From: Fusobacterium ulcerans ATCC 49185
GTDB lineage: Bacteria; Fusobacteriota; Fusobacteriia; Fusobacteriales; Fusobacteriaceae
DNA: 64,000 nucleotides
Direction: 5' to 3'
Assembly (NCBI RefSeq): GCF_900683735.1
Contig: NZ_LR215979.1
Coordinates: forward strand, 1,426,001-1,490,000
Shown: positions 1 through 64,000 of the stretch, piece after piece
Layout: each line of letters begins with the position of its first letter
Position numbering within the stretch: position 1 is the stretch's first letter
Program-made: the position numbers and the translations under genes
Notes under the pieces: model-generated
Seen by the model: the letters and a program-made list of their open reading frames with translations, nothing else
Told to the model about the DNA's origin: nothing
The model's database searches: none

Positions 1-761
1 TTTTGATATGTTCCCATTAAAGAATCATTTAATCCAAGAACATCTTCAAAGATGAGTGAAGTCTTCAATCTGTCTCTTCCTGTAGATTTCTGTCCTAAAT
101 CATTGTAGTTAATTGTACCAGATATTTTTTTGCTTCTCTGATTATCAATTTCGATTATACTGCCGCCAAGAGTTTCTCCTGCTAGAATATCAAGTTTAGC
201 ATTATTAGAAGACACTGAATTCAAATTATCTATTCCTTGATCTAAATCATTAATATTTAGTATATCTCCTTTTGAAGTAGGAAAAGATGTAAAAATATTA
301 ATTTTTCCTTTGCTGTTGTCTTTAAATCTTATCCCTTCAATATACCCTTCTAAAACTTTTAAAACTATTTTTCCCTCAGATATATCAGCTTTATCCATAT
401 CCATTTTTACTCTTACTGCAATATACCCTTTAACTAAATATAGGTTTTCAAGCTCTTTCATAAGATTAAGAATATTTTTCCCACCTATTTTACCAGTATA
501 TTTCTTTTTTAATTTTTTAATTTCTGAAGCCTTTAAAATGGTATTACCATTTATTTCAATACTTCTTATCTCATCCCCAACAGCTTCAATATTTTCTTCT
601 AATTTATTTAATTGAATCTCATCTTTTACTTCTGCTTTTTCTAGCCTTCTTATTTCTTCTTCATGTATTCTTCTTTCTTCCCTGTTTAATTCCTGTTGAT
701 TAGCATAACAACAATAACTAAATATAAAAAAAAGCCAAATCCATATTTTTCTAATTTGCAT
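1..761 (-). CDS. ShlB/FhaC/HecB-family (TpsB) two-partner secretion transporter, N-terminal part
   Basis: The gene runs off the left window edge; about 253 N-terminal codons are visible. The start is ATG at 761 after GGGAGAG. A signal peptide (MQIRKIWIWLFFIFSYCCYA) is followed by a charged helix and a POTRA-type domain at about residues 65-145 (IRSIEINGNTIL, then LYLVKGYIAVRVKM and GKIVLKVLEGYIEGI). This is the order seen in TpsB outer-membrane transporters. The segment SKKISGTINYNDLGQKSTG looks like the start of the 16-strand barrel. By family, it would secrete a TpsA exoprotein across the outer membrane. A fragment with TpsA-like sequence lies upstream at 1792-2034, so this may be a decayed or rearranged TPS locus. 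The barrel is not visible, so intactness cannot be judged. Confidence 0.85.
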   Translation of the reverse strand, partial: MQIRKIWIWLFFIFSYCCYANQQELNREERRIHEEEIRRLEKAEVKDEIQLNKLEENIEAVGDEIRSIEINGNTILKASEIKKLKKKYTGKIGGKNILNLMKELENLYLVKGYIAVRVKMDMDKADISEGKIVLKVLEGYIEGIRFKDNSKGKINIFTSFPTSKGDILNINDLDQGIDNLNSVSSNNAKLDILAGETLGGSIIEIDNQRSKKISGTINYNDLGQKSTGRDRLKTSLIFEDVLGLNDSLMGTYQ

Positions 762-844
762 AAAATCTCTCCCAATAAAACTTTCAATATTTACAATTTA
801 TTATTTAAGTTGTTCTGCCTTTAATCCTAAACAACATTAAAGTC

Positions 845-966
845 TATACTTTAAGTATATATTTTAATATTATCATTTTTTTAGAATTTTATATACTAAA
901 AAATACCTTTATTTTTGAAAAAATATACTTTATTATCTATAATACGTTTTTTTAGAATTTTATATA
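845..966. promoter_or_regulatory. Dyad and direct repeats upstream of the TpsB gene
   Basis: The gene-free stretch 762-1117 is extremely AT-rich. It holds a perfect 7-1-7 dyad (TATACTTTAAGTATA, 845-859) about 84 bp upstream of the TpsB start. It also holds a 20-bp direct repeat (T7, AGAATTTTATATA) at 876-895 and 947-966, with a 71-bp period. These could be operator or promoter elements. Nothing here looks coding. Confidence 0.3.
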
Positions 967-1117
967 AATTTTAAATCATTTTAATTATGAAAATATATAC
1001 AAAAAAGCCTGAAAAACTCATATTTTACAAAGAAATGAAATAAGAATATTAAAGATGTAGAAGAGGAAAATTAAAAAAAGTATAATTATTTTTAATATAA
1101 ATATTTTAATTAAAAAA

Positions 1118-1145
1118 GCCTAGTCTACTTATAGCAGTACTAGGC
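1118..1145 (-). terminator. Rho-independent terminator after the small membrane-protein gene
   Basis: GCCTAGT (1118-1124) pairs with ACTAGGC (1139-1145). On the minus strand the stem is followed by TTTTTTAATT. It lies about 55 bp downstream of the 1202-1474 stop. Confidence 0.7.
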
Positions 1146-1201
1146 CTTTATAAAATAAGATTATTTATAGATTAGTTAATAAAGAGTAAGTGAAAAAATC
1201 C

Positions 1202-1474
1202 TTATATTTGGGTTGCTGCAAATATTCCCAAAATTCCAAAGAACAAAATAATCCATAGCAAAAGAAATATTCCTATAAGAATTAAGCTTGCTATCAAATA
1301 ATTTTTTAAGTTTAAATTTGTCTTTTCGGAAACTAGCCAAACAATCCACATTACTATATTCACAATAGGAATCATAAATATTATAAGGACTTTTAACCAA
1401 TCTTTTATCCCCAGAACTTTTTCCTGTTCTCTTATTTTCCTAATATCTGTTTCAATGTGTTCTTCAGTATTCAT
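1202..1474 (-). CDS. Small two-helix membrane protein
   Basis: A 90-residue protein starting at ATG 1474 after AAAGGAG. A polar N-terminal segment of about 25 residues (MNTEEHIETDIRKIREQEKV) precedes two hydrophobic helices, roughly residues 27-48 (LKVLIIFMIPIVNIVMWIVW) and 60-86. I recognise no enzymatic motif. It resembles the many short unknown inner-membrane proteins in which a cytoplasmic tail precedes a helical hairpin. It sits between a TpsA-like fragment and the TpsB gene on the same strand and has its own terminator. Function unknown. Confidence 0.65.
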   Translation of the reverse strand: MNTEEHIETDIRKIREQEKVLGIKDWLKVLIIFMIPIVNIVMWIVWLVSEKTNLNLKNYLIASLILIGIFLLLWIILFFGILGIFAATQI

Positions 1475-1493
1475 TTATATTCTCCTTTCATAT

Positions 1494-1571
1494 TTACATT
1501 TTTTTTATTAAATAAGTCTTTATTTCACCAATATTTACTTTTATTTTCTTGCTTACTATTTCTGACATCAT
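1494..1571 (-). CDS. Possible 25-residue small ORF upstream of the membrane protein
   Basis: The peptide MMSEIVSKKIKVNIGEIKTY... starts at tandem ATG codons preceded by AGGAG about 8 nt upstream. It ends 19 nt before the next gene, whose ribosome site lies in the gap. It is lysine-rich and has no signal peptide. It could be a leader peptide, a real small gene or the N-terminal remnant of a lost gene. Support is only the ribosome site and spacing. Confidence 0.3.
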   Translation of the reverse strand: MMSEIVSKKIKVNIGEIKTYLIKKM

Positions 1572-1791
1572 TTCATTTCTCCTAAAAATATCTTTATATA
1601 TTCTGCTTTAAGAAAAAGTTTGAAAAAAAGAATCAATATTCCTCCTATCAAATTAGATAAGCCTACTGTTTCCAATACTGTTAGTAAAGAAAGAAGTTGC
1701 TCTAACTTCTAAACTACCAATTAATAAAAAGAAAAATTTAGTATTTTTATTAAGAATAGTATAAAAGATATCAACAGTTCATCTGCATTAT

Positions 1792-2034
1792 TTATACAGT
1801 ATCCACATTAATATCCTTTATGATTTCTTGTGCTTTACTTTCATCCCTGTTAAGTCCTTCAGGATTCTCTTCCTTACCATTAATAATTATTGTTCCATTT
1901 CCTATAGTTGCATGTGTAATTTGTTCTCTATCTACAGCACTATAGCTTCCTTCAACTACTTTCTTATCACTTAAACTTTCCTTAACTTCTTTTAAATTTT
2001 GAGTTATAATAGTCCAAACATATTTAAATTTCAA
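1792..2034 (-). pseudogene. Fragment of a TpsA/filamentous-haemagglutinin-like exoprotein
   Basis: About 80 codons are open, but the only start is a TTG that overlaps the end of the preceding gene, without a ribosome site. The segment REQITHATIGNGTIII...NPEGLNRDESKAQEI matches, from memory, a motif found deep inside large fusobacterial haemagglutinin-type exoproteins rather than a complete small protein. It is followed by a stop and no further similar sequence. With a TpsB transporter about 1 kb downstream on the same strand, the simplest reading is the remnant of a deleted TpsA gene. It could still be a short expressed peptide. Confidence 0.5.
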
Positions 2035-2698
2035 TATGTAATTTATTTTTGGTTATAGATGTATTTTCTTCTATCTCTTTCAGTTTTACCTTGCTTATAT
2101 ACAATTCTGATAGATCTTTAAATAATATTTTTTCTTCTTTGTAATCAAGATATTTTATTAAATTAATATTTACTATAGTTCCTCGCTCAACTTTATAGAA
2201 ATTAGCAAATTCAATTAAACTAGTTTCAACAGTAGAAAAATTAATTTTTAATGTAAAAATCTCTTTATTTAAAATATTGAATTGTACTCTTCTGGATACT
2301 CTGCAGTAATTTATATAAGTTACTTCAGAAAATTCAAGAATTCCTTTCTGATAAATATCACTCAAATAAAATTGGGTATATTTAGTTTGAGTATTTTTTA
2401 GTTTCTCTATACTTTTTTCAATTTCATAGATATCCTGCCTTAAAATACAGTCTGTAACCTGTTTATTTAAAAATAAAGTCCGCATTTTTTGAATATCATT
2501 TTTTCCCAAAACAGCAATAACCGGAATTCCTCTTAAAAAAATATCCCTTATTTTTAAATCTGCTTCCTTAGAGGTAATATCTATTATAAAAATTTGAAAA
2601 TCTGCATCACTTCCATTATATTCTATAAACTCATAATCTAAAACTTCTCTTAAAAGAATAAGCAAATTCTCCTGAATGTCTGTTCCTATCTTAATCAT
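2024..2698 (-). CDS. LytTR-family DNA-binding response regulator with a degenerate receiver
   Basis: A 224-residue protein. Residues 1-100 look like a diverged receiver. An Asp lies at the end of a predicted third strand (FQIFIIDITSK), but the usual N-terminal acidic pair is not obvious and the conserved C-terminal Lys appears as Arg (DCILRQD). Residues about 125-215 match the LytTR DNA-binding domain (VTYINYCRVSRRVQFNI, then FYKVERGTIVNINLIKYL). Its first codons overlap the end of the membrane-protein gene 2691-4250 by 8 bp, so the two are translationally coupled. By family it should bind paired direct repeats with about a 21-bp period, a pattern seen at 17129-17191. Confidence 0.8.
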   Translation of the reverse strand: MIKIGTDIQENLLILLREVLDYEFIEYNGSDADFQIFIIDITSKEADLKIRDIFLRGIPVIAVLGKNDIQKMRTLFLNKQVTDCILRQDIYEIEKSIEKLKNTQTKYTQFYLSDIYQKGILEFSEVTYINYCRVSRRVQFNILNKEIFTLKINFSTVETSLIEFANFYKVERGTIVNINLIKYLDYKEEKILFKDLSELYISKVKLKEIEENTSITKNKLHIEI

Positions 2699-4250
2699 AA
2701 AAACTTATCTCCTTATAAATAGAGTTGAGTCTAATATTGCTTGCTATACTTGAAATATTTTCAGCCAATTTAAATAAATATCTTATTTCCTCTACATTTA
2801 GCGAAGTTGAACCTTCTTCAATAAATATAATTCCAACACAAGGATTTTTATTAAAAGCTAATCTTATTCCAAAGGAATACTTTTCATCTTTTATATTATC
2901 TTTTTCTATATATAAATCATCTTCTAGGAAGTCAAGTTCATATATATATTCTTTAATTGCCTCATTATTAAAAAATAATTTTATATTAACAGATTTTATA
3001 TTAATATTTTTCTGAATTTCTTTTTTCAATTCTTCTTTAAACTCAAGTTCATTTTGAGCCAGACATAATTTATTATATGCTTTCTCAATATTTTTATCTT
3101 TAAATACCATAATTTTTTTTAATGCTTCAGTATAAAAATCTAATATAAAAATAGTAAATAAAATTAAAAAAGGTTCTTTCAGCGTTTTGAAATAGAAAAG
3201 AACAATATATGAAATAGTAAATCCAAGTATATATCGCACTACCCTATTTATATTCTGGTTATATATCCTTAAATTAACAAAACAAATTCCCCAGTAAATA
3301 CACATATACTCAATTAATCTTATAAAATAATATAAATTTATAGCTTTTGGAAATAATAAATAAAAAAATTCCAAGAAAAAATATACAGCAATAATTGTAA
3401 TCCAATAAAATTTATTAGTAAATTCAGCAAATTTTTTATTTATAATTAAATTAAATAGCAGTATAATCAAAATTATTCTTCTTAAATTAATAAATTTATA
3501 AAGTCCTTGCAAAAATATTAAAATTATTTCATGATGATGAGATAAATGTGCATAAACTTCTGGAAAAATCAGATTTACACAAATTATTATATAATGAAAT
3601 AAAGTTAACGTAAGCAATATATAAACAAAAATTCTCATTTTTTTAAATTTTTTATCCAACATATGATTTAAAACATATAATATAAGAATACATCCTAAAA
3701 TAAATGAAATTGAAAAATCTGTAATTACCATAAAATTATTTTGAATATCACCTTTAATAGAAAAAAATAACTTTGCCATTAAAAGAAAAAAAGAGATGTT
3801 AAGAACTTTATCCTTTTTTATGTGATCTTTTATTTTTATATAAATATTAAAGTTCAAAATAATAAGTGCTAAAGTCACTGCATTAAGAACAATTTTTTGA
3901 TTTCGTGAAAATATATCTCCTTGAAGATGTATTATTATTTTTTTCCATGTATCATTTTTTACAAAAGGAACATATTTAACTTTATTATCATAATCAATTT
4001 TCAGTAAATATTCGCCATTAGGAACATTAAAAAATAGTTTACCACTTATAAAATTTTTTGTTTTAAAATCTAAATGAGTTCCATTTAAAGTAAAAATTGA
4101 ATATTCTCCAATATTTCTATCTAAAACTTCAGTATACTTTATTTGAGGAATAATATAAACAAAATTATTTTCATTTCTAGAATCATATTTTAATACTAAA
4201 ACTAAAAAAATACTTATAACCCCAATACATAATAATATTTTTTTATTCAT
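2691..4250 (-). CDS. Multi-pass membrane sensor-like protein lacking a kinase domain, partner of the LytTR regulator
   Basis: A 519-residue protein. It has an N-terminal membrane anchor (residues about 5-22), an extracytoplasmic domain to about residue 110, then roughly eight hydrophobic segments to about residue 370. A soluble C-terminal part begins with a coiled coil (KAYNKLCLAQNELEFKEELKKEI). The soluble part could be GAF-like. No histidine-kinase H-box or ATP-binding N/G boxes are visible. The layout recalls 7TM receptors with an extracytoplasmic domain. Overlap with the regulator gene suggests it controls that regulator directly, as in LytTR regulator/membrane-inhibitor pairs, but this is inference. 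Confidence 0.6.
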   Translation of the reverse strand: MNKKILLCIGVISIFLVLVLKYDSRNENNFVYIIPQIKYTEVLDRNIGEYSIFTLNGTHLDFKTKNFISGKLFFNVPNGEYLLKIDYDNKVKYVPFVKNDTWKKIIIHLQGDIFSRNQKIVLNAVTLALIILNFNIYIKIKDHIKKDKVLNISFFLLMAKLFFSIKGDIQNNFMVITDFSISFILGCILILYVLNHMLDKKFKKMRIFVYILLTLTLFHYIIICVNLIFPEVYAHLSHHHEIILIFLQGLYKFINLRRIILIILLFNLIINKKFAEFTNKFYWITIIAVYFFLEFFYLLFPKAINLYYFIRLIEYMCIYWGICFVNLRIYNQNINRVVRYILGFTISYIVLFYFKTLKEPFLILFTIFILDFYTEALKKIMVFKDKNIEKAYNKLCLAQNELEFKEELKKEIQKNINIKSVNIKLFFNNEAIKEYIYELDFLEDDLYIEKDNIKDEKYSFGIRLAFNKNPCVGIIFIEEGSTSLNVEEIRYLFKLAENISSIASNIRLNSIYKEISFYD

Positions 4251-4350
4251 TTTATCTCCTTTATATTATTTTTAATAATATAAGTTTTATCCTAATTATC
4301 ATTCTCTTTTTTTAATTTTTAGAAATAAATAAAAGTCTTTATTTTTATAA

Positions 4351-4391
4351 AAAAATCAAGAAAAAATTTTCATAACTTCTTCTTGATTTTT
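4351..4391 (-). terminator. Terminator between adhesin module 1 and the LytTR operon
   Basis: AAAAATCAAGAA (4351-4362) pairs perfectly with TTCTTGATTTTT (4380-4391), with U-rich flanks on both strands. It lies between the last module 1 gene and the start of the sensor gene, and would stop module 1 transcripts. Confidence 0.7.
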
Positions 4392-4602
4392 ATTTTAAAA
4401 TTGAAAAAAGAATAATAAATTTAATTAAAAACTAAATATATTATTTTTAAACTTTGTTTTTATTTCAAGGATAACATTTTTCAGAAATTTAGTAAAGATA
4501 TATTTAATATTGTATTCATAATATATTTTCAATTTTCAAATAACGAATACGTTTAATAATAATCACAATTTTTATTTCTCCTTTGAACATATTGATATTA
4601 TT

Positions 4603-4674
4603 TTATGATGTAATTGTCATTACCAAGATACACCCAATTAGTAGTAAAATACATCCTATTAATATTCTTTCCAT
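4603..4674 (-). CDS. 23-residue hydrophobic microprotein with a lipobox-like start
   Basis: The ORF reads MERILIGCILLLIGC... and ends at TAA 4603. It has a textbook AAGGAGG (4680-4686) 5 nt upstream of ATG. The start IL-IGC-IL copies the signal-peptide start of the FadA-like gene 5256-5618 (MKKILIGCVLV) and of the 20-residue ORF at 25359-25421. It could be a functional membrane microprotein or the surviving signal peptide of a FadA-like gene whose body was deleted. It is the last gene of module 1. The rest of 4251-4761 apart from the terminator shows nothing coding. Confidence 0.5.
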   Translation of the reverse strand: MERILIGCILLLIGCILVMTITS

Positions 4675-4761
4675 TTTTACCTCCTTATTTTTGGATAAGA
4701 AATCATTTTTTTCTTTTAAAAGTATTTTCTACCATTATTAGTAAATAGACATATTATTTTT

Positions 4762-5040
4762 TTACATGTTAAAATTTTCCTTTAGATTTTTTCCCTGTTT
4801 GAATACTATCTTTTTTTGTGCTGGTATTTTCCCTGTCTTTTTTGTTCTTGGATTATTAAATATTCTTTCATTTGTTTCTTTCACTTCAAATTTTCCCCAG
4901 CCTTTAAGTTCAAGTTTCCCATCTTTTTTTAAAACATCAATTATTGATTCCCAAAAAACTTCTACTTTCTCTTTTGCTGTTTTTATATTTTTTAAATCCC
5001 TTTTTTCTTTCAATTCTTTTATAAAATCTACTTCTTTCAT
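4762..5040 (-). CDS. HU/IHF-family DNA-binding protein
   Basis: A 92-residue protein with the HU fold pattern. An N-terminal helical pair (VDFIKELKEKRDLKNIKTAKEKVEVFWESI) is followed by LELKGWGKFEVKET (HU: GFGTFEVRER), then the DNA-binding arm with NPRTKKTGKIPAQKKIVFKQGKNL (HU: NPQTGEEI.IPA...FKPGK). It would bend DNA as a dimer. It lies 5 nt after the RHH-like gene 5046-5246 in the module 1 tail. Two more divergent HU-like genes start module 2. An HU-like gene inside an adhesin operon suggests a local regulatory role, but a general nucleoid role cannot be excluded. Confidence 0.8.
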   Translation of the reverse strand: MKEVDFIKELKEKRDLKNIKTAKEKVEVFWESIIDVLKKDGKLELKGWGKFEVKETNERIFNNPRTKKTGKIPAQKKIVFKQGKNLKENFNM

Positions 5041-5045
5041 AAGCT

Positions 5046-5246
5046 CTATCCTTTCATATCATTTTCATCTTCTAATGCAAGCTTAAAAAGTTCTATTAAT
5101 ATTTCTGTATTATTTCTTTTTTCTCCATTAATTTCTCGTAATTCTTTTAGTTTATTTTTGATAAAAATATATTCTTCTTTTGTAAACCAGCAACCATACA
5201 AACGATATTTCTGCAGTTCATTACTTTTACTTTTTTTTATTTTCAT
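5046..5246 (-). CDS. Small ribbon-helix-helix-like protein
   Basis: A 66-residue basic protein. Residues 16-60 (LYGCWFTKEEYIFIKNKLKEL, then NNTEILIELFKLAL) fit a strand followed by two helices, as in RHH/CopG-type DNA-binding proteins. It resembles the core of the 116-residue protein at 6086-6436 (GIRVSCEEYDIIEKGL...KKIIIYLFEKY). It sits 9 nt after the FadA-like gene and 5 nt before the HU-like gene. The fold assignment is by pattern only. A DNA-binding role is plausible because of its HU-like neighbour. Confidence 0.55.
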   Translation of the reverse strand: MKIKKSKSNELQKYRLYGCWFTKEEYIFIKNKLKELREINGEKRNNTEILIELFKLALEDENDMKG

Positions 5247-5255
5247 ATATTTTCC

Positions 5256-5618
5256 CTACATAATTGCTCTGTAAATATCTATTATTTCTTCTTTAGCAGC
5301 AATTTCTGCTTCTAATTCTCCTTTCATAGTCCTGCATTTCTTTAAAAGTTCTTTATAATCCTCTTGATAATATCTATATTGCTCTACTTCAATTATATAT
5401 TTTTCTGTTTCTAAAATTTTCTGGTATTTTGCTCTTAATGATACCAATACTTTTTCAGCTTCTTCTGCTTCTGTTTTTCTTTGATTATACATAGCTGCTT
5501 CTTCTGCTTCCAACTGCTGAAAAGTAAGTTCAAGCTGTTCAAATGTTGATACTGCTTCTATTGCAGAATATGACACAGTTGATATTACTAACACACATCC
5601 TATCAGAATTTTTTTCAT
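5256..5618 (-). CDS. FadA-family-like exported coiled-coil adhesin
   Basis: A 120-residue protein with a signal peptide (MKKILIGCVLVISTVSYSA) that also contains an IGC triplet, so lipidation is possible. The mature part is an all-helical, Glu/Lys-rich coiled coil (FEQLELTFQQLEAEEAAMYNQ; later YYQEDYKELLKKCRTMKGEL) ordered like FadA (LDAEYQNL...; FYKSQYQDLASKYEDAL). FadA proteins are about 110-130 residues and form helical hairpins on the fusobacterial surface. It is more diverged from FadA than 37236-37628. It follows the SurA-like gene by 10 nt and lies in the module 1 tail, so surface display with the autotransporter is likely. Confidence 0.65.
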   Translation of the reverse strand: MKKILIGCVLVISTVSYSAIEAVSTFEQLELTFQQLEAEEAAMYNQRKTEAEEAEKVLVSLRAKYQKILETEKYIIEVEQYRYYQEDYKELLKKCRTMKGELEAEIAAKEEIIDIYRAIM

Positions 5619-5628
5619 AACTTCCCTC

Positions 5629-6063
5629 CTATTTATTTTCTTCTTTTTTTACTTCTTCTGTTGATATAGGCGTATATTCTTTCAACAAATCATTTATTTT
5701 ATATTTTTCAACTATTCCATTTATTACTTTTACTTTTTCCTCTCCAAGCTTCTGATTAAACAAAGCTTGCTGAAGCTGGGGATATATATCCATTGTATTT
5801 TTATCTTTTAAGAATTCGGCATTGTTTTTATATGCTTCCAAAAGCTCATAATCATATATTTGAACTGTTTTCTGGGCTATTGAATTAAGATAATATTCTA
5901 TCTCCATATTAAGCCTCATTTCCTCTAGATATTTCTTCTCTTCTTCTGTATATTCTTTATTCTCCATTTCAGCAAGTATAGCTTTCCTCACTAAAAGTTG
6001 AGCTATCCCATCTTTATTCCCATTTAATTTTTTCAATTCTTCTTTTGTTAATTTTATCTGCAT
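5629..6063 (-). CDS. SurA N-terminal-like helical protein, module 1 copy
   Basis: A 144-residue protein. The start is ATG 6063 behind AAGGAGAG; an upstream in-frame TTG has no ribosome site. Helices such as IAQLLVRKAILAEMENKEYT, then MEIEYYLNSIAQKTVQIYDYELLEAYKNN and the C-terminal VKVINGIVEKYKINDLL follow the pattern of the SurA/PpiC chaperone N-terminal domain (TV.D.E....Y). The same pattern is found in the lipoprotein 38157-38777. There is no signal peptide and no parvulin domain. A close paralogue (25433-25861) sits right after the second autotransporter. A role in handling these very long passengers is inferred; a lack of export signal argues for cytoplasmic action. Confidence 0.6.
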   Translation of the reverse strand: MQIKLTKEELKKLNGNKDGIAQLLVRKAILAEMENKEYTEEEKKYLEEMRLNMEIEYYLNSIAQKTVQIYDYELLEAYKNNAEFLKDKNTMDIYPQLQQALFNQKLGEEKVKVINGIVEKYKINDLLKEYTPISTEEVKKEENK

Positions 6064-6085
6064 ATTCTCTCCTTGTTTCAATATT

Positions 6086-6436
6086 TCAAATATTAAAAAT
6101 ATTTTTTAATCCCTTACTTTGAATTTTTTTATAAAATTCTTTTAATTGTTTTTTCTCCTCTTTGCTGTAAATGTCTTTATTCAATTTTTTACTTATTAAT
6201 TTAAGAAGCAATTCATCTAATTCTGCTTTATCTCCTATGTGAAATTTATTATATTTTTCAAAAAGATATATAATTATTTTTTTATTAGTTTTAAATTTAG
6301 GCTTTAATTTAGCAAGACCTTTTTCTATTATATCGTATTCTTCACAACTGACTCTTATTCCTAATATAGTCTTAACTTTGTTTCCGCTTCCTAAAGGTCT
6401 TCCTCTTTTTTGTATTTTTGTACTCATATTTTTCAC
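6086..6436 (-). CDS. AT-hook/ribbon-helix-helix-like protein
   Basis: A 116-residue, very basic protein. Near the N-terminus is KRGRPLGSGNK, an AT-hook-like GRP core. This is followed by LGIRVSCEEYDIIEKGLAKL...NKKIIIYLFEKYN, a strand and two helices reminiscent of RHH proteins. The C-terminal third is a lysine-rich helix (YSKEEKKQLKEFYKKIQSKGL). It lies between the autotransporter terminator hairpin (6445-6477) and the SurA-like gene. No counterpart lies at this position in module 2. It is probably a DNA-binding regulator, target unknown. Confidence 0.55.
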   Translation of the reverse strand: MKNMSTKIQKRGRPLGSGNKVKTILGIRVSCEEYDIIEKGLAKLKPKFKTNKKIIIYLFEKYNKFHIGDKAELDELLLKLISKKLNKDIYSKEEKKQLKEFYKKIQSKGLKNIFNI

Positions 6437-6444
6437 CTTTAAAT

Positions 6445-6477
6445 AATAAACTGTCCCTATATAAGGGACAGTTTATT
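6445..6477 (-). terminator. Strong hairpin directly after autotransporter 1
   Basis: AATAAACTGTCCC (6445-6457) pairs perfectly over 13 bp with GGGACAGTTTATT (6465-6477), with a 7-nt loop, beginning 4 nt after the autotransporter stop. The downstream U-tract on the minus strand is weak, so it could be a partial terminator or a 3' stabiliser that lowers expression of the small downstream genes. Confidence 0.65.
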
Positions 6478-6481
6478 CAAT

Positions 6482-9400
6482 TTAAAATTTATAATTGAAT
6501 CTTACACCATATTTAATTGATGAATCTTTTCTATTTCCTTCATCTGCTGCCTCCACTTCAAATGTTACTCCCATATAGTTGGCTTTCTCCACTGTCAGTC
6601 CTACTTTTCCTATCAGTTTTCCTTCTCTTTCTTCTGGAGTGATTAAGCTATAATATCCTTCTCCACCATTTTTAAGTCTTGCTTTGTTTCCATCATAGTT
6701 ATCTCCAAATTCATATGCATATTTCACATCTGCTGCTACTTTTACAGATATATCATTTCCTGCATAGATTCTTTGAGATGCTTTTACTCCTGCTCCTGCT
6801 TGTGCGCTAAAGTAGTCGTTATCTTTGATTTGTACTTCCAGTCCACCTTTGCTTCCAGCACTTTCTTTAAAGTCGTCTACTTTTCCATATTCTAAATCTA
6901 AATCAGCATATACAGCCAATTGTCTAGAAAGGTCTGTATAGATAACTTTTGTCAGTCTATTGTCAAATGCTACAGAGTAAGTATTGTACTCTCCTTTATT
7001 TTCATAAGTTTTATCAAGTTCAAGTTTTCTCTTAGTAATGTGCCTATTATATCCTAGCTCTATTCTTGATAACCATGATACTTTATGTTCATCACTTAGA
7101 TTTTTAACTCTATGTGCTCCTACTCTCAATGAATATACATCTTCTTTTGAACCACCATCATCAAAGTCAAACTTAGATCCTGCAAATCCTAATGTATATC
7201 CATATTTACTTCCATATTCTGTTCCCTCTTTTTCTTTCATATATAGAAGTCCCATTACTTTATAATCATAGTCATCTATTCCTAAAGTAGAATTTTTATA
7301 GTTTCCATCAGTATAGATAACACTATATTTACTGCTGTCTTTAGTTAAATTGTATGATGATTCCAGTTCATAGAAAGAGTTGTCAAAAGCTCTGTTGATA
7401 TCCTGCATTCTTCCTTGAATAGTTGCATAGATATCTCCTCTGAATTCTGCTAGTTTTTTTGAAGCTTCTACTGTAAATTTATTTTTTGCCATTCCTTCTA
7501 AATAGTGGTTTAAACCTTTCAATATATCTGCATCTCTGCCTTTTCCTCCACTATTTTTTAAAACATTGTCAAGTCCTTTATCCATTGCATCAAACTGTTT
7601 CCCTATAGTTAGGTCAGCATATGGTCTTTTAGCTATTACAAGATCTCCTTTATTTGTTACTTTTGCTATAAATAATGGAGATGTTACAGGAGTAAGTTTA
7701 GTTCCTGTTATTGTTTTAGTAGCTGTATTTACAAATCCCTTTATCTCATACGAAATACCATTTCCTGTCAACGCAAAATTAGGCAGTATTCTTACATCTC
7801 CACTTACACTATGCGCATTGAATAGTGGTGTTTTAGTCGTTACATCTACATAGGCTCCATTTACGATTATGTTTCCAGCTGTTGAAAGTGTTCCTCCTAT
7901 TGCTGTATACTTATCATTTATCTTTATTGTTCCATCTGACTGTATTATTACTGCTCCCACTCTTGCTGCTGTAAGTCTGTTTGTTTCTTCTTTTTTTCCA
8001 GCTCCTGTTACAACTATATTTCCTGTATTTGTTATATTTCCAGCTCCTTCTATACCAGTTCCATTATTTACATATATTGTTCCTCTGTTAATTAAATTTG
8101 CTTGGTTTCCTACCAGCATACCTATACCTTCATTAACAGTTATTGTTCCTCTGTTTTCTATTGTAGCTCCTGTATAAGCTGCCATTCCTACTGTTTTTCC
8201 TCTGCTAGATGCCAGTGTTCCACCTAAATTAATATTACCTCCAGCTTCATTTATTGCTACAGCTCCATCCCTTATGAGAACTCCTATTCCTCCATTATCT
8301 ATATTCATTGTTCCAGTATTTGTAAATCTTGTTCCTCCTCCCTGTCCATATACTCCTACTGAGTGGTCATGATTTACTGTTATTGTTCCAGAACTTGTTG
8401 CTGCAGTTCCTCCTGACAAATACATTCCTACTGAATTTTCATGTTTTGTCGGATCATTGTGATCTCCATTTACATTTGTGCTTCCTACAGTTATATTTCC
8501 TGTATTTATTATTGTATTTGTACCTTCTGAATACATTCCCACTGATGACATTCCTAATACTATATTTGCTCTATTTTCAATTACTGCGGATTGTCCTGCT
8601 GTCTGTTTCAAATAGATTCCATATCCACTGTTTCCTACAGACCAGTTTCCAGCTGATGTTGATATTTTTCCTGTTCCATCTGCCTTATATATTCCTACTG
8701 ATGCTTTATCAGCTTTATTAGCTATTGTCATAGCTCCTGTATATGTCACATTTCCATTACCTTCACTTACAATACCCACGCTTGTATTTGCGCCAATATT
8801 CATGTTTCCTGTTACTATTGAGTTCATTCCTTTTGCATATACTCCTATTGCATTGTCTGTTCCTACTGTAATGTTTGACATATTAGCCGATATAGCTCCT
8901 CCAGTTCCTGCTCCATAGATTCCAAGACCATCTTTTCCAACAATCATTGTTTGGGCTCCAGTTCCTTGAGTAATTACACTTCCTACTCCCATTCCCTTTC
9001 CAAAGATACCTATGCTATAGTCACCTACTGAAATATCTCCAGCTCCTGTATATGTTCCGCCATTTAAAGAAACTCCTATTGATGAAGTTGATTTATTTCC
9101 TGATGCTGAAGAATTTCCAACTGAAAGATTACCATTTGCTGTAATCTGACTGCTCTCTCCATATACACCAATATTTTTATCACCACCTACTGAGATGTTT
9201 CCAGCTATAGTAAGATTAGAATTTCCTTTTGCCATTACTCCCACTTGGTTATTATCAGCAGCACTTCCTAAAGAAATTCCTCCTGCTGTAGTTCCTGTTG
9301 AGTTATTAAGTACCATTCCTATTGTATAGCTTCCTGTTTGAGTTATTACTGGTGCTGCTCCAAGTGCTGCTACTCCATCATAATAAACTCCCATAGAATA

Positions 9401-12400
9401 TTTAGATGATGTTCCTCCCTGTACATTTATTGCAGTTGCTCCAAATGCTGGTGCTGCATTTTTTACATATGCTCCTATTCCGCCATTTTGAACTGTTATA
9501 GCTGATGCTCCTACAGCATTGATAGTTCCACCATCTGCTACTATTCCTATTTGATTATCAGCTGTAATATTTCCACTGAAATTTAATACAGCATCTTTAG
9601 AATACATATATATTCCTTCTGCGCCTACTGATATATTTCCTGTATTTGAAACTGTTACTATTGTTCCAGCTCCTTCGGCATATACTCCTATTCCTTTAGT
9701 ACCTGTTGTAATTGCAGCTGTTCCTGCAAGAGTCATATTAGCTCCATTTTGAGCTACTACTCCTATTGCGCTCTTAGATGTGCTTCCATTTCCTACTGTT
9801 ATTGTTCCATCTATTGTTGAAGCTGCTGCTCCTGTCACAAATGTTCCTACACTTTCATTTCCTAAAGCAATTGTTCCTACATTTATATTTCCTGCTGTTC
9901 CTTCAAGAACTACTCCTGTATTTCTTGAACCTATTGAAGTTATATTATTTGCAGTAAGTCCATTAGTTGTACCTTTAATATATACTCCTATTCCATCTGT
10001 TCCCGTCATAGTCATATTATTATTTTGTACAGAAGTAAGTATTCCACTGTGGGCAGAATATATTCCTATTCCTTTATTTCCTACATTAATGTTTCCAGTA
10101 TTTACCGTATCAGCTGCATTTGTATAGATTCCTATTGATGGTGTATTTGTAGTTGATACTCCAGATGCATTAATAGTTCCTGTATTATTCACTGTCACTG
10201 GGAAGGCAGGATTAGTTGTTCCTTTTACTGCTGCTAATCCTATACCTCCTGATACAGCTGTTATTGTTCCAGAGCTATTTACGCTGTGTGCTGCAGTAAG
10301 CCCAGCATCATATAGACCCATAAGCCCTGTTGCGCCTTCTCCTATACTTAAGTTTCCAGAAGAACTTAAACTTCCATTTGTTGTTGCTGCAAGAGAACCT
10401 GATCCTTTTACAGTTATATTTGCTCCAAGATTCATTGTACCGCCATTATTAAATACCCCTATTCCGCCACCTGCAAGGAAGTTGAATGTAAGGTTTCCTC
10501 CAGTTCCTAAGTTGGCTGTTCCTCCTTTTATATATACTCCTGTTCCACCGTTTATATTAAGAACTGTTGTTCCAGTTGTAAGAGTAGTTCCATCATCTAC
10601 ATAGATACCTATTCCTCCAACTGTATTTACAGTTCCATTGTGTGTCAAATGTGTTCCTGGTGCAGTTCCATCTAAGTAGATCCCCACTCCGTTTTGTGCA
10701 TTTACTGTAACATTGCTCATTGTATATGCACCTAATGCTTTATTTAAAAGTATTCCTATTGAAGATTTACCTGGAGCTACACTTGGACCTGTTGTTATAT
10801 TTGCTCCATTAAATGATACATTATTATCAAGAACATATACTCCAACTGAATCCTGTCCTGTTGTTATATTTCTGGATATTACTGAAGTACCTTTAGCTGC
10901 AACTCCCACTGCTTCTGCAGAATTTGATGTATCAACTGTGAAATCTATATTAGCATTTTCTCCAAATACTCCAACTCCTCCTGAAGCTATATTTAAAGTT
11001 CCTGTTGTTATTTTATTTGCTCCAGTGTTTTTAAGGTATATTCCAACCTTATTTGAATTAATAGTTCCACCTGTTCCAGCAAAAGTATTTGCTGCACCAT
11101 CTACATATACTCCAGTTCCTGTAGTCGTTGTTATTGTTCCTGTATTTTTACCTGAGCTTGTACCTAATCCCCCTATATACATTCCAAGATTAGCCCCTGC
11201 TGATATTGTTCCACTATTTTCTACTGCTGCAGTTTTTCCAGCTTGAGCTTCAGCCACCATACCTACAACTGATTTATTTGGTGCGCTTGATGCTCCATTC
11301 ATTAAAATATTTCCAGAATTGATTCCCTTACCTTCTTCTGTGTACATTCCTATGCTGTCACTGTCATTCATTGTGATAGTTCCTGCTGAAGTCAGCTGAG
11401 AACCTCCCCCTACATATGAACCAATATTTTCTGATTTTCCTGCTGTTGATGTAATATTGGAATTATTTACTAAATTTATTCCATCTGCTGCATATATTCC
11501 AATGCTTTCACTTCCAGCCAGAGAAATATCTGAGCTATTTGTCACTGCTCCAGAAGCAGTTCCCTTGCTGTAATATACTCCTATATTTTTAGTTCCTGCT
11601 GCTGTATTATTTACAGTTATTGTTCCTCCAGCTGCTGAAGCTCCATCTGTCAGATACATTCCTGTTCCTCTTGCTGTATCAGTATTAAGAGTAAGTCCAG
11701 CTGCATCTATAGTTACAGCCCCTCCGTTTCCATATACTCCTACTGCATTTCCTCTTGCTGTTACAGTTCCTGTTATTTCAGAAGCACCATCTATAAATAC
11801 CCCTGTAGTCTTATCTCCAGTTGCTGTTACATTCACATCCAGATTATTATTTCCTTTAGAATAAAGTCCTACTGCCTCATTTACAGCATTCAGCTTTCCT
11901 GTTGTATTACTTACAAATCTGCTTCCTGTTCCAGCATTTTCAAGATAGATTCCTACTGTTTTATTTCCAGGAGTTGCTGCTGCTGCCATTCCATCTATAG
12001 TTACTGTTTTACCTGCAGTAATTTCTACTCTACTATCTTTTCCATATACAAATATATTTTTATTTTCATTTGCATTTGATAGAGTCATATTATCCCCAAA
12101 CTCTACTCTAGCCCCTTCACCAAATACTCCTATACTTGATTTTCCACCAAATACAATATTACCTGTACTATCAAGTTCAGTATATGCGCCTTTTAAATAA
12201 ATTCCTGTAGACCTATCTACATTGAGGTTAATAGTTCCTCTGTTTAAAGCTTGACTACTTCCTTCTGCATACATTCCTATTTGAGAAGAATCATTTACGT
12301 TAATAACTCCAGCTGCATTATTAACAATATGAGCTGTTTTAGTGTACATCCCTACAGCTCCAGTTTTGCCTGCACCTAAAGTAATACTTCCCTCATTATA

Positions 12401-15400
12401 TCCAAGATTAGTTCCTGTTCCTTTAACAAATATTCCTATTCCAGAAGTTCCAATACTTAATGCCCCTTGTGAAGTTATGCTCATATTTTCAGCATATACA
12501 GCTGTTCCTTTATTTAAAGCTGATGCATCAATAGCTACATTTATTGCTTTATGACCTGCTCCTGTTCCTTTATAGAAGATTACAGTTTTTCCAGATGTTC
12601 CAGTACCATTTGAAGTAACTGACACATTTGCTGCTGTAAGATCTGATGTACTGTCTAGCATTACTCCAATTCCATCTGCTCCTAGATTAAGTGAACCAAG
12701 ATCTGTTATTTCAGAATTATTTTTAGCATATATTGCAATTCCATTACTTCCTACTGAAATTATTCCAAGGTTAGATATTGTAGTTTTTTCACCATATATT
12801 CCAATAGCTGCATTTGCAGCTGTCGAATTTCCTACATCAACTATTCCAGTAACAGTATTAGTAACTTTAGCATCTGCTCTTGTTCCAGCTGCATTGTTAT
12901 TATATGCATATATTCCTATAGTTCCAGTTCCGCCTAAAGCTACATAGCCACTATTGGTAATATTTATTTTTCCTTGGTCTGTAAAAATTCCTCCTGTTCC
13001 AAACTCATTAACAACAGGTGTTCCTGCAGGCTGTTCTCTATATGTCATTCCTAAAATACCTATAGATTGATTTCCATTTACTTTTATATCTCCAGCATTA
13101 TCAACTTTACTTCCATTTACGGCATATACTCCTACTGCTTTATCATTAACAGTATTAGCACCTTTTTCAACCTCCACTCCAGCAGTTGCTGCAATATCTA
13201 TTTTACCAAAGTTCATATATAGACCAATTGCTCCTGCACCTGCATCTGTTCTGTCTGCTATTACTTTAGAACCTGCTGCAAGATTTATCTGAGCATCTGA
13301 TGCACTTGCTGCTGCTTTACTTGAACTCATTTCAAGTCCTACTACCTGCCCTTTAAAATATGCTGTTGCATCTGAACTGTTGATTTCTGATTTTACTTTT
13401 ATTCCATTAAGAACATTAAGATTAAGTCTTTGTCCTAAAAATCTTCTATAATAGAAAAATCCTGGTGAGGTAGTAGAAGTATCTGATTTGTTCATATCAG
13501 TATTAATATTTAAAATTCCTCCATCTACAGCTGCTATCTTGTACTTATCAAATACTTGAGTTCCGTCTGTTCCAGCAACTATATTTACTCCACCTAACTT
13601 ATTTTCTATATCTGTTTTGAGTGTTCCTATATTTAAAGTTCCTATATTCTTAAGATTAACACCTACTGCATCATTAGACATTACTACAATTTTAGCCCCT
13701 GTTAAAGTTATTGGATTAGAAGAAGGAGTACTTAAATCCAATTCAAGAGCCGTAGCTTTTCCTCTCAGAATTATTTCTCCATTTGATAAATTAACAGTTC
13801 CTCCATTTGAAGTATAAACAGCATATCCATCTCCACTATAATCAACTATACCTCCTGACAAGTCTATATTTGAATTAGCTCCTGTTGCTACTGCTCCTAC
13901 TGTTCCATCTTTTACTTTAACATAAGTATTTTTAACACTGATTTTTCCGCCATCACTTGCGTAAATTCCCAAACCTGATGTGCTTCCATCAGCTTGTATT
14001 TTTCCTTCTACATATATATTTACTGGAGTAGTCGGCTCTGGAATATTTCCATTGGTATTTGGTTGAGAAAGTGTCAAAGAAGTTCTGTCTGCTATAATAC
14101 TTCCCTGACTTGTTGCAAATATACCTGTGCTATTTCCTGATAAATTCAAATTCAATTTATCTTTTGCTATATTTATCACTGTTCCGCTGTCTTTAGCATA
14201 TAGTGCAACAGTATCCTCAATTTTCTTAGTACTATCTCCAGCTGTCACATTACCATTTATTGTTATTGTTTTTCCATTTTGAGCAATTGCTATCTGGTTG
14301 TTTTTTCCATTTTCTATTGAAATATCTCCCTCAAACTTTACATCTCCTCCTTGAGCAATTATTCCAATATTTCCTTCTCCACCAGATATTTTTATACTGC
14401 TGTTTTCTGCTGGAGCTCCATATGGTTTTAAAATTTCAATTGTTCCATTTTTTCCAAATATTCCTATTCCACCATATGAATACTCTCCTATTTCTATTTG
14501 AGCTGCTGTTTTTGTTGTACTTGAATTGTCCATCAGTATTCCAATAGCTTGCTCTACTAAATTAGGATCATTAGTTCTTCCTGTAAAAATATTATTTACA
14601 GAATTTCCTTTTGCTATAGTTTGTTTTTTCTTTCCAATATTGAACTTCACTATATTTTTTTCATTTGTTATATTGGTATTTTGTGCAACTAAACCAACAC
14701 TCTTATCTCCTAATAATTCGATTGGTTTCTTTATATATGCTGCATGTCCATTGTGAAAAGTACTATTATTTGACATATATAGGGCTATTGCCTCTGCTCC
14801 TCTTATTTCAGCAGTTCCTTCATTTACAAATGCAGCTCTGTTATGGGATAAATTTGCATAAACCCACTGCATCAGTGAAGCACCTACTCCATCTACATAT
14901 ATCTTTCCAGTTGGACCATTTGAATAAATATATGCTTTAGATTCTGATGTATCTGGAGAATGCATATATACAGCTGATTTATCCCCATTAACAATAATTG
15001 TTCCTTCATTATCTAAATAATTTGTTCTAAGTCCGCCATTTGTATGTGATGTTGTAAAAAAATATGCCGAATTTGTTCCATTTATTTCTACTTTACCTTT
15101 ATTAACAAATAAAAGTTCTGTATTATCATTACCTTTAATTCCGGTATATGCCTGATATCCTCTCAATCTATCACGTGTTGCTGAAGTTATCAGCCCTTCT
15201 GTAACTCTATTATCTAAATTACCATTTACTACTCCCTCAGTTTCAAGATCAATAAGCTTAGCATTATTTGAATTAAAAATTATTTCTGCATTTTCTCCAT
15301 AATATGAATATGGTACATTTAATAAAGTATGAAAAAACTTTCTATTTACAGTATATGTTCCATTTACTGGTTTACTACCTTGAGGAGCTGTTCCAGGAAA

Positions 15401-16423
15401 TGCTTCAGCATCGTAATTTGTTACATCCACATTAAAAGCTCCAGAATTTCCATTTATAACATACTTTCCTGATTTTAAACTTATTTGAGAGATTACCCCA
15501 TCATTTCCATCCCACCAAAAGTATTGTACACTCGGATTTGCTCCACTTCCAGCTATTGATGGAGATGAAACATTCACTGGTACGACTACTGGCAGTGAAG
15601 GTGCTGCTGGAAGCTTTATTATTGTTGGATCATACCCCTCAGGCAAAGTTGGATTACTTATTTTTACATTCTTTTCTGTTGGTGCCATTGGTGCTGTAAT
15701 AACAGGTGCTGTCACTGTTATTTTTTCCACTGCACTTGGTGTTGATACAGTTATTGATACTCCACCTGGCGGTGTTGGAGCTGCAATTACTGGTGCTGTT
15801 ACTGTAGAAACTGAAGCTACTGCTGGATTTATTGTTTTAGGCAATGCTCCCAGATTAACTTTTGGTGCTGATGCTGTTACTGAAATATTTGGAGTTACTG
15901 TTGGTAAATCTGGCTGTATTAGTTTTATATTTGCTCCGACTTCTATTGTTTCTCTAAATACAGTATCATCTACAGCAAAACCATTTCCTTCCAACACTTT
16001 GGCTGTTCCTTTACTCTTACTTGTTTTATAATACTTATTAACTGCATTTATTGTTTCTGAAAACTCTTTATTAGTTCTATTTTTCATCTTTCCATTATCT
16101 AAATACTGATAAGTGAAAAAAAGCTGTGTACTCTTAAATGTTGGCTTGGAATAAAAATTGCCTTTCCTTAACAGTTCCACAAAATTTGAGTTATATTCTT
16201 TTATTAATTTTTCATTTTCTGCTATCTTTCTTTTTATTTCTTCTCTTTCTGTTTGTATTTTTATCAACAGATCACTTTTTGCTTCCTGTATCTCCTCTGC
16301 TGTTATTCCTGCACTTAATGATATTTCTCCTGTTATCAAAAAGGCTATTAACAGTGATAAAGAATAACCAATTTTTCTTTTTAAAAACCTTTTTAAAGAT
16401 TTTTCAATATCACTTTTTTTCAT
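6482..16423 (-). CDS. Giant type V autotransporter adhesin 1 (3313 residues)
   Basis: The N-terminus (MKKSDIEKSLKRFLKRKIGYSLSLLIAF...) is the extended signal region of fusobacterial autotransporters. A charged coiled coil follows (residues about 45-80, QTEREEIKRKIAENEKLIKEY), then a Pro/Val-rich linker (about 175-295). The passenger is roughly 2700 residues of Gly/Asn/Thr repeats such as GTINVG..SIGIYA.G, a beta-helix pattern. The C-terminal barrel (about 3020-3313, from SSYNLTKDSSKYSVIYTDG) ends in YGVRFNYKF with a terminal Phe. RadD and Fap2 of F. nucleatum have this architecture. It is paralogous to 25935-36116, almost identical in the barrel. It acts at the cell surface; the ligand is unknown. 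The coiled-coil gene 16442-17035 precedes it by 18 nt. Confidence 0.92.
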   Translation of the reverse strand: MKKSDIEKSLKRFLKRKIGYSLSLLIAFLITGEISLSAGITAEEIQEAKSDLLIKIQTEREEIKRKIAENEKLIKEYNSNFVELLRKGNFYSKPTFKSTQLFFTYQYLDNGKMKNRTNKEFSETINAVNKYYKTSKSKGTAKVLEGNGFAVDDTVFRETIEVGANIKLIQPDLPTVTPNISVTASAPKVNLGALPKTINPAVASVSTVTAPVIAAPTPPGGVSITVSTPSAVEKITVTAPVITAPMAPTEKNVKISNPTLPEGYDPTIIKLPAAPSLPVVVPVNVSSPSIAGSGANPSVQYFWWDGNDGVISQISLKSGKYVINGNSGAFNVDVTNYDAEAFPGTAPQGSKPVNGTYTVNRKFFHTLLNVPYSYYGENAEIIFNSNNAKLIDLETEGVVNGNLDNRVTEGLITSATRDRLRGYQAYTGIKGNDNTELLFVNKGKVEINGTNSAYFFTTSHTNGGLRTNYLDNEGTIIVNGDKSAVYMHSPDTSESKAYIYSNGPTGKIYVDGVGASLMQWVYANLSHNRAAFVNEGTAEIRGAEAIALYMSNNSTFHNGHAAYIKKPIELLGDKSVGLVAQNTNITNEKNIVKFNIGKKKQTIAKGNSVNNIFTGRTNDPNLVEQAIGILMDNSSTTKTAAQIEIGEYSYGGIGIFGKNGTIEILKPYGAPAENSSIKISGGEGNIGIIAQGGDVKFEGDISIENGKNNQIAIAQNGKTITINGNVTAGDSTKKIEDTVALYAKDSGTVINIAKDKLNLNLSGNSTGIFATSQGSIIADRTSLTLSQPNTNGNIPEPTTPVNIYVEGKIQADGSTSGLGIYASDGGKISVKNTYVKVKDGTVGAVATGANSNIDLSGGIVDYSGDGYAVYTSNGGTVNLSNGEIILRGKATALELDLSTPSSNPITLTGAKIVVMSNDAVGVNLKNIGTLNIGTLKTDIENKLGGVNIVAGTDGTQVFDKYKIAAVDGGILNINTDMNKSDTSTTSPGFFYYRRFLGQRLNLNVLNGIKVKSEINSSDATAYFKGQVVGLEMSSSKAAASASDAQINLAAGSKVIADRTDAGAGAIGLYMNFGKIDIAATAGVEVEKGANTVNDKAVGVYAVNGSKVDNAGDIKVNGNQSIGILGMTYREQPAGTPVVNEFGTGGIFTDQGKINITNSGYVALGGTGTIGIYAYNNNAAGTRADAKVTNTVTGIVDVGNSTAANAAIGIYGEKTTISNLGIISVGSNGIAIYAKNNSEITDLGSLNLGADGIGVMLDSTSDLTAANVSVTSNGTGTSGKTVIFYKGTGAGHKAINVAIDASALNKGTAVYAENMSITSQGALSIGTSGIGIFVKGTGTNLGYNEGSITLGAGKTGAVGMYTKTAHIVNNAAGVINVNDSSQIGMYAEGSSQALNRGTINLNVDRSTGIYLKGAYTELDSTGNIVFGGKSSIGVFGEGARVEFGDNMTLSNANENKNIFVYGKDSRVEITAGKTVTIDGMAAAATPGNKTVGIYLENAGTGSRFVSNTTGKLNAVNEAVGLYSKGNNNLDVNVTATGDKTTGVFIDGASEITGTVTARGNAVGVYGNGGAVTIDAAGLTLNTDTARGTGMYLTDGASAAGGTITVNNTAAGTKNIGVYYSKGTASGAVTNSSDISLAGSESIGIYAADGINLVNNSNITSTAGKSENIGSYVGGGSQLTSAGTITMNDSDSIGMYTEEGKGINSGNILMNGASSAPNKSVVGMVAEAQAGKTAAVENSGTISAGANLGMYIGGLGTSSGKNTGTITTTTGTGVYVDGAANTFAGTGGTINSNKVGIYLKNTGANKITTGTLNIASGGVGVFGENANIDFTVDTSNSAEAVGVAAKGTSVISRNITTGQDSVGVYVLDNNVSFNGANITTGPSVAPGKSSIGILLNKALGAYTMSNVTVNAQNGVGIYLDGTAPGTHLTHNGTVNTVGGIGIYVDDGTTLTTGTTVLNINGGTGVYIKGGTANLGTGGNLTFNFLAGGGIGVFNNGGTMNLGANITVKGSGSLAATTNGSLSSSGNLSIGEGATGLMGLYDAGLTAAHSVNSSGTITAVSGGIGLAAVKGTTNPAFPVTVNNTGTINASGVSTTNTPSIGIYTNAADTVNTGNINVGNKGIGIYSAHSGILTSVQNNNMTMTGTDGIGVYIKGTTNGLTANNITSIGSRNTGVVLEGTAGNINVGTIALGNESVGTFVTGAAASTIDGTITVGNGSTSKSAIGVVAQNGANMTLAGTAAITTGTKGIGVYAEGAGTIVTVSNTGNISVGAEGIYMYSKDAVLNFSGNITADNQIGIVADGGTINAVGASAITVQNGGIGAYVKNAAPAFGATAINVQGGTSSKYSMGVYYDGVAALGAAPVITQTGSYTIGMVLNNSTGTTAGGISLGSAADNNQVGVMAKGNSNLTIAGNISVGGDKNIGVYGESSQITANGNLSVGNSSASGNKSTSSIGVSLNGGTYTGAGDISVGDYSIGIFGKGMGVGSVITQGTGAQTMIVGKDGLGIYGAGTGGAISANMSNITVGTDNAIGVYAKGMNSIVTGNMNIGANTSVGIVSEGNGNVTYTGAMTIANKADKASVGIYKADGTGKISTSAGNWSVGNSGYGIYLKQTAGQSAVIENRANIVLGMSSVGMYSEGTNTIINTGNITVGSTNVNGDHNDPTKHENSVGMYLSGGTAATSSGTITVNHDHSVGVYGQGGGTRFTNTGTMNIDNGGIGVLIRDGAVAINEAGGNINLGGTLASSRGKTVGMAAYTGATIENRGTITVNEGIGMLVGNQANLINRGTIYVNNGTGIEGAGNITNTGNIVVTGAGKKEETNRLTAARVGAVIIQSDGTIKINDKYTAIGGTLSTAGNIIVNGAYVDVTTKTPLFNAHSVSGDVRILPNFALTGNGISYEIKGFVNTATKTITGTKLTPVTSPLFIAKVTNKGDLVIAKRPYADLTIGKQFDAMDKGLDNVLKNSGGKGRDADILKGLNHYLEGMAKNKFTVEASKKLAEFRGDIYATIQGRMQDINRAFDNSFYELESSYNLTKDSSKYSVIYTDGNYKNSTLGIDDYDYKVMGLLYMKEKEGTEYGSKYGYTLGFAGSKFDFDDGGSKEDVYSLRVGAHRVKNLSDEHKVSWLSRIELGYNRHITKRKLELDKTYENKGEYNTYSVAFDNRLTKVIYTDLSRQLAVYADLDLEYGKVDDFKESAGSKGGLEVQIKDNDYFSAQAGAGVKASQRIYAGNDISVKVAADVKYAYEFGDNYDGNKARLKNGGEGYYSLITPEEREGKLIGKVGLTVEKANYMGVTFEVEAADEGNRKDSSIKYGVRFNYKF

Positions 16424-16441
16424 AAATATCTTTTCCCCCTT

Positions 16442-17035
16442 TTAATTTCCTGCTCTTACTTTCTGCTCCATCCTATCTAATCTACTCAAGTATTCATTAA
16501 GCTTTTCATTTTCAAGCAAAAGAATTTCAATTTCATTATTATTAGATTTGAACTCGTCATATACTTCATCAAATTTCTGACTTAGAAAAACATTTCTGTC
16601 ACTGTCTTCTATCCCCAGAGTTTTTTCAAGCTCCATAATTTCTTCTTCTTCTGCTCTCAAAAAAGTCATTCTTTCCCTTCCTGTTTCAAATGCTGCATTT
16701 ATTGCTGCTATTCTGGCTTCAGGAGTATTTTCACTTCTGAATACTTTTTCTTCAAGAGATTCATTCATATCTCTTCTGATTTCTTCAATTACTTTCTTTC
16801 CTTTTTTTTCTTCTGCTTTTTCAGCTGCTATTCTAGCTTTTTCTTCTGCTTCTTTAGCCTTTTGTGCTTCTTTAGCAGCTTTTTGCTTTTCTTTCTCTTC
16901 TCTCTGAATTTCTTTTCTTATCTGTTCAAGAACTTTTTTTCCTTCTTTTTCACTTATTTCCTGTGAATAAGCAGAAACAAAAAAAACAGAGAAACTAAAA
17001 AAAAGAAATACAATCAGCAAATTTTTTTGTTTCAT
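16442..17035 (-). CDS. Exported coiled-coil protein preceding autotransporter 1
   Basis: A 197-residue protein. The start is ATG 17035 with AAGGAGAGAT upstream. A signal peptide ends near VSAYSQ. The mature part is a long Lys/Glu/Ala-rich coiled coil (KQKAAKEAQKAKEAEEKARI), then a conserved region EEKVFRSENTPEARIAA and a Leu-rich end (LLLENEKLNEYLSRLDRMEQK). A paralogue with the same ending precedes autotransporter 2 (36130-36711), also directly upstream. The strict pairing suggests a dedicated periplasmic or surface accessory of the autotransporter. This is inference from co-localisation. No known domain is recognised. Confidence 0.75.
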   Translation of the reverse strand: MKQKNLLIVFLFFSFSVFFVSAYSQEISEKEGKKVLEQIRKEIQREEKEKQKAAKEAQKAKEAEEKARIAAEKAEEKKGKKVIEEIRRDMNESLEEKVFRSENTPEARIAAINAAFETGRERMTFLRAEEEEIMELEKTLGIEDSDRNVFLSQKFDEVYDEFKSNNNEIEILLLENEKLNEYLSRLDRMEQKVRAGN

Positions 17036-17128
17036 AAACAATCTCTCCTTTTTTATTTTTATGTAATCTTTAAATAGAACTTTTCGTCCATATAAATAAT
17101 ATAATTAATTTTTTCTTTATTTTTTGTA

Positions 17129-17191
17129 TATACACAAATTCTGATATTATATACACAAAATGTGATTTTACACACACAATTTCTTGAAATA
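17129..17191. promoter_or_regulatory. Three tandem 21-bp iterons upstream of adhesin module 1
   Basis: Three contiguous 21-bp units occupy 17129-17149, 17150-17170 and 17171-17191, each beginning (T/C)A(T/C)ACACAA and continuing with an A/T stretch. The 21-bp period puts every unit on the same DNA face. They lie about 95-155 bp upstream of the module 1 start and about 280 bp from the metallophore operon. Paired direct repeats with a 21-bp period are the known binding layout of LytTR regulators, and one is encoded at 2024-2698. The rest of 17036-17398 is AT-rich without coding signs. Confidence 0.5.
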
Positions 17192-17398
17192 CGTTAATAT
17201 AAATTATTACTTTAAAATTTTTATTATTTTTAGCTCATTTTTTTATAAAAAAAATATAAAAATATGATTATTCCATAAAATTATACTCTTTAAATTTGAT
17301 TTTTATATATTTTAAAGTTTTAAGTATAAATTACTCTAAAATATTTAAATTTAATATTTTGTATTTATAATTTGAATAAATTTTGATTAAAAAATATT

Positions 17399-17442
17399 TT
17401 GATTTTAAAATTAAAAAGAGTATAATAACTTCAAAGCGCTTT
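17399..17442 (+). promoter_or_regulatory. Metallophore operon promoter with a palindrome at the start site
   Basis: A -35-like TTGATT (17399-17404), a 16-nt spacer and a perfect TATAAT (17421-17426) precede the operon. A 10-bp palindrome AAAGCGCTTT (17433-17442) falls at the expected transcription start, a good place for a repressor. I see no classical Fur or Zur box. Confidence 0.6.
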
Positions 17443-17472
17443 TATAAAAAAATAATTAATGGAGGTAAAACA

Positions 17473-18612
17473 ATGATTTTAAAAAAATTTTTTAGTTTAT
17501 TTATAATATGCTTATTTTTTAGCCTGATTTTCTTAGAAAAAAATACATATTCTAATGAACTTCAACAGCAGGAAAAGAATAACAAGATTACCTTTACTGA
17601 TCTTTCTAATAGAAAAATTGAAATTGATGGTCCTATTAATAGAATTTTTTTAGGTTTTTATGAAGAATCTTATTTGGCAGTTGCAGAAAATTTTAATAAA
17701 GTGGTAAGTATATCTAAAGGAGAATGGGCAGATTTTTTTAATGACCAGTACAATGCCTATGAAAAACAGATGCCTGAATTAGATAAAATCATAGATACAG
17801 GTTCTATATATAAAGGGTCTTTCAGTATGGAAACTTTATTAAACTCTAAGCCACAGGTGGCTATAGTTGCTCCTTTTCAATATGAAACTCTGGCTGAAAA
17901 TATAGATAAATTAGAAAAGTCAGGAATAAAAGTTATTGTAATTGACTATAATTCTCAGACTTTAGAAAATCATATAAAAAGTACAAAAATTTTAGGAAAA
18001 ATTACTGGAAATAAAAACAGAGCTGAAGAACTAATAAGAAATTATGAAAATGCTTTAAATGAAGTAAAAGAAAGAGTAGAAAATATTAAAAACAGAAAAA
18101 AAGTATATGTAGAATTAGGAAATCTAGGTGCTGATCAAATAGGTAACAGTTATGGTAATTACTTATGGGGAAGTCTTGTAAAACTAGCTGGAGGAAATAA
18201 TATAGCAGAAAATAAAATTGACAGTTATGGCCCATTAAGTCCAGAATATATTTTAACATCTAACCCTGATGCAATATTTTTTGCTGGAGCAAACTGGGCT
18301 AATGATGCTGGTGACAGAGTTTTAATTGGATTTAATGTTTCTCCTGAGCAAACATGGAAAAGGCTTACTCCATATACAAAAAGAACTGGCTGGAAAAAAT
18401 TAAATGCTATAAAAAATGGTGAGATATATGCTGTAAATCATGGTGGACTTCGTTCTATTTATGATTATGTATATGTACAGTATATAGCAAAGTCCTTATA
18501 TCCTGAATTGTTTAAAGATATTGAACCTAAAGAAAATTTAGAGAATTTTTATAAAAAATATCTTCCAATCACTCCAGAAGGAACTTTTATGACAAAATAC
18601 AATGAAAAATAG
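17473..18612 (+). CDS. Periplasmic metal-chelate/B12-type ABC transporter substrate-binding protein
   Basis: A 379-residue protein starting at ATG 17473 behind GGAGG; the upstream in-frame start at 17383 lacks a ribosome site. A signal peptide (MILKKFFSLFIICLFFSLIF...) has no lipobox Cys. The body follows the FecB/BtuF pattern: ITFTDLSNRKIEIDGPINRI at the start, then PQVAIVAPFQYETL, KSGIKVIVID, LGKITGNKNRAEELIRNY, LVKLAGGNNIAE and LTSNPDAIFFAG. It would deliver a metal chelate to the permease encoded 23 bp downstream. Because the operon encodes opine-metallophore biosynthesis, the likely ligand is the metal-loaded opine, an inference from context. No TonB-dependent receptor is in the window. 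Confidence 0.85.
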   Translation: MILKKFFSLFIICLFFSLIFLEKNTYSNELQQQEKNNKITFTDLSNRKIEIDGPINRIFLGFYEESYLAVAENFNKVVSISKGEWADFFNDQYNAYEKQMPELDKIIDTGSIYKGSFSMETLLNSKPQVAIVAPFQYETLAENIDKLEKSGIKVIVIDYNSQTLENHIKSTKILGKITGNKNRAEELIRNYENALNEVKERVENIKNRKKVYVELGNLGADQIGNSYGNYLWGSLVKLAGGNNIAENKIDSYGPLSPEYILTSNPDAIFFAGANWANDAGDRVLIGFNVSPEQTWKRLTPYTKRTGWKKLNAIKNGEIYAVNHGGLRSIYDYVYVQYIAKSLYPELFKDIEPKENLENFYKKYLPITPEGTFMTKYNEK

Positions 18613-18635
18613 CAGTTGCCTAAGGAGTGATGAAA

Positions 18636-19673
18636 ATGAATAAAAAAATTAATGGAGAAGAAGTATATAAAAAAATAAATAAAAAACGGCAAATGGCCTT
18701 TTTTATTTCTTTAGCTGCAATAATTATAATGCTGCTCTTTGACCTCATGACAGGTTCTTCAGGAATGACTTTAGAAGATACAATAAAAGCTCTTTTAGCA
18801 GGCCCGTCTTCTGAAAGTATAGAAGCTACTATTATATGGAATATCAGACTTCCCATGACTCTAATATGTCTGACAGTTGGTGCATCATTAGGTTTAGCAG
18901 GTACACAGATGCAAACTATACTTTCTAATCCGCTGGCAAGTCCATATACTTTAGGAGTATCCTCAGCTGCCGGTTTTGGAGCAGCAATAGCTTTTATATC
19001 TGGATTTCCATTTAAAGGAATACCATGGTTAAATGCTCCTTTTATGGCATTTGCCATGACTTTGCTAGGTACAATGGCTATTTACTTTTTAGGAAAACTA
19101 AAAGGTATGAAAGCACAATCTATGGTACTCTTTGGAATAGTAACACATTTCTTTTTTCAGGCATTATTATCTTTAGTACAATTTCGTTCTACTCCTGAGG
19201 TAGCAGGTCAAATTGTTTACTGGATGTTTGGAAGTCTGCTTAAATCAACCTGGACAGGAGTTATAGTAAGCGGAGTTATATTTTTAATCTGCAGTATATT
19301 GTTATCCAGATATGCCTGGAAATTAACTGCAATAGCTGCTGGAGAAGAAAGAGCTAAAAGCCTTGGAATAGATACAGATAAAGTAAGGCTGCATGTATTT
19401 TTACTAAGTTCACTGCTTACAGCTGGTGCTGTAGCATTTGTTGGAACTATAGGCTTTATAGGACTGGTAGCTCCACACTTTTCAAGATATTTTTCAGGAG
19501 AGGATCAAAGATATCTAGCACCTATGGCTTCTCTTTTTGGAGTATTATTAATTGCATGTGCTTCAATTTTAGCTAAAATAATTATTCCCGGAATAATTAT
19601 TCCTATTGGAATAGTAACATCTCTTATCGGTGTTCCATTCTTAATTTTCTTAATTCTAAAGAAAGGGGTATGA
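18636..19673 (+). CDS. FecCD-family ABC transporter permease
   Basis: A 345-residue multi-pass protein. ATG 18636 is preferred because AAGGAG (18622-18627) stands 8 nt upstream; GTG 18627 and ATG 18630 are in frame but too close. Family signatures are visible: WNIRLPMTLICLTVGASLGLAGTQMQTILSNPLASPYTLGVSSAAGFG, here quoted only in outline (RLP, G..LGLAG...Q...NPLA.P..LG.S..A), and later VGFIGLVAPHFSR. About ten membrane segments are expected. It is the inner-membrane channel of the importer. It is followed 3 bp later by the ATPase gene. Confidence 0.9.
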   Translation: MNKKINGEEVYKKINKKRQMAFFISLAAIIIMLLFDLMTGSSGMTLEDTIKALLAGPSSESIEATIIWNIRLPMTLICLTVGASLGLAGTQMQTILSNPLASPYTLGVSSAAGFGAAIAFISGFPFKGIPWLNAPFMAFAMTLLGTMAIYFLGKLKGMKAQSMVLFGIVTHFFFQALLSLVQFRSTPEVAGQIVYWMFGSLLKSTWTGVIVSGVIFLICSILLSRYAWKLTAIAAGEERAKSLGIDTDKVRLHVFLLSSLLTAGAVAFVGTIGFIGLVAPHFSRYFSGEDQRYLAPMASLFGVLLIACASILAKIIIPGIIIPIGIVTSLIGVPFLIFLILKKGV

Positions 19674-19676
19674 TAT

Positions 19677-20435
19677 ATGCTAAAAATGAATCTTACAGAT
19701 ATTAAAATAAGCTATGGTAAAAATAATATTATAAAAAATATAAAAGCTGAATTTTATGGTGGAAATGTTGTTTCACTAATTGGACCTAATGGAACTGGAA
19801 AAACTACATTACTGAAAGCTATTGCCCACTTAATAAAATATGAAGGAGATATTGGTGTTATTGGAGAAACTGGTTATAAAAATTTTAGAGATAGTTTTAC
19901 ATATGTTCCCCAGATGTCTGTTAATAATATTAATCTAACTGTTTTTGAAATAGTTTTATTGGGAAGAGTAAGAGATTTAACATGGAAAATTGAAAAAATT
20001 CATTTAAATGCTGTAGCTGAAATACTTGATGAATTAAATTTAAGCCATTTAAGCTGCAGTAAATTCTCAAGTTTAAGTGGTGGACAGAAACAAATGGTCA
20101 TAATGGCACAGGCAATGGTTTCAAAACCCAAAATTTTATTATTAGATGAACCTACGAGTGCCTTGGATTTAAAACATCAGCTCCAGATTATGGAAACAGC
20201 AAAAAAATATACAAAAAAAACAGGCTCTATAACAGTTATTGTTCTGCATGATATAGCATTAGCAGCTAGATATAGTGATGAAATTCTGCTTTTACATGAT
20301 GGCTATTCTATACAGCAGGGAATTCCTGAAGAAGTTTTGAAGGAAGAATTGTTAGAGAAAATATATGGAGTTGAACTTGACATTTCCAAAAGCTCCAGAG
20401 GTTTTATTTCTATAACCCCAATAAAAACAAAGTGA
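19677..20435 (+). CDS. FecE/BtuD-type ABC transporter ATPase
   Basis: A 252-residue protein starting ATG 19677. The Walker A is GPNGTGKTT, the Q-loop region is FTYVPQM, the signature is LSGGQKQ, Walker B is ILLLDEPTSALD and the switch His lies in VLHDIALAARYSDEILLLHDG. These motifs are intact, so it should be an active cytoplasmic ATPase driving the permease encoded just upstream. The length is normal for the iron-chelate/B12 group. The coupling to an opine-metallophore pathway is from gene order. Confidence 0.92.
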   Translation: MLKMNLTDIKISYGKNNIIKNIKAEFYGGNVVSLIGPNGTGKTTLLKAIAHLIKYEGDIGVIGETGYKNFRDSFTYVPQMSVNNINLTVFEIVLLGRVRDLTWKIEKIHLNAVAEILDELNLSHLSCSKFSSLSGGQKQMVIMAQAMVSKPKILLLDEPTSALDLKHQLQIMETAKKYTKKTGSITVIVLHDIALAARYSDEILLLHDGYSIQQGIPEEVLKEELLEKIYGVELDISKSSRGFISITPIKTK

Positions 20436-20448
20436 ATGGAGGAATACA

Positions 20449-21294
20449 ATGAATAAAGGAATAATAATGGCAGTTATGTCATCACTTACTTTCAGTATTA
20501 TGAATGTTTTGGTAAAATTAGTAAGTACAAGAATTCCATCTTCTGAGATTACATTTTTTAGAGGTCTAATTGGTACTATTCTTGTTTTAATATTTATGAA
20601 AGTTCAAAAGGTAAAATTTTCAAATAAAGAAAATAAAATATTATATTTACGAGGATTACTAGGTGGAATTTATATGCTGACATATTTCTATGCCATATCA
20701 AAATTGAAATTAGGAGATGTATCTATACTGGTACAATTATCTGGAGTTTTTGTTGTAATCTTTTCTTCAATTTTTCTTAAAGAAAAGCTACAGCCTAAAA
20801 CATATATTTTTATTCTTGCTATAATTATTGGAACCTGTATAATTATAAATCCTTTAAAATTTTCTTCATATTCCCAATATGCAATATTTGGTGTACTAGC
20901 AGCAGCTTTTTCCGGAGCAGCATCTATTACAATAAGATATTTAGCTAGATCAGGATTGCACCATAATTATGAAATTATGTTTTTTTTCCTCTTTATATCA
21001 ACAATAGTTGCTATTCCATTGATGTACTCAAATTTTATAATTCCCAATACCAAAGAACTTATTATTTTAATCATAATTGGGGGGGTTTCTTTTATTGCAC
21101 AAATATTTTTAACAGGTGCATTCTCACATCAAAATGCAATTATTGTTGAATTTGTAAGATATATAGGAATTTTTATAAATAATTTATGGGGATTTATTAT
21201 TTTTAAAGAAACAATTACACTGCAATCTATTATTGGAGGTTCCATTATAGTAATATCAACAATCTTATTATCAAAAACTCAGAAAGATAAATAA
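20449..21294 (+). CDS. EamA/DMT-family exporter of the metallophore operon
   Basis: A 281-residue protein starting after GGAGG with ten predicted membrane helices arranged as two EamA repeats. Repeat one begins GIIMAVMSSLTFSIMNVLVKLV with SEITFFRGLIG and KLKLGDVSILVQLSGVFVVIF. The second begins near AIFGVLAAAFSGAASITIRYLA. In P. aeruginosa the pseudopaline locus encodes an EamA exporter (CntI) beside the two biosynthetic genes. The same neighbourhood here suggests export of the newly made metallophore. The family is certain; the substrate is inferred. Confidence 0.82.
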   Translation: MNKGIIMAVMSSLTFSIMNVLVKLVSTRIPSSEITFFRGLIGTILVLIFMKVQKVKFSNKENKILYLRGLLGGIYMLTYFYAISKLKLGDVSILVQLSGVFVVIFSSIFLKEKLQPKTYIFILAIIIGTCIIINPLKFSSYSQYAIFGVLAAAFSGAASITIRYLARSGLHHNYEIMFFFLFISTIVAIPLMYSNFIIPNTKELIILIIIGGVSFIAQIFLTGAFSHQNAIIVEFVRYIGIFINNLWGFIIFKETITLQSIIGGSIIVISTILLSKTQKDK

Positions 21295-21337
21295 TATATT
21301 TTATTATTTGAGAATTGTACAGAAAGGAAAAAAGAAC

Positions 21338-22108
21338 ATGAATAATAATTTAATATTTCAATTAAAAGTTATAAGATTTAAAATATCAGAGGCCTTAAAA
21401 TTATATGAAAAGACTGGAGAGAAGGATAATTTTTTAAAAGAATGTATTGAAGAGCTGTGTTCTTTCATCTTAAATGAAAAAAATTACATGGATTTTATTT
21501 TAAGTTCTGAAAACAATTTAATAAAAAACCTCATAAGAGATATCAGAGACAGAGCAGCTGAGGCTTTGGGAATTTTGGAAAAAATAGAGGCAAGAAATAT
21601 TTTAAATGAAGAAAATACTGCATTTAAATATGGAGATGAATTGGCTTTAGCTGTAAAACGTGAAATTGAAGATTACAAAATTTTAAAATCTTCAAAAGTT
21701 TTATTAATAGGTTCTGGTGCAATGCCCATAACAGCTTATACTATTTTTAAAGAAACAGCAGCTCACATTACATGTGTTGATATAGATTCAGAAGCTCTTA
21801 ATTTATCTAAAAAAGTTACAAACAAATTGGGGATTCAAGGAGTCTATTTTGAAGGAGATATAGAGGCTGTAGAAATAGAAAATTTTTCTCATATAATTAT
21901 AGCTTCTTTAGTTCAAAAAAAATGTGAATTAGTAGATTATGTATCTCAAAAAATAAATAATGATGCAAAAATTATTTTGAGATATGGTAATGAAATCAAG
22001 GAAGCTTTTAATTTTCCACTATGTATACAAGAGATAAACGATTTTACCAAGACTGTAATTAGAGATAAAAGCTTTATATATGATACTTTGCTGCTAGAAA
22101 GGATGTAA
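21338..22108 (+). CDS. cntL: Nicotianamine-synthase-like enzyme (CntL type) for opine metallophore
   Basis: A 256-residue protein. ATG 21338 is used because AAAGGA precedes it; an upstream in-frame TTG has no ribosome site. An N-terminal helical part is followed by a methyltransferase-like Rossmann domain: VLLIGSGAMPITAYTIF (nicotianamine synthase: IGSGP.PLT), then ITCVDIDSEALNLSKKVTNKLG. Length is close to S. aureus CntL (about 270). CntL enzymes transfer an aminobutyrate group from S-adenosylmethionine to histidine. No histidine racemase (CntK) is in the operon, so an L-His substrate as in pseudopaline is more likely than D-His. The adjacent gene 22110-23396 fits the second step. Confidence 0.78.
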   Translation: MNNNLIFQLKVIRFKISEALKLYEKTGEKDNFLKECIEELCSFILNEKNYMDFILSSENNLIKNLIRDIRDRAAEALGILEKIEARNILNEENTAFKYGDELALAVKREIEDYKILKSSKVLLIGSGAMPITAYTIFKETAAHITCVDIDSEALNLSKKVTNKLGIQGVYFEGDIEAVEIENFSHIIIASLVQKKCELVDYVSQKINNDAKIILRYGNEIKEAFNFPLCIQEINDFTKTVIRDKSFIYDTLLLERM

Positions 22109-22109
22109 A

Positions 22110-23396
22110 ATGTTAAAAAACTACTTTGATAATGTACTAATTGCAGGTTCTGGCCCAGTAGGAGTCAACTTATATATAAATTTTAATAAAGGATATGCTC
22201 AAAAAGTAGGGCTAAAAATCAGGAATAGTAAAAATAGCGAATTATTTTTAAAAAATTTAAAATGTAATAACAATTTTATAGAAAGTACTGCTTCAGTTAA
22301 TGAAATTAATTCAATAAGTGGTAAATGCCTTTTAGAAAACTTATATATAAATTCTGAAGAACTCATTAATGAATGGGATGTTTTGATTCTCTGTACTCCC
22401 TGTGATGCCTACCTTTCAGTATTGAAAGATTTAAACTTAAAAAAATTAACCCGAATAAAAAAAATAGTATTAATTTCTCCTGAATTTGGTTCAAGTCTAA
22501 TATTAAAAAGCTTTCTTAAAGATGATAAAACAATTGAATTTATAAGTTTTTCAAATTACTTTGGAGCAAGTAATTTTTCTGGTGATAATCATTGTTTAGT
22601 TATAACCAATGCTCTTAAAAAAAATGTATATATAGGAAGTACCCACGAAAATAGTTTGTTTGTTAAAAAAATAGCAGATTTTCTTGGTGAATTTAAAATA
22701 AACAGCATCTGCTGTAAAAATCAATTAGAAGCTGAATCAAAAAATATTACTTTATTTGTACATTCTCCATTTTTATTAAATAAAGTAAGTTTAGAGCAAG
22801 TTTTTGATATTGATAAAACAAAAAGATTTTTGTATAAACTTTATCCTGAAGGTCCAATAACTATGACTGTAATTCATAAAATGGTTAATCTCTATCAAGA
22901 AATATTAGAATTATATAGTGCAGTAAACCTTCCTGAATTTAATCTTTTAAAATTTTTAAATGATAGTTATCCTGTACCAGAAAATTCTATTTCAAAAAGT
23001 GATATAGAAGATTATTTAGGATTTCCTCAATTAAAAAAAGAATATTTGTTGTATGTGAGATATGCTTCTATTCTCATTGATCCATTTTCTACTCCAGGTG
23101 AAGATGGCAGATATTTTGATTTTTCCAGAGTCAGTTATTCAAAAATTTATAAGGATAAAGAAAATTTATGGAATATTCCAAGAAGACCTCTAGAAGATTA
23201 TAATAAATTGAATCTAATCTGGTATCTTACCAAATTATATGGAACTAGATCAGATCAGATTTTTGAATTAATAAAAATTTATAAAGAGTATTATTTTAAT
23301 TTTATTAAAACAGTTGGTGAAAAAAATATTAAAGAAAGCTGCAAACTCACAGATAGGAATTATGAAGCTGAAATAATTTATTCATCTTTAAAATAA
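22110..23396 (+). CDS. cntM: Opine metallophore dehydrogenase (CntM/staphylopine dehydrogenase type)
   Basis: A 428-residue protein, matching CntM in length (about 430). It starts 1 nt after the CntL-like stop, with AAAGGA inside the last codons of that gene. The N-terminal nucleotide-binding motif is VLIAGSGPVGVNLY. Further recognisable blocks are WDVLILCTPCDAYLSVL and DPFSTPGEDGRYFDFSRVSY in the C-terminal domain. Such enzymes reductively condense the CntL product with an alpha-keto acid (pyruvate or 2-oxoglutarate) using NAD(P)H. The keto acid and cofactor preference cannot be read from sequence by eye. It is the last gene of the operon and a terminator follows. Confidence 0.78.
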   Translation: MLKNYFDNVLIAGSGPVGVNLYINFNKGYAQKVGLKIRNSKNSELFLKNLKCNNNFIESTASVNEINSISGKCLLENLYINSEELINEWDVLILCTPCDAYLSVLKDLNLKKLTRIKKIVLISPEFGSSLILKSFLKDDKTIEFISFSNYFGASNFSGDNHCLVITNALKKNVYIGSTHENSLFVKKIADFLGEFKINSICCKNQLEAESKNITLFVHSPFLLNKVSLEQVFDIDKTKRFLYKLYPEGPITMTVIHKMVNLYQEILELYSAVNLPEFNLLKFLNDSYPVPENSISKSDIEDYLGFPQLKKEYLLYVRYASILIDPFSTPGEDGRYFDFSRVSYSKIYKDKENLWNIPRRPLEDYNKLNLIWYLTKLYGTRSDQIFELIKIYKEYYFNFIKTVGEKNIKESCKLTDRNYEAEIIYSSLK

Positions 23397-23405
23397 TAAA
23401 GTCAA

Positions 23406-23446
23406 AAAATAGTCTTCTATGATATTTTATCTTAGAAGACTATTTT
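23406..23446 (+). terminator. Terminator of the metallophore operon
   Basis: AAAATAGTCTTCT (23406-23418) pairs perfectly with AGAAGACTATTTT (23434-23446). It begins 10 nt after the last stop. A/T flanks on both sides make it probably bidirectional with the converging gene at 23516. Confidence 0.8.
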
Positions 23447-23515
23447 ATATATATTTCTTTTTCTTAATTAATAAAAATTAACTTATTCACTAAATATTTA
23501 TAACAGACAACTCAG

Positions 23516-24265
23516 TTATTTACTATCTACTTCTTTCATAGTAGATAATGTATCTTGATCATATTTTGTAGATTTCATATCTGGAAATGATTTCATAATA
23601 CGTTTTTCCAGCCATGGAATATTTTTCAGCAATTCTTCTCTTTTTCTTTTTAATTCTTCTATTTTATCCTGTGCTGTCATAAAATCTGATGATACCTTGC
23701 CTCCTATTCTGTCAGAAAATTTATGAATATCTCCAGCTATTTTTTCCAGTTTTTCTAATTTGGCATTAAGTTTTAATACAGTTTTTACTGTGACAATAAA
23801 ATCTATCAATATAAATGTTCCAGCTACTCCCAAAATTATTTTTCCTGTTAATAAAGGAAGCCATGATATAACACTTTCTACAACAGGATGGATAATATCT
23901 ACTACCAAAACGCAAGCAAGCCCCCATATAATTGAAAACTTTAAACAAATATAACCACATATATTAAAAGGTACATCTGAATAATCCCACCATCTATAAT
24001 GAAATATTTTTTCAAGAACAAATCCTGTAAGAAACTCCAGTATAGAAGTTAATATCATAGAAGCTATAAAGAGTATAAACATATTATTTTTTAATGGAAA
24101 AACAAAATACATAATAGTCATAACTCCCACACCATATATTGGACAGTAAGGCCCATTTAAAAAACCTCTATTAATAAATTTTCTAGTATTAAGAGTTGCA
24201 TAGCATACCTCTACACACCACCCTAAAAAAGAGTAAATCAAAAAATAAAATAAGTATCTGTACAT
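23516..24265 (-). CDS. CmpB-family putative ABC transporter permease (membrane protein)
   Basis: A 249-residue protein. The N-terminal 150 residues hold about five membrane segments with conserved blocks YSFLGWCVEVCYATLNTRKFINRGFLNGPYCPIYGVG (read as G.E..Y......F..RG.L.GP..PIYG.G), then TSILEFLTGFVLEKIFHYRWWDYS and NICGYICLKFSIIWG. These identify the family annotated as putative ABC transporter permease (CmpB-like). The C-terminus is a soluble coiled coil (LEKLEKIAGDIHKFSD; KIEELKRKREELL). No ATPase partner is adjacent. The actual function of this family is poorly known, so transport is only nominal. Confidence 0.75.
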   Translation of the reverse strand: MYRYLFYFLIYSFLGWCVEVCYATLNTRKFINRGFLNGPYCPIYGVGVMTIMYFVFPLKNNMFILFIASMILTSILEFLTGFVLEKIFHYRWWDYSDVPFNICGYICLKFSIIWGLACVLVVDIIHPVVESVISWLPLLTGKIILGVAGTFILIDFIVTVKTVLKLNAKLEKLEKIAGDIHKFSDRIGGKVSSDFMTAQDKIEELKRKREELLKNIPWLEKRIMKSFPDMKSTKYDQDTLSTMKEVDSK

Positions 24266-24430
24266 TTTTCCTCCTTAATATTGAAATTTATATTTCAATT
24301 CTAACATTTTTTTGTTTTTTTATAAACTAAAAAATATTTTAATTTTTATAAATACACAATATAATATACAATACTTATTTTTATATTTTCTTACTATAAA
24401 GTCATAATTATAAATAGTTTTCTTTATATA

Positions 24431-24472
24431 AAAAAAAGCTGAGTAACATTTAAAAAAATGTTTTACTCAGCT
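24431..24472 (-). terminator. 42-nt terminator hairpin, duplicated at 42831-42872
   Basis: AAAAAAAGCTGAGTAACATT folds on AATGTTTTACTCAGCT plus T-run. It starts 5 nt after the corrinoid-protein stop on the minus strand and fits an intrinsic terminator. The same 42 nt, base for base, occurs upstream of the IS91-like transposase at 42831-42872, so it may be a mobile-element end recruited as a terminator. The stretch 24266-24430 shows nothing else. Confidence 0.7.
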
Positions 24473-24476
24473 TTTT

Positions 24477-25106
24477 TTATACATTTAATAACTTTTCTGC
24501 AACTTCCACTGCACTTACTGCATCTGCTGAATAAGCAGCACTCATACTTTTTGCTATTTCTTCAGTTAAGGGAGCTCCTCCTACCATTATCTTTAAATGT
24601 TCTGTTACCCCTTTTTCTCTCAAGTATTCAAGAGTCATTTTCATAACTTCCATTGTTGGAGCAATCATTGCTGAGAGCATTAATATATCAGGAGAATATT
24701 TTTTAATATATTCTTCTATTTTTTCTTGAGGAACATCTACTCCCATATCTATTACTTGAAATCCATTACTTTCCAACATTAATATACATAGATTTTTTCC
24801 TATATCATGAAAATCCCCCTGAACACTCCCTGCCAGTATTTTTCCTTTTTTCACAATATCCTCATCTTTCAGAAGAGGCTTTAATATTTTTACACTCTTT
24901 TCCATAGTCTTTGCAGATTCCAGCACATCATACATAGTAAGAGTTTTTTCTTTAAACATTTCTCCAGCCCTAGTCATTCCTTTTAATAATGATTTAGTCA
25001 GTATGTCTTTTGGAGCAATTCCTTTATCTAAGGCTTCCTGTGTAAGTTCCTCTATATTTTCACCTTTTATAAGCTTTTCTGAAATTATTTTCAATATATT
25101 TTCCAC
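24477..25106 (-). CDS. Corrinoid (methylcobalamin) protein, MtbC/MttC/MtmC type
   Basis: A 209-residue protein. Residues 1-85 are the helical cap typical of methyltransferase corrinoid proteins (LIKGENIEELTQEALDKGI...GMTRAGEMFKEKTLTMYDVLESAKTM). Residues about 88-209 are a B12-binding Rossmann domain with the DxHxxG motif in GSVQGDFHDIGKNL, then MGVDVPQEKIEEYI, LSAMIAPTMEVMKM and VGGAPLTEEIA. It carries the methyl group between a substrate methyltransferase and a second acceptor. Neither methyltransferase partner lies next to it, so the substrate is unknown. It is a single-gene unit; I see no cobalamin riboswitch upstream. Confidence 0.88.
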   Translation of the reverse strand: MENILKIISEKLIKGENIEELTQEALDKGIAPKDILTKSLLKGMTRAGEMFKEKTLTMYDVLESAKTMEKSVKILKPLLKDEDIVKKGKILAGSVQGDFHDIGKNLCILMLESNGFQVIDMGVDVPQEKIEEYIKKYSPDILMLSAMIAPTMEVMKMTLEYLREKGVTEHLKIMVGGAPLTEEIAKSMSAAYSADAVSAVEVAEKLLNV

Positions 25107-25304
25107 TCTATCACCCCTCTAATTATATTATTTATAATTTAATTATATTCTATTGCAAAGAAATTTGGAATATGTTATTTATTTTATTATAAAATTATTT
25201 TGTATCTATATGATTATCGGACTTATATATTTTATGATATTGTTGAAAGTTTAAAACAGCTCCTTTATTTATTTTTTACATTAATAAAAAAATTCATAAA
25301 AATT

Positions 25305-25345
25305 AAATGGTTTGAGCTTAGCAAAATACTAAATTCAAACCATTT
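25305..25345 (-). terminator. Terminator of adhesin module 2
   Basis: AAATGGTTTGA (25305-25315) pairs with TCAAACCATTT (25335-25345). It lies 14 nt beyond the last small ORF of the module. The minus-strand tail is A/T-rich (AATTTTTATG). The rest of 25107-25304 appears non-coding. Confidence 0.65.
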
Positions 25346-25358
25346 ATCATTTTATTCT

Positions 25359-25421
25359 CTATTTGACTAGATATACTGAATATGATACTGCTAATATACA
25401 TCCTATTAACATCTTTTTCAT
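25359..25421 (-). CDS. 20-residue remnant or microprotein at the module 2 end
   Basis: The ORF MKKMLIGCILAVSYSVYLVK begins 12 nt after the SurA-like gene, behind AAAGGGA. It matches the first half of the signal peptide of the FadA-like gene 5256-5618 and occupies the same place relative to the SurA-like gene. The simplest view is that module 2 once had that FadA-like gene and lost its body. A functional membrane microprotein remains possible, since the 23-residue ORF 4603-4674 has the same pattern. Confidence 0.45.
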   Translation of the reverse strand: MKKMLIGCILAVSYSVYLVK

Positions 25422-25432
25422 TTTCTTTCCCT

Positions 25433-25861
25433 TTATTTATTTTCTTCTTTTTTCTTTGGATCTTCTACCTTTATATATTCTTTTAAAGTATCATTTATTT
25501 TATATTTTTCTACTAATTCATTTATTACTTTTACCTTTTCTTCACCTAGTTTTTGATTAAATAATGCCTGTTGAAGTTGTGGATATACTTCTACTGTATT
25601 CTTATCTTTTAATATTTCTGTATTATTTTTATATACTTCTAATAACTCGTAATCATATATTTTTACTGTTTTCTGCGCTATTGAATTAAGATAGAATTCT
25701 ATTTCCATATTAAGTTTCATTTCCTCAAGATACTTTTTTTCCTCCTCTGTATATTCTTTCTTTTCCATTTCTGCAAGGATAGCTTTTCTTACTAAAAGCT
25801 GTGCAATAGCATCCTTATTTTCTCCTAAAGTTTCCAATTCTTTTTTTGTTAATTTAATCAT
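25433..25861 (-). CDS. SurA N-terminal-like helical protein, module 2 copy
   Basis: A 142-residue protein starting at ATG 25861 after GGAGGAG; the in-frame TTG that overlaps this ribosome site is rejected. It is the close paralogue of 5629-6063, with the same helical blocks (IAQLLVRKAILAEMEKKEYT, IAQKTVKIYDYELLEVYKNN, QALFNQKLGEEKVKVINELV). The C-terminus differs (EDPKKKEENK). It follows the autotransporter directly, without the intervening AT-hook gene found in module 1. The pattern is SurA/PpiC N-domain-like without signal peptide or isomerase domain. A role in assembling the adjacent autotransporter is inferred from the conserved pairing. Confidence 0.6.
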   Translation of the reverse strand: MIKLTKKELETLGENKDAIAQLLVRKAILAEMEKKEYTEEEKKYLEEMKLNMEIEFYLNSIAQKTVKIYDYELLEVYKNNTEILKDKNTVEVYPQLQQALFNQKLGEEKVKVINELVEKYKINDTLKEYIKVEDPKKKEENK

Positions 25862-25934
25862 TGTTATCTCCTCCAAGTTATTATGATTTTTTTATTTCTC
25901 TTTGTTAAAAAACTTTTTTTATAATATTTTAATA

Positions 25935-28900
25935 CTAGAATTTGTAATTGAATCTTACTCCATATTTTACTGATGAATCTTCTCTGTTTCCTTCATCTGC
26001 TGCCTCTACTTCAAATGTTACTCCCATATAGTTGGCTTTCTCCACTGTTAGTCCTACTTTTCCTATTAGTTTTCCTTCTCTTCCATCTGGAGTAATTAAG
26101 CTGTAGTATCCTTCTCCTCCATTTTTTAGTCTCGCTTTATTTCCATCATAGTTATCTCCAAGTTCATATGCATACTTTACATCTGCTGTTACTTTTACTG
26201 ATACATCATTTCCTGCATAGATTCTTTGGGATGCTTTCACTCCTGCTCCCAGTTGTGCGCTTAAGTAGTCATTATCTTTAATCTGTACTTCAAGTCCGCC
26301 ATTGCTTCCTGCACTTTCTGTAAAGCCATCTACTTTTCCATACTCTAAATCTAAATCTGCATATATATCCAATTCCCTTGATAAATCTGTATAGATAACT
26401 TTTGTTATTCTGTTATCAAGTGCTACAGAGTAAGTATTGTACTCTCCCTTATTCTCAAATGTTTCATGAAGGTTAAGTTTTCTCTCAGCTATATGTCTGT
26501 TGTATCCTAGTTCTATTCTTGATAACCATGATACTTTATGCTCTTCGCTTAGATTTTTAACTCTATGTACTCCTGCTCTCAATGAATATACATCCTCTTT
26601 TGAATCATTTTCAAATTCAAATTTCGATCCTGTAAATCCTAGTGTATATCCATATTTGCTTCCATACTCTGTTCCTTCTTTTTCTTTCATGTAAAGAAGA
26701 CCCATTATCTTGTAATCATAATCTTCTATTCCTAAAGTTGGATCTTTGTAATCACCATCAGTATAGATTACACTATACTTACTGCTGTCTTTAGTTAGAT
26801 TGTATGATGATTCAAGTTCATAGAAAGAGTTATCAAATGCTCTGTTGATATCCTGCATTCTTCCCTGAATAGTTGAATAGATATCTCCTCTTGTTTCTGC
26901 AAGTTTTCTAGAAGCTTCTCCTTCAAATTGATCTGCAGAAAGTCCTTCCAAGTATGCATTCAATCCTTTTAATATCTCTGCATCTTTTCCTATTCCTCCA
27001 CTGTTAGCAAGAATATTATCAAGTCCTTTATCCAATGCATCAAACTGTGTTCCTATTGTCAAATCTGCATATGGTCTTTTTGCAATAGTAAGATCTCCAT
27101 CTCCTGTCACTTTTGCAATAAATAGAGGTGATGTTATAGGAGTAAACTTTGTTCCATCTACTGTTTCTGATGCTACATTTACAAAATCTTGTATTACATA
27201 TGTGATTCCATTTCCTGTCAGCGCAAAGTTTGGAAGAATATTTACCTCTCCACTTACACTTTGAGCATTAAATAAAGGTATTCCAGTTGTTACATCTACA
27301 TATGCACCATTTATTTTTAAATCTCCATCTACTGAAAGTGATCCTCCTGCAAGTGACACATATTTATCATTAATAGTTACAGTTCCATCTGATTCTATCT
27401 TGACACTTCCTACTTCTGCACTTCCCACACCTGTATTTTCAACTTTTGTCCCTGAATATCCAGGTATAACTACAATATTTCCTGTATTTTCAAGAACTCC
27501 TTGTCCTTCTATTCCTATTCCATTTTTTACAGTTATAAGTCCATTATTTTGGAATTTTGCACCTATTCCTACTACCATTCCAGAACCTTTATCTACATTA
27601 ATAACTCCATTAGTGTCATTAATTATTGAAGATCCTGAATATGCTGCCATTCCTACTGTTGTTGCTCCATAAGTACTATCTACACTTCCTAAATTGATAA
27701 TTCCAGTATTTACAGCTACAGCTCCTTTTTGTACAAGAATTCCTACTCCGCCTTTATCAACAGTGATAGTTCCTCCATTTGTAATCTTTGTTCCAATTCC
27801 GCTTCCATAAATACCTACTGAAAAATCATGCTCTACATTTATCGTTCCTGTATTATTTACTGTAGTTCCATTTGCTACATATATCCCCACTGAATTTAGA
27901 TGGTTTTTAGCATTATTTGGCTCTCCATTTACATCTGTTTCTCCTACAGTTATTATTCCACTATTAGTCACTATATTTTTTCCATTTGAGTAAATTCCTA
28001 CTGCTGACATTCCTAGATTCATACTAGCAATATTATTAATTGTAGCTATATTATTTGTTACTTCTTCTGAAATTATATTTCCCTCTGCATCTTTAGTAAC
28101 TTTAGTCTGCTGTACATAAATTCCATATCCATTATTTCCTACAGTCCAGTTTCCTGCAGATGTTGAAATTATTCCACTTCCAAAAGTCTTATAGATTCCT
28201 ACTGAACCTGTATCTCCTTCCCCAGTTCCTTTCCCTGTTATAGTCATAGCTCCATCATATGTTACATTTCCATTTCCTTCACTTACAATACCTATACTTG
28301 TATTTGTGCCAACACTCATGTTTCCTGTTACATCTGTATTCATTCCTTTGGCATATACTCCTATAGAATTGTTATCTCCAAGAGTTATTCCTGTTGTTGT
28401 CATTGATAAAATAATATTCCCAGTTCCAGAACCATAGATACCTACTCCATTATCTCCTACAGTCATAGTTGTTCCACTTTGACTAATATTTCCAGTCATA
28501 TTTGTTCCATAGATTCCTATACTGTTATTTCCTACTGCAAGATCCCCAGTAGTTCCTGTATATGAACCTCCTTTTAAAGAAACTCCTATTGATGAATCTG
28601 TAAGTGAACTAGCTGTACCAACTGATATATCTCCAGCTACATTAATTGTACTATTTTCTCCATATATACCAATATTGCTGTCTCCATTTCCTACTGCAAT
28701 TCCTCCTGATGCTATAGTGAAAACAGAGTTTCCTTTTGCCATTACTCCTACCTGATTACTTCCAGAAGTTCCGATATTAATTCCAGCAGCTGTAGTTCCT
28801 GTTGTTCTATCTAATACTGTTCCTATTGAATAACTTCCTGCTTGTGTTACTGTTGGCAGTGATGCTATTGTTCCTGCATTCTCATAATAGACTCCCACAG

Positions 28901-31900
28901 AATATTTTGCTGGATCAGTACCTGTTTCTGCAATTCCACTTTGAACTACAATATTTGTTCCTGTAAATGATGAACCTGTTCCTTTTACATATGCTCCTAT
29001 TCCACCATTCTTAGCTGTTATTGTTGAACCTGTACCACTTACATTTCCTCTTGCTGCTACTATTCCTATTTGATTATCAGCTGTGATATTTCCTGTGAAA
29101 CTTATTGAGGTACCTACAGTAGAATACAAATATATCCCATCTGTTCCTACTGTAATATTAGAAGCATTTATGCCTGCTACTGTTGTTCCTGCCCCTTCAG
29201 CATATACTCCTATTCCACCTTTTCCAGCTTTAATTTCTGTTGTTCCTGCCAAAATTACATCAGAACCACCACTTGCTACTATTCCTATTGCACTCTTACC
29301 TGTACCTGAATCTCCTACTGTAATAGTTCCAGCTATTGTAATTGGAGAAGAAGTTGTTCCTGTTGCCATTACTCCTATACTTTCATCTCCTAGAGTAATA
29401 GTTCCTGCATTAATATCTAATGGTAAAGGTGATGAAGTAGTTCCATCAAGAACTAATCCTGTATTTCCTTTTCCTCCTGTTGAAGTTATGTTATTTGCAG
29501 TAAGTCCACCTGTTGCTCCTTTGATATATACTCCTATTCCATTATCTCCTGTCATAGTCATATTATCATTCTTCACTGCTTTTCCACTAGCTGTAGCATA
29601 TATTCCTATTCCATCTGTTCCTACTTCAACAGTTCCTGTACTATTTATCTCTGCTATATTTGTATATATTCCTATAGAAGAGTCCCCTCCACTTGATTTT
29701 CCACTAGCTGTAATAGTTCCAGCATTATTTATTGTTATACCTCCTGATGGAGTACTATTTCCTTCTACAGCTGCAAGTCCTATTCCTCCTGATTTAGCTG
29801 TAATATTTCCTATGTTAGTTATATTTTTATCTGCTATAATTCCAACGTCATATTTACCAAGAAGTCCTGTTCCTCCTTCACCTATATTTAAATTACCAGA
29901 TGAAGCTAAATCTCCATTTACAGTTGCTGCCAATGATCCTGAACCTGTTGTAGATATATTATTTCCAAAATTAAGAGTTCCTCCATTGTTGTAAACTCCT
30001 ATTCCTCCATCAATTCCAAAATTAAATGTCAGAGTTTCTGTTGTTCCAAGGTTAGCTGTTCCTCCATCTACATATATTCCTGTACCACCATTTATATTAA
30101 GTACACTTTTTCCTGTTGTAAGAGCAGTTCCATTGGCTACATAGATACCTATTCCTCCAACTGTATTTACAGTTCCATTATGAGTAAGATCTATTCCTGA
30201 TCCAGTTCCATCTAAGTAGATCCCTACTCCATCTTGAGCGCTTACAATTACATTACTCATTGTATATGATCCTACTGCACTATTTAAAAGGATTCCTATT
30301 GATGTTCCTCCTGGTGCCTTTTTTTCTGTTGTTATATTAGCTCCATTAAATGATACACTATTGTCAAGAACATAAACTCCAACAGAATTCTCTCCTGTTG
30401 TTACATTTCCAGAAATTACTGAATTGCTACTAGCTGCAACTCCTACTGCTCCTGTTCCTGTAACATTTACATTAAAGTCAATATTTGCATTTTCTCCAAA
30501 TACTCCTACTCCTCCTGAAGCTATATCTAAAGTTCCTGTATTAGTCACAGTTCCAGCTGTTGTATCTTTCAGATAGATTCCAATTGCATCTGATTTGATA
30601 GTTCCTCCAGTTCCATCAAAACTATTTCCTGTACCTTCTATATATACTCCTGTTCCTGTTGTTGTCCCTGTTGTTGTTGTTCCTTTTTCTACTTTTATCT
30701 CTCCACTATTCTTTCCTGAACTTCCATCTGTTATATACATTCCTAGATTATTTCCAACAGTAATTATACCTTGATTTTCTACTGAAGCATCTGTCCCTTT
30801 CGATGCCATTCCTACCATTGAACCTGTTGCTGCAGTTAATTTAATCTCCCCACTTACTGAGTTAATTCCTGTTCCACTAGCTGCAGCATAGATTCCAATT
30901 CCATTTGCTGTATCTTTTAATTCAATAGTTCCATTTGAAGTTAGAGTTGAATCTCCTCCTACATATGAGGCTATACTATTTGAGGCAGGTACTATTGATG
31001 TAATGTTAGAATCATTTACTAAAGTTATTCCATCTGCTGCATATATTCCTACACCATTTTTTCCTGTAAGCTCAATCTCAGATTCATTTGTTACAGGTCC
31101 AGAGGCAGTTCCTTTACTATAATACACTCCTATATTATTATCATCTGAAAAATTATCTACAGTAATTAATCCTCCAGTTGCATATGCACCATCTGTAAGG
31201 TACATTCCTGTTCCTTTGTTAGATATACTAGCAGTTCCTATATTTAGGGTAAGTCCTGTATTATCTATAACTACAGCTCCTCCACTTCCATATACTCCTA
31301 TTGCATCAGTTTTAGCTGTAACAGTTCCTTTTATTTTTGATTCTCCATCTATGAATACTCCTGTTGTTTTATCTCCCTCTGCTGTTACTTTTACATCTAA
31401 ACTATTATTTCCTTTAGAATAAATTCCTATTGCTCCATTTTCAACCTTAAGTTCTCCTGTTCCTTTAAATGTACTTCCTGCTCCAGCATTTTCTAGATAT
31501 ATTCCTACTGTTTTATTTCCTTCTGTTCCTACTGCAGTTGGAATACTTCCACCATCTATTGTTACTGTTTCTCCTCCAGCTATCTCTACAGTAGAATTTT
31601 TTCCATATACATAGATATTTTTATTTGCATTGTCATTTTGAAAAGTAAAAGTATTTGTAAAGTTTACATTTGCACCTTCTGCATAAACTCCTATACTTGA
31701 GTTATGATTAGAGAAATTTATATTAGCCCCAGTTATTTCTGCTGTTGCATCATTTCTAACATAGATTCCTTTAGCTCCATCTACATTCAGATTAATTATC
31801 CCTGTATTTGTTACTTTACCATTAGCTCCCTCTGCATACATCCCTATTTGAGAAGAATTACCAATATTAATTATTCCATTACCTGTTTCATTAGCAATAG

Positions 31901-34900
31901 ATGTATCTTTACCATACATTCCTATTGCATTTTTACTTGTTCCAAGATTGATTGTTCCCTTATTTGTTCCTGCAGCTGCTCCTGTATCTCTCTTTGCAAC
32001 AAAAATACCTATTCCTTCTGCTCCAACAGTTAACTTTCCAGATGATTTAACTGTCATATCTTGTACATATATAGCTGTTCCTTTTACAAAATTTGAGGCA
32101 TCTATAGTTAAGGTTATTTCTTTGTTGTCACTTCCAGTTGATGAGCCTTTATAGAAAATACCTGTTTTTCCATTAATATCCACTGTATTTTCTTTGCTTT
32201 CTAAAGTAACAGTAGTAGCTGTAATTTTTGAGGTTCCATCAACCATTACTCCTATTCCATCTGAACCAAGTTTTAATGTTCCAAGTTCTGCAACCTCACT
32301 TCCTTCTGTCGCGTAGATTGCTACTCCACCACTTCCTACTGTGATACTTGAGTCATTATAAATTTGAGCTTTTTTCCCATAAATACCTACAGAAGTAGCA
32401 GAATCATTTGAATCCCCTACTATTATTCCTGACTGATTTAATACTTGTGCACCAATTGTTCCTACAGAAGTGTTATTATTATCTGCATAAATTCCTATGC
32501 TTCCTTCTCCATCTAGGAATATAGTTCCCCCATTATAAATAGTTGTTGTCCCTTGACCTAATGCAGCTGAACCATATTCATCTATTACTGCATTCCCATT
32601 CTCATCTTCTCTATATGCCATTCCTAAAATACCTATAGATTGATTTCCTCCTACTGCTATAATTCCTGTGGCATTATATACTGTACTTCCATTTACTGCA
32701 TATACTCCTACTGCATTATCATTTGCAGTATTTCCATTATCTTTTTCTCTTTCAACTTTTATCCGACTATCTCCATTTAATGTTACAAATCCATAGTTTA
32801 TATAAGCTCCTATTGCTCCTGCTTCTGCTCCATTTCTATCAGCAGTAATAATAGTTGAACCCTCCAAATCTATTCTCGTTTCGTTAGCACTGGTAGCTAA
32901 TTTGCTTGAATTCATTTCCAGTCCAACTACTTGATTATTATATTTTTTTGCCTGTTCATCAGTAAGAACTGCAGAAATTTTACTATTTTTTGCAGTTGCC
33001 TTAAGTCTTTGTCCTAAGAATCTATTATAGTAAAAGTTTCCAGCTATTTTAGCTAGATCTGTTTCTTCTCCTGTTCCCGTTTTATCCAAGTCTCCAATAG
33101 CAATCTCTCCACCATCAACTGCTGCTATTTTATAGTTAGTAGCTGTACTATGACTTAAAAGATCATTAAGGTTCACATTCCCTAAAGCTTCTCCAAGAGA
33201 ATTCTTTATACTGTCTTCCAATCCATCTGTACTTAATTTCTTTGCATTCTTTAAATTAAATACAATAACTTTATCATCATTTGCATTAATTCTTGAATCC
33301 TCATCTAATATGATTGGAGCCACTACTCCTTCTGCAAGATCAAAGTCAAATGCTGTAGAACTTCCATTAAGTGTTATAGTGGCACCACTTAAGTCTATTT
33401 TTCCTGTTCCATCTGAATAAACAGCATATCCTGAGCCATTAAATTTTAAATTTCCTCTTGATAAATTTATATTTGTACCTTCTCCGAATGCTGCTACTCC
33501 TGCTGCTCCTTCTGTTACTATAATATCAGCATCACTAAGATTTAGATTTGCTCCACCCTCTGCATATACAGCTAATCCTTTTGCTGTTGATGATGTATCA
33601 TCTATTATTATACTTAACTGATTTCCAGAATTTGATGTTATTTGTCCTCCATTACTGTATATTCCTGTAGTTCCACCTGTCCCTTTTAAAGCAACAGTTC
33701 CATTAATATTTGTTATACCTGTATTATATATTCCAGAAGATGAACCGCCTTCTACTGTTACACTTCCTCCAGATATAGTAAATGTCCCTTTATTATATAT
33801 TCCTGATTTATTATTTCCTGCTCCAAGAACTTCTATAGTTCCGCTATTCTTCCCATTAGCTGAATCTAGAACTGCTATTCCTACATTATTACTTCCATCT
33901 CCTGTTATTTTTACAGTTCCTGTATTTTCTACAGAAGCATCTCCAGTTCCACTTGCAAGAAGTCCAGTAAAGCTTTTTAAAGTACTGCTCAATACTGCAT
34001 TATTTATTATCTTCCCAGTTTTAGTCGCCTGAGCAAATACATTTCCTGTCTCCCCAGATTCAGAAGATATATCTTTATCTATTTGAATTCCATACTTATC
34101 ACTTCTGATAAGAACACTGTTTGTAGCTCCAGCACCAAAACTAAATGTTCCCATAGTTGTGCCGTTTAACAACATATCATTTGGATTATTTGTTGAATAC
34201 TCAGCATTTCTTAAGAAACCTACAACATTTTCTCCAGTAACTTCTATATTTAATTTTGAAATATTATCTATTGGATTGATATTTTTTCCACTTGATAAAT
34301 ATTTTGAAATAGATACTCCTACATTCTTTTTTCCACCAACAGTAATTTTTGTTGGAGAACCATTTAAATCAGTACCAGAAGTTATTGTAACTCCCTTATC
34401 AAAATATGTTGCTCCAAAACCTGAGCTGCCAAAAACATCTTTCATTCTTAAACCATAGTTATTTTCCCCATTAATTTCAATATTTCCAACAAATACATCA
34501 ACCAATAAATTATGTTGATTGAATTGTCCAAAATCAATACCTATACTGTTATGGCTGTTGATAACTATTTTTCCTTTATTAACTGTTTTATTTATTCCAC
34601 CATTTGCATTTGGAGAATTTTCAGTATCAATCATTATTCCAATTATATTATTTCCATCTGCAAGGGTTATAGTTCCCTGATTTTCAAATATTGAATATGC
34701 TCCTAAATTACAATTCATATTCCATAATTGATGTTCTACTCCAACTAAAATATTTACATTATTTGGAACTGTAATTCCATGTAATTCCAAAGTACCAGTG
34801 AATTTAGCTGTTCTAGGTCCTGATTTATCCACTCCATCATACGATCCTCCAATTCCTCCAACTCCAGCAGGATTATGACTTAAAAATATCTTGACATTAT

Positions 34901-36116
34901 TTCCTCCACCTGTATCTGTCATTACATAATTCCCGCCAATATCAGCATCATGATCTCTAAGCTCATTGATAAAGGCATTTAAAGGAACGGTAGTAGAACC
35001 ATTTCCTAGTGAATACGTTCCTGCTGTTGCAGGATAGTTACTTCCATTACTGCTTGTTGTCACTGTTATTGTTCCACCTGTCCAAGTTGTTCCACTATTT
35101 CCTGTTGTTATTACAACAGGAACATCTGTCTTATAAGTATCATAGTTCTGTATAATGATATTATTCTTAGGCATACCTATAGCTGATCCTTGAGAAAATC
35201 CCCCTCCTATAAACGATATTACTGGAGGGTCAAAATTCTCTGGAACCTTTACTTCTGGCGCTCCTGGTTTGACTGGTGGTGTTATTGTTGTTGGAATAAA
35301 TCCTTCTGGTGGTTTTGGTGCCTCTACTGATATATCTTTTTTTTCTGGAATTTCTAGAGTTATTACCTCAAGTTTTGATACTGTTATCTTATCAACTGGT
35401 GATGGGGGTGTTACTGTTACTGTCACTCCTGACGGCAGTGTTATTGGACTCAATCCTGAAAAAGATATTGGATCTATTTTTGGTGTTGATACAGTTATTA
35501 CTCCTGGTAATCCACTTAAAGTTACTACTGGTGCTGATACATTTACTGATACATTTGGATTAATTTCTGGTAATACTGGTTCTACTGGTTTAATATTTGC
35601 TCCTACTTCTATTGTTTCTCTAAATATTTGTGTATCTACAGCCACTCCATTTCCTGCTATCAATTTATCTTTTCCTATGTTTCCTGTAGATTTTAATATA
35701 CTTCTTCCACTTTTTATTCCATAATGCTTGTTTATTGCATCTATTGTTTCTGAAAACTCTTTATCTGTTACATCTTTCATTTTTCCACTATCTAAATGCT
35801 GATAGCTGAAAAAAACTTGTGTACTATTGAATAAAGGCTTAGAGTAAAAATCTCCCTTTCTTACAAGTTCTACAAAGTTTGAATTATATTCTTTTATTAA
35901 TCTCTCATTTTCTGCTATTTTTCTCTTTATTTCTTCGCGCTCTGTTTGTATTTTACTTAAAAGATCTCCTTTACTTTCCTGTATCTCCTCTGCTGTTATT
36001 TCTGCTCCTAATGATATTCCACCTGTTATCATGAAAGCTATCAAAAGAGCAAGAGAATAACTCACTTTTCTTTTTAGAAATCTTTTTAGAGATTTTTCAA
36101 TGTCGCCTTTTCTCAT
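25935..36116 (-). CDS. Giant type V autotransporter adhesin 2 (3393 residues)
   Basis: It has the same plan as 6482-16423: extended signal region (MRKGDIEKSLKRFLKRKVSYSLALLIAF...), a charged coiled coil to about residue 80, a Pro-rich linker at about 180-310, a passenger of roughly 2750 residues rich in GTI.VG..GIGIYA and TGTGVYI-type beta-helix repeats, and a C-terminal barrel from about 3100 ending YGVRFNYKF. The two paralogues are nearly identical in the barrel, the signal region and long passenger stretches (VSFNGANITT; GIGIYVANGT). They differ in the first 350 passenger residues, so they may bind different ligands. The operon around it resembles the RadD operon of F. nucleatum. Start ATG 36116 follows a GGGGGAAAGAT ribosome site. 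Confidence 0.92.
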   Translation of the reverse strand: MRKGDIEKSLKRFLKRKVSYSLALLIAFMITGGISLGAEITAEEIQESKGDLLSKIQTEREEIKRKIAENERLIKEYNSNFVELVRKGDFYSKPLFNSTQVFFSYQHLDSGKMKDVTDKEFSETIDAINKHYGIKSGRSILKSTGNIGKDKLIAGNGVAVDTQIFRETIEVGANIKPVEPVLPEINPNVSVNVSAPVVTLSGLPGVITVSTPKIDPISFSGLSPITLPSGVTVTVTPPSPVDKITVSKLEVITLEIPEKKDISVEAPKPPEGFIPTTITPPVKPGAPEVKVPENFDPPVISFIGGGFSQGSAIGMPKNNIIIQNYDTYKTDVPVVITTGNSGTTWTGGTITVTTSSNGSNYPATAGTYSLGNGSTTVPLNAFINELRDHDADIGGNYVMTDTGGGNNVKIFLSHNPAGVGGIGGSYDGVDKSGPRTAKFTGTLELHGITVPNNVNILVGVEHQLWNMNCNLGAYSIFENQGTITLADGNNIIGIMIDTENSPNANGGINKTVNKGKIVINSHNSIGIDFGQFNQHNLLVDVFVGNIEINGENNYGLRMKDVFGSSGFGATYFDKGVTITSGTDLNGSPTKITVGGKKNVGVSISKYLSSGKNINPIDNISKLNIEVTGENVVGFLRNAEYSTNNPNDMLLNGTTMGTFSFGAGATNSVLIRSDKYGIQIDKDISSESGETGNVFAQATKTGKIINNAVLSSTLKSFTGLLASGTGDASVENTGTVKITGDGSNNVGIAVLDSANGKNSGTIEVLGAGNNKSGIYNKGTFTISGGSVTVEGGSSSGIYNTGITNINGTVALKGTGGTTGIYSNGGQITSNSGNQLSIIIDDTSSTAKGLAVYAEGGANLNLSDADIIVTEGAAGVAAFGEGTNINLSRGNLKFNGSGYAVYSDGTGKIDLSGATITLNGSSTAFDFDLAEGVVAPIILDEDSRINANDDKVIVFNLKNAKKLSTDGLEDSIKNSLGEALGNVNLNDLLSHSTATNYKIAAVDGGEIAIGDLDKTGTGEETDLAKIAGNFYYNRFLGQRLKATAKNSKISAVLTDEQAKKYNNQVVGLEMNSSKLATSANETRIDLEGSTIITADRNGAEAGAIGAYINYGFVTLNGDSRIKVEREKDNGNTANDNAVGVYAVNGSTVYNATGIIAVGGNQSIGILGMAYREDENGNAVIDEYGSAALGQGTTTIYNGGTIFLDGEGSIGIYADNNNTSVGTIGAQVLNQSGIIVGDSNDSATSVGIYGKKAQIYNDSSITVGSGGVAIYATEGSEVAELGTLKLGSDGIGVMVDGTSKITATTVTLESKENTVDINGKTGIFYKGSSTGSDNKEITLTIDASNFVKGTAIYVQDMTVKSSGKLTVGAEGIGIFVAKRDTGAAAGTNKGTINLGTSKNAIGMYGKDTSIANETGNGIINIGNSSQIGMYAEGANGKVTNTGIINLNVDGAKGIYVRNDATAEITGANINFSNHNSSIGVYAEGANVNFTNTFTFQNDNANKNIYVYGKNSTVEIAGGETVTIDGGSIPTAVGTEGNKTVGIYLENAGAGSTFKGTGELKVENGAIGIYSKGNNSLDVKVTAEGDKTTGVFIDGESKIKGTVTAKTDAIGVYGSGGAVVIDNTGLTLNIGTASISNKGTGMYLTDGAYATGGLITVDNFSDDNNIGVYYSKGTASGPVTNESEIELTGKNGVGIYAADGITLVNDSNITSIVPASNSIASYVGGDSTLTSNGTIELKDTANGIGIYAAASGTGINSVSGEIKLTAATGSMVGMASKGTDASVENQGIITVGNNLGMYITDGSSGKNSGEIKVEKGTTTTGTTTGTGVYIEGTGNSFDGTGGTIKSDAIGIYLKDTTAGTVTNTGTLDIASGGVGVFGENANIDFNVNVTGTGAVGVAASSNSVISGNVTTGENSVGVYVLDNSVSFNGANITTEKKAPGGTSIGILLNSAVGSYTMSNVIVSAQDGVGIYLDGTGSGIDLTHNGTVNTVGGIGIYVANGTALTTGKSVLNINGGTGIYVDGGTANLGTTETLTFNFGIDGGIGVYNNGGTLNFGNNISTTGSGSLAATVNGDLASSGNLNIGEGGTGLLGKYDVGIIADKNITNIGNITAKSGGIGLAAVEGNSTPSGGITINNAGTITASGKSSGGDSSIGIYTNIAEINSTGTVEVGTDGIGIYATASGKAVKNDNMTMTGDNGIGVYIKGATGGLTANNITSTGGKGNTGLVLDGTTSSPLPLDINAGTITLGDESIGVMATGTTSSPITIAGTITVGDSGTGKSAIGIVASGGSDVILAGTTEIKAGKGGIGVYAEGAGTTVAGINASNITVGTDGIYLYSTVGTSISFTGNITADNQIGIVAARGNVSGTGSTITAKNGGIGAYVKGTGSSFTGTNIVVQSGIAETGTDPAKYSVGVYYENAGTIASLPTVTQAGSYSIGTVLDRTTGTTAAGINIGTSGSNQVGVMAKGNSVFTIASGGIAVGNGDSNIGIYGENSTINVAGDISVGTASSLTDSSIGVSLKGGSYTGTTGDLAVGNNSIGIYGTNMTGNISQSGTTMTVGDNGVGIYGSGTGNIILSMTTTGITLGDNNSIGVYAKGMNTDVTGNMSVGTNTSIGIVSEGNGNVTYDGAMTITGKGTGEGDTGSVGIYKTFGSGIISTSAGNWTVGNNGYGIYVQQTKVTKDAEGNIISEEVTNNIATINNIASMNLGMSAVGIYSNGKNIVTNSGIITVGETDVNGEPNNAKNHLNSVGIYVANGTTVNNTGTINVEHDFSVGIYGSGIGTKITNGGTITVDKGGVGILVQKGAVAVNTGIINLGSVDSTYGATTVGMAAYSGSSIINDTNGVINVDKGSGMVVGIGAKFQNNGLITVKNGIGIEGQGVLENTGNIVVIPGYSGTKVENTGVGSAEVGSVKIESDGTVTINDKYVSLAGGSLSVDGDLKINGAYVDVTTGIPLFNAQSVSGEVNILPNFALTGNGITYVIQDFVNVASETVDGTKFTPITSPLFIAKVTGDGDLTIAKRPYADLTIGTQFDALDKGLDNILANSGGIGKDAEILKGLNAYLEGLSADQFEGEASRKLAETRGDIYSTIQGRMQDINRAFDNSFYELESSYNLTKDSSKYSVIYTDGDYKDPTLGIEDYDYKIMGLLYMKEKEGTEYGSKYGYTLGFTGSKFEFENDSKEDVYSLRAGVHRVKNLSEEHKVSWLSRIELGYNRHIAERKLNLHETFENKGEYNTYSVALDNRITKVIYTDLSRELDIYADLDLEYGKVDGFTESAGSNGGLEVQIKDNDYLSAQLGAGVKASQRIYAGNDVSVKVTADVKYAYELGDNYDGNKARLKNGGEGYYSLITPDGREGKLIGKVGLTVEKANYMGVTFEVEAADEGNREDSSVKYGVRFNYKF

Positions 36117-36129
36117 ATATCTTTCCCCC

Positions 36130-36711
36130 TTAGTTTCCTATTCTTATTTTTTGTTCCATCTTATCTAGTCTGCTCAAGTATTCATTAAGCTTCTCATTTT
36201 CATGTAATAGAAGTTCAATCTCACTGTTATCAGACTCAAATTCATCATATACTTCATCATATTTCTGACTTAAGAATACTCTTTTTTCATTTGGATTTAT
36301 TCCTATTGCCTCTTCTAATTTCATGATTTCTTTTTCCTCTTCCCTTAAGAATACCATTCTGTCTTTTCCTATTTTTAGCGCTTCTTTTGCTGCTGCCATT
36401 CTTGCTTCAGGTGTATTCTCACTTCTAAATACTTTTTCCTCAAGTGATTCATTCTGATTTCTTCTTATATCTTCAATTATTTTTTTCCCTTTTCTCTCTT
36501 CTTCCTTTGCAGCAGAAATTCTTGCTTTCTCAGCTTCTTCCTCTGCCTTCTTTGCATCTTCAATAGCTTTCTGTTTTGCCCTTTCCTCTGCCTTTATCTC
36601 TCTTCTTATCTCTTCCAAAACTTTCATTCCTTCTTTTTCGCTTATTTCTTGCGCATAAAGACTTGTTCCTAATATAGACAAAAGAAAAATGCCTGCAATT
36701 ATTTTTTTCAT
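36130..36711 (-). CDS. Exported coiled-coil protein preceding autotransporter 2
   Basis: A 193-residue paralogue of 16442-17035. The signal peptide (MKKIIAGIFLLSILGTSLYA) is followed by QEISEKEGMKVLEEIRREIK, a Lys/Glu/Ala-rich coiled coil, the shared block EEKVFRSENTPEARMAA and a Leu/Glu-rich end (LNEYLSRLDKMEQK). Start ATG 36711 is behind GGGAGGA. It stands 13 nt upstream of its autotransporter, exactly like module 1. It may be a periplasmic helper or a surface partner. No named domain is recognised. Confidence 0.75.
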   Translation of the reverse strand: MKKIIAGIFLLSILGTSLYAQEISEKEGMKVLEEIRREIKAEERAKQKAIEDAKKAEEEAEKARISAAKEEERKGKKIIEDIRRNQNESLEEKVFRSENTPEARMAAAKEALKIGKDRMVFLREEEKEIMKLEEAIGINPNEKRVFLSQKYDEVYDEFESDNSEIELLLHENEKLNEYLSRLDKMEQKIRIGN

Positions 36712-36770
36712 AAATCCTCCCTCTGTTTCTTTATTATTGATTAGTTTTTTATAAAGCTTTTATAAAAAAT

Positions 36771-36803
36771 AAAGGCATTGTGAAATAAGAGCACAATACC
36801 TTT
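36771..36803 (-). terminator. Internal terminator within module 2
   Basis: On the minus strand AAAGGTATTGTG pairs with CACAATGCCTTT (one G-U), followed by ATTTTTTAT. It separates the FadA-like gene 36818-37204 from the coiled-coil/autotransporter pair and could tune the ratio of small proteins to the giant adhesin. Confidence 0.6.
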
Positions 36804-36817
36804 TCAATACTTAATGT

Positions 36818-37204
36818 TTATCTTAAACTTTTTAATTGGTTAAATTCGAATACTTTTCTCTCTTCTATTTTTACCTGTTTATCTATATCGCTTACAAATA
36901 CTTGGTATTGCTTTAATATTTTTTTTACTTCTTCATTGTAAATACTTTTTCCTTCCATATTCATAAGCATTTGAGTTCTTTCATTACTCTTCCCTTTTAA
37001 TGTCGTTAATAAATTCAAATTCTCCTGTGCTGTTTTTGCTATCATTTCTTCCTGCTTGAATCTCTCATTTTCCTTCTGCTCCAGCATCTTCAGTTCTGCC
37101 TCAAGTTGTGAGAATTTACTGTCTAATGTCATATCTGCTGCTGCTAGATTTGCTGATATTAATATTGCGCCTAATCCCAATAATATACTTTTTTTAATTT
37201 GCAT
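36818..37204 (-). CDS. FadA-family-like exported coiled-coil protein
   Basis: A 128-residue protein with a signal peptide (MQIKKSILLGLGAILISANLAA). The mature part of about 105 residues is helical (DSKFSQLEAELKMLEQKENERFKQEEMIAKTAQENL, read as LEAEL..LEQKE..RF..E...A..A...L). This is the FadA helix pattern, but the second helix is less FadA-like than in 37236-37628. The start is preceded by AGGAGAAAG. It probably forms helical-hairpin oligomers at the surface with the neighbouring FadA-family protein. Receptor unknown. Confidence 0.7.
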   Translation of the reverse strand: MQIKKSILLGLGAILISANLAAADMTLDSKFSQLEAELKMLEQKENERFKQEEMIAKTAQENLNLLTTLKGKSNERTQMLMNMEGKSIYNEEVKKILKQYQVFVSDIDKQVKIEERKVFEFNQLKSLR

Positions 37205-37235
37205 AATTCTTTCTCCTTTGATTTAAAATATTTTT

Positions 37236-37628
37236 TTATTTACTTTTATTTGTTTTTAATGCTTCTAATTGTCTAAATCTATTAATTATATTTTCCTGCT
37301 CTTTCATTTGCGCTTCTAAATCTTTTAAAGCTGCTTGATATTTTGATGCAAGCTCTCCATATTGCTCTTTATAGAATTTCACATCTTTCATTTGATTTAA
37401 TTTTGCTACTTTTTCTGATAATTGATTGTATATTTCTCTTTGTTTAGCCAAAGTTGATTGTGCTGCTTCTGCTATCTTTTTCTCTGTATTAAATTTTTCC
37501 TGCTCTTTTTGTATCAATAGATTGTATTCCTGTTCCAAACCTTTGAAACGCGCTTCAAGATTATCCACTTCTGCTCCCATCATTGATGCTGATAATACAA
37601 TTGTTCCTAGTACTAATAGTTTTTTCAT
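37236..37628 (-). CDS. FadA-family adhesin
   Basis: A 130-residue protein, the FadA length. The start is ATG 37628; the in-frame TTG upstream is part of the ribosome site GGAGGGA. After the signal peptide (MKKLLVLGTIVLSASMMGA) come LEARFKGLEQEYNLLIQKEQ and the hallmark second helix FYKEQYGELASKYQAALKDL (FadA: FYKSQYQDLASKYEDALKKL), ending with NRFRQLEAL. FadA mediates host-cell attachment (cadherins) and forms amyloid-like filaments in F. nucleatum. Whether this homologue has those activities is not known. It lies in an operon of lipoproteins and the autotransporter. Confidence 0.88.
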   Translation of the reverse strand: MKKLLVLGTIVLSASMMGAEVDNLEARFKGLEQEYNLLIQKEQEKFNTEKKIAEAAQSTLAKQREIYNQLSEKVAKLNQMKDVKFYKEQYGELASKYQAALKDLEAQMKEQENIINRFRQLEALKTNKSK

Positions 37629-37643
37629 AAATCCCTCCAAAGT

Positions 37644-38138
37644 TTATTTTTTATTAAGTTCTTCTAGTAAATTTAATTTCTCTATTATTTCTTTTCTTCT
37701 CTCTTCCCCTATATTCTTATTTCCAAGTTCTTTATTCATTTTATTCAACTCTTCAAACAGTTCTTCTTTTGTCATTTTTTTAAGTCTTGCTTCCTCTTTC
37801 AGCTTCGCTTCTTCTCTCAATCTTTTTTCTTCTTTTATTCTTTCTTGTTCCCTTAATTTCTCCTGCTCTTTTAGCTTCTCTTGTGCTCTTATTTTTTCTT
37901 GTTCCTTTAACTTTTCTTCTTCCCTTGCTCTTTCTTGAGCTTTTAGTCTTTCCTGCTCTTTTATTTTTTCTTGTTCTCTTAACTTCTCTTGTTCTTTTAA
38001 TTTATTCTTTTCCATTGCCAGGTTTAGTAATCTCTGCCTATTTTGATCCATATTTTCTGCACTTGGTCTGCTGTTTTGATTTGAACATCCTATCAATATT
38101 AAAGAAAGTAATAAAGAAGCTAACACTGCTTTTTTCAT
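37644..38138 (-). CDS. Lipoprotein with an EQEK-rich hexapeptide helix
   Basis: A 164-residue protein; the start ATG 38138 is 8 nt from GGAGG (ATG 38144 is also in frame). The signal peptide ends in a lipobox LILIGC. From about residue 45 to 125 there is an uninterrupted charged stretch of six-residue units of the type K-E-Q-E-K-L / R-E-Q-E-R-I, about 13 in all. Alternating charges with this period suggest a stable single alpha-helix reaching outward rather than a normal heptad coiled coil. The C-terminus is a short helical bundle (MTKEELFEELNKMNKELG). Probably a rigid envelope spacer, by inference. Repeats at DNA level may vary in number. Confidence 0.75.
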   Translation of the reverse strand: MKKAVLASLLLSLILIGCSNQNSRPSAENMDQNRQRLLNLAMEKNKLKEQEKLREQEKIKEQERLKAQERAREEEKLKEQEKIRAQEKLKEQEKLREQERIKEEKRLREEAKLKEEARLKKMTKEELFEELNKMNKELGNKNIGEERRKEIIEKLNLLEELNKK

Positions 38139-38156
38139 AGACATTTCCTCCATTTG

Positions 38157-38777
38157 CTAATTACTTTTATTTTCTTCTTCTACTTTTTCACTTTTTATTT
38201 TTTCTTCTTTTACTTCTTCTTTCATTATTTTTTCATCTTTTGCTTTTTCATCTTTTTTTACTTCTTCTTTATTTACTTTTTCATCTTTTATGATTCCTTC
38301 TGCTTTTAAAATATCATTGAGTTTATATTTTTCAATCACAGAATTATAGTAATCTACTTGAGCTTTTGTAAATTTTTCATTTGCTAAATTCTGATACAAA
38401 AGTGGAAGTGTCTCTTCTAATGTCTTGCTGTTATATCTTTCTTTATTTTTCTCATAATAATCTTGTACTTCTTTATCTGTTACAGCAGTTTTTGATTTCA
38501 GTTCTCTCTCTACAAAGTAATTAACCTTTAGATTTTCCTGAGCCTTTTTTATACTCTCTATCTCTTCTGGTGTATATTGCGCATTATCAGCTTCTATCAC
38601 TAATGCTTTATACACTAGTATTTTCGCTATTTCATCTTTATCCAGTTGTTTTTCTTTATCTGTTAAAGTTATTTTTTCTTCTTTTTTCACTGAAGTATCC
38701 TTAGTTGAATCACATCCCACCATTATTACTCCAAGTATAAAAACACAAATAATTCTCTTAAATATTTTCATTGACAT
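38157..38777 (-). CDS. Lipoprotein with a SurA/PpiC N-terminal-like domain
   Basis: A 206-residue protein with lipobox VIMVGC. Residues about 40-165 carry the helical chaperone pattern: IAKILVYKALVIEADNAQYT, then YFVERELKSKTAVTDKEVQDYYEKNKERYN and VDYYNSVIEKYKLNDIL. The match to the SurA/PpiC N-domain (T.VTD.EV..YY..N...Y) is clearer than in the short genes 5629-6063 and 25433-25861, which share the same order and look like signal-less relatives. No parvulin domain follows; instead there is a Lys/Glu tail (DEKAKDEKIMKEEVKEEKIK). It likely acts as a membrane-anchored periplasmic chaperone for the adhesins, by inference. Confidence 0.72.
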   Translation of the reverse strand: MSMKIFKRIICVFILGVIMVGCDSTKDTSVKKEEKITLTDKEKQLDKDEIAKILVYKALVIEADNAQYTPEEIESIKKAQENLKVNYFVERELKSKTAVTDKEVQDYYEKNKERYNSKTLEETLPLLYQNLANEKFTKAQVDYYNSVIEKYKLNDILKAEGIIKDEKVNKEEVKKDEKAKDEKIMKEEVKEEKIKSEKVEEENKSN

Positions 38778-38808
38778 TTTCTATTTTTTCTCCTTTTATG
38801 TGTACTTA

Positions 38809-39018
38809 TTAATCTATCTTTCCTCTTATTTCATTCATTAGTTGTTCATTTTTTTCTTGATATGTCATAGTTTTTGCCTCTTTCTCTTTAGATGTTTCCA
38901 TATAGGCTTTTCTTCTCTGCTCTAGTATATATCTGGGATCATCTTTATTTATATTTTGACTTGAGCAACTTACAAAAAAAATACAGCATGGTATAACTGA
39001 CAAAATAAATTTCTTCAT
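38809..39018 (-). CDS. Small lipoprotein
   Basis: A 69-residue protein. The signal peptide MKKFILSVIPCCIFFVSC ends in a lipobox-like FVSC, leaving a mature peptide of about 52 residues (SSQNINKDDPRYILEQRRKAY...) that is hydrophilic and helical. The start is behind AAAGGAGAAAG. It lies between the HU-like gene 39042-39341 and the SurA-like lipoprotein in module 2. Function unknown; small lipoproteins are a regular part of fusobacterial RadD-type operons. Confidence 0.7.
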   Translation of the reverse strand: MKKFILSVIPCCIFFVSCSSQNINKDDPRYILEQRRKAYMETSKEKEAKTMTYQEKNEQLMNEIRGKID

Positions 39019-39041
39019 ATTTCTTTCTCCTTTAATTAAAA

Positions 39042-39341
39042 TTATTTAGACATTTCATTTATTTTCTTTATTATATTTTTAGCTATAACAAATTTTACTG
39101 TTTTAGGTGGAGTTATTGTCATTCTTTCTCTAGTTGATGGATTACTTATGACCCTCTCCTTTTTTTGTAATATTTTAAATTTTCCCTTTTTTTGTAATTT
39201 TACTTCTCCATCTTTTAATAAACCAACTTTTAAAGTTTCAAAAAAAACTTCTAAATCCATTCTAGCTTCTTTTAAATTTTTTATTTCTCCATTATGAGAA
39301 GTTTTTTTTCTATATTCATTAATAAAACTTTTTTTATTCAT
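39042..39341 (-). CDS. Divergent HU-like DNA-binding protein, second gene of module 2
   Basis: A 99-residue protein with the HU order: helices KNLKEARMDLEVFFETLKVGL, strand VKLQKKGKFKILQKKERVI (HU: V.L.GFG.F.V..R), arm with NPSTRERMTITPPKTVKFVIAKNI. The usual GFG is KKG, so it is diverged. Its ATG overlaps the stop of the preceding HU-like gene by one base (TAATG), so the pair is translationally coupled, as expected for a heterodimer such as IHF. It may bend DNA near the operon promoter; this is inference. Confidence 0.7.
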   Translation of the reverse strand: MNKKSFINEYRKKTSHNGEIKNLKEARMDLEVFFETLKVGLLKDGEVKLQKKGKFKILQKKERVISNPSTRERMTITPPKTVKFVIAKNIIKKINEMSK

Positions 39342-39673
39342 TAGCTTTCACATTCCTTTTCATTAAGCAGTTTTTTTAAATTATCCCCAGCAGCAAATTT
39401 TATTATTTTTTTTGGAGGTATCATTTTCTTTTCAAGCATATAACTACTTTCCCCTTTCTTTTTAAATGGAAGAACAACTCTCCTTGGGTTAGTTTCTCTT
39501 AATTCAAACTTTCCAATTCCCTTAAAAATTACTTTTTTCTCTTTTAAAAGCGATTCTATAAGGGTTTCCCATATAGAATCTATTTTCTGTTTTGCTACTT
39601 TTGCTGATGCTATTTTTTCACCTTTTTCTCTATATAAATCTACATAGAGTCTTAAAAAATCTTTCTCCCTCAT
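39341..39673 (-). CDS. Divergent HU-like DNA-binding protein, first gene of module 2
   Basis: A 110-residue protein, longer than HU (about 90) because the DNA-binding arm carries an insertion (LPFKKKGESSYMLEKK). The HU core is visible in AKVAKQKIDSIWETLIESLLKEKKVIFKGIGKFELRETNP, read as the second helix plus GIGKFE, and the arm base in MIPPKKIIKFAAGDNLKKLL. ATG 39673 follows GAGGGGG. It heads the module 2 operon about 45 bp from the inverted 26-bp site at 39719-39744. With the coupled neighbour it may form a heterodimer that shapes that promoter region. Confidence 0.72.
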   Translation of the reverse strand: MREKDFLRLYVDLYREKGEKIASAKVAKQKIDSIWETLIESLLKEKKVIFKGIGKFELRETNPRRVVLPFKKKGESSYMLEKKMIPPKKIIKFAAGDNLKKLLNEKECES

Positions 39674-39718
39674 CTTTCCCCCTCTCTATTATTTTCTCTA
39701 TTCCACGTTTTTTAAAGT

Positions 39719-39975
39719 GTTCTCGTTTATGTATAAATGCGAACACTTGCAAAAATATTTTTGTAATTTTATATTAAAAGAACGTTTATTTTGAAGAACT
39801 TTACTTTATACCAGTTGTTTTTTTTCAAAAAAAATCTTGACATTATTCATTAAGAAAGATATTATATACTCATTAAGAATATACAAATTTTTGTTTGGAA
39901 TTAAGAATGTTATAGTTAATTTTGTATGCTTGAAAATTTTCTGGAAAAGGTTCGCATTTATACATAAAGAAGAAC
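39719..39975. repeat. Pair of inverted 26-bp sites enclosing a promoter segment upstream of module 2
   Basis: The site at 39719-39744 (GTTCTCG TTTATGTATAAAT GCGAAC) recurs in inverted orientation at 39950-39975, with 24 of 26 positions identical and 205 bp between. Each site is itself an imperfect palindrome around TTTATGTATAAA flanked by GTTC and GAAC. The enclosed DNA carries the promoter at 39837-39865 and CATTAAGAA-type direct repeats at 39848-39856 and 39871-39879 with a third variant at 39899-39907. The pair could be recombination sites of an invertible promoter or twin operators of a dimeric regulator. Nothing in 39674-40052 looks coding. Confidence 0.6.
39837..39865 (+). promoter_or_regulatory. 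Strong-looking sigma70-type promoter pointing away from module 2
   Basis: A perfect -35 TTGACA (39837-39842), a 17-nt spacer and -10 TATTAT (39860-39865) face right, where no plus-strand gene starts for 3 kb. In the opposite direction only an extended -10-like TGGTATAAA (39813-39805) without a good -35 is seen. The orientation is unexplained unless the segment inverts. Confidence 0.55.
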
Positions 39976-40052
39976 TATAAGAAAATCCCTCTTTATTTTT
40001 GTCATTCTTTATTTTATTTACTGAGTAAAATTTTTTGTAATATAAAAAAATA

Positions 40053-40070
40053 CAGAGATTTTACTCTCTG
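40053..40070 (-). terminator. Terminator of the replication-module operon
   Basis: On the minus strand CAGAGA-GTAAAA-TCTCTG is followed by TATTTTTTTATA. It lies about 65 bp after the last gene (40137). A competing 9-bp hairpin (40023-40031 with 40058-40066) overlaps it. Confidence 0.7.
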
Positions 40071-40136
40071 CACTTTCTTGTTTAACTATTTTCTTGTTTC
40101 TTTCAGTTTATGTTTAAAAGCTATAATACTTCTAGA

Positions 40137-40454
40137 CTATGCTTCTGGTGTATTATTTTTTACATAAAAGCTGTATGCTGCAAGTAAACTTCTGTACTTG
40201 TCTATTGTTCCCAGTGAAGTGTTGTAAGACTTGATTTCTTTCTCTGCGCTTTCCTGCCAGTCACTATATGATTCATATGCTGAATTTTCTGGAAATGCTG
40301 TTCCCGCCTCCACTAATTCTCCTATATGCTCCAAAGTTGCTGTGATGTCATCTATATTTTTCAATATAGCCTTTTCTCTCTTGATTGCATTTTCCACCTT
40401 TACAATTTCCTTTTGTACCACTGTCAAAATTACTTGATTTTCTTCTGATGCCAT
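40137..40454 (-). CDS. Small helical protein of the phage/plasmid-like module
   Basis: A 105-residue protein starting at ATG 40454 with AGGAGG upstream; the longer in-frame start has no ribosome site. It is mostly helical (VVQKEIVKVENAIKREKAILKNIDDITATLEHI; SAEKEIKSYNTSLGTIDKYRSLLAAYSFYV, both abbreviated from longer segments). I recognise no family. It lies downstream of the HTH gene and behind two overlapping dyads (40528-40551). It may be a phage- or plasmid-type accessory protein. Confidence 0.5.
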   Translation of the reverse strand: MASEENQVILTVVQKEIVKVENAIKREKAILKNIDDITATLEHIGELVEAGTAFPENSAYESYSDWQESAEKEIKSYNTSLGTIDKYRSLLAAYSFYVKNNTPEA

Positions 40455-40527
40455 TTTGCTGCCTCCTATGTTTTTGTTGTTTCCATAGGTATATGATACT
40501 CTAGATGACAGCAATTAAACAGTGACG

Positions 40528-40551
40528 AATTGTTACAATTTGTTACAAATT
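40528..40551. promoter_or_regulatory. Overlapping TTGTTACAA operators
   Basis: AATTGTTACAATT (40528-40540, 6-1-6 dyad) overlaps AATTTGTTACAAATT (40537-40551, 7-1-7 dyad). Together they form tandem TTGTTACAA units about one helical turn apart. They lie about 75 bp upstream of the 40454 start, between it and the HTH gene, and could be the binding site of that HTH protein. Confidence 0.5.
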
Positions 40552-40566
40552 GTGAAGCTCTCAAAA

Positions 40567-40806
40567 TTATTCCATCAAAAAGATCAAGCTCCTTGTATAA
40601 ATTAAAATTTTATTTCCAATTCTTCTATTGAGAACTTCTCCCCCTTCTACTTTGTCATAAATAGTATTTTTATGTCTTTTAAAATACTTGGCTACTTCCT
40701 CTATTGTTGCCCATTCTCCAAGTTGCTCCACCATTTTCTCTACCAGCAGTTTATCAAAATTTGAAAGACTTCCTAATTTTTGACACATATAATCTTCTCT
40801 AGTCAT
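40567..40806 (-). CDS. Small HTH protein (excisionase/MerR-like)
   Basis: A 79-residue protein starting at ATG 40806, which follows AGGAG; a longer in-frame start is not supported. Residues about 33-75 form a winged-helix type HTH: EWATIEEVAKYFKRHKNTIY...VLNRRIGNKILIYTRSL, the pattern of phage excisionases and small DNA-binding adaptors (..EVA.yl.vs..TIY...). It follows the DnaC-like gene in the same operon. It may control the module through the adjacent TTGTTACAA dyads or act in excision. No integrase is in the window. Confidence 0.65.
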   Translation of the reverse strand: MTREDYMCQKLGSLSNFDKLLVEKMVEQLGEWATIEEVAKYFKRHKNTIYDKVEGGEVLNRRIGNKILIYTRSLIFLME

Positions 40807-40870
40807 TTTGCACTTCTCCTTTTTTGTTTTTCTTTTGTATACTCTCTTCCCATTTTTCCTCTTAAATTTT

Positions 40871-41677
40871 TTAAGATATAAATTCTGCAAATCTCTTCTG
40901 GGTCATTCCCCTTCTGCTCTTCCCTGTTACTTCTACTGGAAAGCACATATCTATTATTCTGTCTCTTATCCTGTTCTGCCCTTGTGTAGAGAATTTCTCG
41001 CTTAACTCGCATTTTCCCTCATCTGCACTGAAATTCAAATTTGTTGAAATTATAAGGGGCTTCTCGCTTCTGTATCTCCCATCAATGAGATTGTATATCT
41101 TTTCAGCCCTCCATCCTGTCTGATTTCTATCTAGTCCTTTTTCACTGCCGAAATCATCAATAATCATCAAGTCGCATTTCTCTGTCTGCTCCAAAACTAC
41201 TTTCTCAGCTTCTCCCCACTCCATAGTCAGTTTGTTAAAATACAGTCCTAGATTAATTACCAATACAGTCTTCCCTCTTTCCATGAGATAATTAGCTATA
41301 CAGGCGCTTGCAAATGTCTTTCCTGTTCCTACTCCTCCATACAGGAGCATTCCTTCTTTTTTGTCCTTGCTCATAAAGCTCTCTGCATATCTTTTTGACA
41401 GCTGCATATAATCACTTTTCATATCAGCGCTTTCAAATCTGCTTCTTGCGAATTTTTCATCCATCACAGAAATATCCTTACACTTTTTCATCTTGTTTTT
41501 CATACATTCCTGCACTCTCTTCTTTTCCAGTTCTTCCAGCTCCCTTATCTTGTTTTCTTCCAGACAGTTACAGGCTGGTATATATTCCAGATTCTTTTTA
41601 AAAATCTCTGGAAGGGAATCCATATACTTGTATGGATTTTTCATATACTCTTTCCCGCAAAATTGACATTTTATCAT
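40871..41677 (-). CDS. DnaC/IstB-like AAA+ helicase loader
   Basis: A 268-residue protein. ATG 41677 lies 1 nt past the stop of 41679-42617 with GGAGG inside that gene; an upstream in-frame ATG overlaps the ribosome site. An N-terminal zinc-finger-like part (CQFCGKEY...PACNC) precedes the AAA+ core: Walker A GGVGTGKT, Walker B LMIIDDFGSEK, sensor-1 region LIISTNLN and a C-terminal Arg finger region QNRIRDRIIDMC. Phage and plasmid DnaC homologues load the replicative helicase at the origin. The preceding gene supplies the initiator-like protein. Confidence 0.85.
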   Translation of the reverse strand: MIKCQFCGKEYMKNPYKYMDSLPEIFKKNLEYIPACNCLEENKIRELEELEKKRVQECMKNKMKKCKDISVMDEKFARSRFESADMKSDYMQLSKRYAESFMSKDKKEGMLLYGGVGTGKTFASACIANYLMERGKTVLVINLGLYFNKLTMEWGEAEKVVLEQTEKCDLMIIDDFGSEKGLDRNQTGWRAEKIYNLIDGRYRSEKPLIISTNLNFSADEGKCELSEKFSTQGQNRIRDRIIDMCFPVEVTGKSRRGMTQKRFAEFIS

Positions 41678-41678
41678 C

Positions 41679-42617
41679 TTATTTTCCTCCATTTGCTCCA
41701 TTGAGCAAGTCTTTTATAAAGTCCCCTGTAGTATTCTCATATGCTGGTCTTTCAAACTCTTTCTTGTTCTCATAAGTATTCTTTGTTCTATTTGCTTTAT
41801 CTTTAAAATTTCCATTGAGAGCCTTTTTAAGATTTTCAATTTTAAATATTGCGTTTATACTCATATTGTTTTTTACAAATTCAGATTGAGCCATCAATGT
41901 TAGTGCTTCATACAGTTTGGCAATCCCTAGCTCTCTATACCCCCTCAAGATAATATAGTTCTCTGGAGGATATTTAAAATCTGGCAGTCCTAAATCCCTG
42001 TATTTTTTTAATATCTGCTGTATTAACACTGGTATATCTGCAATATTCTCTTTGTTCTCTTCTGTTTTCTCAATAACTTTCTCTTCTTGCTTTTTTACAG
42101 AGATATTACTTGTATCTTTTTCTGAAAGCGCATTATTTGTATTTTTTTCTTTCTCTTCTGTGTGTGTATTATTTATATCTTCTATTCTTTTATTATCTTC
42201 TAAAAGATAAATATCTTCTGATGTAAGCAAAAAACCATTAATGGTTCTCCCGTTACTGGATTTTAACTTAACGGTAGAAATACTTATTTCATCAATATTT
42301 TCAGGAGTGAATACTAAACTTTTTCCTTTGAATCTTCCATTCTCTTTTTCTTCCACAAGGAGAATTATTTTTAAATCTTCAAATATTTTTAGTCCTTTTG
42401 GAATCCATGCTTTACTCAATCCACTATATTTAGCTATTGTTTCAGTATAGTACTTTATAGTTTTCCCATTAAAATCACTATAGATTTCAGTAAGAGTTAA
42501 ATACAAATTTCTAAGCTTGTCATGTTCTTTTCCCTCATACCGACATCTCAGTAATCGTAATATTTTTTTCTCCTGCCAGCAGAATGGCTGATTTCTTGTG
42601 CTTCTAGTATTATTCAT
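41679..42617 (-). CDS. Phage/plasmid-type replication initiator-like protein with a winged helix
   Basis: A 312-residue protein. The N-terminal 120 residues look like a winged-helix replisome-organiser domain (WQEKKILRLLRCRYEGKEHDKLRNLYLTLTEI, abbreviated; TIAKYSGLSKAWIPKGLKIFEDLKII is the HTH). A low-complexity Glu/Asn/Lys linker (about 130-195) follows, then a DnaD/phage O-like C-terminal region (LIQQILKKYRDLGLPDF; AKLYEALTLMAQSEFVKNNMS). The order initiator, DnaC-like loader, HTH is typical of phage or plasmid replication modules. No capsid, integrase or lysis gene is nearby, so it is a stand-alone remnant or small island. Start ATG 42617 follows an AGGAGTGAG site. Confidence 0.65.
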   Translation of the reverse strand: MNNTRSTRNQPFCWQEKKILRLLRCRYEGKEHDKLRNLYLTLTEIYSDFNGKTIKYYTETIAKYSGLSKAWIPKGLKIFEDLKIILLVEEKENGRFKGKSLVFTPENIDEISISTVKLKSSNGRTINGFLLTSEDIYLLEDNKRIEDINNTHTEEKEKNTNNALSEKDTSNISVKKQEEKVIEKTEENKENIADIPVLIQQILKKYRDLGLPDFKYPPENYIILRGYRELGIAKLYEALTLMAQSEFVKNNMSINAIFKIENLKKALNGNFKDKANRTKNTYENKKEFERPAYENTTGDFIKDLLNGANGGK

Positions 42618-42830
42618 TTCTCACTCCTGTAATTTTTTAATAATATTTATAAATCTTTTTTACATTAACACTCTATACAAACAAGTTTTAATCCCTATGT
42701 TTATTTTTGGTAAACAGAAATATATATTAGCACACAATAACTATTCTTGTATATAGTTTAATTTAAGGGCATAAAATAGCCCTTGAAAACACAGGGGCGA
42801 AAAAATAAAAAAAATATAATTTCAAAAAAT

Positions 42831-42872
42831 AAAAAAAGCTGAGTAACATTTAAAAAAATGTTTTACTCAGCT
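42831..42872. repeat. Second copy of the 42-nt hairpin, upstream of the transposase
   Basis: It is identical in all 42 positions to 24431-24472, 18.4 kb away. Here no minus- or plus-strand gene ends at it, so a terminator role is not obvious. It ends about 50 bp before the transposase ATG. A terminal hairpin of the IS91-like element is plausible. The rest of 42618-42923 contains another small hairpin (AAGGGC 42765-42770 with GCCCTT 42779-42784) and no gene. Confidence 0.6.
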
Positions 42873-42923
42873 CTCTTTTTTGTATAATATAGTTACCACC
42901 CTAATTATACAAAGGAGACATAC

Positions 42924-44132
42924 ATGCAAATCAAACATATTATCTCTAAAATCAATATAACAAATCTTTTAGGTAAAATCAAGAAATATTTTAAAAATGA
43001 GCATTTTGAGGATATTAAACAGACTATTCAAAAATTCTTAGCTTGTTCTATTGATAAATCTTTTCTCTCTCTTCAATGCCCTAATTGTCATGATGCGCAT
43101 AAAATTAAAGTTACTTGTAAATCTAGATTTTGTCCTTCCTGCGGTAAACGTTATTCTGCTGTTTGAACTGAAAAAACTTCCGCTTCTCTTATTGATGTTA
43201 AACATAGAAGTGTCCTTTTTACTATTCCTGAAGAACTTAGAATGTTTTTCTTCTATGATAGAGATCTTTTAACTAAGCTTGCTTATGCTGTTAATGATGT
43301 TTTTAAATATCAATTTCATAACATTAAAGCAAAAAATCAAAGAATTCATAAAATTTCAAAATATTCTTCTAAATACTTTACTAACTCAGATATCATTCAT
43401 TATGGATTGATTACTGTTATTCACACCTTTGGACGCGATCTTAAATGGAACCCTCATATTCATGCTATTGTTACTTTAGGTGGTTTCAATAAAAACTACC
43501 AATTTCTTGAAAAAAAATATTTTCATGTCAATTCCATTGCTGGACAATGGAAAAAAATGGTTATTGATATTGTTAAATCTGGAAATTATGACAAGCCTGA
43601 AATTAAAGCTAAAGCTTATGCTGCTGCTAACTACCTTTATCGCAAAAATACAAGATTCTTTTTCAATGTTGCAAAAAATGATTTAAATAATAATATTTAT
43701 GCAATTAAATATATTGGCAGATATCTAGCAAGAGCTCCTATCGCAGAATATAAAATTATTGATTTTTATGATAATAAGGTTACTTTCTATTATGAAAGTC
43801 TTGCTGATGATAAACAAAGAATTGAGCTTACTTTAGATGCAGAAACATTTCTTTCCAAATTAATTATTCACATTCCCCCTAAACATTTCAAAATGATTAG
43901 GCGCTTTGGAATCTATTCTAGAAATATTAAATCAGAACTTAAAAACATCATGAAATTCATGAGAAAATATGTCTCTAAATATTCCAATTTTACTTTTTAT
44001 CAACTTGAAATATGGAAAGCTTTTGGAGTAAATCCTTTTTATTGTTTTAAATGTAATACCAGAATGAAAGTTAAAAAAATATCATATTTTAATATACATA
44101 CAGGCTCCATTTGCTGGAAAGAATATCGCTAA
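42924..44132 (+). pseudogene. IS91-type HUH transposase gene interrupted by an in-frame TGA
   Basis: Two open segments in one frame (42924-43163 and 43167-44132) are separated only by TGA at 43164-43166. The N-terminal part is the IS91 zinc-binding domain (CPNC...C.SRFCPSCGKRYS). The second part holds the HUH motif WNPHIHAIVTLGG and the tyrosine region KYIGRYLARAPIAEY, and ends with a Cys pair (CFKCN). IS91 relatives often have Trp near the stop position, so TGG to TGA is the likely change. Together the parts make a normal-length product of about 402 residues. No other frameshift is visible, so inactivation looks recent. Confidence 0.82.
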
Positions 44133-44134
44133 AT

Positions 44135-44153
44135 AGCTGATTAACAATCAGCT
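44135..44153 (+). terminator. Terminator after the transposase gene
   Basis: AGCTGATT-AAC-AATCAGCT followed by TTTTT, starting 2 nt after the stop codon. Confidence 0.75.
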
Positions 44154-44272
44154 TTTTTGTGCTGTCAATTTTAATCTTATTCAATTAATATATCTAATAT
44201 GAATACAAAATAATTAACATTTTTTATTTTTTCAACAAATTTATCAAATTATAATTTCCTAAGAAATAAAAA

Positions 44273-44637
44273 AATGTCAGAATTTTTTTCTGACATTATT
44301 CTTAAATATCCGCATTTTATTTTTAAAACGATTTTTTTTATTATTTAATTATAGAAAATTTTTTAAAATACTGTATTATCATCAGTACTGATATTTGACT
44401 TATTAGATTCTTGTAAAAAAATTATTATTATTTTAGGAAGTATAGAAACTGTAAGAATAAATTTATTTATTACTATTTTATGTGTATTAAAATATTTTTA
44501 TTATATTTCCTTTTTAGATATTTATCACCTTCTTTCAATAATTTATTCATTGTTTTTATTGAAAAAACAGAAATTTTAAGATAAAATATACCAAACAGAA
44601 TATCTAAGAGAAAAGAGAGTTTATTGAGTTAAACTCT
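44273..44637. other. Non-coding stretch with two hairpins before the TPR gene
   Basis: The stretch 44154-44683 has no supported gene. A hairpin AATGTCAG/CTGACATT (44273-44280 with 44290-44297) has its T-run on the minus strand. A second, AGAGTTTA/TAAACTCT followed by TTTTTT (44616-44637, plus strand), is a terminator-like structure only about 45 bp before the TPR gene start. The second could be an attenuator or the end of an upstream transcript. Confidence 0.4.
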
Positions 44638-44683
44638 TTTTTAAAATACTATATTATATAAATTTAATAATTAAGGAGTATTT

Positions 44684-45496
44684 ATGAAAAAAATATTACT
44701 AGCAGTTGTCTTGCTTTTTTTACTTGGTGGATGGGTAGAGAAACCAAACGAAAAAGAAGAAGCTGAATTATATTATAAAAATGGAAATACCAAATATAAT
44801 TTAAATGATTTTAAGGGGGCTATTTTAGATTTTGATAAAACCATTGAATTAAATCCTAAATTTACTGATGCATATATTTTTAGGGGTTTTATCAAACATA
44901 CCTTAAAACAGTATGAAAAAGCTATTTTAGATTACAATAGAGCTATTGAATTAAATCCTAAAAATGCAGATATTTACTTCAACAGAGGAATTGCTAAAAA
45001 TGATTTAAAACAATATAAAGAAGCTATTTTAGATTTTGACAAAGCTATTAAATTAAATCCTCAATATGCAAATAGTTATTACAATAGAGGAATTGCTAAA
45101 GATAAATTAAAGCAATATAAAGAAGCCATTTTAGACTACAATAAAGCTATTGAATTAAATCCTAAATTTACATATGCATATAACAACAGAGGTAATACTA
45201 AATATAAATTAAAACAATATAAAGAAGCTATTTTAGATTACAGTAAAGCTATTGAATTAAATCCTCAATATACAATAGTCTATTATAATAGAGGAGTTGC
45301 AAAACATGATTTAAAAAACTATATAGGAGCTATTTTAGATTATAATAAGGCTATTAAGTTAAATCCCCAATATGCAGAAGCATATTTTAATAGAGGAAAT
45401 GCCAGATATGAATTAAAAAATTATAGAGGAGCTGCTTCAGATTTTGACAAAGCTAATAAATTGAATTCTGATCTTAAAAAACCAATTAAGAACTAG
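44684..45496 (+). CDS. Exported Sel1/TPR-repeat protein with a lost lipobox Cys
   Basis: A 270-residue protein starting behind AAGGAG. After an N-terminal signal (MKKILLAVVLLFLLGGW) come about seven 34-residue TPR units with the consensus YKEAILDYNKAIELNPK followed by AY.NRG..K..LK. The repeats are very similar at DNA level with a 102-bp period, so copy number can change by slippage or recombination. The position where a lipobox Cys would be expected (LLGG-C) reads TGG, Trp. The protein is then probably periplasmic or anchored by the uncleaved helix. TPRs bind other proteins; the partner is unknown. Confidence 0.8.
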   Translation: MKKILLAVVLLFLLGGWVEKPNEKEEAELYYKNGNTKYNLNDFKGAILDFDKTIELNPKFTDAYIFRGFIKHTLKQYEKAILDYNRAIELNPKNADIYFNRGIAKNDLKQYKEAILDFDKAIKLNPQYANSYYNRGIAKDKLKQYKEAILDYNKAIELNPKFTYAYNNRGNTKYKLKQYKEAILDYSKAIELNPQYTIVYYNRGVAKHDLKNYIGAILDYNKAIKLNPQYAEAYFNRGNARYELKNYRGAASDFDKANKLNSDLKKPIKN

Positions 45497-45683
45497 AATT
45501 TATTCTATATAATTTAAAAACATAAATTCTTTCTAAAGATTAATAAGTTTTATTTATATAATATCCTATTTCAACAAAAACTTCTACTCTTAAAATAAAT
45601 TTAATAATAAAAGGTTTTTCTTCTAATTTTTAAATTTATGATATAATAAAAATATATTTATTTTATTTCATATGGAGGAAAAA

Positions 45684-46754
45684 TTGGATATAGTTGCATA
45701 TATTAAATACATTCAGCAGGAAATCAAGGATAAAAAATTTGATGATTATGTCCATGTTTTTTATGAATATAAAAATTATCTTGAAAGCTGTATAAAAAAA
45801 AATCCAAAAGATATTGAAGCAATATGCCAACTTGCAGCAGTTTATCTTGAATTAAGATATGATGAAAATACTTCAATCAAGCTCATACTAGATACATTGA
45901 CTAACTTTGCTGATGAAATTAGTGCAATTGACAAATCACGTATTTACATAAATTTAGCATTTTTATATGAAAGTAATGATGAAGAAAAAAATTGCTTATA
46001 TTATTTAGAAGAAGCAATAAAATTAAATCCTCATATGGCAGTTGCTTATAATGAACTTGGACGTATTCGAATGGAGAATAACATCATTGAAGATAATTTA
46101 AACTTATTTGAAAAGGCATATTCTCTTAGTTCAAAAATGAAATATCAATATAATTATGCTGTTGCTCTATTCCAACATGGTTATATTTTAAAATCTAAAG
46201 TTCTATTTGAAGGATTATTGCCAAAATATCAAGATGAAAGACGAGTGTTATATGGATATGGAGTTTGTTGTTTTTACACAGGAAATAAAAGAAAAGCAAT
46301 TGAAATAGCAAATAAATTAGCTCAAGGAAAAAATGATGATTATATTACTGAATCTGAAATAGCAGACTTATATTTTTTATGTGATGAATACTCTAAACAT
46401 AATGAAATGTATGATAACTCTGAGATTGGATATTATTCAGATGTAAGATGGCTTGCACCATATTTTTATAGTTTAAAAGTACAAGGAAAAATGGAGAAAC
46501 TTCAGGCAAAATTAACTGAAGTAATCACAGAAAAAAATAATAAAATTATAGAAACTGAAGCTGAAGAATTAGATGATGAATTCACAGAAACAGAAAAAAA
46601 TGAAGATATTCAAGAATATCAAAAAGAGAAAAATGAAATTATAACAGCTTTTGAAAAAATAATTAATGAGGATTATAAACCTGAAATAAAAATTAAATTA
46701 TGGTTGATGTATGGCTGTTACATGATTGACTGTCCTCGCCACCAATCTTTATAA
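45684..46754 (+). CDS. TPR-like repeat protein
   Basis: A protein of about 356 residues without a signal peptide. An ATG at 45672 overlaps the ribosome site GGAGG, and the following in-frame TTG at 45684 has ideal spacing, so I prefer TTG. Helical TPR-like units run through most of the length: DIEAICQLAAVYLELRYD, NCLYYLEEAIKLNPHMAVAYNELGRI, YNYAVALFQHGYILKSKVLF. A Glu-rich linker (TEAEELDDEFTETEKNEDIQ) precedes a short C-terminal domain. The promoter has an extended -10 TGATATAAT near 45640. Function unknown; it is a cytoplasmic scaffold by appearance. Confidence 0.7.
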   Translation: MDIVAYIKYIQQEIKDKKFDDYVHVFYEYKNYLESCIKKNPKDIEAICQLAAVYLELRYDENTSIKLILDTLTNFADEISAIDKSRIYINLAFLYESNDEEKNCLYYLEEAIKLNPHMAVAYNELGRIRMENNIIEDNLNLFEKAYSLSSKMKYQYNYAVALFQHGYILKSKVLFEGLLPKYQDERRVLYGYGVCCFYTGNKRKAIEIANKLAQGKNDDYITESEIADLYFLCDEYSKHNEMYDNSEIGYYSDVRWLAPYFYSLKVQGKMEKLQAKLTEVITEKNNKIIETEAEELDDEFTETEKNEDIQEYQKEKNEIITAFEKIINEDYKPEIKIKLWLMYGCYMIDCPRHQSL

Positions 46755-46765
46755 CAAGATAATTA

Positions 46766-46799
46766 AAAAAGAAGAACCATTTTTATGATTCTTCTTTTT
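46766..46799. terminator. Bidirectional terminator between converging genes
   Basis: AAAAAGAAGAA (46766-46776) pairs with TTCTTCTTTTT (46789-46799) between the stops at 46754 (plus) and 46803 (minus). Confidence 0.8.
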
Positions 46800-46802
46800 A
46801 AT

Positions 46803-47108
46803 TTAATCTTTCAAATCTTCTAAATACTGTATTTTAATATTAGCTTTTCTCACATATTCTCTAACTACAGCATTATAATCTTTATCTTTCTTTTGAGAAA
46901 TACTAATTTTATTTCTATATTTTACAAAATCATCTTCCAATTTTGCTCTGTCTTTTTCATTGATTTCATTTTCCATCAATCTATCTAATCTTATAGACAA
47001 TTTTGAATATTCATTTTTTACATTTTTTTCTTTTCCACCACCAAAAAAATCTAAATTACTGCATCCTGTCATTATTAAGATTGTCATTAAAATAAGTAAT
47101 TTTTTCAT
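46803..47108 (-). CDS. Small lipoprotein
   Basis: A 101-residue protein. ATG 47108 is behind GAAGGGGC; the longer in-frame start would run into the tRNA gene and is rejected. The signal peptide MKKLLILMTILIMTGC ends in a clear lipobox. The mature part is charged and helical (SKLSIRLDRLMENEINEKDR; DYNAVVREYVRKANIKIQYL). Family not recognised. It lies about 22 bp downstream of the tRNA-Arg on the same strand and may be co-transcribed with it. Confidence 0.7.
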   Translation of the reverse strand: MKKLLILMTILIMTGCSNLDFFGGGKEKNVKNEYSKLSIRLDRLMENEINEKDRAKLEDDFVKYRNKISISQKKDKDYNAVVREYVRKANIKIQYLEDLKD

Positions 47109-47130
47109 TTCAGCCCCTTCTTCAATAAGC

Positions 47131-47207
47131 TGGCGATCCCGATGTGGTTTGAACACACAACCTATTCCTTAGGAGGGAATTGCTCTATCCAATTGAGCTA
47201 CGGGATC
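47131..47207 (-). tRNA. tRNA-Arg (anticodon CCT)
   Basis: The cloverleaf reads clearly on the minus strand: acceptor GATCCCG/CGGGATC, D-arm GCTC/GAGC, anticodon stem ATTCC/GGAAT with loop CTCCTAA (anticodon CCT, codon AGG), T-arm GTGTG-TTCAAAC-CACAT, discriminator G and an encoded CCA at 47131-47133. Length is 77 nt with CCA. Confidence 0.95.
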
Positions 47208-47262
47208 ACACAGTCAATATTATACACTAAAATTTAAATTTTGAAAAGAGTTTTTTAATATT

Positions 47263-48018
47263 CTACAATATGGTATTTTTGATAAGATGAAGCAGGTGCT
47301 TTTGTCCTATTCCACTAACACTTCCAATTTTATAGAGATAGTCCATTACTTTATCTCCATTCTTCTGATCCATATTAGAATACTTATAGTAAGAGATTGC
47401 CTCTCTGATAATGTGTGCATCACTGCCGAAAGTAGCAGTAAGACCATATCTTTCTCTCAATTCAGCAGCTTCCAGATTCCTTATCAATGAAAGAGCATGA
47501 TTATGGGTTTCCAGTGAGTCTACCAGTTTTATAATATCATAAATATATGGTTTGTTATTTATGAAATTCTTTTGTACTATTCCACATATATGGGGAATAG
47601 ACTTGTGACACTCCCATCCTTGAAGCACATCCATATATTCATATATATTTCTGTGTGTCTTTGCCATTCTTTTTAAATTCTTATATTGTTCTACTTCTTT
47701 TACATAAAATTCTTCTAAATCAGACATTTTTTTGAAATAAATCAAAAGTTCAAAACCATCTTCACATCCTAATTCAATTCCAGGAACTACTCCTATTCCT
47801 TTTTCATAAAGTTCCACTGCTCCTCTTATCTCATTGTGATCTGTAACTGATAAAAGGTATCTTTTATTTTTAACAAAGTTTTTTAAAAATTCTGGTTTAA
47901 TAAAACTATCTGAAGCTGTTGTGTGTATATGGAGATCATAATAAAAATCTCCTGCAAATCTACTGTCACTATCTATAAATGGAAAAAAGAAAGGAGACAG
48001 CTTTTGAAATTCTACCAT
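47263..48018 (-). CDS. PHP-domain metal-dependent hydrolase
   Basis: A 251-residue protein. The start ATG 48018 follows GAGGTG; that GTG is itself in frame but belongs to the ribosome site. PHP motifs appear in order: DLHIHTTASDS (motif 1), LSVTDHNE (motif 2), VVPGIELGCE (motif 3) and FGSDAH (motif 4), with extra His in THNHALSLI. These supply metal ligands for phosphoesterase chemistry. The family includes nucleases, histidinol phosphatases and nucleoside 3',5'-bisphosphate phosphatases such as RNase AM. The exact substrate is unknown. It stands alone between the tRNA and a gene-free stretch. Confidence 0.85.
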   Translation of the reverse strand: MVEFQKLSPFFFPFIDSDSRFAGDFYYDLHIHTTASDSFIKPEFLKNFVKNKRYLLSVTDHNEIRGAVELYEKGIGVVPGIELGCEDGFELLIYFKKMSDLEEFYVKEVEQYKNLKRMAKTHRNIYEYMDVLQGWECHKSIPHICGIVQKNFINNKPYIYDIIKLVDSLETHNHALSLIRNLEAAELRERYGLTATFGSDAHIIREAISYYKYSNMDQKNGDKVMDYLYKIGSVSGIGQKHLLHLIKNTIL

Positions 48019-48260
48019 TGTTCTCACCTCTTTTTATAAAATAAAAAGAATCCACATATTTGAAGTGTTTAATTGCTGGTTATATAAATTTCTCATAATC
48101 TGCTGACACTTGAAAATATAGTATAATTATAAAATATCCAGTAAAAATTTCTATTGCTGAATATTATCATTTATGCTCATAATAAATTCTTCTATGATAA
48201 TAATATAACACTTATATAAAAGATTGTCAAAATGTTGTTGTTCACAAGGTTTACTAATTT

Positions 48261-48359
48261 TTACTCCATAACTTCTACATATGTTTCCTGTGGCATAAAT
48301 TTCAATTTTTTTATTTCATACAAATCATAAAAATATATTTTCCTCCTCATTTTTACCAT
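48261..48359 (-). CDS. Possible 32-residue small ORF or gene remnant
   Basis: The ORF reads MVKMRRKIYFYDLYEIKKLK... and ends FMPQETYVEVME. Its composition looks protein-like, but there is no clear ribosome site. It lies 31 bp past the stop of the carboxymuconolactone-decarboxylase-like gene on the same strand, so it could be the end of a decayed gene. The rest of 48019-48390 shows nothing. Confidence 0.22.
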   Translation of the reverse strand: MVKMRRKIYFYDLYEIKKLKFMPQETYVEVME

Positions 48360-48390
48360 TTTAGCTTAAAATTTAAAATTAATTTGCTGT

Positions 48391-49095
48391 TTAATTATTT
48401 CTGTTTTTTATTACTTCCTCAAATATTTTTCGGGCATTTTTTCCTTGCTCTTTTTCCACTTTTTTATCTAAAACATCTATTATTCCCTCAATCTGCTCCT
48501 TAGTAAGTCCTGCATTCATTCCTAAATTGAAGTGTGCTGCAAGCTGTGGATTTACCCCTGACATATTTCCAAGGACAGCTATTGTTACTATCTCTCTTGT
48601 TTGAAAATCTAAAATATCTCTACCAAATAAATCTCCAAACAAATGTCCCTTCAAAAAATCATCCACTGCTGGAGCAAAGTCATACATTCCTCCTTGTACA
48701 GGAGATCCCGCCAATTTTGTCTGTACTTCTGTTCCAAATTCAATACTGTTTCTATCTCTTGGAATAGGAGTGATATCTCTTCCTACTTCATCTTTTATTC
48801 CTTTTGCTTCTCTCTCAGAAAGTACATTCATGAAAACCCCTATTCCATTCAGACTACGAGGAAATCCACAATAAGCATATGTATGAACTAAAATTTCTTT
48901 TATTTCATTTACAGTAAGTCCTGCATCTAATCCATCATTCAATGAAATTTTTAGATTTTCCAAATCACCACTGGCTGTAAAAGCTGATATTCTCACTACC
49001 TCTTGTTCTTTTATATTTAATGTCTTTTCCTCTGCTCCAAAAGCAGATGTAAAACCAAATACAGATATTAAAAGCATAATAAATCTTCTTTTCAT
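48391..49095 (-). CDS. Exported carboxymuconolactone decarboxylase-family protein
   Basis: A 234-residue protein. The start is ATG 49095 (GAGGTG upstream; the in-frame GTG is part of it). A signal peptide (MKRRFIMLLISVFGFTSAFG) sends it to the periplasm. Two CMD-like halves follow: one around LKISLNDGLDAGLTVNEIKEILVHTYAYCGFPRSLNG and a second around FQTREIVTIAVLGNMSG...LAAHFNLGMNAGLTKEQIEGII (both abbreviated in sense). AhpD-type CxxC is absent; only one Cys is seen in YAYCGFP. Related two-domain proteins occur with cupins or in stress operons; a decarboxylase activity is not established. The MerR-like gene 49232-49465 and a LysR gene lie upstream. Confidence 0.8.
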   Translation of the reverse strand: MKRRFIMLLISVFGFTSAFGAEEKTLNIKEQEVVRISAFTASGDLENLKISLNDGLDAGLTVNEIKEILVHTYAYCGFPRSLNGIGVFMNVLSEREAKGIKDEVGRDITPIPRDRNSIEFGTEVQTKLAGSPVQGGMYDFAPAVDDFLKGHLFGDLFGRDILDFQTREIVTIAVLGNMSGVNPQLAAHFNLGMNAGLTKEQIEGIIDVLDKKVEKEQGKNARKIFEEVIKNRNN

Positions 49096-49231
49096 AATAT
49101 TCACCTCATTATTTATTTATTTTTTCAATTTTTATAGATACAGCTTTATCTATTTCTTTCAATTCTTCAGCTCCACCTCACTCTCCTTATTTATCATTTA
49201 ATAAACAATTTCTAAATATTCAATATTTTTT

Positions 49232-49465
49232 CTAAAGATAATTTTTTATATCTCCCATTTCATCTACTGGTTGTATCTTTATAGAATTTCCAATCTCTTC
49301 TATATCAAATCCACTGTCCCACAGCAATAAAATTGACTTTAGCTTTTCTAAATCCAAATCATTGTATTCATTTTCCCTATTTATTCTACAAAATCCACAA
49401 TCTTTATATTTTTGAATTACTTCATCAGATATGTTGTAATGTCTTTTTATTTCATTAAATGTCAT
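49232..49465 (-). CDS. Small MerR-like HTH protein
   Basis: A 77-residue protein starting at ATG 49465, behind AGGAGTGAGAG; the longer in-frame start is not supported. MTFNEIKRHYNISDEVIQKYKDCGF looks like the first HTH of MerR proteins (..I.e..gIs...iryYe..Gl), followed by NEYNDLDLEKLKSILLLWDSGFDIEEI, the second helical element. The effector-binding coiled coil is missing, so it is a stand-alone DNA-binding module. It lies between the CMD-like gene and the LysR gene. Targets are unknown. Confidence 0.65.
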   Translation of the reverse strand: MTFNEIKRHYNISDEVIQKYKDCGFCRINRENEYNDLDLEKLKSILLLWDSGFDIEEIGNSIKIQPVDEMGDIKNYL

Positions 49466-49559
49466 CTCTCTCACTCCTAACTGTCTTTTAAATAAAAAAA
49501 ATGCAGCTCTCCTGTTGGATAACCACATTTTAGCTCTATTATCTTGTTATGTCTAATAC

Positions 49560-50450
49560 TTAGTTTGTATCATTAAAAATGCCTGAAACGTATTCTTTAG
49601 TATATTCAATGAATGCTGATGCAACTGGAGAAAATATCTGATTCTTTTTCCAAACCAGCACTGTTGTTGATTCTAGTTTAGGAAAAAGAGGAATAAAAGT
49701 AAGTCCATCATAATGGCAATCTAATTTTGGTGTAACAACAATTCCTATTTTATTTTTTGCCATAATTGCCATGTTATATAGGAGATTTCCATTAGCAACA
49801 ACTTCAATCTGTTCTGAGTATATTCCAAACCAGTTTTTCAACTCTTTTTGTAAAGTTTCACGCTTGGTCATAATTAGTGGTGTATTTACTAAATCTTTAG
49901 AAGTCACAGTTTCTTTTCCAGCTAGTTCTGAATTTTCATTTACAAGTACACCCCATTCTTCTTTTACTGGAAGTCTGACAAATTCATATCTGCTGATATC
50001 AACTGGTTCAACCAATAATCCTAAGTCTAAAATTCCTCTTTCTATTCTTTCTTTAATATTATCTGAATTTCCACTGTAAATTTCATAGTATACCTGTGGA
50101 TTTTTTTTATGAAAGGAAGCAAGAAGTAAAGATAAAAACTGTGAACTCTGTAGTTCTCCACTTCCAATTACAAGCTCACCTACAAGATTTTCTTCTCTTT
50201 GGGAAAATTCACGCTCTGTCTTATCAGCAAGAGAAACAATTTCTTCAGCCCTTCGTTTGAGTAGCATTCCATCATTAGTTAAAATAATACGATGTTTGCT
50301 TCTATGAAAAAGTTTTACTCCAAGTTCTTCCTCCAACTGTATGAGCTGCCTAGAAAGAGTTGGCTGAGTAATATGCAGAAGAGCTGCTGCTTTAGTGATA
50401 TTTTCTTCTCTTGCTGTCATCAAAAAATATTTTAATACTCTTATTTCCAT
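49560..50450 (-). CDS. LysR-family transcriptional regulator
   Basis: A 296-residue protein of standard length. The N-terminal HTH is typical: MEIRVLKYFLMTAREENITKAAALLHITQPTLSRQLIQLEEELGVKLFHR in outline (SQPTLSRQ, LE.ELG..LF.R). A C-terminal substrate-binding domain follows, with LVIGSGELQSSQFL, RGILDLGLLVEPVD and MAKNKIGIVVTP. The close E. coli type YeiE/CysL group is one possibility, but no specific effector can be named. It may control the MerR-like/CMD genes immediately downstream. The upstream region 50451-50747 is AT-rich and shows only promoter-like elements. Confidence 0.9.
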   Translation of the reverse strand: MEIRVLKYFLMTAREENITKAAALLHITQPTLSRQLIQLEEELGVKLFHRSKHRIILTNDGMLLKRRAEEIVSLADKTEREFSQREENLVGELVIGSGELQSSQFLSLLLASFHKKNPQVYYEIYSGNSDNIKERIERGILDLGLLVEPVDISRYEFVRLPVKEEWGVLVNENSELAGKETVTSKDLVNTPLIMTKRETLQKELKNWFGIYSEQIEVVANGNLLYNMAIMAKNKIGIVVTPKLDCHYDGLTFIPLFPKLESTTVLVWKKNQIFSPVASAFIEYTKEYVSGIFNDTN

Positions 50451-50747
50451 TTAACTCATCCCTTTCTGGTATCTTCCATTTATTATTTAGTACAAAGAAT
50501 TTTTAATATTTATTCTATTCTCTATTTATTTTTAAAACTTTAATTTTATCTTAAAAATCAACTAATTCCAAGGAAAAATCTTCTTTATCAATTTTATTAT
50601 AAAAAATATCTACCTATTACTTCTCCAAAATTTAATTTAATATTTCTTTTGTTACAATTATAACTATAATTTTTTCTCTTATTTTATTTCTCAATATATT
50701 CTTTTTTGTTATTTTTAAATTTTTATAATTCCCTAATATATATAAAA

Positions 50748-50768
50748 CTCCTATTTATAAAATAGGAG
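50748..50768 (-). terminator. Terminator overlapping the cls stop codon
   Basis: On the minus strand CTCCTATTT-TAT-AAATAGGAG is followed by TTTTATATA. The stem includes the last codons and stop of the cardiolipin synthase gene. Confidence 0.75.
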
Positions 50769-52203
50769 CAAGCAAACGACATATTGACTCTTTAAATTTT
50801 ATGTAATAACCTCTATTGCTGTATTCGCTTCTTAGAATTTTACTGCTGACTTTCATATCTCTATAAAAAATCTCTCTGAATTCCTCTGCTACATCTTTCT
50901 CATATATATTCACATTTATCTCAAAGTTCTGATAAAAGCTTCTATTATCAAAATTAGCAGTTCCTATACTTACTATCTCACTATCTGCCATAACCATTTT
51001 GCTGTGAAGGAATCCCTTGTTATATCTGTAGACTTTTACTCCTAAATCCAGAAGTTCTCCTACAAAATATTGATTTACCCAGTAGATGAAAAAATGATCT
51101 GGTTTATCTGGTATCATTATTTTAATATGAACTCCTGACATAGCTGCTATCTTCAGTGCTTCCAATACTGTATCATCAGGAACAAAATAAGGCGTCTGTA
51201 TATAAATATAGTTTTTTGCCTCCATTATTATCTTTAAAAAATTATCTCTCATTGTTCTGAATTGATAATTTGGACCGCTGCTTACTACTTGAACATATCC
51301 AGAATATTTTCCTCTATCTTTAATTACTTCCTGCATAGCTTCTCTTTCATAGTGATATCTCTTCTCTTCATAATCCACATGTTTTTTCTTTGCTATACCC
51401 CATGAGAAGAAGAATTCTTTTTCCAGCTCCAATGCCGCTTCACCGAAGACTCTCATTCCTGTATCTCTCCAGTGTCCCATTTTTCCTTTGCCAAGATATT
51501 CATTTCCAATATTGAACCCGCCTATATATCCCAGTTTGCTATCAATGATACATAATTTTCTATGATCTCTGTAGTTTGCTCTCAAATTAGCTATCTTCAA
51601 GAAAGGAAAATGTGAAGGAAAAAATATTTCTACATCTATCTTATTTTCTCTCATCTTTCTAAGCATTTTACGGCTGGTACCACCTGCTTCATCTGCTATG
51701 ACTCTTATGTCTACTCCCTCTTTAGCTTTTTCAATAAGTATATCAACTATGGATTTCCCTAATTCATCATATCTGAATATATAGTATTCCATATATATTG
51801 TTTTCTCTGCTTTTTTTAAGTCAGATATTATACTTTTAAAAAATTGATTTCCCTCAGTAAATATTTTCATTGAATTAAGAGTAGTCAGCTTATTCTTAGA
51901 AGATATTTCAAGGTATGAAATTAATTGCTTCCACCTTACCAAATCAGCTCTTTCAGAAGATTTAATAACTTTCTTGCTGTGAAGAAACTTCCATTTATAA
52001 AATTGATTTACCACTCTTTTCTTTTGAAAACTAAGTCCAAAAAATAAGTAAGCTATAAATCCCAAATATGGAGCAAGTATAAGCAGTGTTATCCAAAAAA
52101 GTGTATATACTGGCTTTTTACGTTCAATCAAAATAATGATAATAAGGAATATCATATTTATAATTGCTATATAATCTTTAAAAAAAGTAATAATCAAATT
52201 CAT
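50755..52203 (-). CDS. cls: Cardiolipin synthase (phospholipase D family)
   Basis: A 482-residue protein with two N-terminal membrane helices (IAIINMIFLIIIILIERKKP; FWITLLILAPYLGFIAYLFF) and the PLDNc linker. Two HKD motifs follow: HRKLCIIDSKLGYIGGFNIG at about residue 219 and HSKMVMADSEIVSIGTANFD at about residue 397. Both are intact. Length and order match bacterial ClsA, which condenses two phosphatidylglycerols into cardiolipin at the inner membrane. It is a single-gene unit with its own terminator; the terminator forms part of the coding end. Confidence 0.92.
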   Translation of the reverse strand: MNLIITFFKDYIAIINMIFLIIIILIERKKPVYTLFWITLLILAPYLGFIAYLFFGLSFQKKRVVNQFYKWKFLHSKKVIKSSERADLVRWKQLISYLEISSKNKLTTLNSMKIFTEGNQFFKSIISDLKKAEKTIYMEYYIFRYDELGKSIVDILIEKAKEGVDIRVIADEAGGTSRKMLRKMRENKIDVEIFFPSHFPFLKIANLRANYRDHRKLCIIDSKLGYIGGFNIGNEYLGKGKMGHWRDTGMRVFGEAALELEKEFFFSWGIAKKKHVDYEEKRYHYEREAMQEVIKDRGKYSGYVQVVSSGPNYQFRTMRDNFLKIIMEAKNYIYIQTPYFVPDDTVLEALKIAAMSGVHIKIMIPDKPDHFFIYWVNQYFVGELLDLGVKVYRYNKGFLHSKMVMADSEIVSIGTANFDNRSFYQNFEINVNIYEKDVAEEFREIFYRDMKVSSKILRSEYSNRGYYIKFKESICRLLAPIL

Positions 52204-52354
52204 TTAATCACCTCTATATATAAGATAATAACATTTTTTTCTAAATATTTCTAATTAATAATTTGAATTTTATTTTACTATTTCCTTTTTATTTCAAATT
52301 TTTTTGTAATTTTTGAATCAAGTGTTTTTTTCTTGACTTTTTGAAATTTTTTTG

Positions 52355-52383
52355 TTGTTAAATTAATCAATTTAAGTTATACT
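52355..52383 (+). promoter_or_regulatory. Promoter of the SIR2-like/RelA-SpoT operon
   Basis: A -35 TTGTTA (52355-52360), an exact 17-nt spacer and -10 TATACT (52378-52383) lie 41 bp upstream of the start codon at 52424. Confidence 0.6.
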
Positions 52384-52423
52384 AATAGTAATAGAGCAAT
52401 TAACTAACAAGGTAGGTGATACC

Positions 52424-53233
52424 ATGAATAACTTTTTTGATAAGTTTGAAAAAGATCAAAAATTGAATCTTTTTATTGGAGATTTTCTGAGTAAAATTAC
52501 AGGATATCCAACAAGACTTGAAATGGCTGAGTCTATTCTGTCTGATATCAAACAGTCAGCCAAAGGTTATATTAGAAATATAGATTCCTTTGCTGAAACA
52601 TCTCAAACTTATCTTGATGCAGTAGTAAGTTCAAAAAAAGGATTAATAAAACATATCCGAGAAATATTTGACTTAAAACATCATAGAAATGTTGAAATAT
52701 ATAGAGATATTTTTAATTCAGGATACTTTGAATCTATTTTTACTATGAATTATGATGTAGTAATTGAAAGAATGTTTGCTAGTCTTCTTTCAGTATCTAC
52801 ACCTTTAAAAGCTGAAAAGATAACTGAAGGAAAAATAAGATTTTATAAGATTATGGGAACTATCTATAATTCAGAAGACCTTTTTTTAACAAGCCAGGAT
52901 ATCAGAAAATTAAAAGTTCTTGAATTCTACAAAGAATTCTTTGATAATTTAAGATTTGAATTGATAAGCAGACCTACTATCTTTTTAGGAGTTGATCTTA
53001 AAAATCCAGATTTTTTAAATATGCTTGATTTTCTTCTGTCAATGGCTAAAAATAATGAGCATCCTGTTTATTTGGTAACATCAACTGCCATAATAGATCC
53101 TAAGGTTACTGATCTTATAAATAAATATAACATAAAACTTACTACACTGAGTGAGAAAGAGCTTCTTGCTAATCTTCATAGTGTATCTGATATAGATGGA
53201 GATGATGTTTTAAGAAAAAAGTTAGTAAGGTAA
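52424..53233 (+). CDS. SIR2-like domain protein (short, 0-frame product)
   Basis: A 269-residue protein with the block order of the SIR2_2 family: LNLFIGDFLSKITGYPTR (family: GAG.S...G.P.W), FTMNYDVVIERMF (TTNYD.L.E), FYKIMGTIYN (Y.HG.I), FLTSQDIRKL and TIFLGVDLKNPDFLNML (..F.GYSL.D..F..LL). The catalytic-type Asn is kept, but the His of the HG motif is Met and the Gly-rich loop is GDF, so NAD hydrolysis is doubtful. The frame ends at TAA 53231, 9 nt after a slippery heptamer that would move ribosomes into the extension 53221-54582. Related SIR2 proteins act in phage defence, but a defence role here is inference. Confidence 0.65.
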   Translation: MNNFFDKFEKDQKLNLFIGDFLSKITGYPTRLEMAESILSDIKQSAKGYIRNIDSFAETSQTYLDAVVSSKKGLIKHIREIFDLKHHRNVEIYRDIFNSGYFESIFTMNYDVVIERMFASLLSVSTPLKAEKITEGKIRFYKIMGTIYNSEDLFLTSQDIRKLKVLEFYKEFFDNLRFELISRPTIFLGVDLKNPDFLNMLDFLLSMAKNNEHPVYLVTSTAIIDPKVTDLINKYNIKLTTLSEKELLANLHSVSDIDGDDVLRKKLVR

Positions 53234-53277
53234 TATCTTTAAATGAAGAACAAAATACAGAGCAGCTGGATATTACC
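53198..53277 (+). other. Programmed -1 frameshift cassette
   Basis: GGAG (53198-53201) precedes A AAA AAG (53215-53221), with zero-frame codons AGA AAA AAG. After a 7-nt spacer, GGTAATATC (53229-53237) pairs perfectly with GATATTACC (53269-53277), and the 0-frame stop TAA lies inside the stem. In the -1 frame the sequence is open from the heptamer to 54582. This combination (internal Shine-Dalgarno, A AAA AAG, downstream stem) is that of the E. coli dnaX frameshift site. Confidence 0.75.
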
Positions 53278-54582
53278 AATAAAAATAGGAAAAATAAGAA
53301 TGATTCTGTTAAAATTCGTTTGTTCACAGATAACTCATTTGAAGAAAATACAGAAAACACAGATATAGATGAAGAAATTCATTCTATAAAAGATAATATT
53401 ACAGAAGAAAATTCTGAAGATTATATTGAAGAAGAAATTCATGTTATTTCTGTAGATAATGAGATTACTGGAGATGCTCTTAGTGATATTATTAAGGAAA
53501 CAGCTAATGAAAATACTGAAAGTATTTCTGCAGTTGAAGATTCTATTTCTGACAATGATGATGAGATAGTTGATGAAAATGTTGAAGATTCTATTTCTGA
53601 CAGCGATGATAAAATAGTTGATAAAAATACTGATTCTGCAGAAGATGAAGTCATTGATGATCTTGTTTCTGATATTATTGAAGAAGCTGCTTATGTAGGT
53701 GATGAGGTTGTTTTTACAGAGAATGAAAATTCTGGACCTAGGCATATAGTTATTTCAGCTGATGCTTCTTCTTTTGAAAGTGGACTTGAAATTAAATATA
53801 CATCCCTTCAGCTTAGAAATTTTCCAATCAAATACAAAAATTTCTCTGAAAAAATGGATTTCGACGAAATTGTAAATATTGGTACTACTTCAATAAAAAT
53901 TGGAGATACCATTATTCATAACGCAGTATTAAAAATTTTAGTATACAGTAAATTTAAATTATTAGAAATGAAAACTAGAGAGTTTAAACTGGCTTTAAGT
54001 ATAGAATTAAACGATGAGCAAACTCTTGTAAAAAAAGATGATTACTTCAAATATGAAATATATGATAAAGTTAAAACTTCTCGTCTTAATGAAGTAGTTG
54101 AAATTTTCAAAAAAATATTTTCTGGTGAAAAAATTACTTTCAAATATAATCAACTTATGGGAGATATTTCTTTTGAAAATAGATTAGAAGTATATAAATT
54201 TAATATTATTTCAGAAACTATTGAAGGATATAAGAATATAACTAAAGAATTAAGTCTTTATAAAGAAAAAAATATAAATGATACTAAGGATAGTTTTTAT
54301 TCACTTTTCCTTTTAAATGCATATTTAAAAGATGAAAAACTTTCTAACTGGGTTAATTTTAGAATCAAAAATAATTACAATATACTTCCAGGAGATATAC
54401 TAAGTTTTGAAAAAATTCATAAATTAAAGCTTCATGGAATAACTTTTGATTTAAAAGAACATGTAAAACTTGTAGATCCCATCTCTACTAGAGAGATAAA
54501 TGAAAGAAATGAAATATGCTGCTATAGAAAAGCTGTGGAAATTACTTTAGAAAAAACAAAAAAATCTGATATGAAGAGGTGA
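53221..54582 (+). CDS. -1 frame extension of the SIR2-like protein: acidic linker and C-terminal domain
   Basis: There are 453 codons reached by -1 shifting at 53215-53221, giving a fusion of about 719 residues with the upstream SIR2-like domain. No supported start exists: the first TTG/ATG-like codon (TTG 53320) lacks a ribosome site. The first about 170 residues are a very acidic, Asp/Glu/Ser/Asn-rich linker with a 48-bp tandem repeat at 53533-53580 and 53581-53628 (VEDSISDNDDEIVDEN type). The remaining about 280 residues form a structured domain (EIKYTSLQLRNFPIKYKNF; RLEVYKFNIISETIEGYKNI; LHGITFDLKEHVKL). I do not recognise it. If the shift does not occur, the region is a broken gene end. 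Confidence 0.6.
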   Translation, partial: VSKVISLNEEQNTEQLDITNKNRKNKNDSVKIRLFTDNSFEENTENTDIDEEIHSIKDNITEENSEDYIEEEIHVISVDNEITGDALSDIIKETANENTESISAVEDSISDNDDEIVDENVEDSISDSDDKIVDKNTDSAEDEVIDDLVSDIIEEAAYVGDEVVFTENENSGPRHIVISADASSFESGLEIKYTSLQLRNFPIKYKNFSEKMDFDEIVNIGTTSIKIGDTIIHNAVLKILVYSKFKLLEMKTREFKLALSIELNDEQTLVKKDDYFKYEIYDKVKTSRLNEVVEIFKKIFSGEKITFKYNQLMGDISFENRLEVYKFNIISETIEGYKNITKELSLYKEKNINDTKDSFYSLFLLNAYLKDEKLSNWVNFRIKNNYNILPGDILSFEKIHKLKLHGITFDLKEHVKLVDPISTREINERNEICCYRKAVEITLEKTKKSDMKR

Positions 54583-54585
54583 AGT

Positions 54586-55368
54586 ATGTCTGACCTATTA
54601 GATAAAGATCAGTTTTTCAAAGACTTCTGTATTGATGAGGAGTACTTTGAGTCCACAGGGCTGATCTGGGATGAATTAGTAAAGATATATAAGAATTATG
54701 TTAGACTTGTTCCATATCTTGAAAAAGAAGCAGAACACATAGTATCAAAACTTATAGATGTACCTAATGTACATTCTGTAAGAAGAAGAGTAAAAAAACC
54801 TGAACACCTTATAGAAAAAATAATCCGCAAAGGAAGTAAATATGTAGCCAGAGGAATCTCAGTAGAAACATATAAAGATATAGTTACTGACCTCATAGGT
54901 ATTAGAGTCCTCCATTTATTCAAAGATGACTGGAGAGGAATTCATGATGAAATAATGAAATTATGGGAAATAAGGGAAACCCCTCAGATAAATATAAGAC
55001 GTGGAGATTACAATGTAGCACAGCTTCAGGAAAGTATATCTGAACTGAACTGTGAAATAGTAGTAAGAGATCATGGTTATCGTTCTGTTCATTACCTTAT
55101 TGGAATCCCAGTAACTAGAAATGATGAAATTCTTGTAGAAATACAAGTAAGAACTGTTTTTGAAGAAGCATGGAGTGAGATAGATCATTTAATGAGATAT
55201 CCATATGATATTGATAATCCTGTTATTACTGAATATCTTGGTATTTTTAATCGTATTGTAGGAAGTGCTGATGAAATGGGAACTTTTATCAAAAATATGA
55301 AATCTCGTTTAAGTGTTCATACTGGAGAGGACACTCACTATAGAGAGCTTGATAATAAATTCAAGTAG
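54586..55368 (+). CDS. RelA/SpoT-domain (p)ppGpp synthetase-like protein
   Basis: A 260-residue protein whose start is 3 nt beyond the stop of the fusion ORF, with AGAGGTG upstream. The RelA_SpoT synthetase motifs are visible: VRRRVKKPEHLIEKI (usual R.K.P.S...K, here His for Ser), VTDLIGIRVLHLFKDDW (DL.G.RV), DHGYRSVHYLIGI (Y.S.H) and VEIQVRTVFEEAWSEIDHLMRY (EIQ.RT...W.....H). Hydrolase, TGS and ACT domains are absent, as in small alarmone synthetases. Substrate use (GTP, ATP or tRNA pyrophosphorylation as in toxSAS) cannot be inferred. Co-translation with the SIR2-like fusion suggests a functional pair. Confidence 0.82.
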   Translation: MSDLLDKDQFFKDFCIDEEYFESTGLIWDELVKIYKNYVRLVPYLEKEAEHIVSKLIDVPNVHSVRRRVKKPEHLIEKIIRKGSKYVARGISVETYKDIVTDLIGIRVLHLFKDDWRGIHDEIMKLWEIRETPQINIRRGDYNVAQLQESISELNCEIVVRDHGYRSVHYLIGIPVTRNDEILVEIQVRTVFEEAWSEIDHLMRYPYDIDNPVITEYLGIFNRIVGSADEMGTFIKNMKSRLSVHTGEDTHYRELDNKFK

Positions 55369-55374
55369 TGATTT

Positions 55375-55410
55375 AAAATCTTCAATATTATGTCAAATAT
55401 TGAAGATTTT
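55375..55410 (+). terminator. Strong terminator of the SIR2-like/RelA-SpoT operon
   Basis: AAAATCTTCAATATT (55375-55389) pairs perfectly over 15 bp with AATATTGAAGATTTT (55396-55410), followed by TTT, 7 nt after the stop codon. Confidence 0.9.
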
Positions 55411-55458
55411 TTTATACAATTTACTATAATTTTTACTTACTATATTAGGGGGAATGAA

Positions 55459-56130
55459 ATGAAATGCTTTAAATCTATCTGTGTTATTTCGGCAGTCTTT
55501 TTTCTAATCAGCTGTAATAAACCATATGTCAAAAATAAGACTCCAAAAACTACTGTTACGAAAAAAACTATTCCTTCAAAAACAACAAAAAAACCTGCTA
55601 AAGAAAAACCTATTACTAAAACTACTGATTATGCAGTTATACATTATGTTAATAATAACAAATATACAGAATTGAAAAATGAACTGTTGGCAGATGAGAT
55701 GGATAAAATTAATTCTAAAATTAAAAAAGATGATAAAGTTAAAGTAATATCTCTACTATCAACTGATGATAAATATTCTTCACAGTTTCAAAATCTCTGG
55801 AATAAATTTTTTACTTTAAATCTTAAAGGAAATCCAGATTCCCTTATTAATTCTCAAGCGGTAGAGTTAGCAGGAAAAATATTATTAGTAAAAGATGAAA
55901 AAATATCTGTGATAGCTTCAGAACAGGAAAATTTATATTTAGCAGGGGCATTGCTTTATATAAAAAAGACTTATCCTGACTATGATAAACTTAATATAGA
56001 TATCTATTCTATCGAATCTCCTTTCAATATTGGAGAGTATACAAAAGAATATAAAAATTTACATTTTAAATATTACAAAATTCAAGAAGATAAGCTTATT
56101 GAAGAGAAGAAAACTACTTTTTTAAGTTAA
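55459..56130 (+). CDS. Lipoprotein of unknown function
   Basis: A 223-residue protein. ATG 55459 follows GGGGGA; longer in-frame starts extend into the preceding terminator and are rejected. The lipobox is FFLISC in MKCFKSICVISAVFFLISC. A Lys/Thr-rich linker (TKKTIPSKTTKKPAKEKPIT) of about 35 residues precedes a compact domain with mixed secondary structure (TDYAVIHYVNNNKYTELKNEL; KDDKVKVISLLSTDDKYSSQF; LYLAGALLYIKKTYPDY). I recognise no family. It is separated from the upstream operon by a strong terminator and followed 28 bp later by an MFS transporter. Confidence 0.75.
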   Translation: MKCFKSICVISAVFFLISCNKPYVKNKTPKTTVTKKTIPSKTTKKPAKEKPITKTTDYAVIHYVNNNKYTELKNELLADEMDKINSKIKKDDKVKVISLLSTDDKYSSQFQNLWNKFFTLNLKGNPDSLINSQAVELAGKILLVKDEKISVIASEQENLYLAGALLYIKKTYPDYDKLNIDIYSIESPFNIGEYTKEYKNLHFKYYKIQEDKLIEEKKTTFLS

Positions 56131-56158
56131 TATCTTTAAAACATAGGGGATGTTTTTA

Positions 56159-57358
56159 TTGGAAGTAAAAAAACAAATGACAAGATTCTTTATTCTCTAC
56201 TTTTGTGTCAATCTTATTAATAATCTTATCCACCCTGTTACTCCTGCATATGTAGAATCTTTAAATATGCCTGACTATGTTTTCGGCTTATTATTTGCTA
56301 CAATGTCCTTTTCAAATTTTCTTTTTTCTCCTTTTTGGGGGGAGTTAAGTGACAGAAAAGGAAGAGTTACAGTTATAAGAATATGTATGACTGGATATGC
56401 ACTTGGACAGCTTGGATTTGCTACTTGTAACGATTTGGCATTTATTCTATTCTTTAGATTTTTTGCTGGGATATTCTCAGGAGGATTTTTAGTTACTGCT
56501 CTTGCATATATTTCTGATATGACTGAAGGGCATGAGAGGACAAAAAATCTGTCTTTCTTTGCTGCTCTAGTTACAATGGCAGTATCTGTAGGATTTTTTG
56601 TAGGAGGATTCTTAGGAAAATTAAATATTTATTACACTTTTATGCTTCAGATTCCTTTGCTCCTTATTGAAACTTTCCTATTTAAAATCTTTCTTCCAGA
56701 AAGTCTAAGCGAAGAAAAGAGAATAAAAGAAAAAATAAATTTTAAAAAAATAATAAAAATAATAGATATAGAAAAAGGAAAGGATATTCTTACTTTCCCT
56801 ATCATAGTCTTTTTTATAGGTGTCATCCTTACTGAATTTTCAAGAGTCGGTTTTAACAATAGCTTTAACTTCTACATTAAATCTGCTCTTAAACTGCCAC
56901 CATCATATAATGGTGGTATTATGGGAATGATTGGGATTCTTGGACTTTTTACCAACCTTACTATTAATATGTGGCTTGCAAACAAGTTTGATTTAAGAAA
57001 GGTATTCCCTATAATACTTTTTTCTAATAGTATCATGGGAGTATTTGTACTTTTATTCAGTTCAAAAGTATTCATTTTCTTTGTATTCAGTGTATTATTC
57101 TATATATTTAATGCAATCTATGTCCCTATACAGCAATCTTTATTTACAAAAGGTCAAAGCAGCAACTATGGACTTTTATCTGGATATTTTAATTCTGCTA
57201 AATCCTTTGGAATGATAACTGGTTCACTCTTCACAGGATTTATCTATGAAATAAATAAACTTCTGCCTTTTGCAGCAGTAACAATAGTTTTAACTTTAGC
57301 TGGTGCATCATATACCTACAACTATTTTCAATATAAAAAACTGGATAAAAAATCCTGA
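56159..57358 (+). CDS. MFS transporter
   Basis: A protein of about 399 residues with twelve predicted membrane helices. An ATG at 56150 touches its ribosome site, so TTG 56159, 8 nt from AGGGGA, is preferred. Motif A reads GELSDRKGRVTVIR between helices 2 and 3. A second-half repeat is visible around NLTINMWLANKFDLRK. Proteins of this group export drugs or small metabolites; the substrate is unknown. An EamA transporter gene follows 27 bp later and may be co-transcribed. Confidence 0.85.
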   Translation: MEVKKQMTRFFILYFCVNLINNLIHPVTPAYVESLNMPDYVFGLLFATMSFSNFLFSPFWGELSDRKGRVTVIRICMTGYALGQLGFATCNDLAFILFFRFFAGIFSGGFLVTALAYISDMTEGHERTKNLSFFAALVTMAVSVGFFVGGFLGKLNIYYTFMLQIPLLLIETFLFKIFLPESLSEEKRIKEKINFKKIIKIIDIEKGKDILTFPIIVFFIGVILTEFSRVGFNNSFNFYIKSALKLPPSYNGGIMGMIGILGLFTNLTINMWLANKFDLRKVFPIILFSNSIMGVFVLLFSSKVFIFFVFSVLFYIFNAIYVPIQQSLFTKGQSSNYGLLSGYFNSAKSFGMITGSLFTGFIYEINKLLPFAAVTIVLTLAGASYTYNYFQYKKLDKKS

Positions 57359-57385
57359 AATTATATATTAAGAGGGGGAAGGATT

Positions 57386-58315
57386 ATGAATGATGAGTCT
57401 AGATCATCATATTTTTCAAAAGGTGCAGTTGTATTTACTCTAGCAATGATATATTGCGTCTTGGGAGGGAGTGCCTTTCCAAGTATAAAACTTGGATACA
57501 GCCTTTTCAATATTAAGTCTGGTGCTACTGCTGCTATTATCCTTTTTGCTGGAGTACGTTTTGCATTAGCTGGTGTAGCTACCATAGTTACTGGTAGTAT
57601 AATACACAAATCTTTTTTGTTTCCAGCTAAGGGAAATTTCTCTAAAATAGCATTTCTAGGCTTCATTCGTACCACTATTTTTTATTCATTGATGTACTTG
57701 GGACTTGCTGGTACAAGTGGAATTAAAGCTTCTGTCATTAATGGTACCAATCTTGTTTTTGCTATGCTGGCATCTTGCTTCATCTTTCGTCAGGAAAAGT
57801 TTACAATAGTAAAATGCATTGCTGGACTTTTATGTTTCTCTGCTATTGTACTTCTGAATTTAGATGGAGATTTTACTTTTTCATTTACTTTTAGAGGAGA
57901 GGGACTACTTCTTTTAAGTGCAGTGGTATTTGGACTTTCAGATTGCATAACTAAAATGTTTTCAACAAATGAAAATGCAGTTACACTGAGCGGCTGGCAG
58001 TTTTTAATAGGAGGTTCTTTCCTTGTCCTGATAGGGCTTGCACTGGGAGGATCGCTGCAGATTCAAAGTATGGGTGCTTTCCTTATACTTTTCTATCTGG
58101 TATTTGTTTCCTCTGTGACATTTGTAACTTGGGGAATACTTCTAAAATATAATCCTATATCAAAGATAGTTGGTTATAAAGCTATGGAGCCTATATTTGG
58201 AACTTTGCTTTCTGCTATAGTTCTTTCAGAGTACAGCAGTCTTGGAATACAAACTATTGCTGCTCTTGCTCTTGTATGTATAGGAATAACACTTTTAAAC
58301 TGTTATAATAAATAA
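57386..58315 (+). CDS. EamA/DMT-family transporter
   Basis: A 309-residue protein with ten predicted helices in two EamA repeats. Blocks are VFTLAMIYCVLGGSAFPSIKLG, then FAGVRFALAG, SLMYLGLAGTSGIKASVINGTNLVFAML, and in the second half LLLLSAVVFGLSDCITKM and KAMEPIFGTLLSAIVLSE (long ones abbreviated in sense). These are typical of the drug/metabolite exporters. The start ATG 57386 is behind GAGGGGGAAGG. It is unrelated in detail to 20449-21294. Substrate unknown. Confidence 0.88.
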   Translation: MNDESRSSYFSKGAVVFTLAMIYCVLGGSAFPSIKLGYSLFNIKSGATAAIILFAGVRFALAGVATIVTGSIIHKSFLFPAKGNFSKIAFLGFIRTTIFYSLMYLGLAGTSGIKASVINGTNLVFAMLASCFIFRQEKFTIVKCIAGLLCFSAIVLLNLDGDFTFSFTFRGEGLLLLSAVVFGLSDCITKMFSTNENAVTLSGWQFLIGGSFLVLIGLALGGSLQIQSMGAFLILFYLVFVSSVTFVTWGILLKYNPISKIVGYKAMEPIFGTLLSAIVLSEYSSLGIQTIAALALVCIGITLLNCYNK

Positions 58316-58330
58316 TAATACATTTAAAAT

Positions 58331-58529
58331 AAAGAGAGTAACAATAGATTAAATAAATTTTAGAAATTTGGAAATTAGAAGGATTTATGTAATTAATGAA
58401 GTGAGTAAAACTTAAAAAACAGTATGTCTGAACACAGTAAGTTTACTGTTTTTAGTTTTAGGAACAAAATTAATAATAAATCTTTCTACTGGAAAATTTT
58501 AAAATTTTTATTTAAAAGTTACTCTCTTT
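58331..58529. repeat. Intergenic region with nested inverted repeats
   Basis: AAAGAGAGTAAC (58331-58342) recurs inverted as GTTACTCTCTTT (58518-58529). Inside, AAAAACAGTA (58415-58424) pairs with TACTGTTTTT (58444-58453), which could terminate both converging transcripts; an alternative hairpin ACAGTA/TACTGT overlaps it. The outer 12-bp pair 199 bp apart could mark a small non-autonomous element, but this is weak. No gene is seen in 58316-58614. Confidence 0.4.
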
Positions 58530-58614
58530 TTTTATTTTCTAATATATCTGGTATTCCCCAAACTATTCCATAAAAAAACAGGATACATCTTTCAACATAT
58601 CCCATTTAACTTTT

Positions 58615-59868
58615 TTATCTATATAGTACTCCAATATCTTTTCTGTAGCATTTATCTGTAAATTCTATCTTCTCAGCATCTGCATAAGCTTTCGCTCTTG
58701 CATCTTCCAAGTTATCTCCCACAGCTACTACATTCAATACTCTTCCACCATTAGTCAGAAGCTCTCCATTTTCCAATTTAGCTCCAGCTACAAATACCAT
58801 ATTCTCTGCCTTTTCTATTCCAGTTATTGCATATCCTTTCTTGTAAGCTTCAGGATATCCTCCAGAAGCAAGAACTACACAACAAGCTGATTTACTACTC
58901 CATTTTACATCAGCAGTATCTAATTTACCTTCCAGCCCACTTTCAAGAAGTTCTACAAAATCTGATTCAAGTAAAGGTAATACAACTTGAGTTTCAGGAT
59001 CTCCCATTCTCATATTATATTCAAGAAGGTATACTCCTTTTTCATTTATCATAAGCCCAAAGAAAATAACTCCTGCGAAATTCATTCCTTCAGCTTTGAT
59101 TCCCTCTAAAGTTGGATTCATAATTCCAGTGATAAAAGCATCATATACTTCTTTTGTAACATAAGGATTAGGAGCTATAGTTCCCATCCCTCCAGTATTC
59201 AATCCAGTTTCCTTTTCTCCTATCTTTTTGTGATCCTTAGCTGAGATAAAAGGAAGTATAACTTTAGAATCTGTTACTGATAGTATAGAAGCTTCTACAC
59301 CATCCAAGAATTCCTCAACAACTATCTGCTCTCCAGCACTGCTGAATACTTTATCTACCATGATTTCATCTACAGCTTTCAGAGCCTCTTCCAGATTCTG
59401 GCAGATAAGAACCCCTTTTCCCGCTGCAAGTCCACTGGCTTTTACAACTAATGGAAATTCACAAGTTTTTATATATTCTTTTGCTTTTTTAGGACAAGTA
59501 AATACTTCATAAGCAGCAGTTTTTACTCCATATTTTTTCATAAAGTCTTTTGCATACGCTTTTGATCCTTCCAAAAGAGCAGCTTTTTTATCTGGTCCAA
59601 ATATTTTTAATCCTTTTTCTTGAAATTTATCTACTATACCATCTACAAGAAGTTCTTCACTTCCCACAATAGTAAGATCAATATTTTCTTTTACAGCAAA
59701 TGTTAAAAGCTCATCTATCCCTTTTATATTTATATTTTCTCCCTTTGGAAGTGTTGCAGTTCCTCCATTACCAGGAGCACAGAAAATTTTCTCTACATTT
59801 TCATTCTGGCTTACTTTCCAGCAGATTGCATGTTCTCTTCCACCGCTGCCAACTACTAATATTTTCAT
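58615..59868 (-). CDS. purD: Phosphoribosylamine-glycine ligase
   Basis: A 417-residue ATP-grasp enzyme of normal length. The N-terminus MKILVVGSGGREHAICWK is the signature. Further blocks are GPDKKAALLEGSKAYAKDFM, PLVVKASGLAAGKGV, EEFLDGVEASIL, GGMGTIAPNP and LEYNMRMGDPETQVVLPLLE. It makes glycinamide ribonucleotide from phosphoribosylamine, glycine and ATP in IMP synthesis. It is the last gene of the purF-purM-purN-purH-purD operon, 20 bp after purH, with AAGGAG upstream of ATG. Confidence 0.96.
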   Translation of the reverse strand: MKILVVGSGGREHAICWKVSQNENVEKIFCAPGNGGTATLPKGENINIKGIDELLTFAVKENIDLTIVGSEELLVDGIVDKFQEKGLKIFGPDKKAALLEGSKAYAKDFMKKYGVKTAAYEVFTCPKKAKEYIKTCEFPLVVKASGLAAGKGVLICQNLEEALKAVDEIMVDKVFSSAGEQIVVEEFLDGVEASILSVTDSKVILPFISAKDHKKIGEKETGLNTGGMGTIAPNPYVTKEVYDAFITGIMNPTLEGIKAEGMNFAGVIFFGLMINEKGVYLLEYNMRMGDPETQVVLPLLESDFVELLESGLEGKLDTADVKWSSKSACCVVLASGGYPEAYKKGYAITGIEKAENMVFVAGAKLENGELLTNGGRVLNVVAVGDNLEDARAKAYADAEKIEFTDKCYRKDIGVLYR

Positions 59869-59888
59869 ACTTTAATTTCTCCTTTGTA

Positions 59889-61391
59889 TTAGTGTTTGAA
59901 GTGTCTCATACCAGTGAATACCATTGATATTCCATGCTCATTGCAGGCATCAATAGATTCTTGATCTCTCATAGATCCTCCTGGCTGAATGATAGCTTTT
60001 ATTCCAGCTTTTGCACATTCATCAACAACATCTCTGAATGGGAAGAAAGCATCAGACGCAAGGATAGCTCCTTCTATTTTATCTCCTGCTCTTTCTATTG
60101 CCTGTCTAGTTGGCCATATTCTGTTAGTTTCACCATTTCCGATTCCTACTGCCATCATATCTTTCACTACAACTATAGCATTTGATTTTACATGTTTTAC
60201 TATCTTCATTCCAAAGATAAGATTTTCCATTTCCTCAGCACTTGGAGCTTTTTCAGTAACTGCTTCATAATCAGTTGTGAAACTTAAATCCTCATCTTGA
60301 ATAAGAATTCCTCCATCTACTTTTACCATGTTGATTTTATCTTGCGGTGTGTGTTTGCATTTTATAACTCTAAGATTTTTCTTAGTTCTAAGTACTTCTA
60401 AAGCTTCATCAGTGAATGATGGTGCTATAATAATTTCTAAGAATATTTTTACCATTTCTCTAGCTGTATCAGCATCTACTTCTTTATTTAGAGCTACTAT
60501 TCCACCAAATATAGATACAGGATCGCATTCATAAGCTTTTGTATAAGCTTCATAAACATTTTTACCTATAGCTGCCCCACAAGGAGTAGAGTGTTTTAGT
60601 CCACAGCAAGCAGGCTCTGTAAATTCACATACAGTTCTCCAAGCTACATCCATATCTCTTAGATTGTTAAATGAAAGTTCTTTTCCATTTAACTGGTCAA
60701 AATCCTTCATAGCTCCAGTATCAGTAGTAGATACATAGTAAGCTGCTTTTTGGTGAGGGTTTTCACCATATCTAAGGTCCATTAATTTTTCATATGAAGC
60801 ATTTAGATATTTAGGCATCTCATCTCCTAATAGGAATTGAGATATAGCTGCATCATAAGCTGATGTCAGATTGAATACTTTTCCAGCCAGTCTTTTTTTA
60901 GTTTCAAATGTAACCTCTCCAGCTTCCATCTCTTTCATTACTGTTTCATAGTCAGCAGTATCGCTGATAACTACTACATCATGGAAAGATTTAGCAGCAG
61001 ATCTAAGCATAGTAGGTCCGCCAATATCTATAAATTCTACTTTTTCTTCAAAAGTAAGGTCTTCATTTACTTTTTTAAAGAAAGGATAAAGATTAACAAC
61101 TACCATATCAATAGTTGATATTCCTCTTTCCTTGATAGTCGCCATATGTTCTGCATTATCTCTTATAGCAAGTATTCCTCCATGAATAACTGGGTGAAGA
61201 GTTTTTACTCTTCCATCAAGCATTTCAGGTGCTCCAGTAACTTCAGCAACTTCTATTACAGGTACTCCATTTTCTTTTAAATGCTTGTATGTTCCTCCAG
61301 TTGAAATTATTTCTACCCCATGATTAACTAAAAAGTTAGCAAATTCTAATATACCATTCTTATCAAAAACTGATATCAATGCTCTTTTCAT
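59889..61391 (-). CDS. purH: Bifunctional AICAR formyltransferase / IMP cyclohydrolase
   Basis: A 500-residue protein; ATG 61391 follows AAGGAG (the TTG immediately upstream is rejected). The N-terminal MGS-like cyclohydrolase domain shows [24 protein letters not shown] and [13 protein letters not shown]. The C-terminal transformylase shows [25 protein letters not shown] and GEADF-like sites replaced by [17 protein letters not shown] with [12 protein letters not shown]. It catalyses the last two steps to IMP. It lies between purN and purD. Confidence 0.96.
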
Positions 61392-61407
61392 CAACTTTTT
61401 CTCCTTT

Positions 61408-61983
61408 TTATCTTTCTGATATTATTTTAGAAATAGATTTTGGTAAAAGTTTATGCTCTTCTACTAATATTCTTTTTTGAAGAATTTCAGCAGTATCCCC
61501 TTCCATTACAGAAACTTTTACTTGAAAGATTATCTCTCCGCTGTCCACTCCATTATCTACATAATGAACTGTGCACCCGCTTTCTTTTTCTCCTGCTGCA
61601 AGAACTGCCTCATGTACTTTTATTCCATACATTCCAGGTCCTCCAAATTTAGGAAGAAGAGAAGGGTGGATGTTAATTATCTTACCCTTCCATTTTTCTA
61701 CAAATTCTTCATCTATTATAGACAGGAATCCTGCAAGAACAATTAAGTCCACTTCTTTTTCAGAAACCACTCTGTCTATTTCTTTGCACAATTCCTTTTT
61801 AAAGACTTTTCTATCTAGAATACAGCTTACTATCCCTTGTTCAGCTGCTCTCTCCACTCCATAACACTCTCTGTCTCCAATGACGCAGGCTACTTCACAT
61901 GGCAGTTCTCCGCTTTTTGACTTTTCTATTATAGATTGAAGATTGCTTCCTCCTCCTGATACTAATACTGCTATCTTAAACAT
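61408..61983 (-). CDS. purN: Phosphoribosylglycinamide formyltransferase
   Basis: A 191-residue protein starting [20 protein letters not shown]. The catalytic elements are [12 protein letters not shown] (Asn and His) and [13 protein letters not shown] (Asp), all intact. It formylates glycinamide ribonucleotide with 10-formyl-tetrahydrofolate. Its ATG at 61983 lies inside the last codons of purM, a 13-bp overlap, with GGGAGAG inside purM as ribosome site, so the two are translationally coupled. Confidence 0.96.
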
Positions 61984-62972
61984 AGGCCTTTCTCTCCCTT
62001 TTGAACATATCCTATTTCAAAAGCTTCTTCACCATGTTTTGCTAATTCTTCTATTACTCCCTCTTTATCTTTAGGGTCTACTACTAGAACAAATCCTACC
62101 CCCATGTTGAATGTACCAAACATTTCATTCTCAGGAATTTCTCCCTCTTTTTGAATATATTTAAATATATCAAGAACTCTTAATTTTTCTTTGAAAACTA
62201 CAGGCTGATGTCCTTCACTTATAGTTCTAGGCAGATTTTCTGGAAGTCCTCCACCAGTTATATGAGCCATACCTTTTACATTATATTTTTCTAATACAGC
62301 TAATACAGGTTTAACATATATTTTTGTAGGTGTTAAAAGAGTTTCACTGATAGGTTTTCCATTGAAATCTTTAGTATAGTCAGTTATTACTTTTCTTACT
62401 AAAGAGAATCCATTGCTATGTACTCCAGAAGATGGTATAGCTATAAGGATATCTCCTTCAGAAGTTGTACTTCCATTTACTATTTTAGATTTTTCCACTG
62501 CTCCCACACAGAACCCAGCAATATCATAATCTCCCACTTTATAGAATCCAGGCATTTCAGCAGTTTCTCCACCTATAAGAGCGGCTCCTGCCTGATAACA
62601 TCCCTCTGCAACTCCTGATACAAGTTCAGCAGCCACTTCAGCATCTAATTTTCCACAAGCTAAGTAGTCTAAAAAGAATATAGGCTGTGCTCCATGACAA
62701 AGTACATCATTCACACACATAGCCACAGCATCTATTCCTACAGTGTCATATTTTTTTGATGTCAATGCTACTTCAAGTTTTGTTCCTACTCCATCAGTTC
62801 CAGAAACTAATACAGGATTTTCATATTTTCCTAATTCATACATAGCTCCAAAACTTCCAAGTCCATTAAGTACACTGCTGTTTTGAGTTTTAGCTACTGC
62901 TTTTTTCATAAGCTCTACTGCTTTGTAACCTTCTTCTTTATCTACTCCAGCTTCTTTATAAGAAATTGCCAT
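61971..62972 (-). CDS. purM: Phosphoribosylformylglycinamidine cyclo-ligase
   Basis: A 333-residue protein. ATG 62972 is chosen because GGGAGG precedes it; a longer in-frame start lies inside purF and is rejected. Motifs are VSGTDGVGTKLEVAL, DAVAMCVNDVLCHGAQPIFFLDY (abbreviated), LIGGETAEMPGFY, SSGVHSNGFSLVRKV and GMAHITGGGLPENLPR. It closes the imidazole ring to give AIR. It lies between purF (22 bp upstream) and the overlapping purN. Confidence 0.96.
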   Translation of the reverse strand: MAISYKEAGVDKEEGYKAVELMKKAVAKTQNSSVLNGLGSFGAMYELGKYENPVLVSGTDGVGTKLEVALTSKKYDTVGIDAVAMCVNDVLCHGAQPIFFLDYLACGKLDAEVAAELVSGVAEGCYQAGAALIGGETAEMPGFYKVGDYDIAGFCVGAVEKSKIVNGSTTSEGDILIAIPSSGVHSNGFSLVRKVITDYTKDFNGKPISETLLTPTKIYVKPVLAVLEKYNVKGMAHITGGGLPENLPRTISEGHQPVVFKEKLRVLDIFKYIQKEGEIPENEMFGTFNMGVGFVLVVDPKDKEGVIEELAKHGEEAFEIGYVQKGEKGLCLR

Positions 62973-62994
62973 TTTTTCCTCCCAAATAATTTTT

Positions 62995-64000
62995 TTACTC
63001 TTCTGTTGGTGTACACATAGGATATTCCCCACTGAAACATCCCACACAATAATCTTTACAATTTAATGATTTTATCATATTATCCATTGATAAGTAATCC
63101 AATGTATCTGCATTTATCTCTTTTCTTATCTCATCAACTGTCATTCTAGCAGCTATAAGTTCTTCTCTGTGTGCAGTATCTATTCCATAGAAACAAGAGT
63201 ATTTAACTGCTGGAGAAGCCGATCTGAAGTGAACTTCCTTAGCTCCTGCTCTTCTTATTAAGTCAATAAGTATTTTACTTGTTGTTCCTCTTACTAGAGA
63301 GTCATCAATGATTACTACTCTTTTTCCTTCAAGCTGTACTCTTAAAGGATTAAGTTTTACCATTACAGCCTGTTCTCTTAAAGCTTGAGTTGGTTTGATA
63401 AATGTTCTTCCAATATATTTATTTTTGATAAGCCCCATAGCATATGGTATCCCACTTTCTTCAGCATATCCAATAGCTGCTGGTATTCCAGAATCTGGTA
63501 CTCCAATAACGATATCAGCTTCAATTTTCATCTGTTTAGCCAGAAGTCTTCCAGCTTTTACTCTTGCTTCATATACATTTATTCCATCTATAATACTATC
63601 AGGTCTTGCAAAGTAAATATGCTCAAATGAACAAGGTGCTACTTTATTATTTTCAGCATATCTGATTGATTTAACTCCTGTTTCATCTATGATTACCATT
63701 TCTCCAGCTTCTACATCTCTTATCAAATGCCCACCTATAGAATCTATAGCACATGATTCAGAAGCAAGGAAATAATCTCCCTCATCATTCATTCCAAGAC
63801 ATAAAGGTCTGATTCCATATGGATCTCTTACTCCTATAAGTTTGTTGTCTGCTAATATTACCAGAGCATAAGCTCCTTTTATAGCTCCAACTGTACTTCT
63901 GATAGCTTCTTCAAACCCATTCATAGCTTTTCTGGCTACCATTTTTATTATTACTTCTGAGTCAGTAGTTGAAGTAAATGTAGCTCCTCCATCTTCCAGC
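62995..64000 (-). CDS. purF: Amidophosphoribosyltransferase, C-terminal part (cut by the window edge)
   Basis: About 335 codons are visible. The reading frame is open to the right window edge, so the catalytic N-terminal Cys lies outside. Visible are the end of the glutaminase domain (YGIRPLCLGMNDEGDYFLASE), the PRPP-binding loop VVIIDDSLVRGTTSKIL and the C-terminal Cys-rich segment NCKDYCVGCFSGEYPMC, which in B. subtilis-type PurF ligates an iron-sulphur cluster. It performs the first step of purine synthesis and heads the visible part of the pur operon. Confidence 0.96.
   Translation of the reverse strand, partial: LEDGGATFTSTTDSEVIIKMVARKAMNGFEEAIRSTVGAIKGAYALVILADNKLIGVRDPYGIRPLCLGMNDEGDYFLASESCAIDSIGGHLIRDVEAGEMVIIDETGVKSIRYAENNKVAPCSFEHIYFARPDSIIDGINVYEARVKAGRLLAKQMKIEADIVIGVPDSGIPAAIGYAEESGIPYAMGLIKNKYIGRTFIKPTQALREQAVMVKLNPLRVQLEGKRVVIIDDSLVRGTTSKILIDLIRRAGAKEVHFRSASPAVKYSCFYGIDTAHREELIAARMTVDEIRKEINADTLDYLSMDNMIKSLNCKDYCVGCFSGEYPMCTPTEE

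Follow-up and report, generated by a model that had tools for sequence, protein, structure and literature searches.

A predicted dnaX-type -1 frameshift in a SIR2-like core gene of the family of Fusobacterium and Cetobacterium

Introduction

The question raised by this locus is how a gene is decoded when its reading frame appears to break at a short run of adenines. In the window (the whole stretch of 64,000 nucleotides analysed here, which is part of a single 3.84 Mb contig), the frame of a SIR2-like protein ends shortly behind the sequence A AAA AAG, and a long open frame continues in the -1 register up to the gene of a small alarmone synthetase-like protein. An earlier note, made by reading this stretch of DNA, had interpreted the arrangement as a programmed -1 frameshift of the kind established for dnaX of E. 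coli. To our knowledge, there are few families of non-mobile bacterial genes in which -1 frameshifting is deeply conserved.

Results and discussion

Organization of the locus

The features of the locus are listed in Table 1. On re-reading of the sequence, the heptamer and its phase, the GGAG, the spacer, the stem and the open -1 frame were all found exactly where the earlier note had placed them. By direct reading, AGA AAA AAG forms the in-phase codons 264-266 of the 0-frame ORF, and the stop follows three codons on. This TAA (53231-53233) sits inside the stem, whose arms, GGTAATATC (53229-53237) and GATATTACC (53269-53277), pair with each other behind a spacer of TTAGTAA (53222-53228). The -1 frame ends at a TGA (54580-54582), and the predicted fusion would comprise 719 residues.

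Table 1. Coordinates of the features of the locus within the window.
Feature	Position	Strand	Evidence
0-frame ORF with ATG start; SIR2-like domain; candidate short product of 269 aa	52424..53233	+	Pfam PF13289, 7.6e-16
Putative recoding block between two fast-changing stretches; 96% identity in the four closest species	53194..53239	+	Sliding conservation
Shine-Dalgarno-like GGAG, candidate stimulator, 13 nt 5' of the heptamer	53198..53201	+	Direct reading
Slippery heptamer A AAA AAG	53215..53221	+	In phase; 9-nt distance to the 0-frame stop kept in 22 loci
-1 frame extension of 453 codons: acidic variable linker, then tail domain	53221..54582	+	Open frame
Candidate stimulatory stem-loop, arms 53229-53237/53269-53277	53229..53277	+	10/10 genus loci, compensatory pairs, z -3.15
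Folded tail domain of about 275 aa, without a clear relative in the PDB	53743..54564	+	AlphaFold2, pLDDT about 90, pTM 0.77
Small alarmone synthetase-like gene (RelP/RelQ type), start 3 nt past the -1 frame stop	54586..55368	+	PF04607, 1.5e-20

Conservation of the split and the slippery site

We searched for the SIR2-like part in 61 genomes of the bacterial family and in the rest of the phylum. It was present in 51 of the 61 family genomes, and none could be identified in the rest of the phylum outside the family. The end of the frame and the alternative open frame were then scored in 6-9 kb around most homologues (less at contig ends). The gene was split at the same position in 32 genomes belonging to eight genera, and the long open frame past the split was the -1 frame in all 32 of them, never the +1 frame. 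With 31 genomes besides that of the window showing this arrangement, chance and sequencing error can both be dismissed as its cause. The exact A AAA AAG, with the stop beginning 9 nt behind it, was observed in 22 split loci (g1, the genus of the window, g2, g3 and part of g5); g8, g13 and two g5 genomes have a longer A run that contains an in-phase A AAA AAA or A AAA AAG. In g1 and g3, the two best-sampled genera, AAA AAG is used at the junction in 20 of 20 loci, as against 8 of 69 Lys-Lys codon pairs (12%) elsewhere in the gene. Sliding conservation gave a similar picture: in the four closest species, the identity of the recoding block is equal to that of the translation start, dropping to about 50% upstream of the block and to 18% in the linker behind it. 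A bare pattern search for AGAAAAAAG returned 558 matches and was uninformative. It should be noted that the loci of one genus share ancestry and are not independent, so that such counts look more independent than they are; more weight attaches to the agreement between separate genera than to the counts within a genus.

Two groups of split genes lack the proper heptamer. In g4 (F. gastrosuis and kin), the split and both frames are kept and a hairpin is located at the 0-frame stop (z of -2.9 and -4.8), and neither a slippery run nor a slippery codon pair could be found at the junction. The g4 loci L074 (G016, about 2720-2840) and L079 (G015, about 2700-2830) have in common the sequence TATGCCTRA, with the hairpin right behind the stop. 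In g6, CAAAAAC stands in place of the heptamer, and the frame change there is perhaps a one-tRNA, tetramer-type slip on A AAA. A perfect 11-bp hairpin of the GTAGAAGAAGAA/TTCTTCTTCTAC type was noticed at the 0-frame stop behind CAAAAAC in the loci L055 (G037) and L066 (G036). In addition, G015 (NZ_LT607734.1) contains two identical copies of this locus at 14003-14689 and 1799066-1799752 (L098 and L099), near both contig ends, which are probably the overlapping ends of an unclosed assembly.

Stimulatory elements

A stem as long as that of the window, 5-9 nt behind the heptamer, was produced by only 1 of 1000 dinucleotide shuffles, and the 64 nt downstream of the heptamer have a z of -3.15. The stem itself is weak (-10.5 kcal/mol), and its distance from the heptamer agrees with the 5-8 nt used as a criterion for downstream RNA structures of the dnaX type. 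An uninterrupted stem of 9-10 bp, 5-7 nt behind the heptamer, can be formed in all 10 loci of g1, and these stems were matched by 0-27 of 1000 dinucleotide shuffles. Their loops range from 11 to 29 nt. Compensatory exchanges affect three pairs of the g1 stem, namely A-U/G-C, U-A/A-U and C-G/U-A, the latter two in G028; the pairs were counted directly from the arms, since MAFFT misplaced the 3' arm of G028. When the g3, g8 and g5 loci were subjected to consensus folding, no stem was convincingly shared. In g3 (Cetobacterium-type), whose loci lack the stem, AGAGG or GAGG is found 10 nt before the heptamer in 9 of 10 loci. The GGAG of the window is identical in the three closest species, a GAGG-type element occurs in part of the remaining loci, and G019 has no Shine-Dalgarno-like element upstream of the heptamer. 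Shine-Dalgarno stimulators act at 6-17 nt from the slippery motif (PMC4066793), a range that includes the 13 nt of the window, and both stimulators match in type and spacing those tested in E. coli (PMC4066793).

The earlier note had suggested that homologous loci be aligned for conservation of the signal. In this comparison, conservation of the heptamer, of a stem or Shine-Dalgarno element and of both frames indeed extends through the genus and beyond it to other genera. Judged comparatively, selection in the genus and in further genera maintains the two frames, the 0-frame stop and the slippery site with its phase and its stem or Shine-Dalgarno element.

Starts in the -1 frame and the 0-frame stop

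The claim that the -1 frame has no supported start of its own also held. Before the tail domain of the window, the sole start-type codon in this frame is a TTG at codon 33 without a Shine-Dalgarno, and the next, an ATG at codon 211, is already within the tail domain. In G026, the -1 frame runs for 291 codons from its beginning without any ATG, GTG or TTG.

The 0-frame stop is constrained as well. In each of the 24 loci, the Val codon of the -1 frame that overlaps this stop reads GTA and has a purine behind it, a form taken by just 26% of the Val codons elsewhere in these genes. Stem pairing accounts for part of this constancy in g1 and not in g3. Thus, the short product, or at least termination at this position, seems to be held too, and the preserved stop points to two products.

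Uninterrupted homologues

The SIR2-like part, linker and tail are encoded in one frame in 15 genomes (g14, g12, four genomes of g5, G047 of g11 and G002 of g2). The earlier note had regarded uninterrupted homologues as evidence against its reading; such homologues do occur, and their existence does not make errors of the split copies. Apart from one genome with an A10 run, the fused genomes belong to separate lineages in which the signal is missing. In that genome, G002 (Cetobacterium sp. 2A), the frame is restored by the run, and the in-frame KKKALSVTSD can be aligned with KKALSVTPD, the peptide that a slip would produce in the split relatives. Five changes are required for the fused state on a tree computed for the SIR2-like part, with several long branches and no known root. 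We read the fused copies as the repeated replacement of a putative slip by permanent fusion, and the reverse direction, in which the split was derived from the fused state, is also conceivable. Because several lineages fused the frames for good, the long protein appears to be the needed product, and judging from these 15 genomes the short product would be dispensable in some lineages.

Proposed decoding and alternative explanations

Taken together, our analysis supports the dnaX-type interpretation of the earlier note: the heptamer, a stem or Shine-Dalgarno element, and the frames are conserved, and the locus is very probably one gene with two products made by -1 programmed ribosomal frameshifting. 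Held up by the stem while AAA AAG is occupied by tRNA-Lys, the ribosome would let the tRNAs re-pair on AAA AAA and would resume reading with GTT AGT AAG; the upstream GGAG and the downstream stem would assist the slip. Ribosomes that do not shift would read three more codons to the stop and release a SIR2-like protein of 269 residues, whereas shifted ribosomes would make a protein of 719 residues, composed of the SIR2-like domain, the acidic linker and the tail domain. The fusion may do the main work, and the short form could tune dose or partner ratio. With regard to efficiency, A AAA AAG is far slipperier in E. coli than other runs compared, and a second lysine tRNA has been linked with weaker shifting at AAG (PMC5009743). 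The genome of the window has one tRNA-Lys(CTT) besides two tRNA-Lys(TTT), and shifting is therefore expected below the level of E. coli dnaX.

Slippage of the RNA polymerase at the A run, by which mRNAs would gain or lose an A and then be translated normally, would suit the A9-A10 runs of some relatives (g8, G002, G026 and G027). Moreover, in Thermus dnaX a second lysine tRNA has been tied to transcriptional slippage (PMC5009743), and the genome of the window has a second lysine tRNA too. However, the window and G025 have only A6, and slippage at A runs is given as n>7 in PMC3711429. Polymerase slippage would also require no in-phase G of AAG, no stem at 5-7 nt and no Shine-Dalgarno, all of which are held. 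We regard it as a rival for the relatives with A9-A10 and as unlikely for A6; as a general explanation it is left with a very small chance.

The idea that there are two separate genes, the tail being started independently through coupling or re-initiation close to the end of the SIR2-like frame, draws on the observation that coupling and recoding can be interchangeable between homologues (Antonov et al., PMC3711429) and on g4, where the split exists without a slippery site. Against it, no start codon with a Shine-Dalgarno is found before the tail domain in the window and none whatever in the 291 codons of G026; under the same view the heptamer, its phase and the stem would have no reason to persist. 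Moreover, permanent in-frame fusions recur. Hence we give scarcely any weight to this explanation. A sequencing error or a decaying pseudogene deserves even less. Homopolymer runs are prone to errors and uninterrupted homologues exist, but an identical break at the same codon, with the same alternative frame, is seen in 32 genomes from different projects, and the junction block is conserved, as are the two halves of the gene. On this comparative evidence, error or decay is already refuted by the conserved pattern, and next to no probability remains for it.

Relation to known systems

The frameshifting proposed here has close precedents in other genes. The locus shares with E. coli dnaX the heptamer and its phase, a Shine-Dalgarno-like element about 10-13 nt upstream, a stem a few nt downstream, a nearby stop in the frame that ends first, and a chromosomal, non-mobile gene. 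It differs in that the window stem is weak and the genome has a second lysine tRNA, and in the outcome: the shift in E. coli dnaX leads to the shorter product (gamma), whereas that in the window would lead to the longer one, which resembles the dnaX type described by Antonov et al. (PMC3711429). The dnaX gene of the window's own genome contains no in-phase A AAA AAG. Transposase genes of the IS3/IS911 type likewise combine A AAA AAG with a GGAG and a stem and produce a long fusion by the shift; unlike them, the gene studied here is a non-mobile, single-copy core gene of the family with a steady neighbour and without a transposase domain. Antonov et al. 2013 likewise described conserved frame transitions in chromosomal gene families (Mg chelatase, spore germination protein, DUF111 and DUF772), but these are other genes, and the main text of that study mentions neither a SIR2 case nor any individual gene of Fusobacterium (PMC3711429).

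Nothing relevant on Fusobacterium and frameshifting was found in the open-licence literature, which is weak evidence of absence. As far as the searched open literature shows, this would be a previously undescribed -1 frameshift in a core chromosomal gene, by a mechanism of known kind. The recoded chromosomal genes would gain one that belongs to the core of an entire bacterial family, including Fusobacterium and Cetobacterium. The lineages with a slip site, with a hairpin only and with permanently fused frames form a natural experiment. In addition, plain ORF calling hides the predicted 719-residue protein behind two fragments.

The SIR2-like part and the tail domain

The SIR2-like part was modelled by AlphaFold2 with a pLDDT of 82.5 and a pTM of 0.83, and Foldseek matched the model to BcThsA, KomC and DSR2, with E-values down to 3.2e-10 (ThsA, TM 0.71) and TM up to 0.72. 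This N-terminal part thus has the fold of the SIR2-like NADases ThsA, DSR2 and KomC. Unlike these proteins, it is encoded by a core gene of the family, with no ThsB among the neighbours tested, and none of the 48 homologue rows has the catalytic His (HG of YKxHG); an alignment to 8wc0 set the register (YKMHGD versus YKxLGD), and the position of the catalytic His is occupied by Met in the protein of the window. The Asn of TNYD is kept in 31 of the 48 rows and absent in 17, and the GAGxS motif is not kept in these rows. The SIR2-like domain named in the earlier note was thus borne out as to its fold, by the Pfam and ThsA matches, but not as to its catalytic residues. As far as the residues indicate, NAD cleavage by this domain is unlikely, and it probably binds or scaffolds. 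A SIR2-like family with the ThsA/DSR2 fold, kept as a core gene without the catalytic His, is a candidate non-enzymatic NAD- or nucleotide-binding module.

A role in phage defence was raised by the ThsA match and rejected, the gene being a core gene without the catalytic His. As for the Thoeris system, the catalytic His is lacking and no TIR (ThsB) gene was found among the neighbours tested; the neighbours with Pfam matches were PLD, LysR, MFS, EamA, CMD and MerR.

The tail is joined to the SIR2-like part by the acidic linker, whose length differs greatly among homologues. With the exception of broken or incomplete assemblies, the tail was found solely in genomes that also have the SIR2-like part. 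Its residues, about 275 in number, were modelled by AlphaFold2 with the scores given in Table 1. Neither sequence nor Foldseek comparison revealed a clear relative in the PDB (no match at E<=0.001), and the best Z of VIA-align against the PDB was 4.8, over 44 residues. We assign no fold name to the tail and claim no new fold.

The neighbouring alarmone synthetase gene

The proposed recoding event would be placed directly before a gene for a stress-signal (ppGpp-type) synthetase. The product of 54586-55368 matches RelP (PDB 6ewz, 4e-13) with the synthetase motifs aligned, and its RelA_SpoT synthetase domain contains the RxKxxxS-type, D, YRS and EIQxR motifs of a predicted synthetase. The gene related to the small alarmone synthetases RelP and RelQ is this neighbour, rather than the one with the proposed frameshift. 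The synthetase gene follows the SIR2-like/tail gene in g1-g6 and in G047 of g11; in g8, g13 and g14 it is located at another place in the genome, and g12 does not have it. In g1, the gap between the tail stop and its start is 3-24 nt. Given these short gaps and the constancy of the neighbour, ribosomes that read the -1 frame may assist in translating the synthetase. Shifted ribosomes would end within a few bases of its start, while those stopping at 53233 would leave about 1.35 kb untranslated, and the slip may thereby raise translation of the synthetase gene too.

The plainest reading is that the slip would fix the ratio of short to long protein, and a bolder one that the synthetase would be regulated by slipping. 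In its strongest form, which we consider rather doubtful, the slip would be a switch of alarmone synthesis: slow ribosomes or a shortage of lysyl-tRNA would raise slipping, keep the mRNA translated and raise the synthetase, and both forms of the SIR2-like/tail protein would act on the enzyme. No report linking a small alarmone synthetase gene with frameshifting was found in the open literature.

Downstream of the synthetase gene, an ORF of 246 codons (55390-56130) without a Pfam match resembles a lipoprotein if read from its second ATG (signal ending ..FFLISC). The sole tRNA gene in the window is a tRNA-Arg(cct) on the minus strand at 47131-47207.
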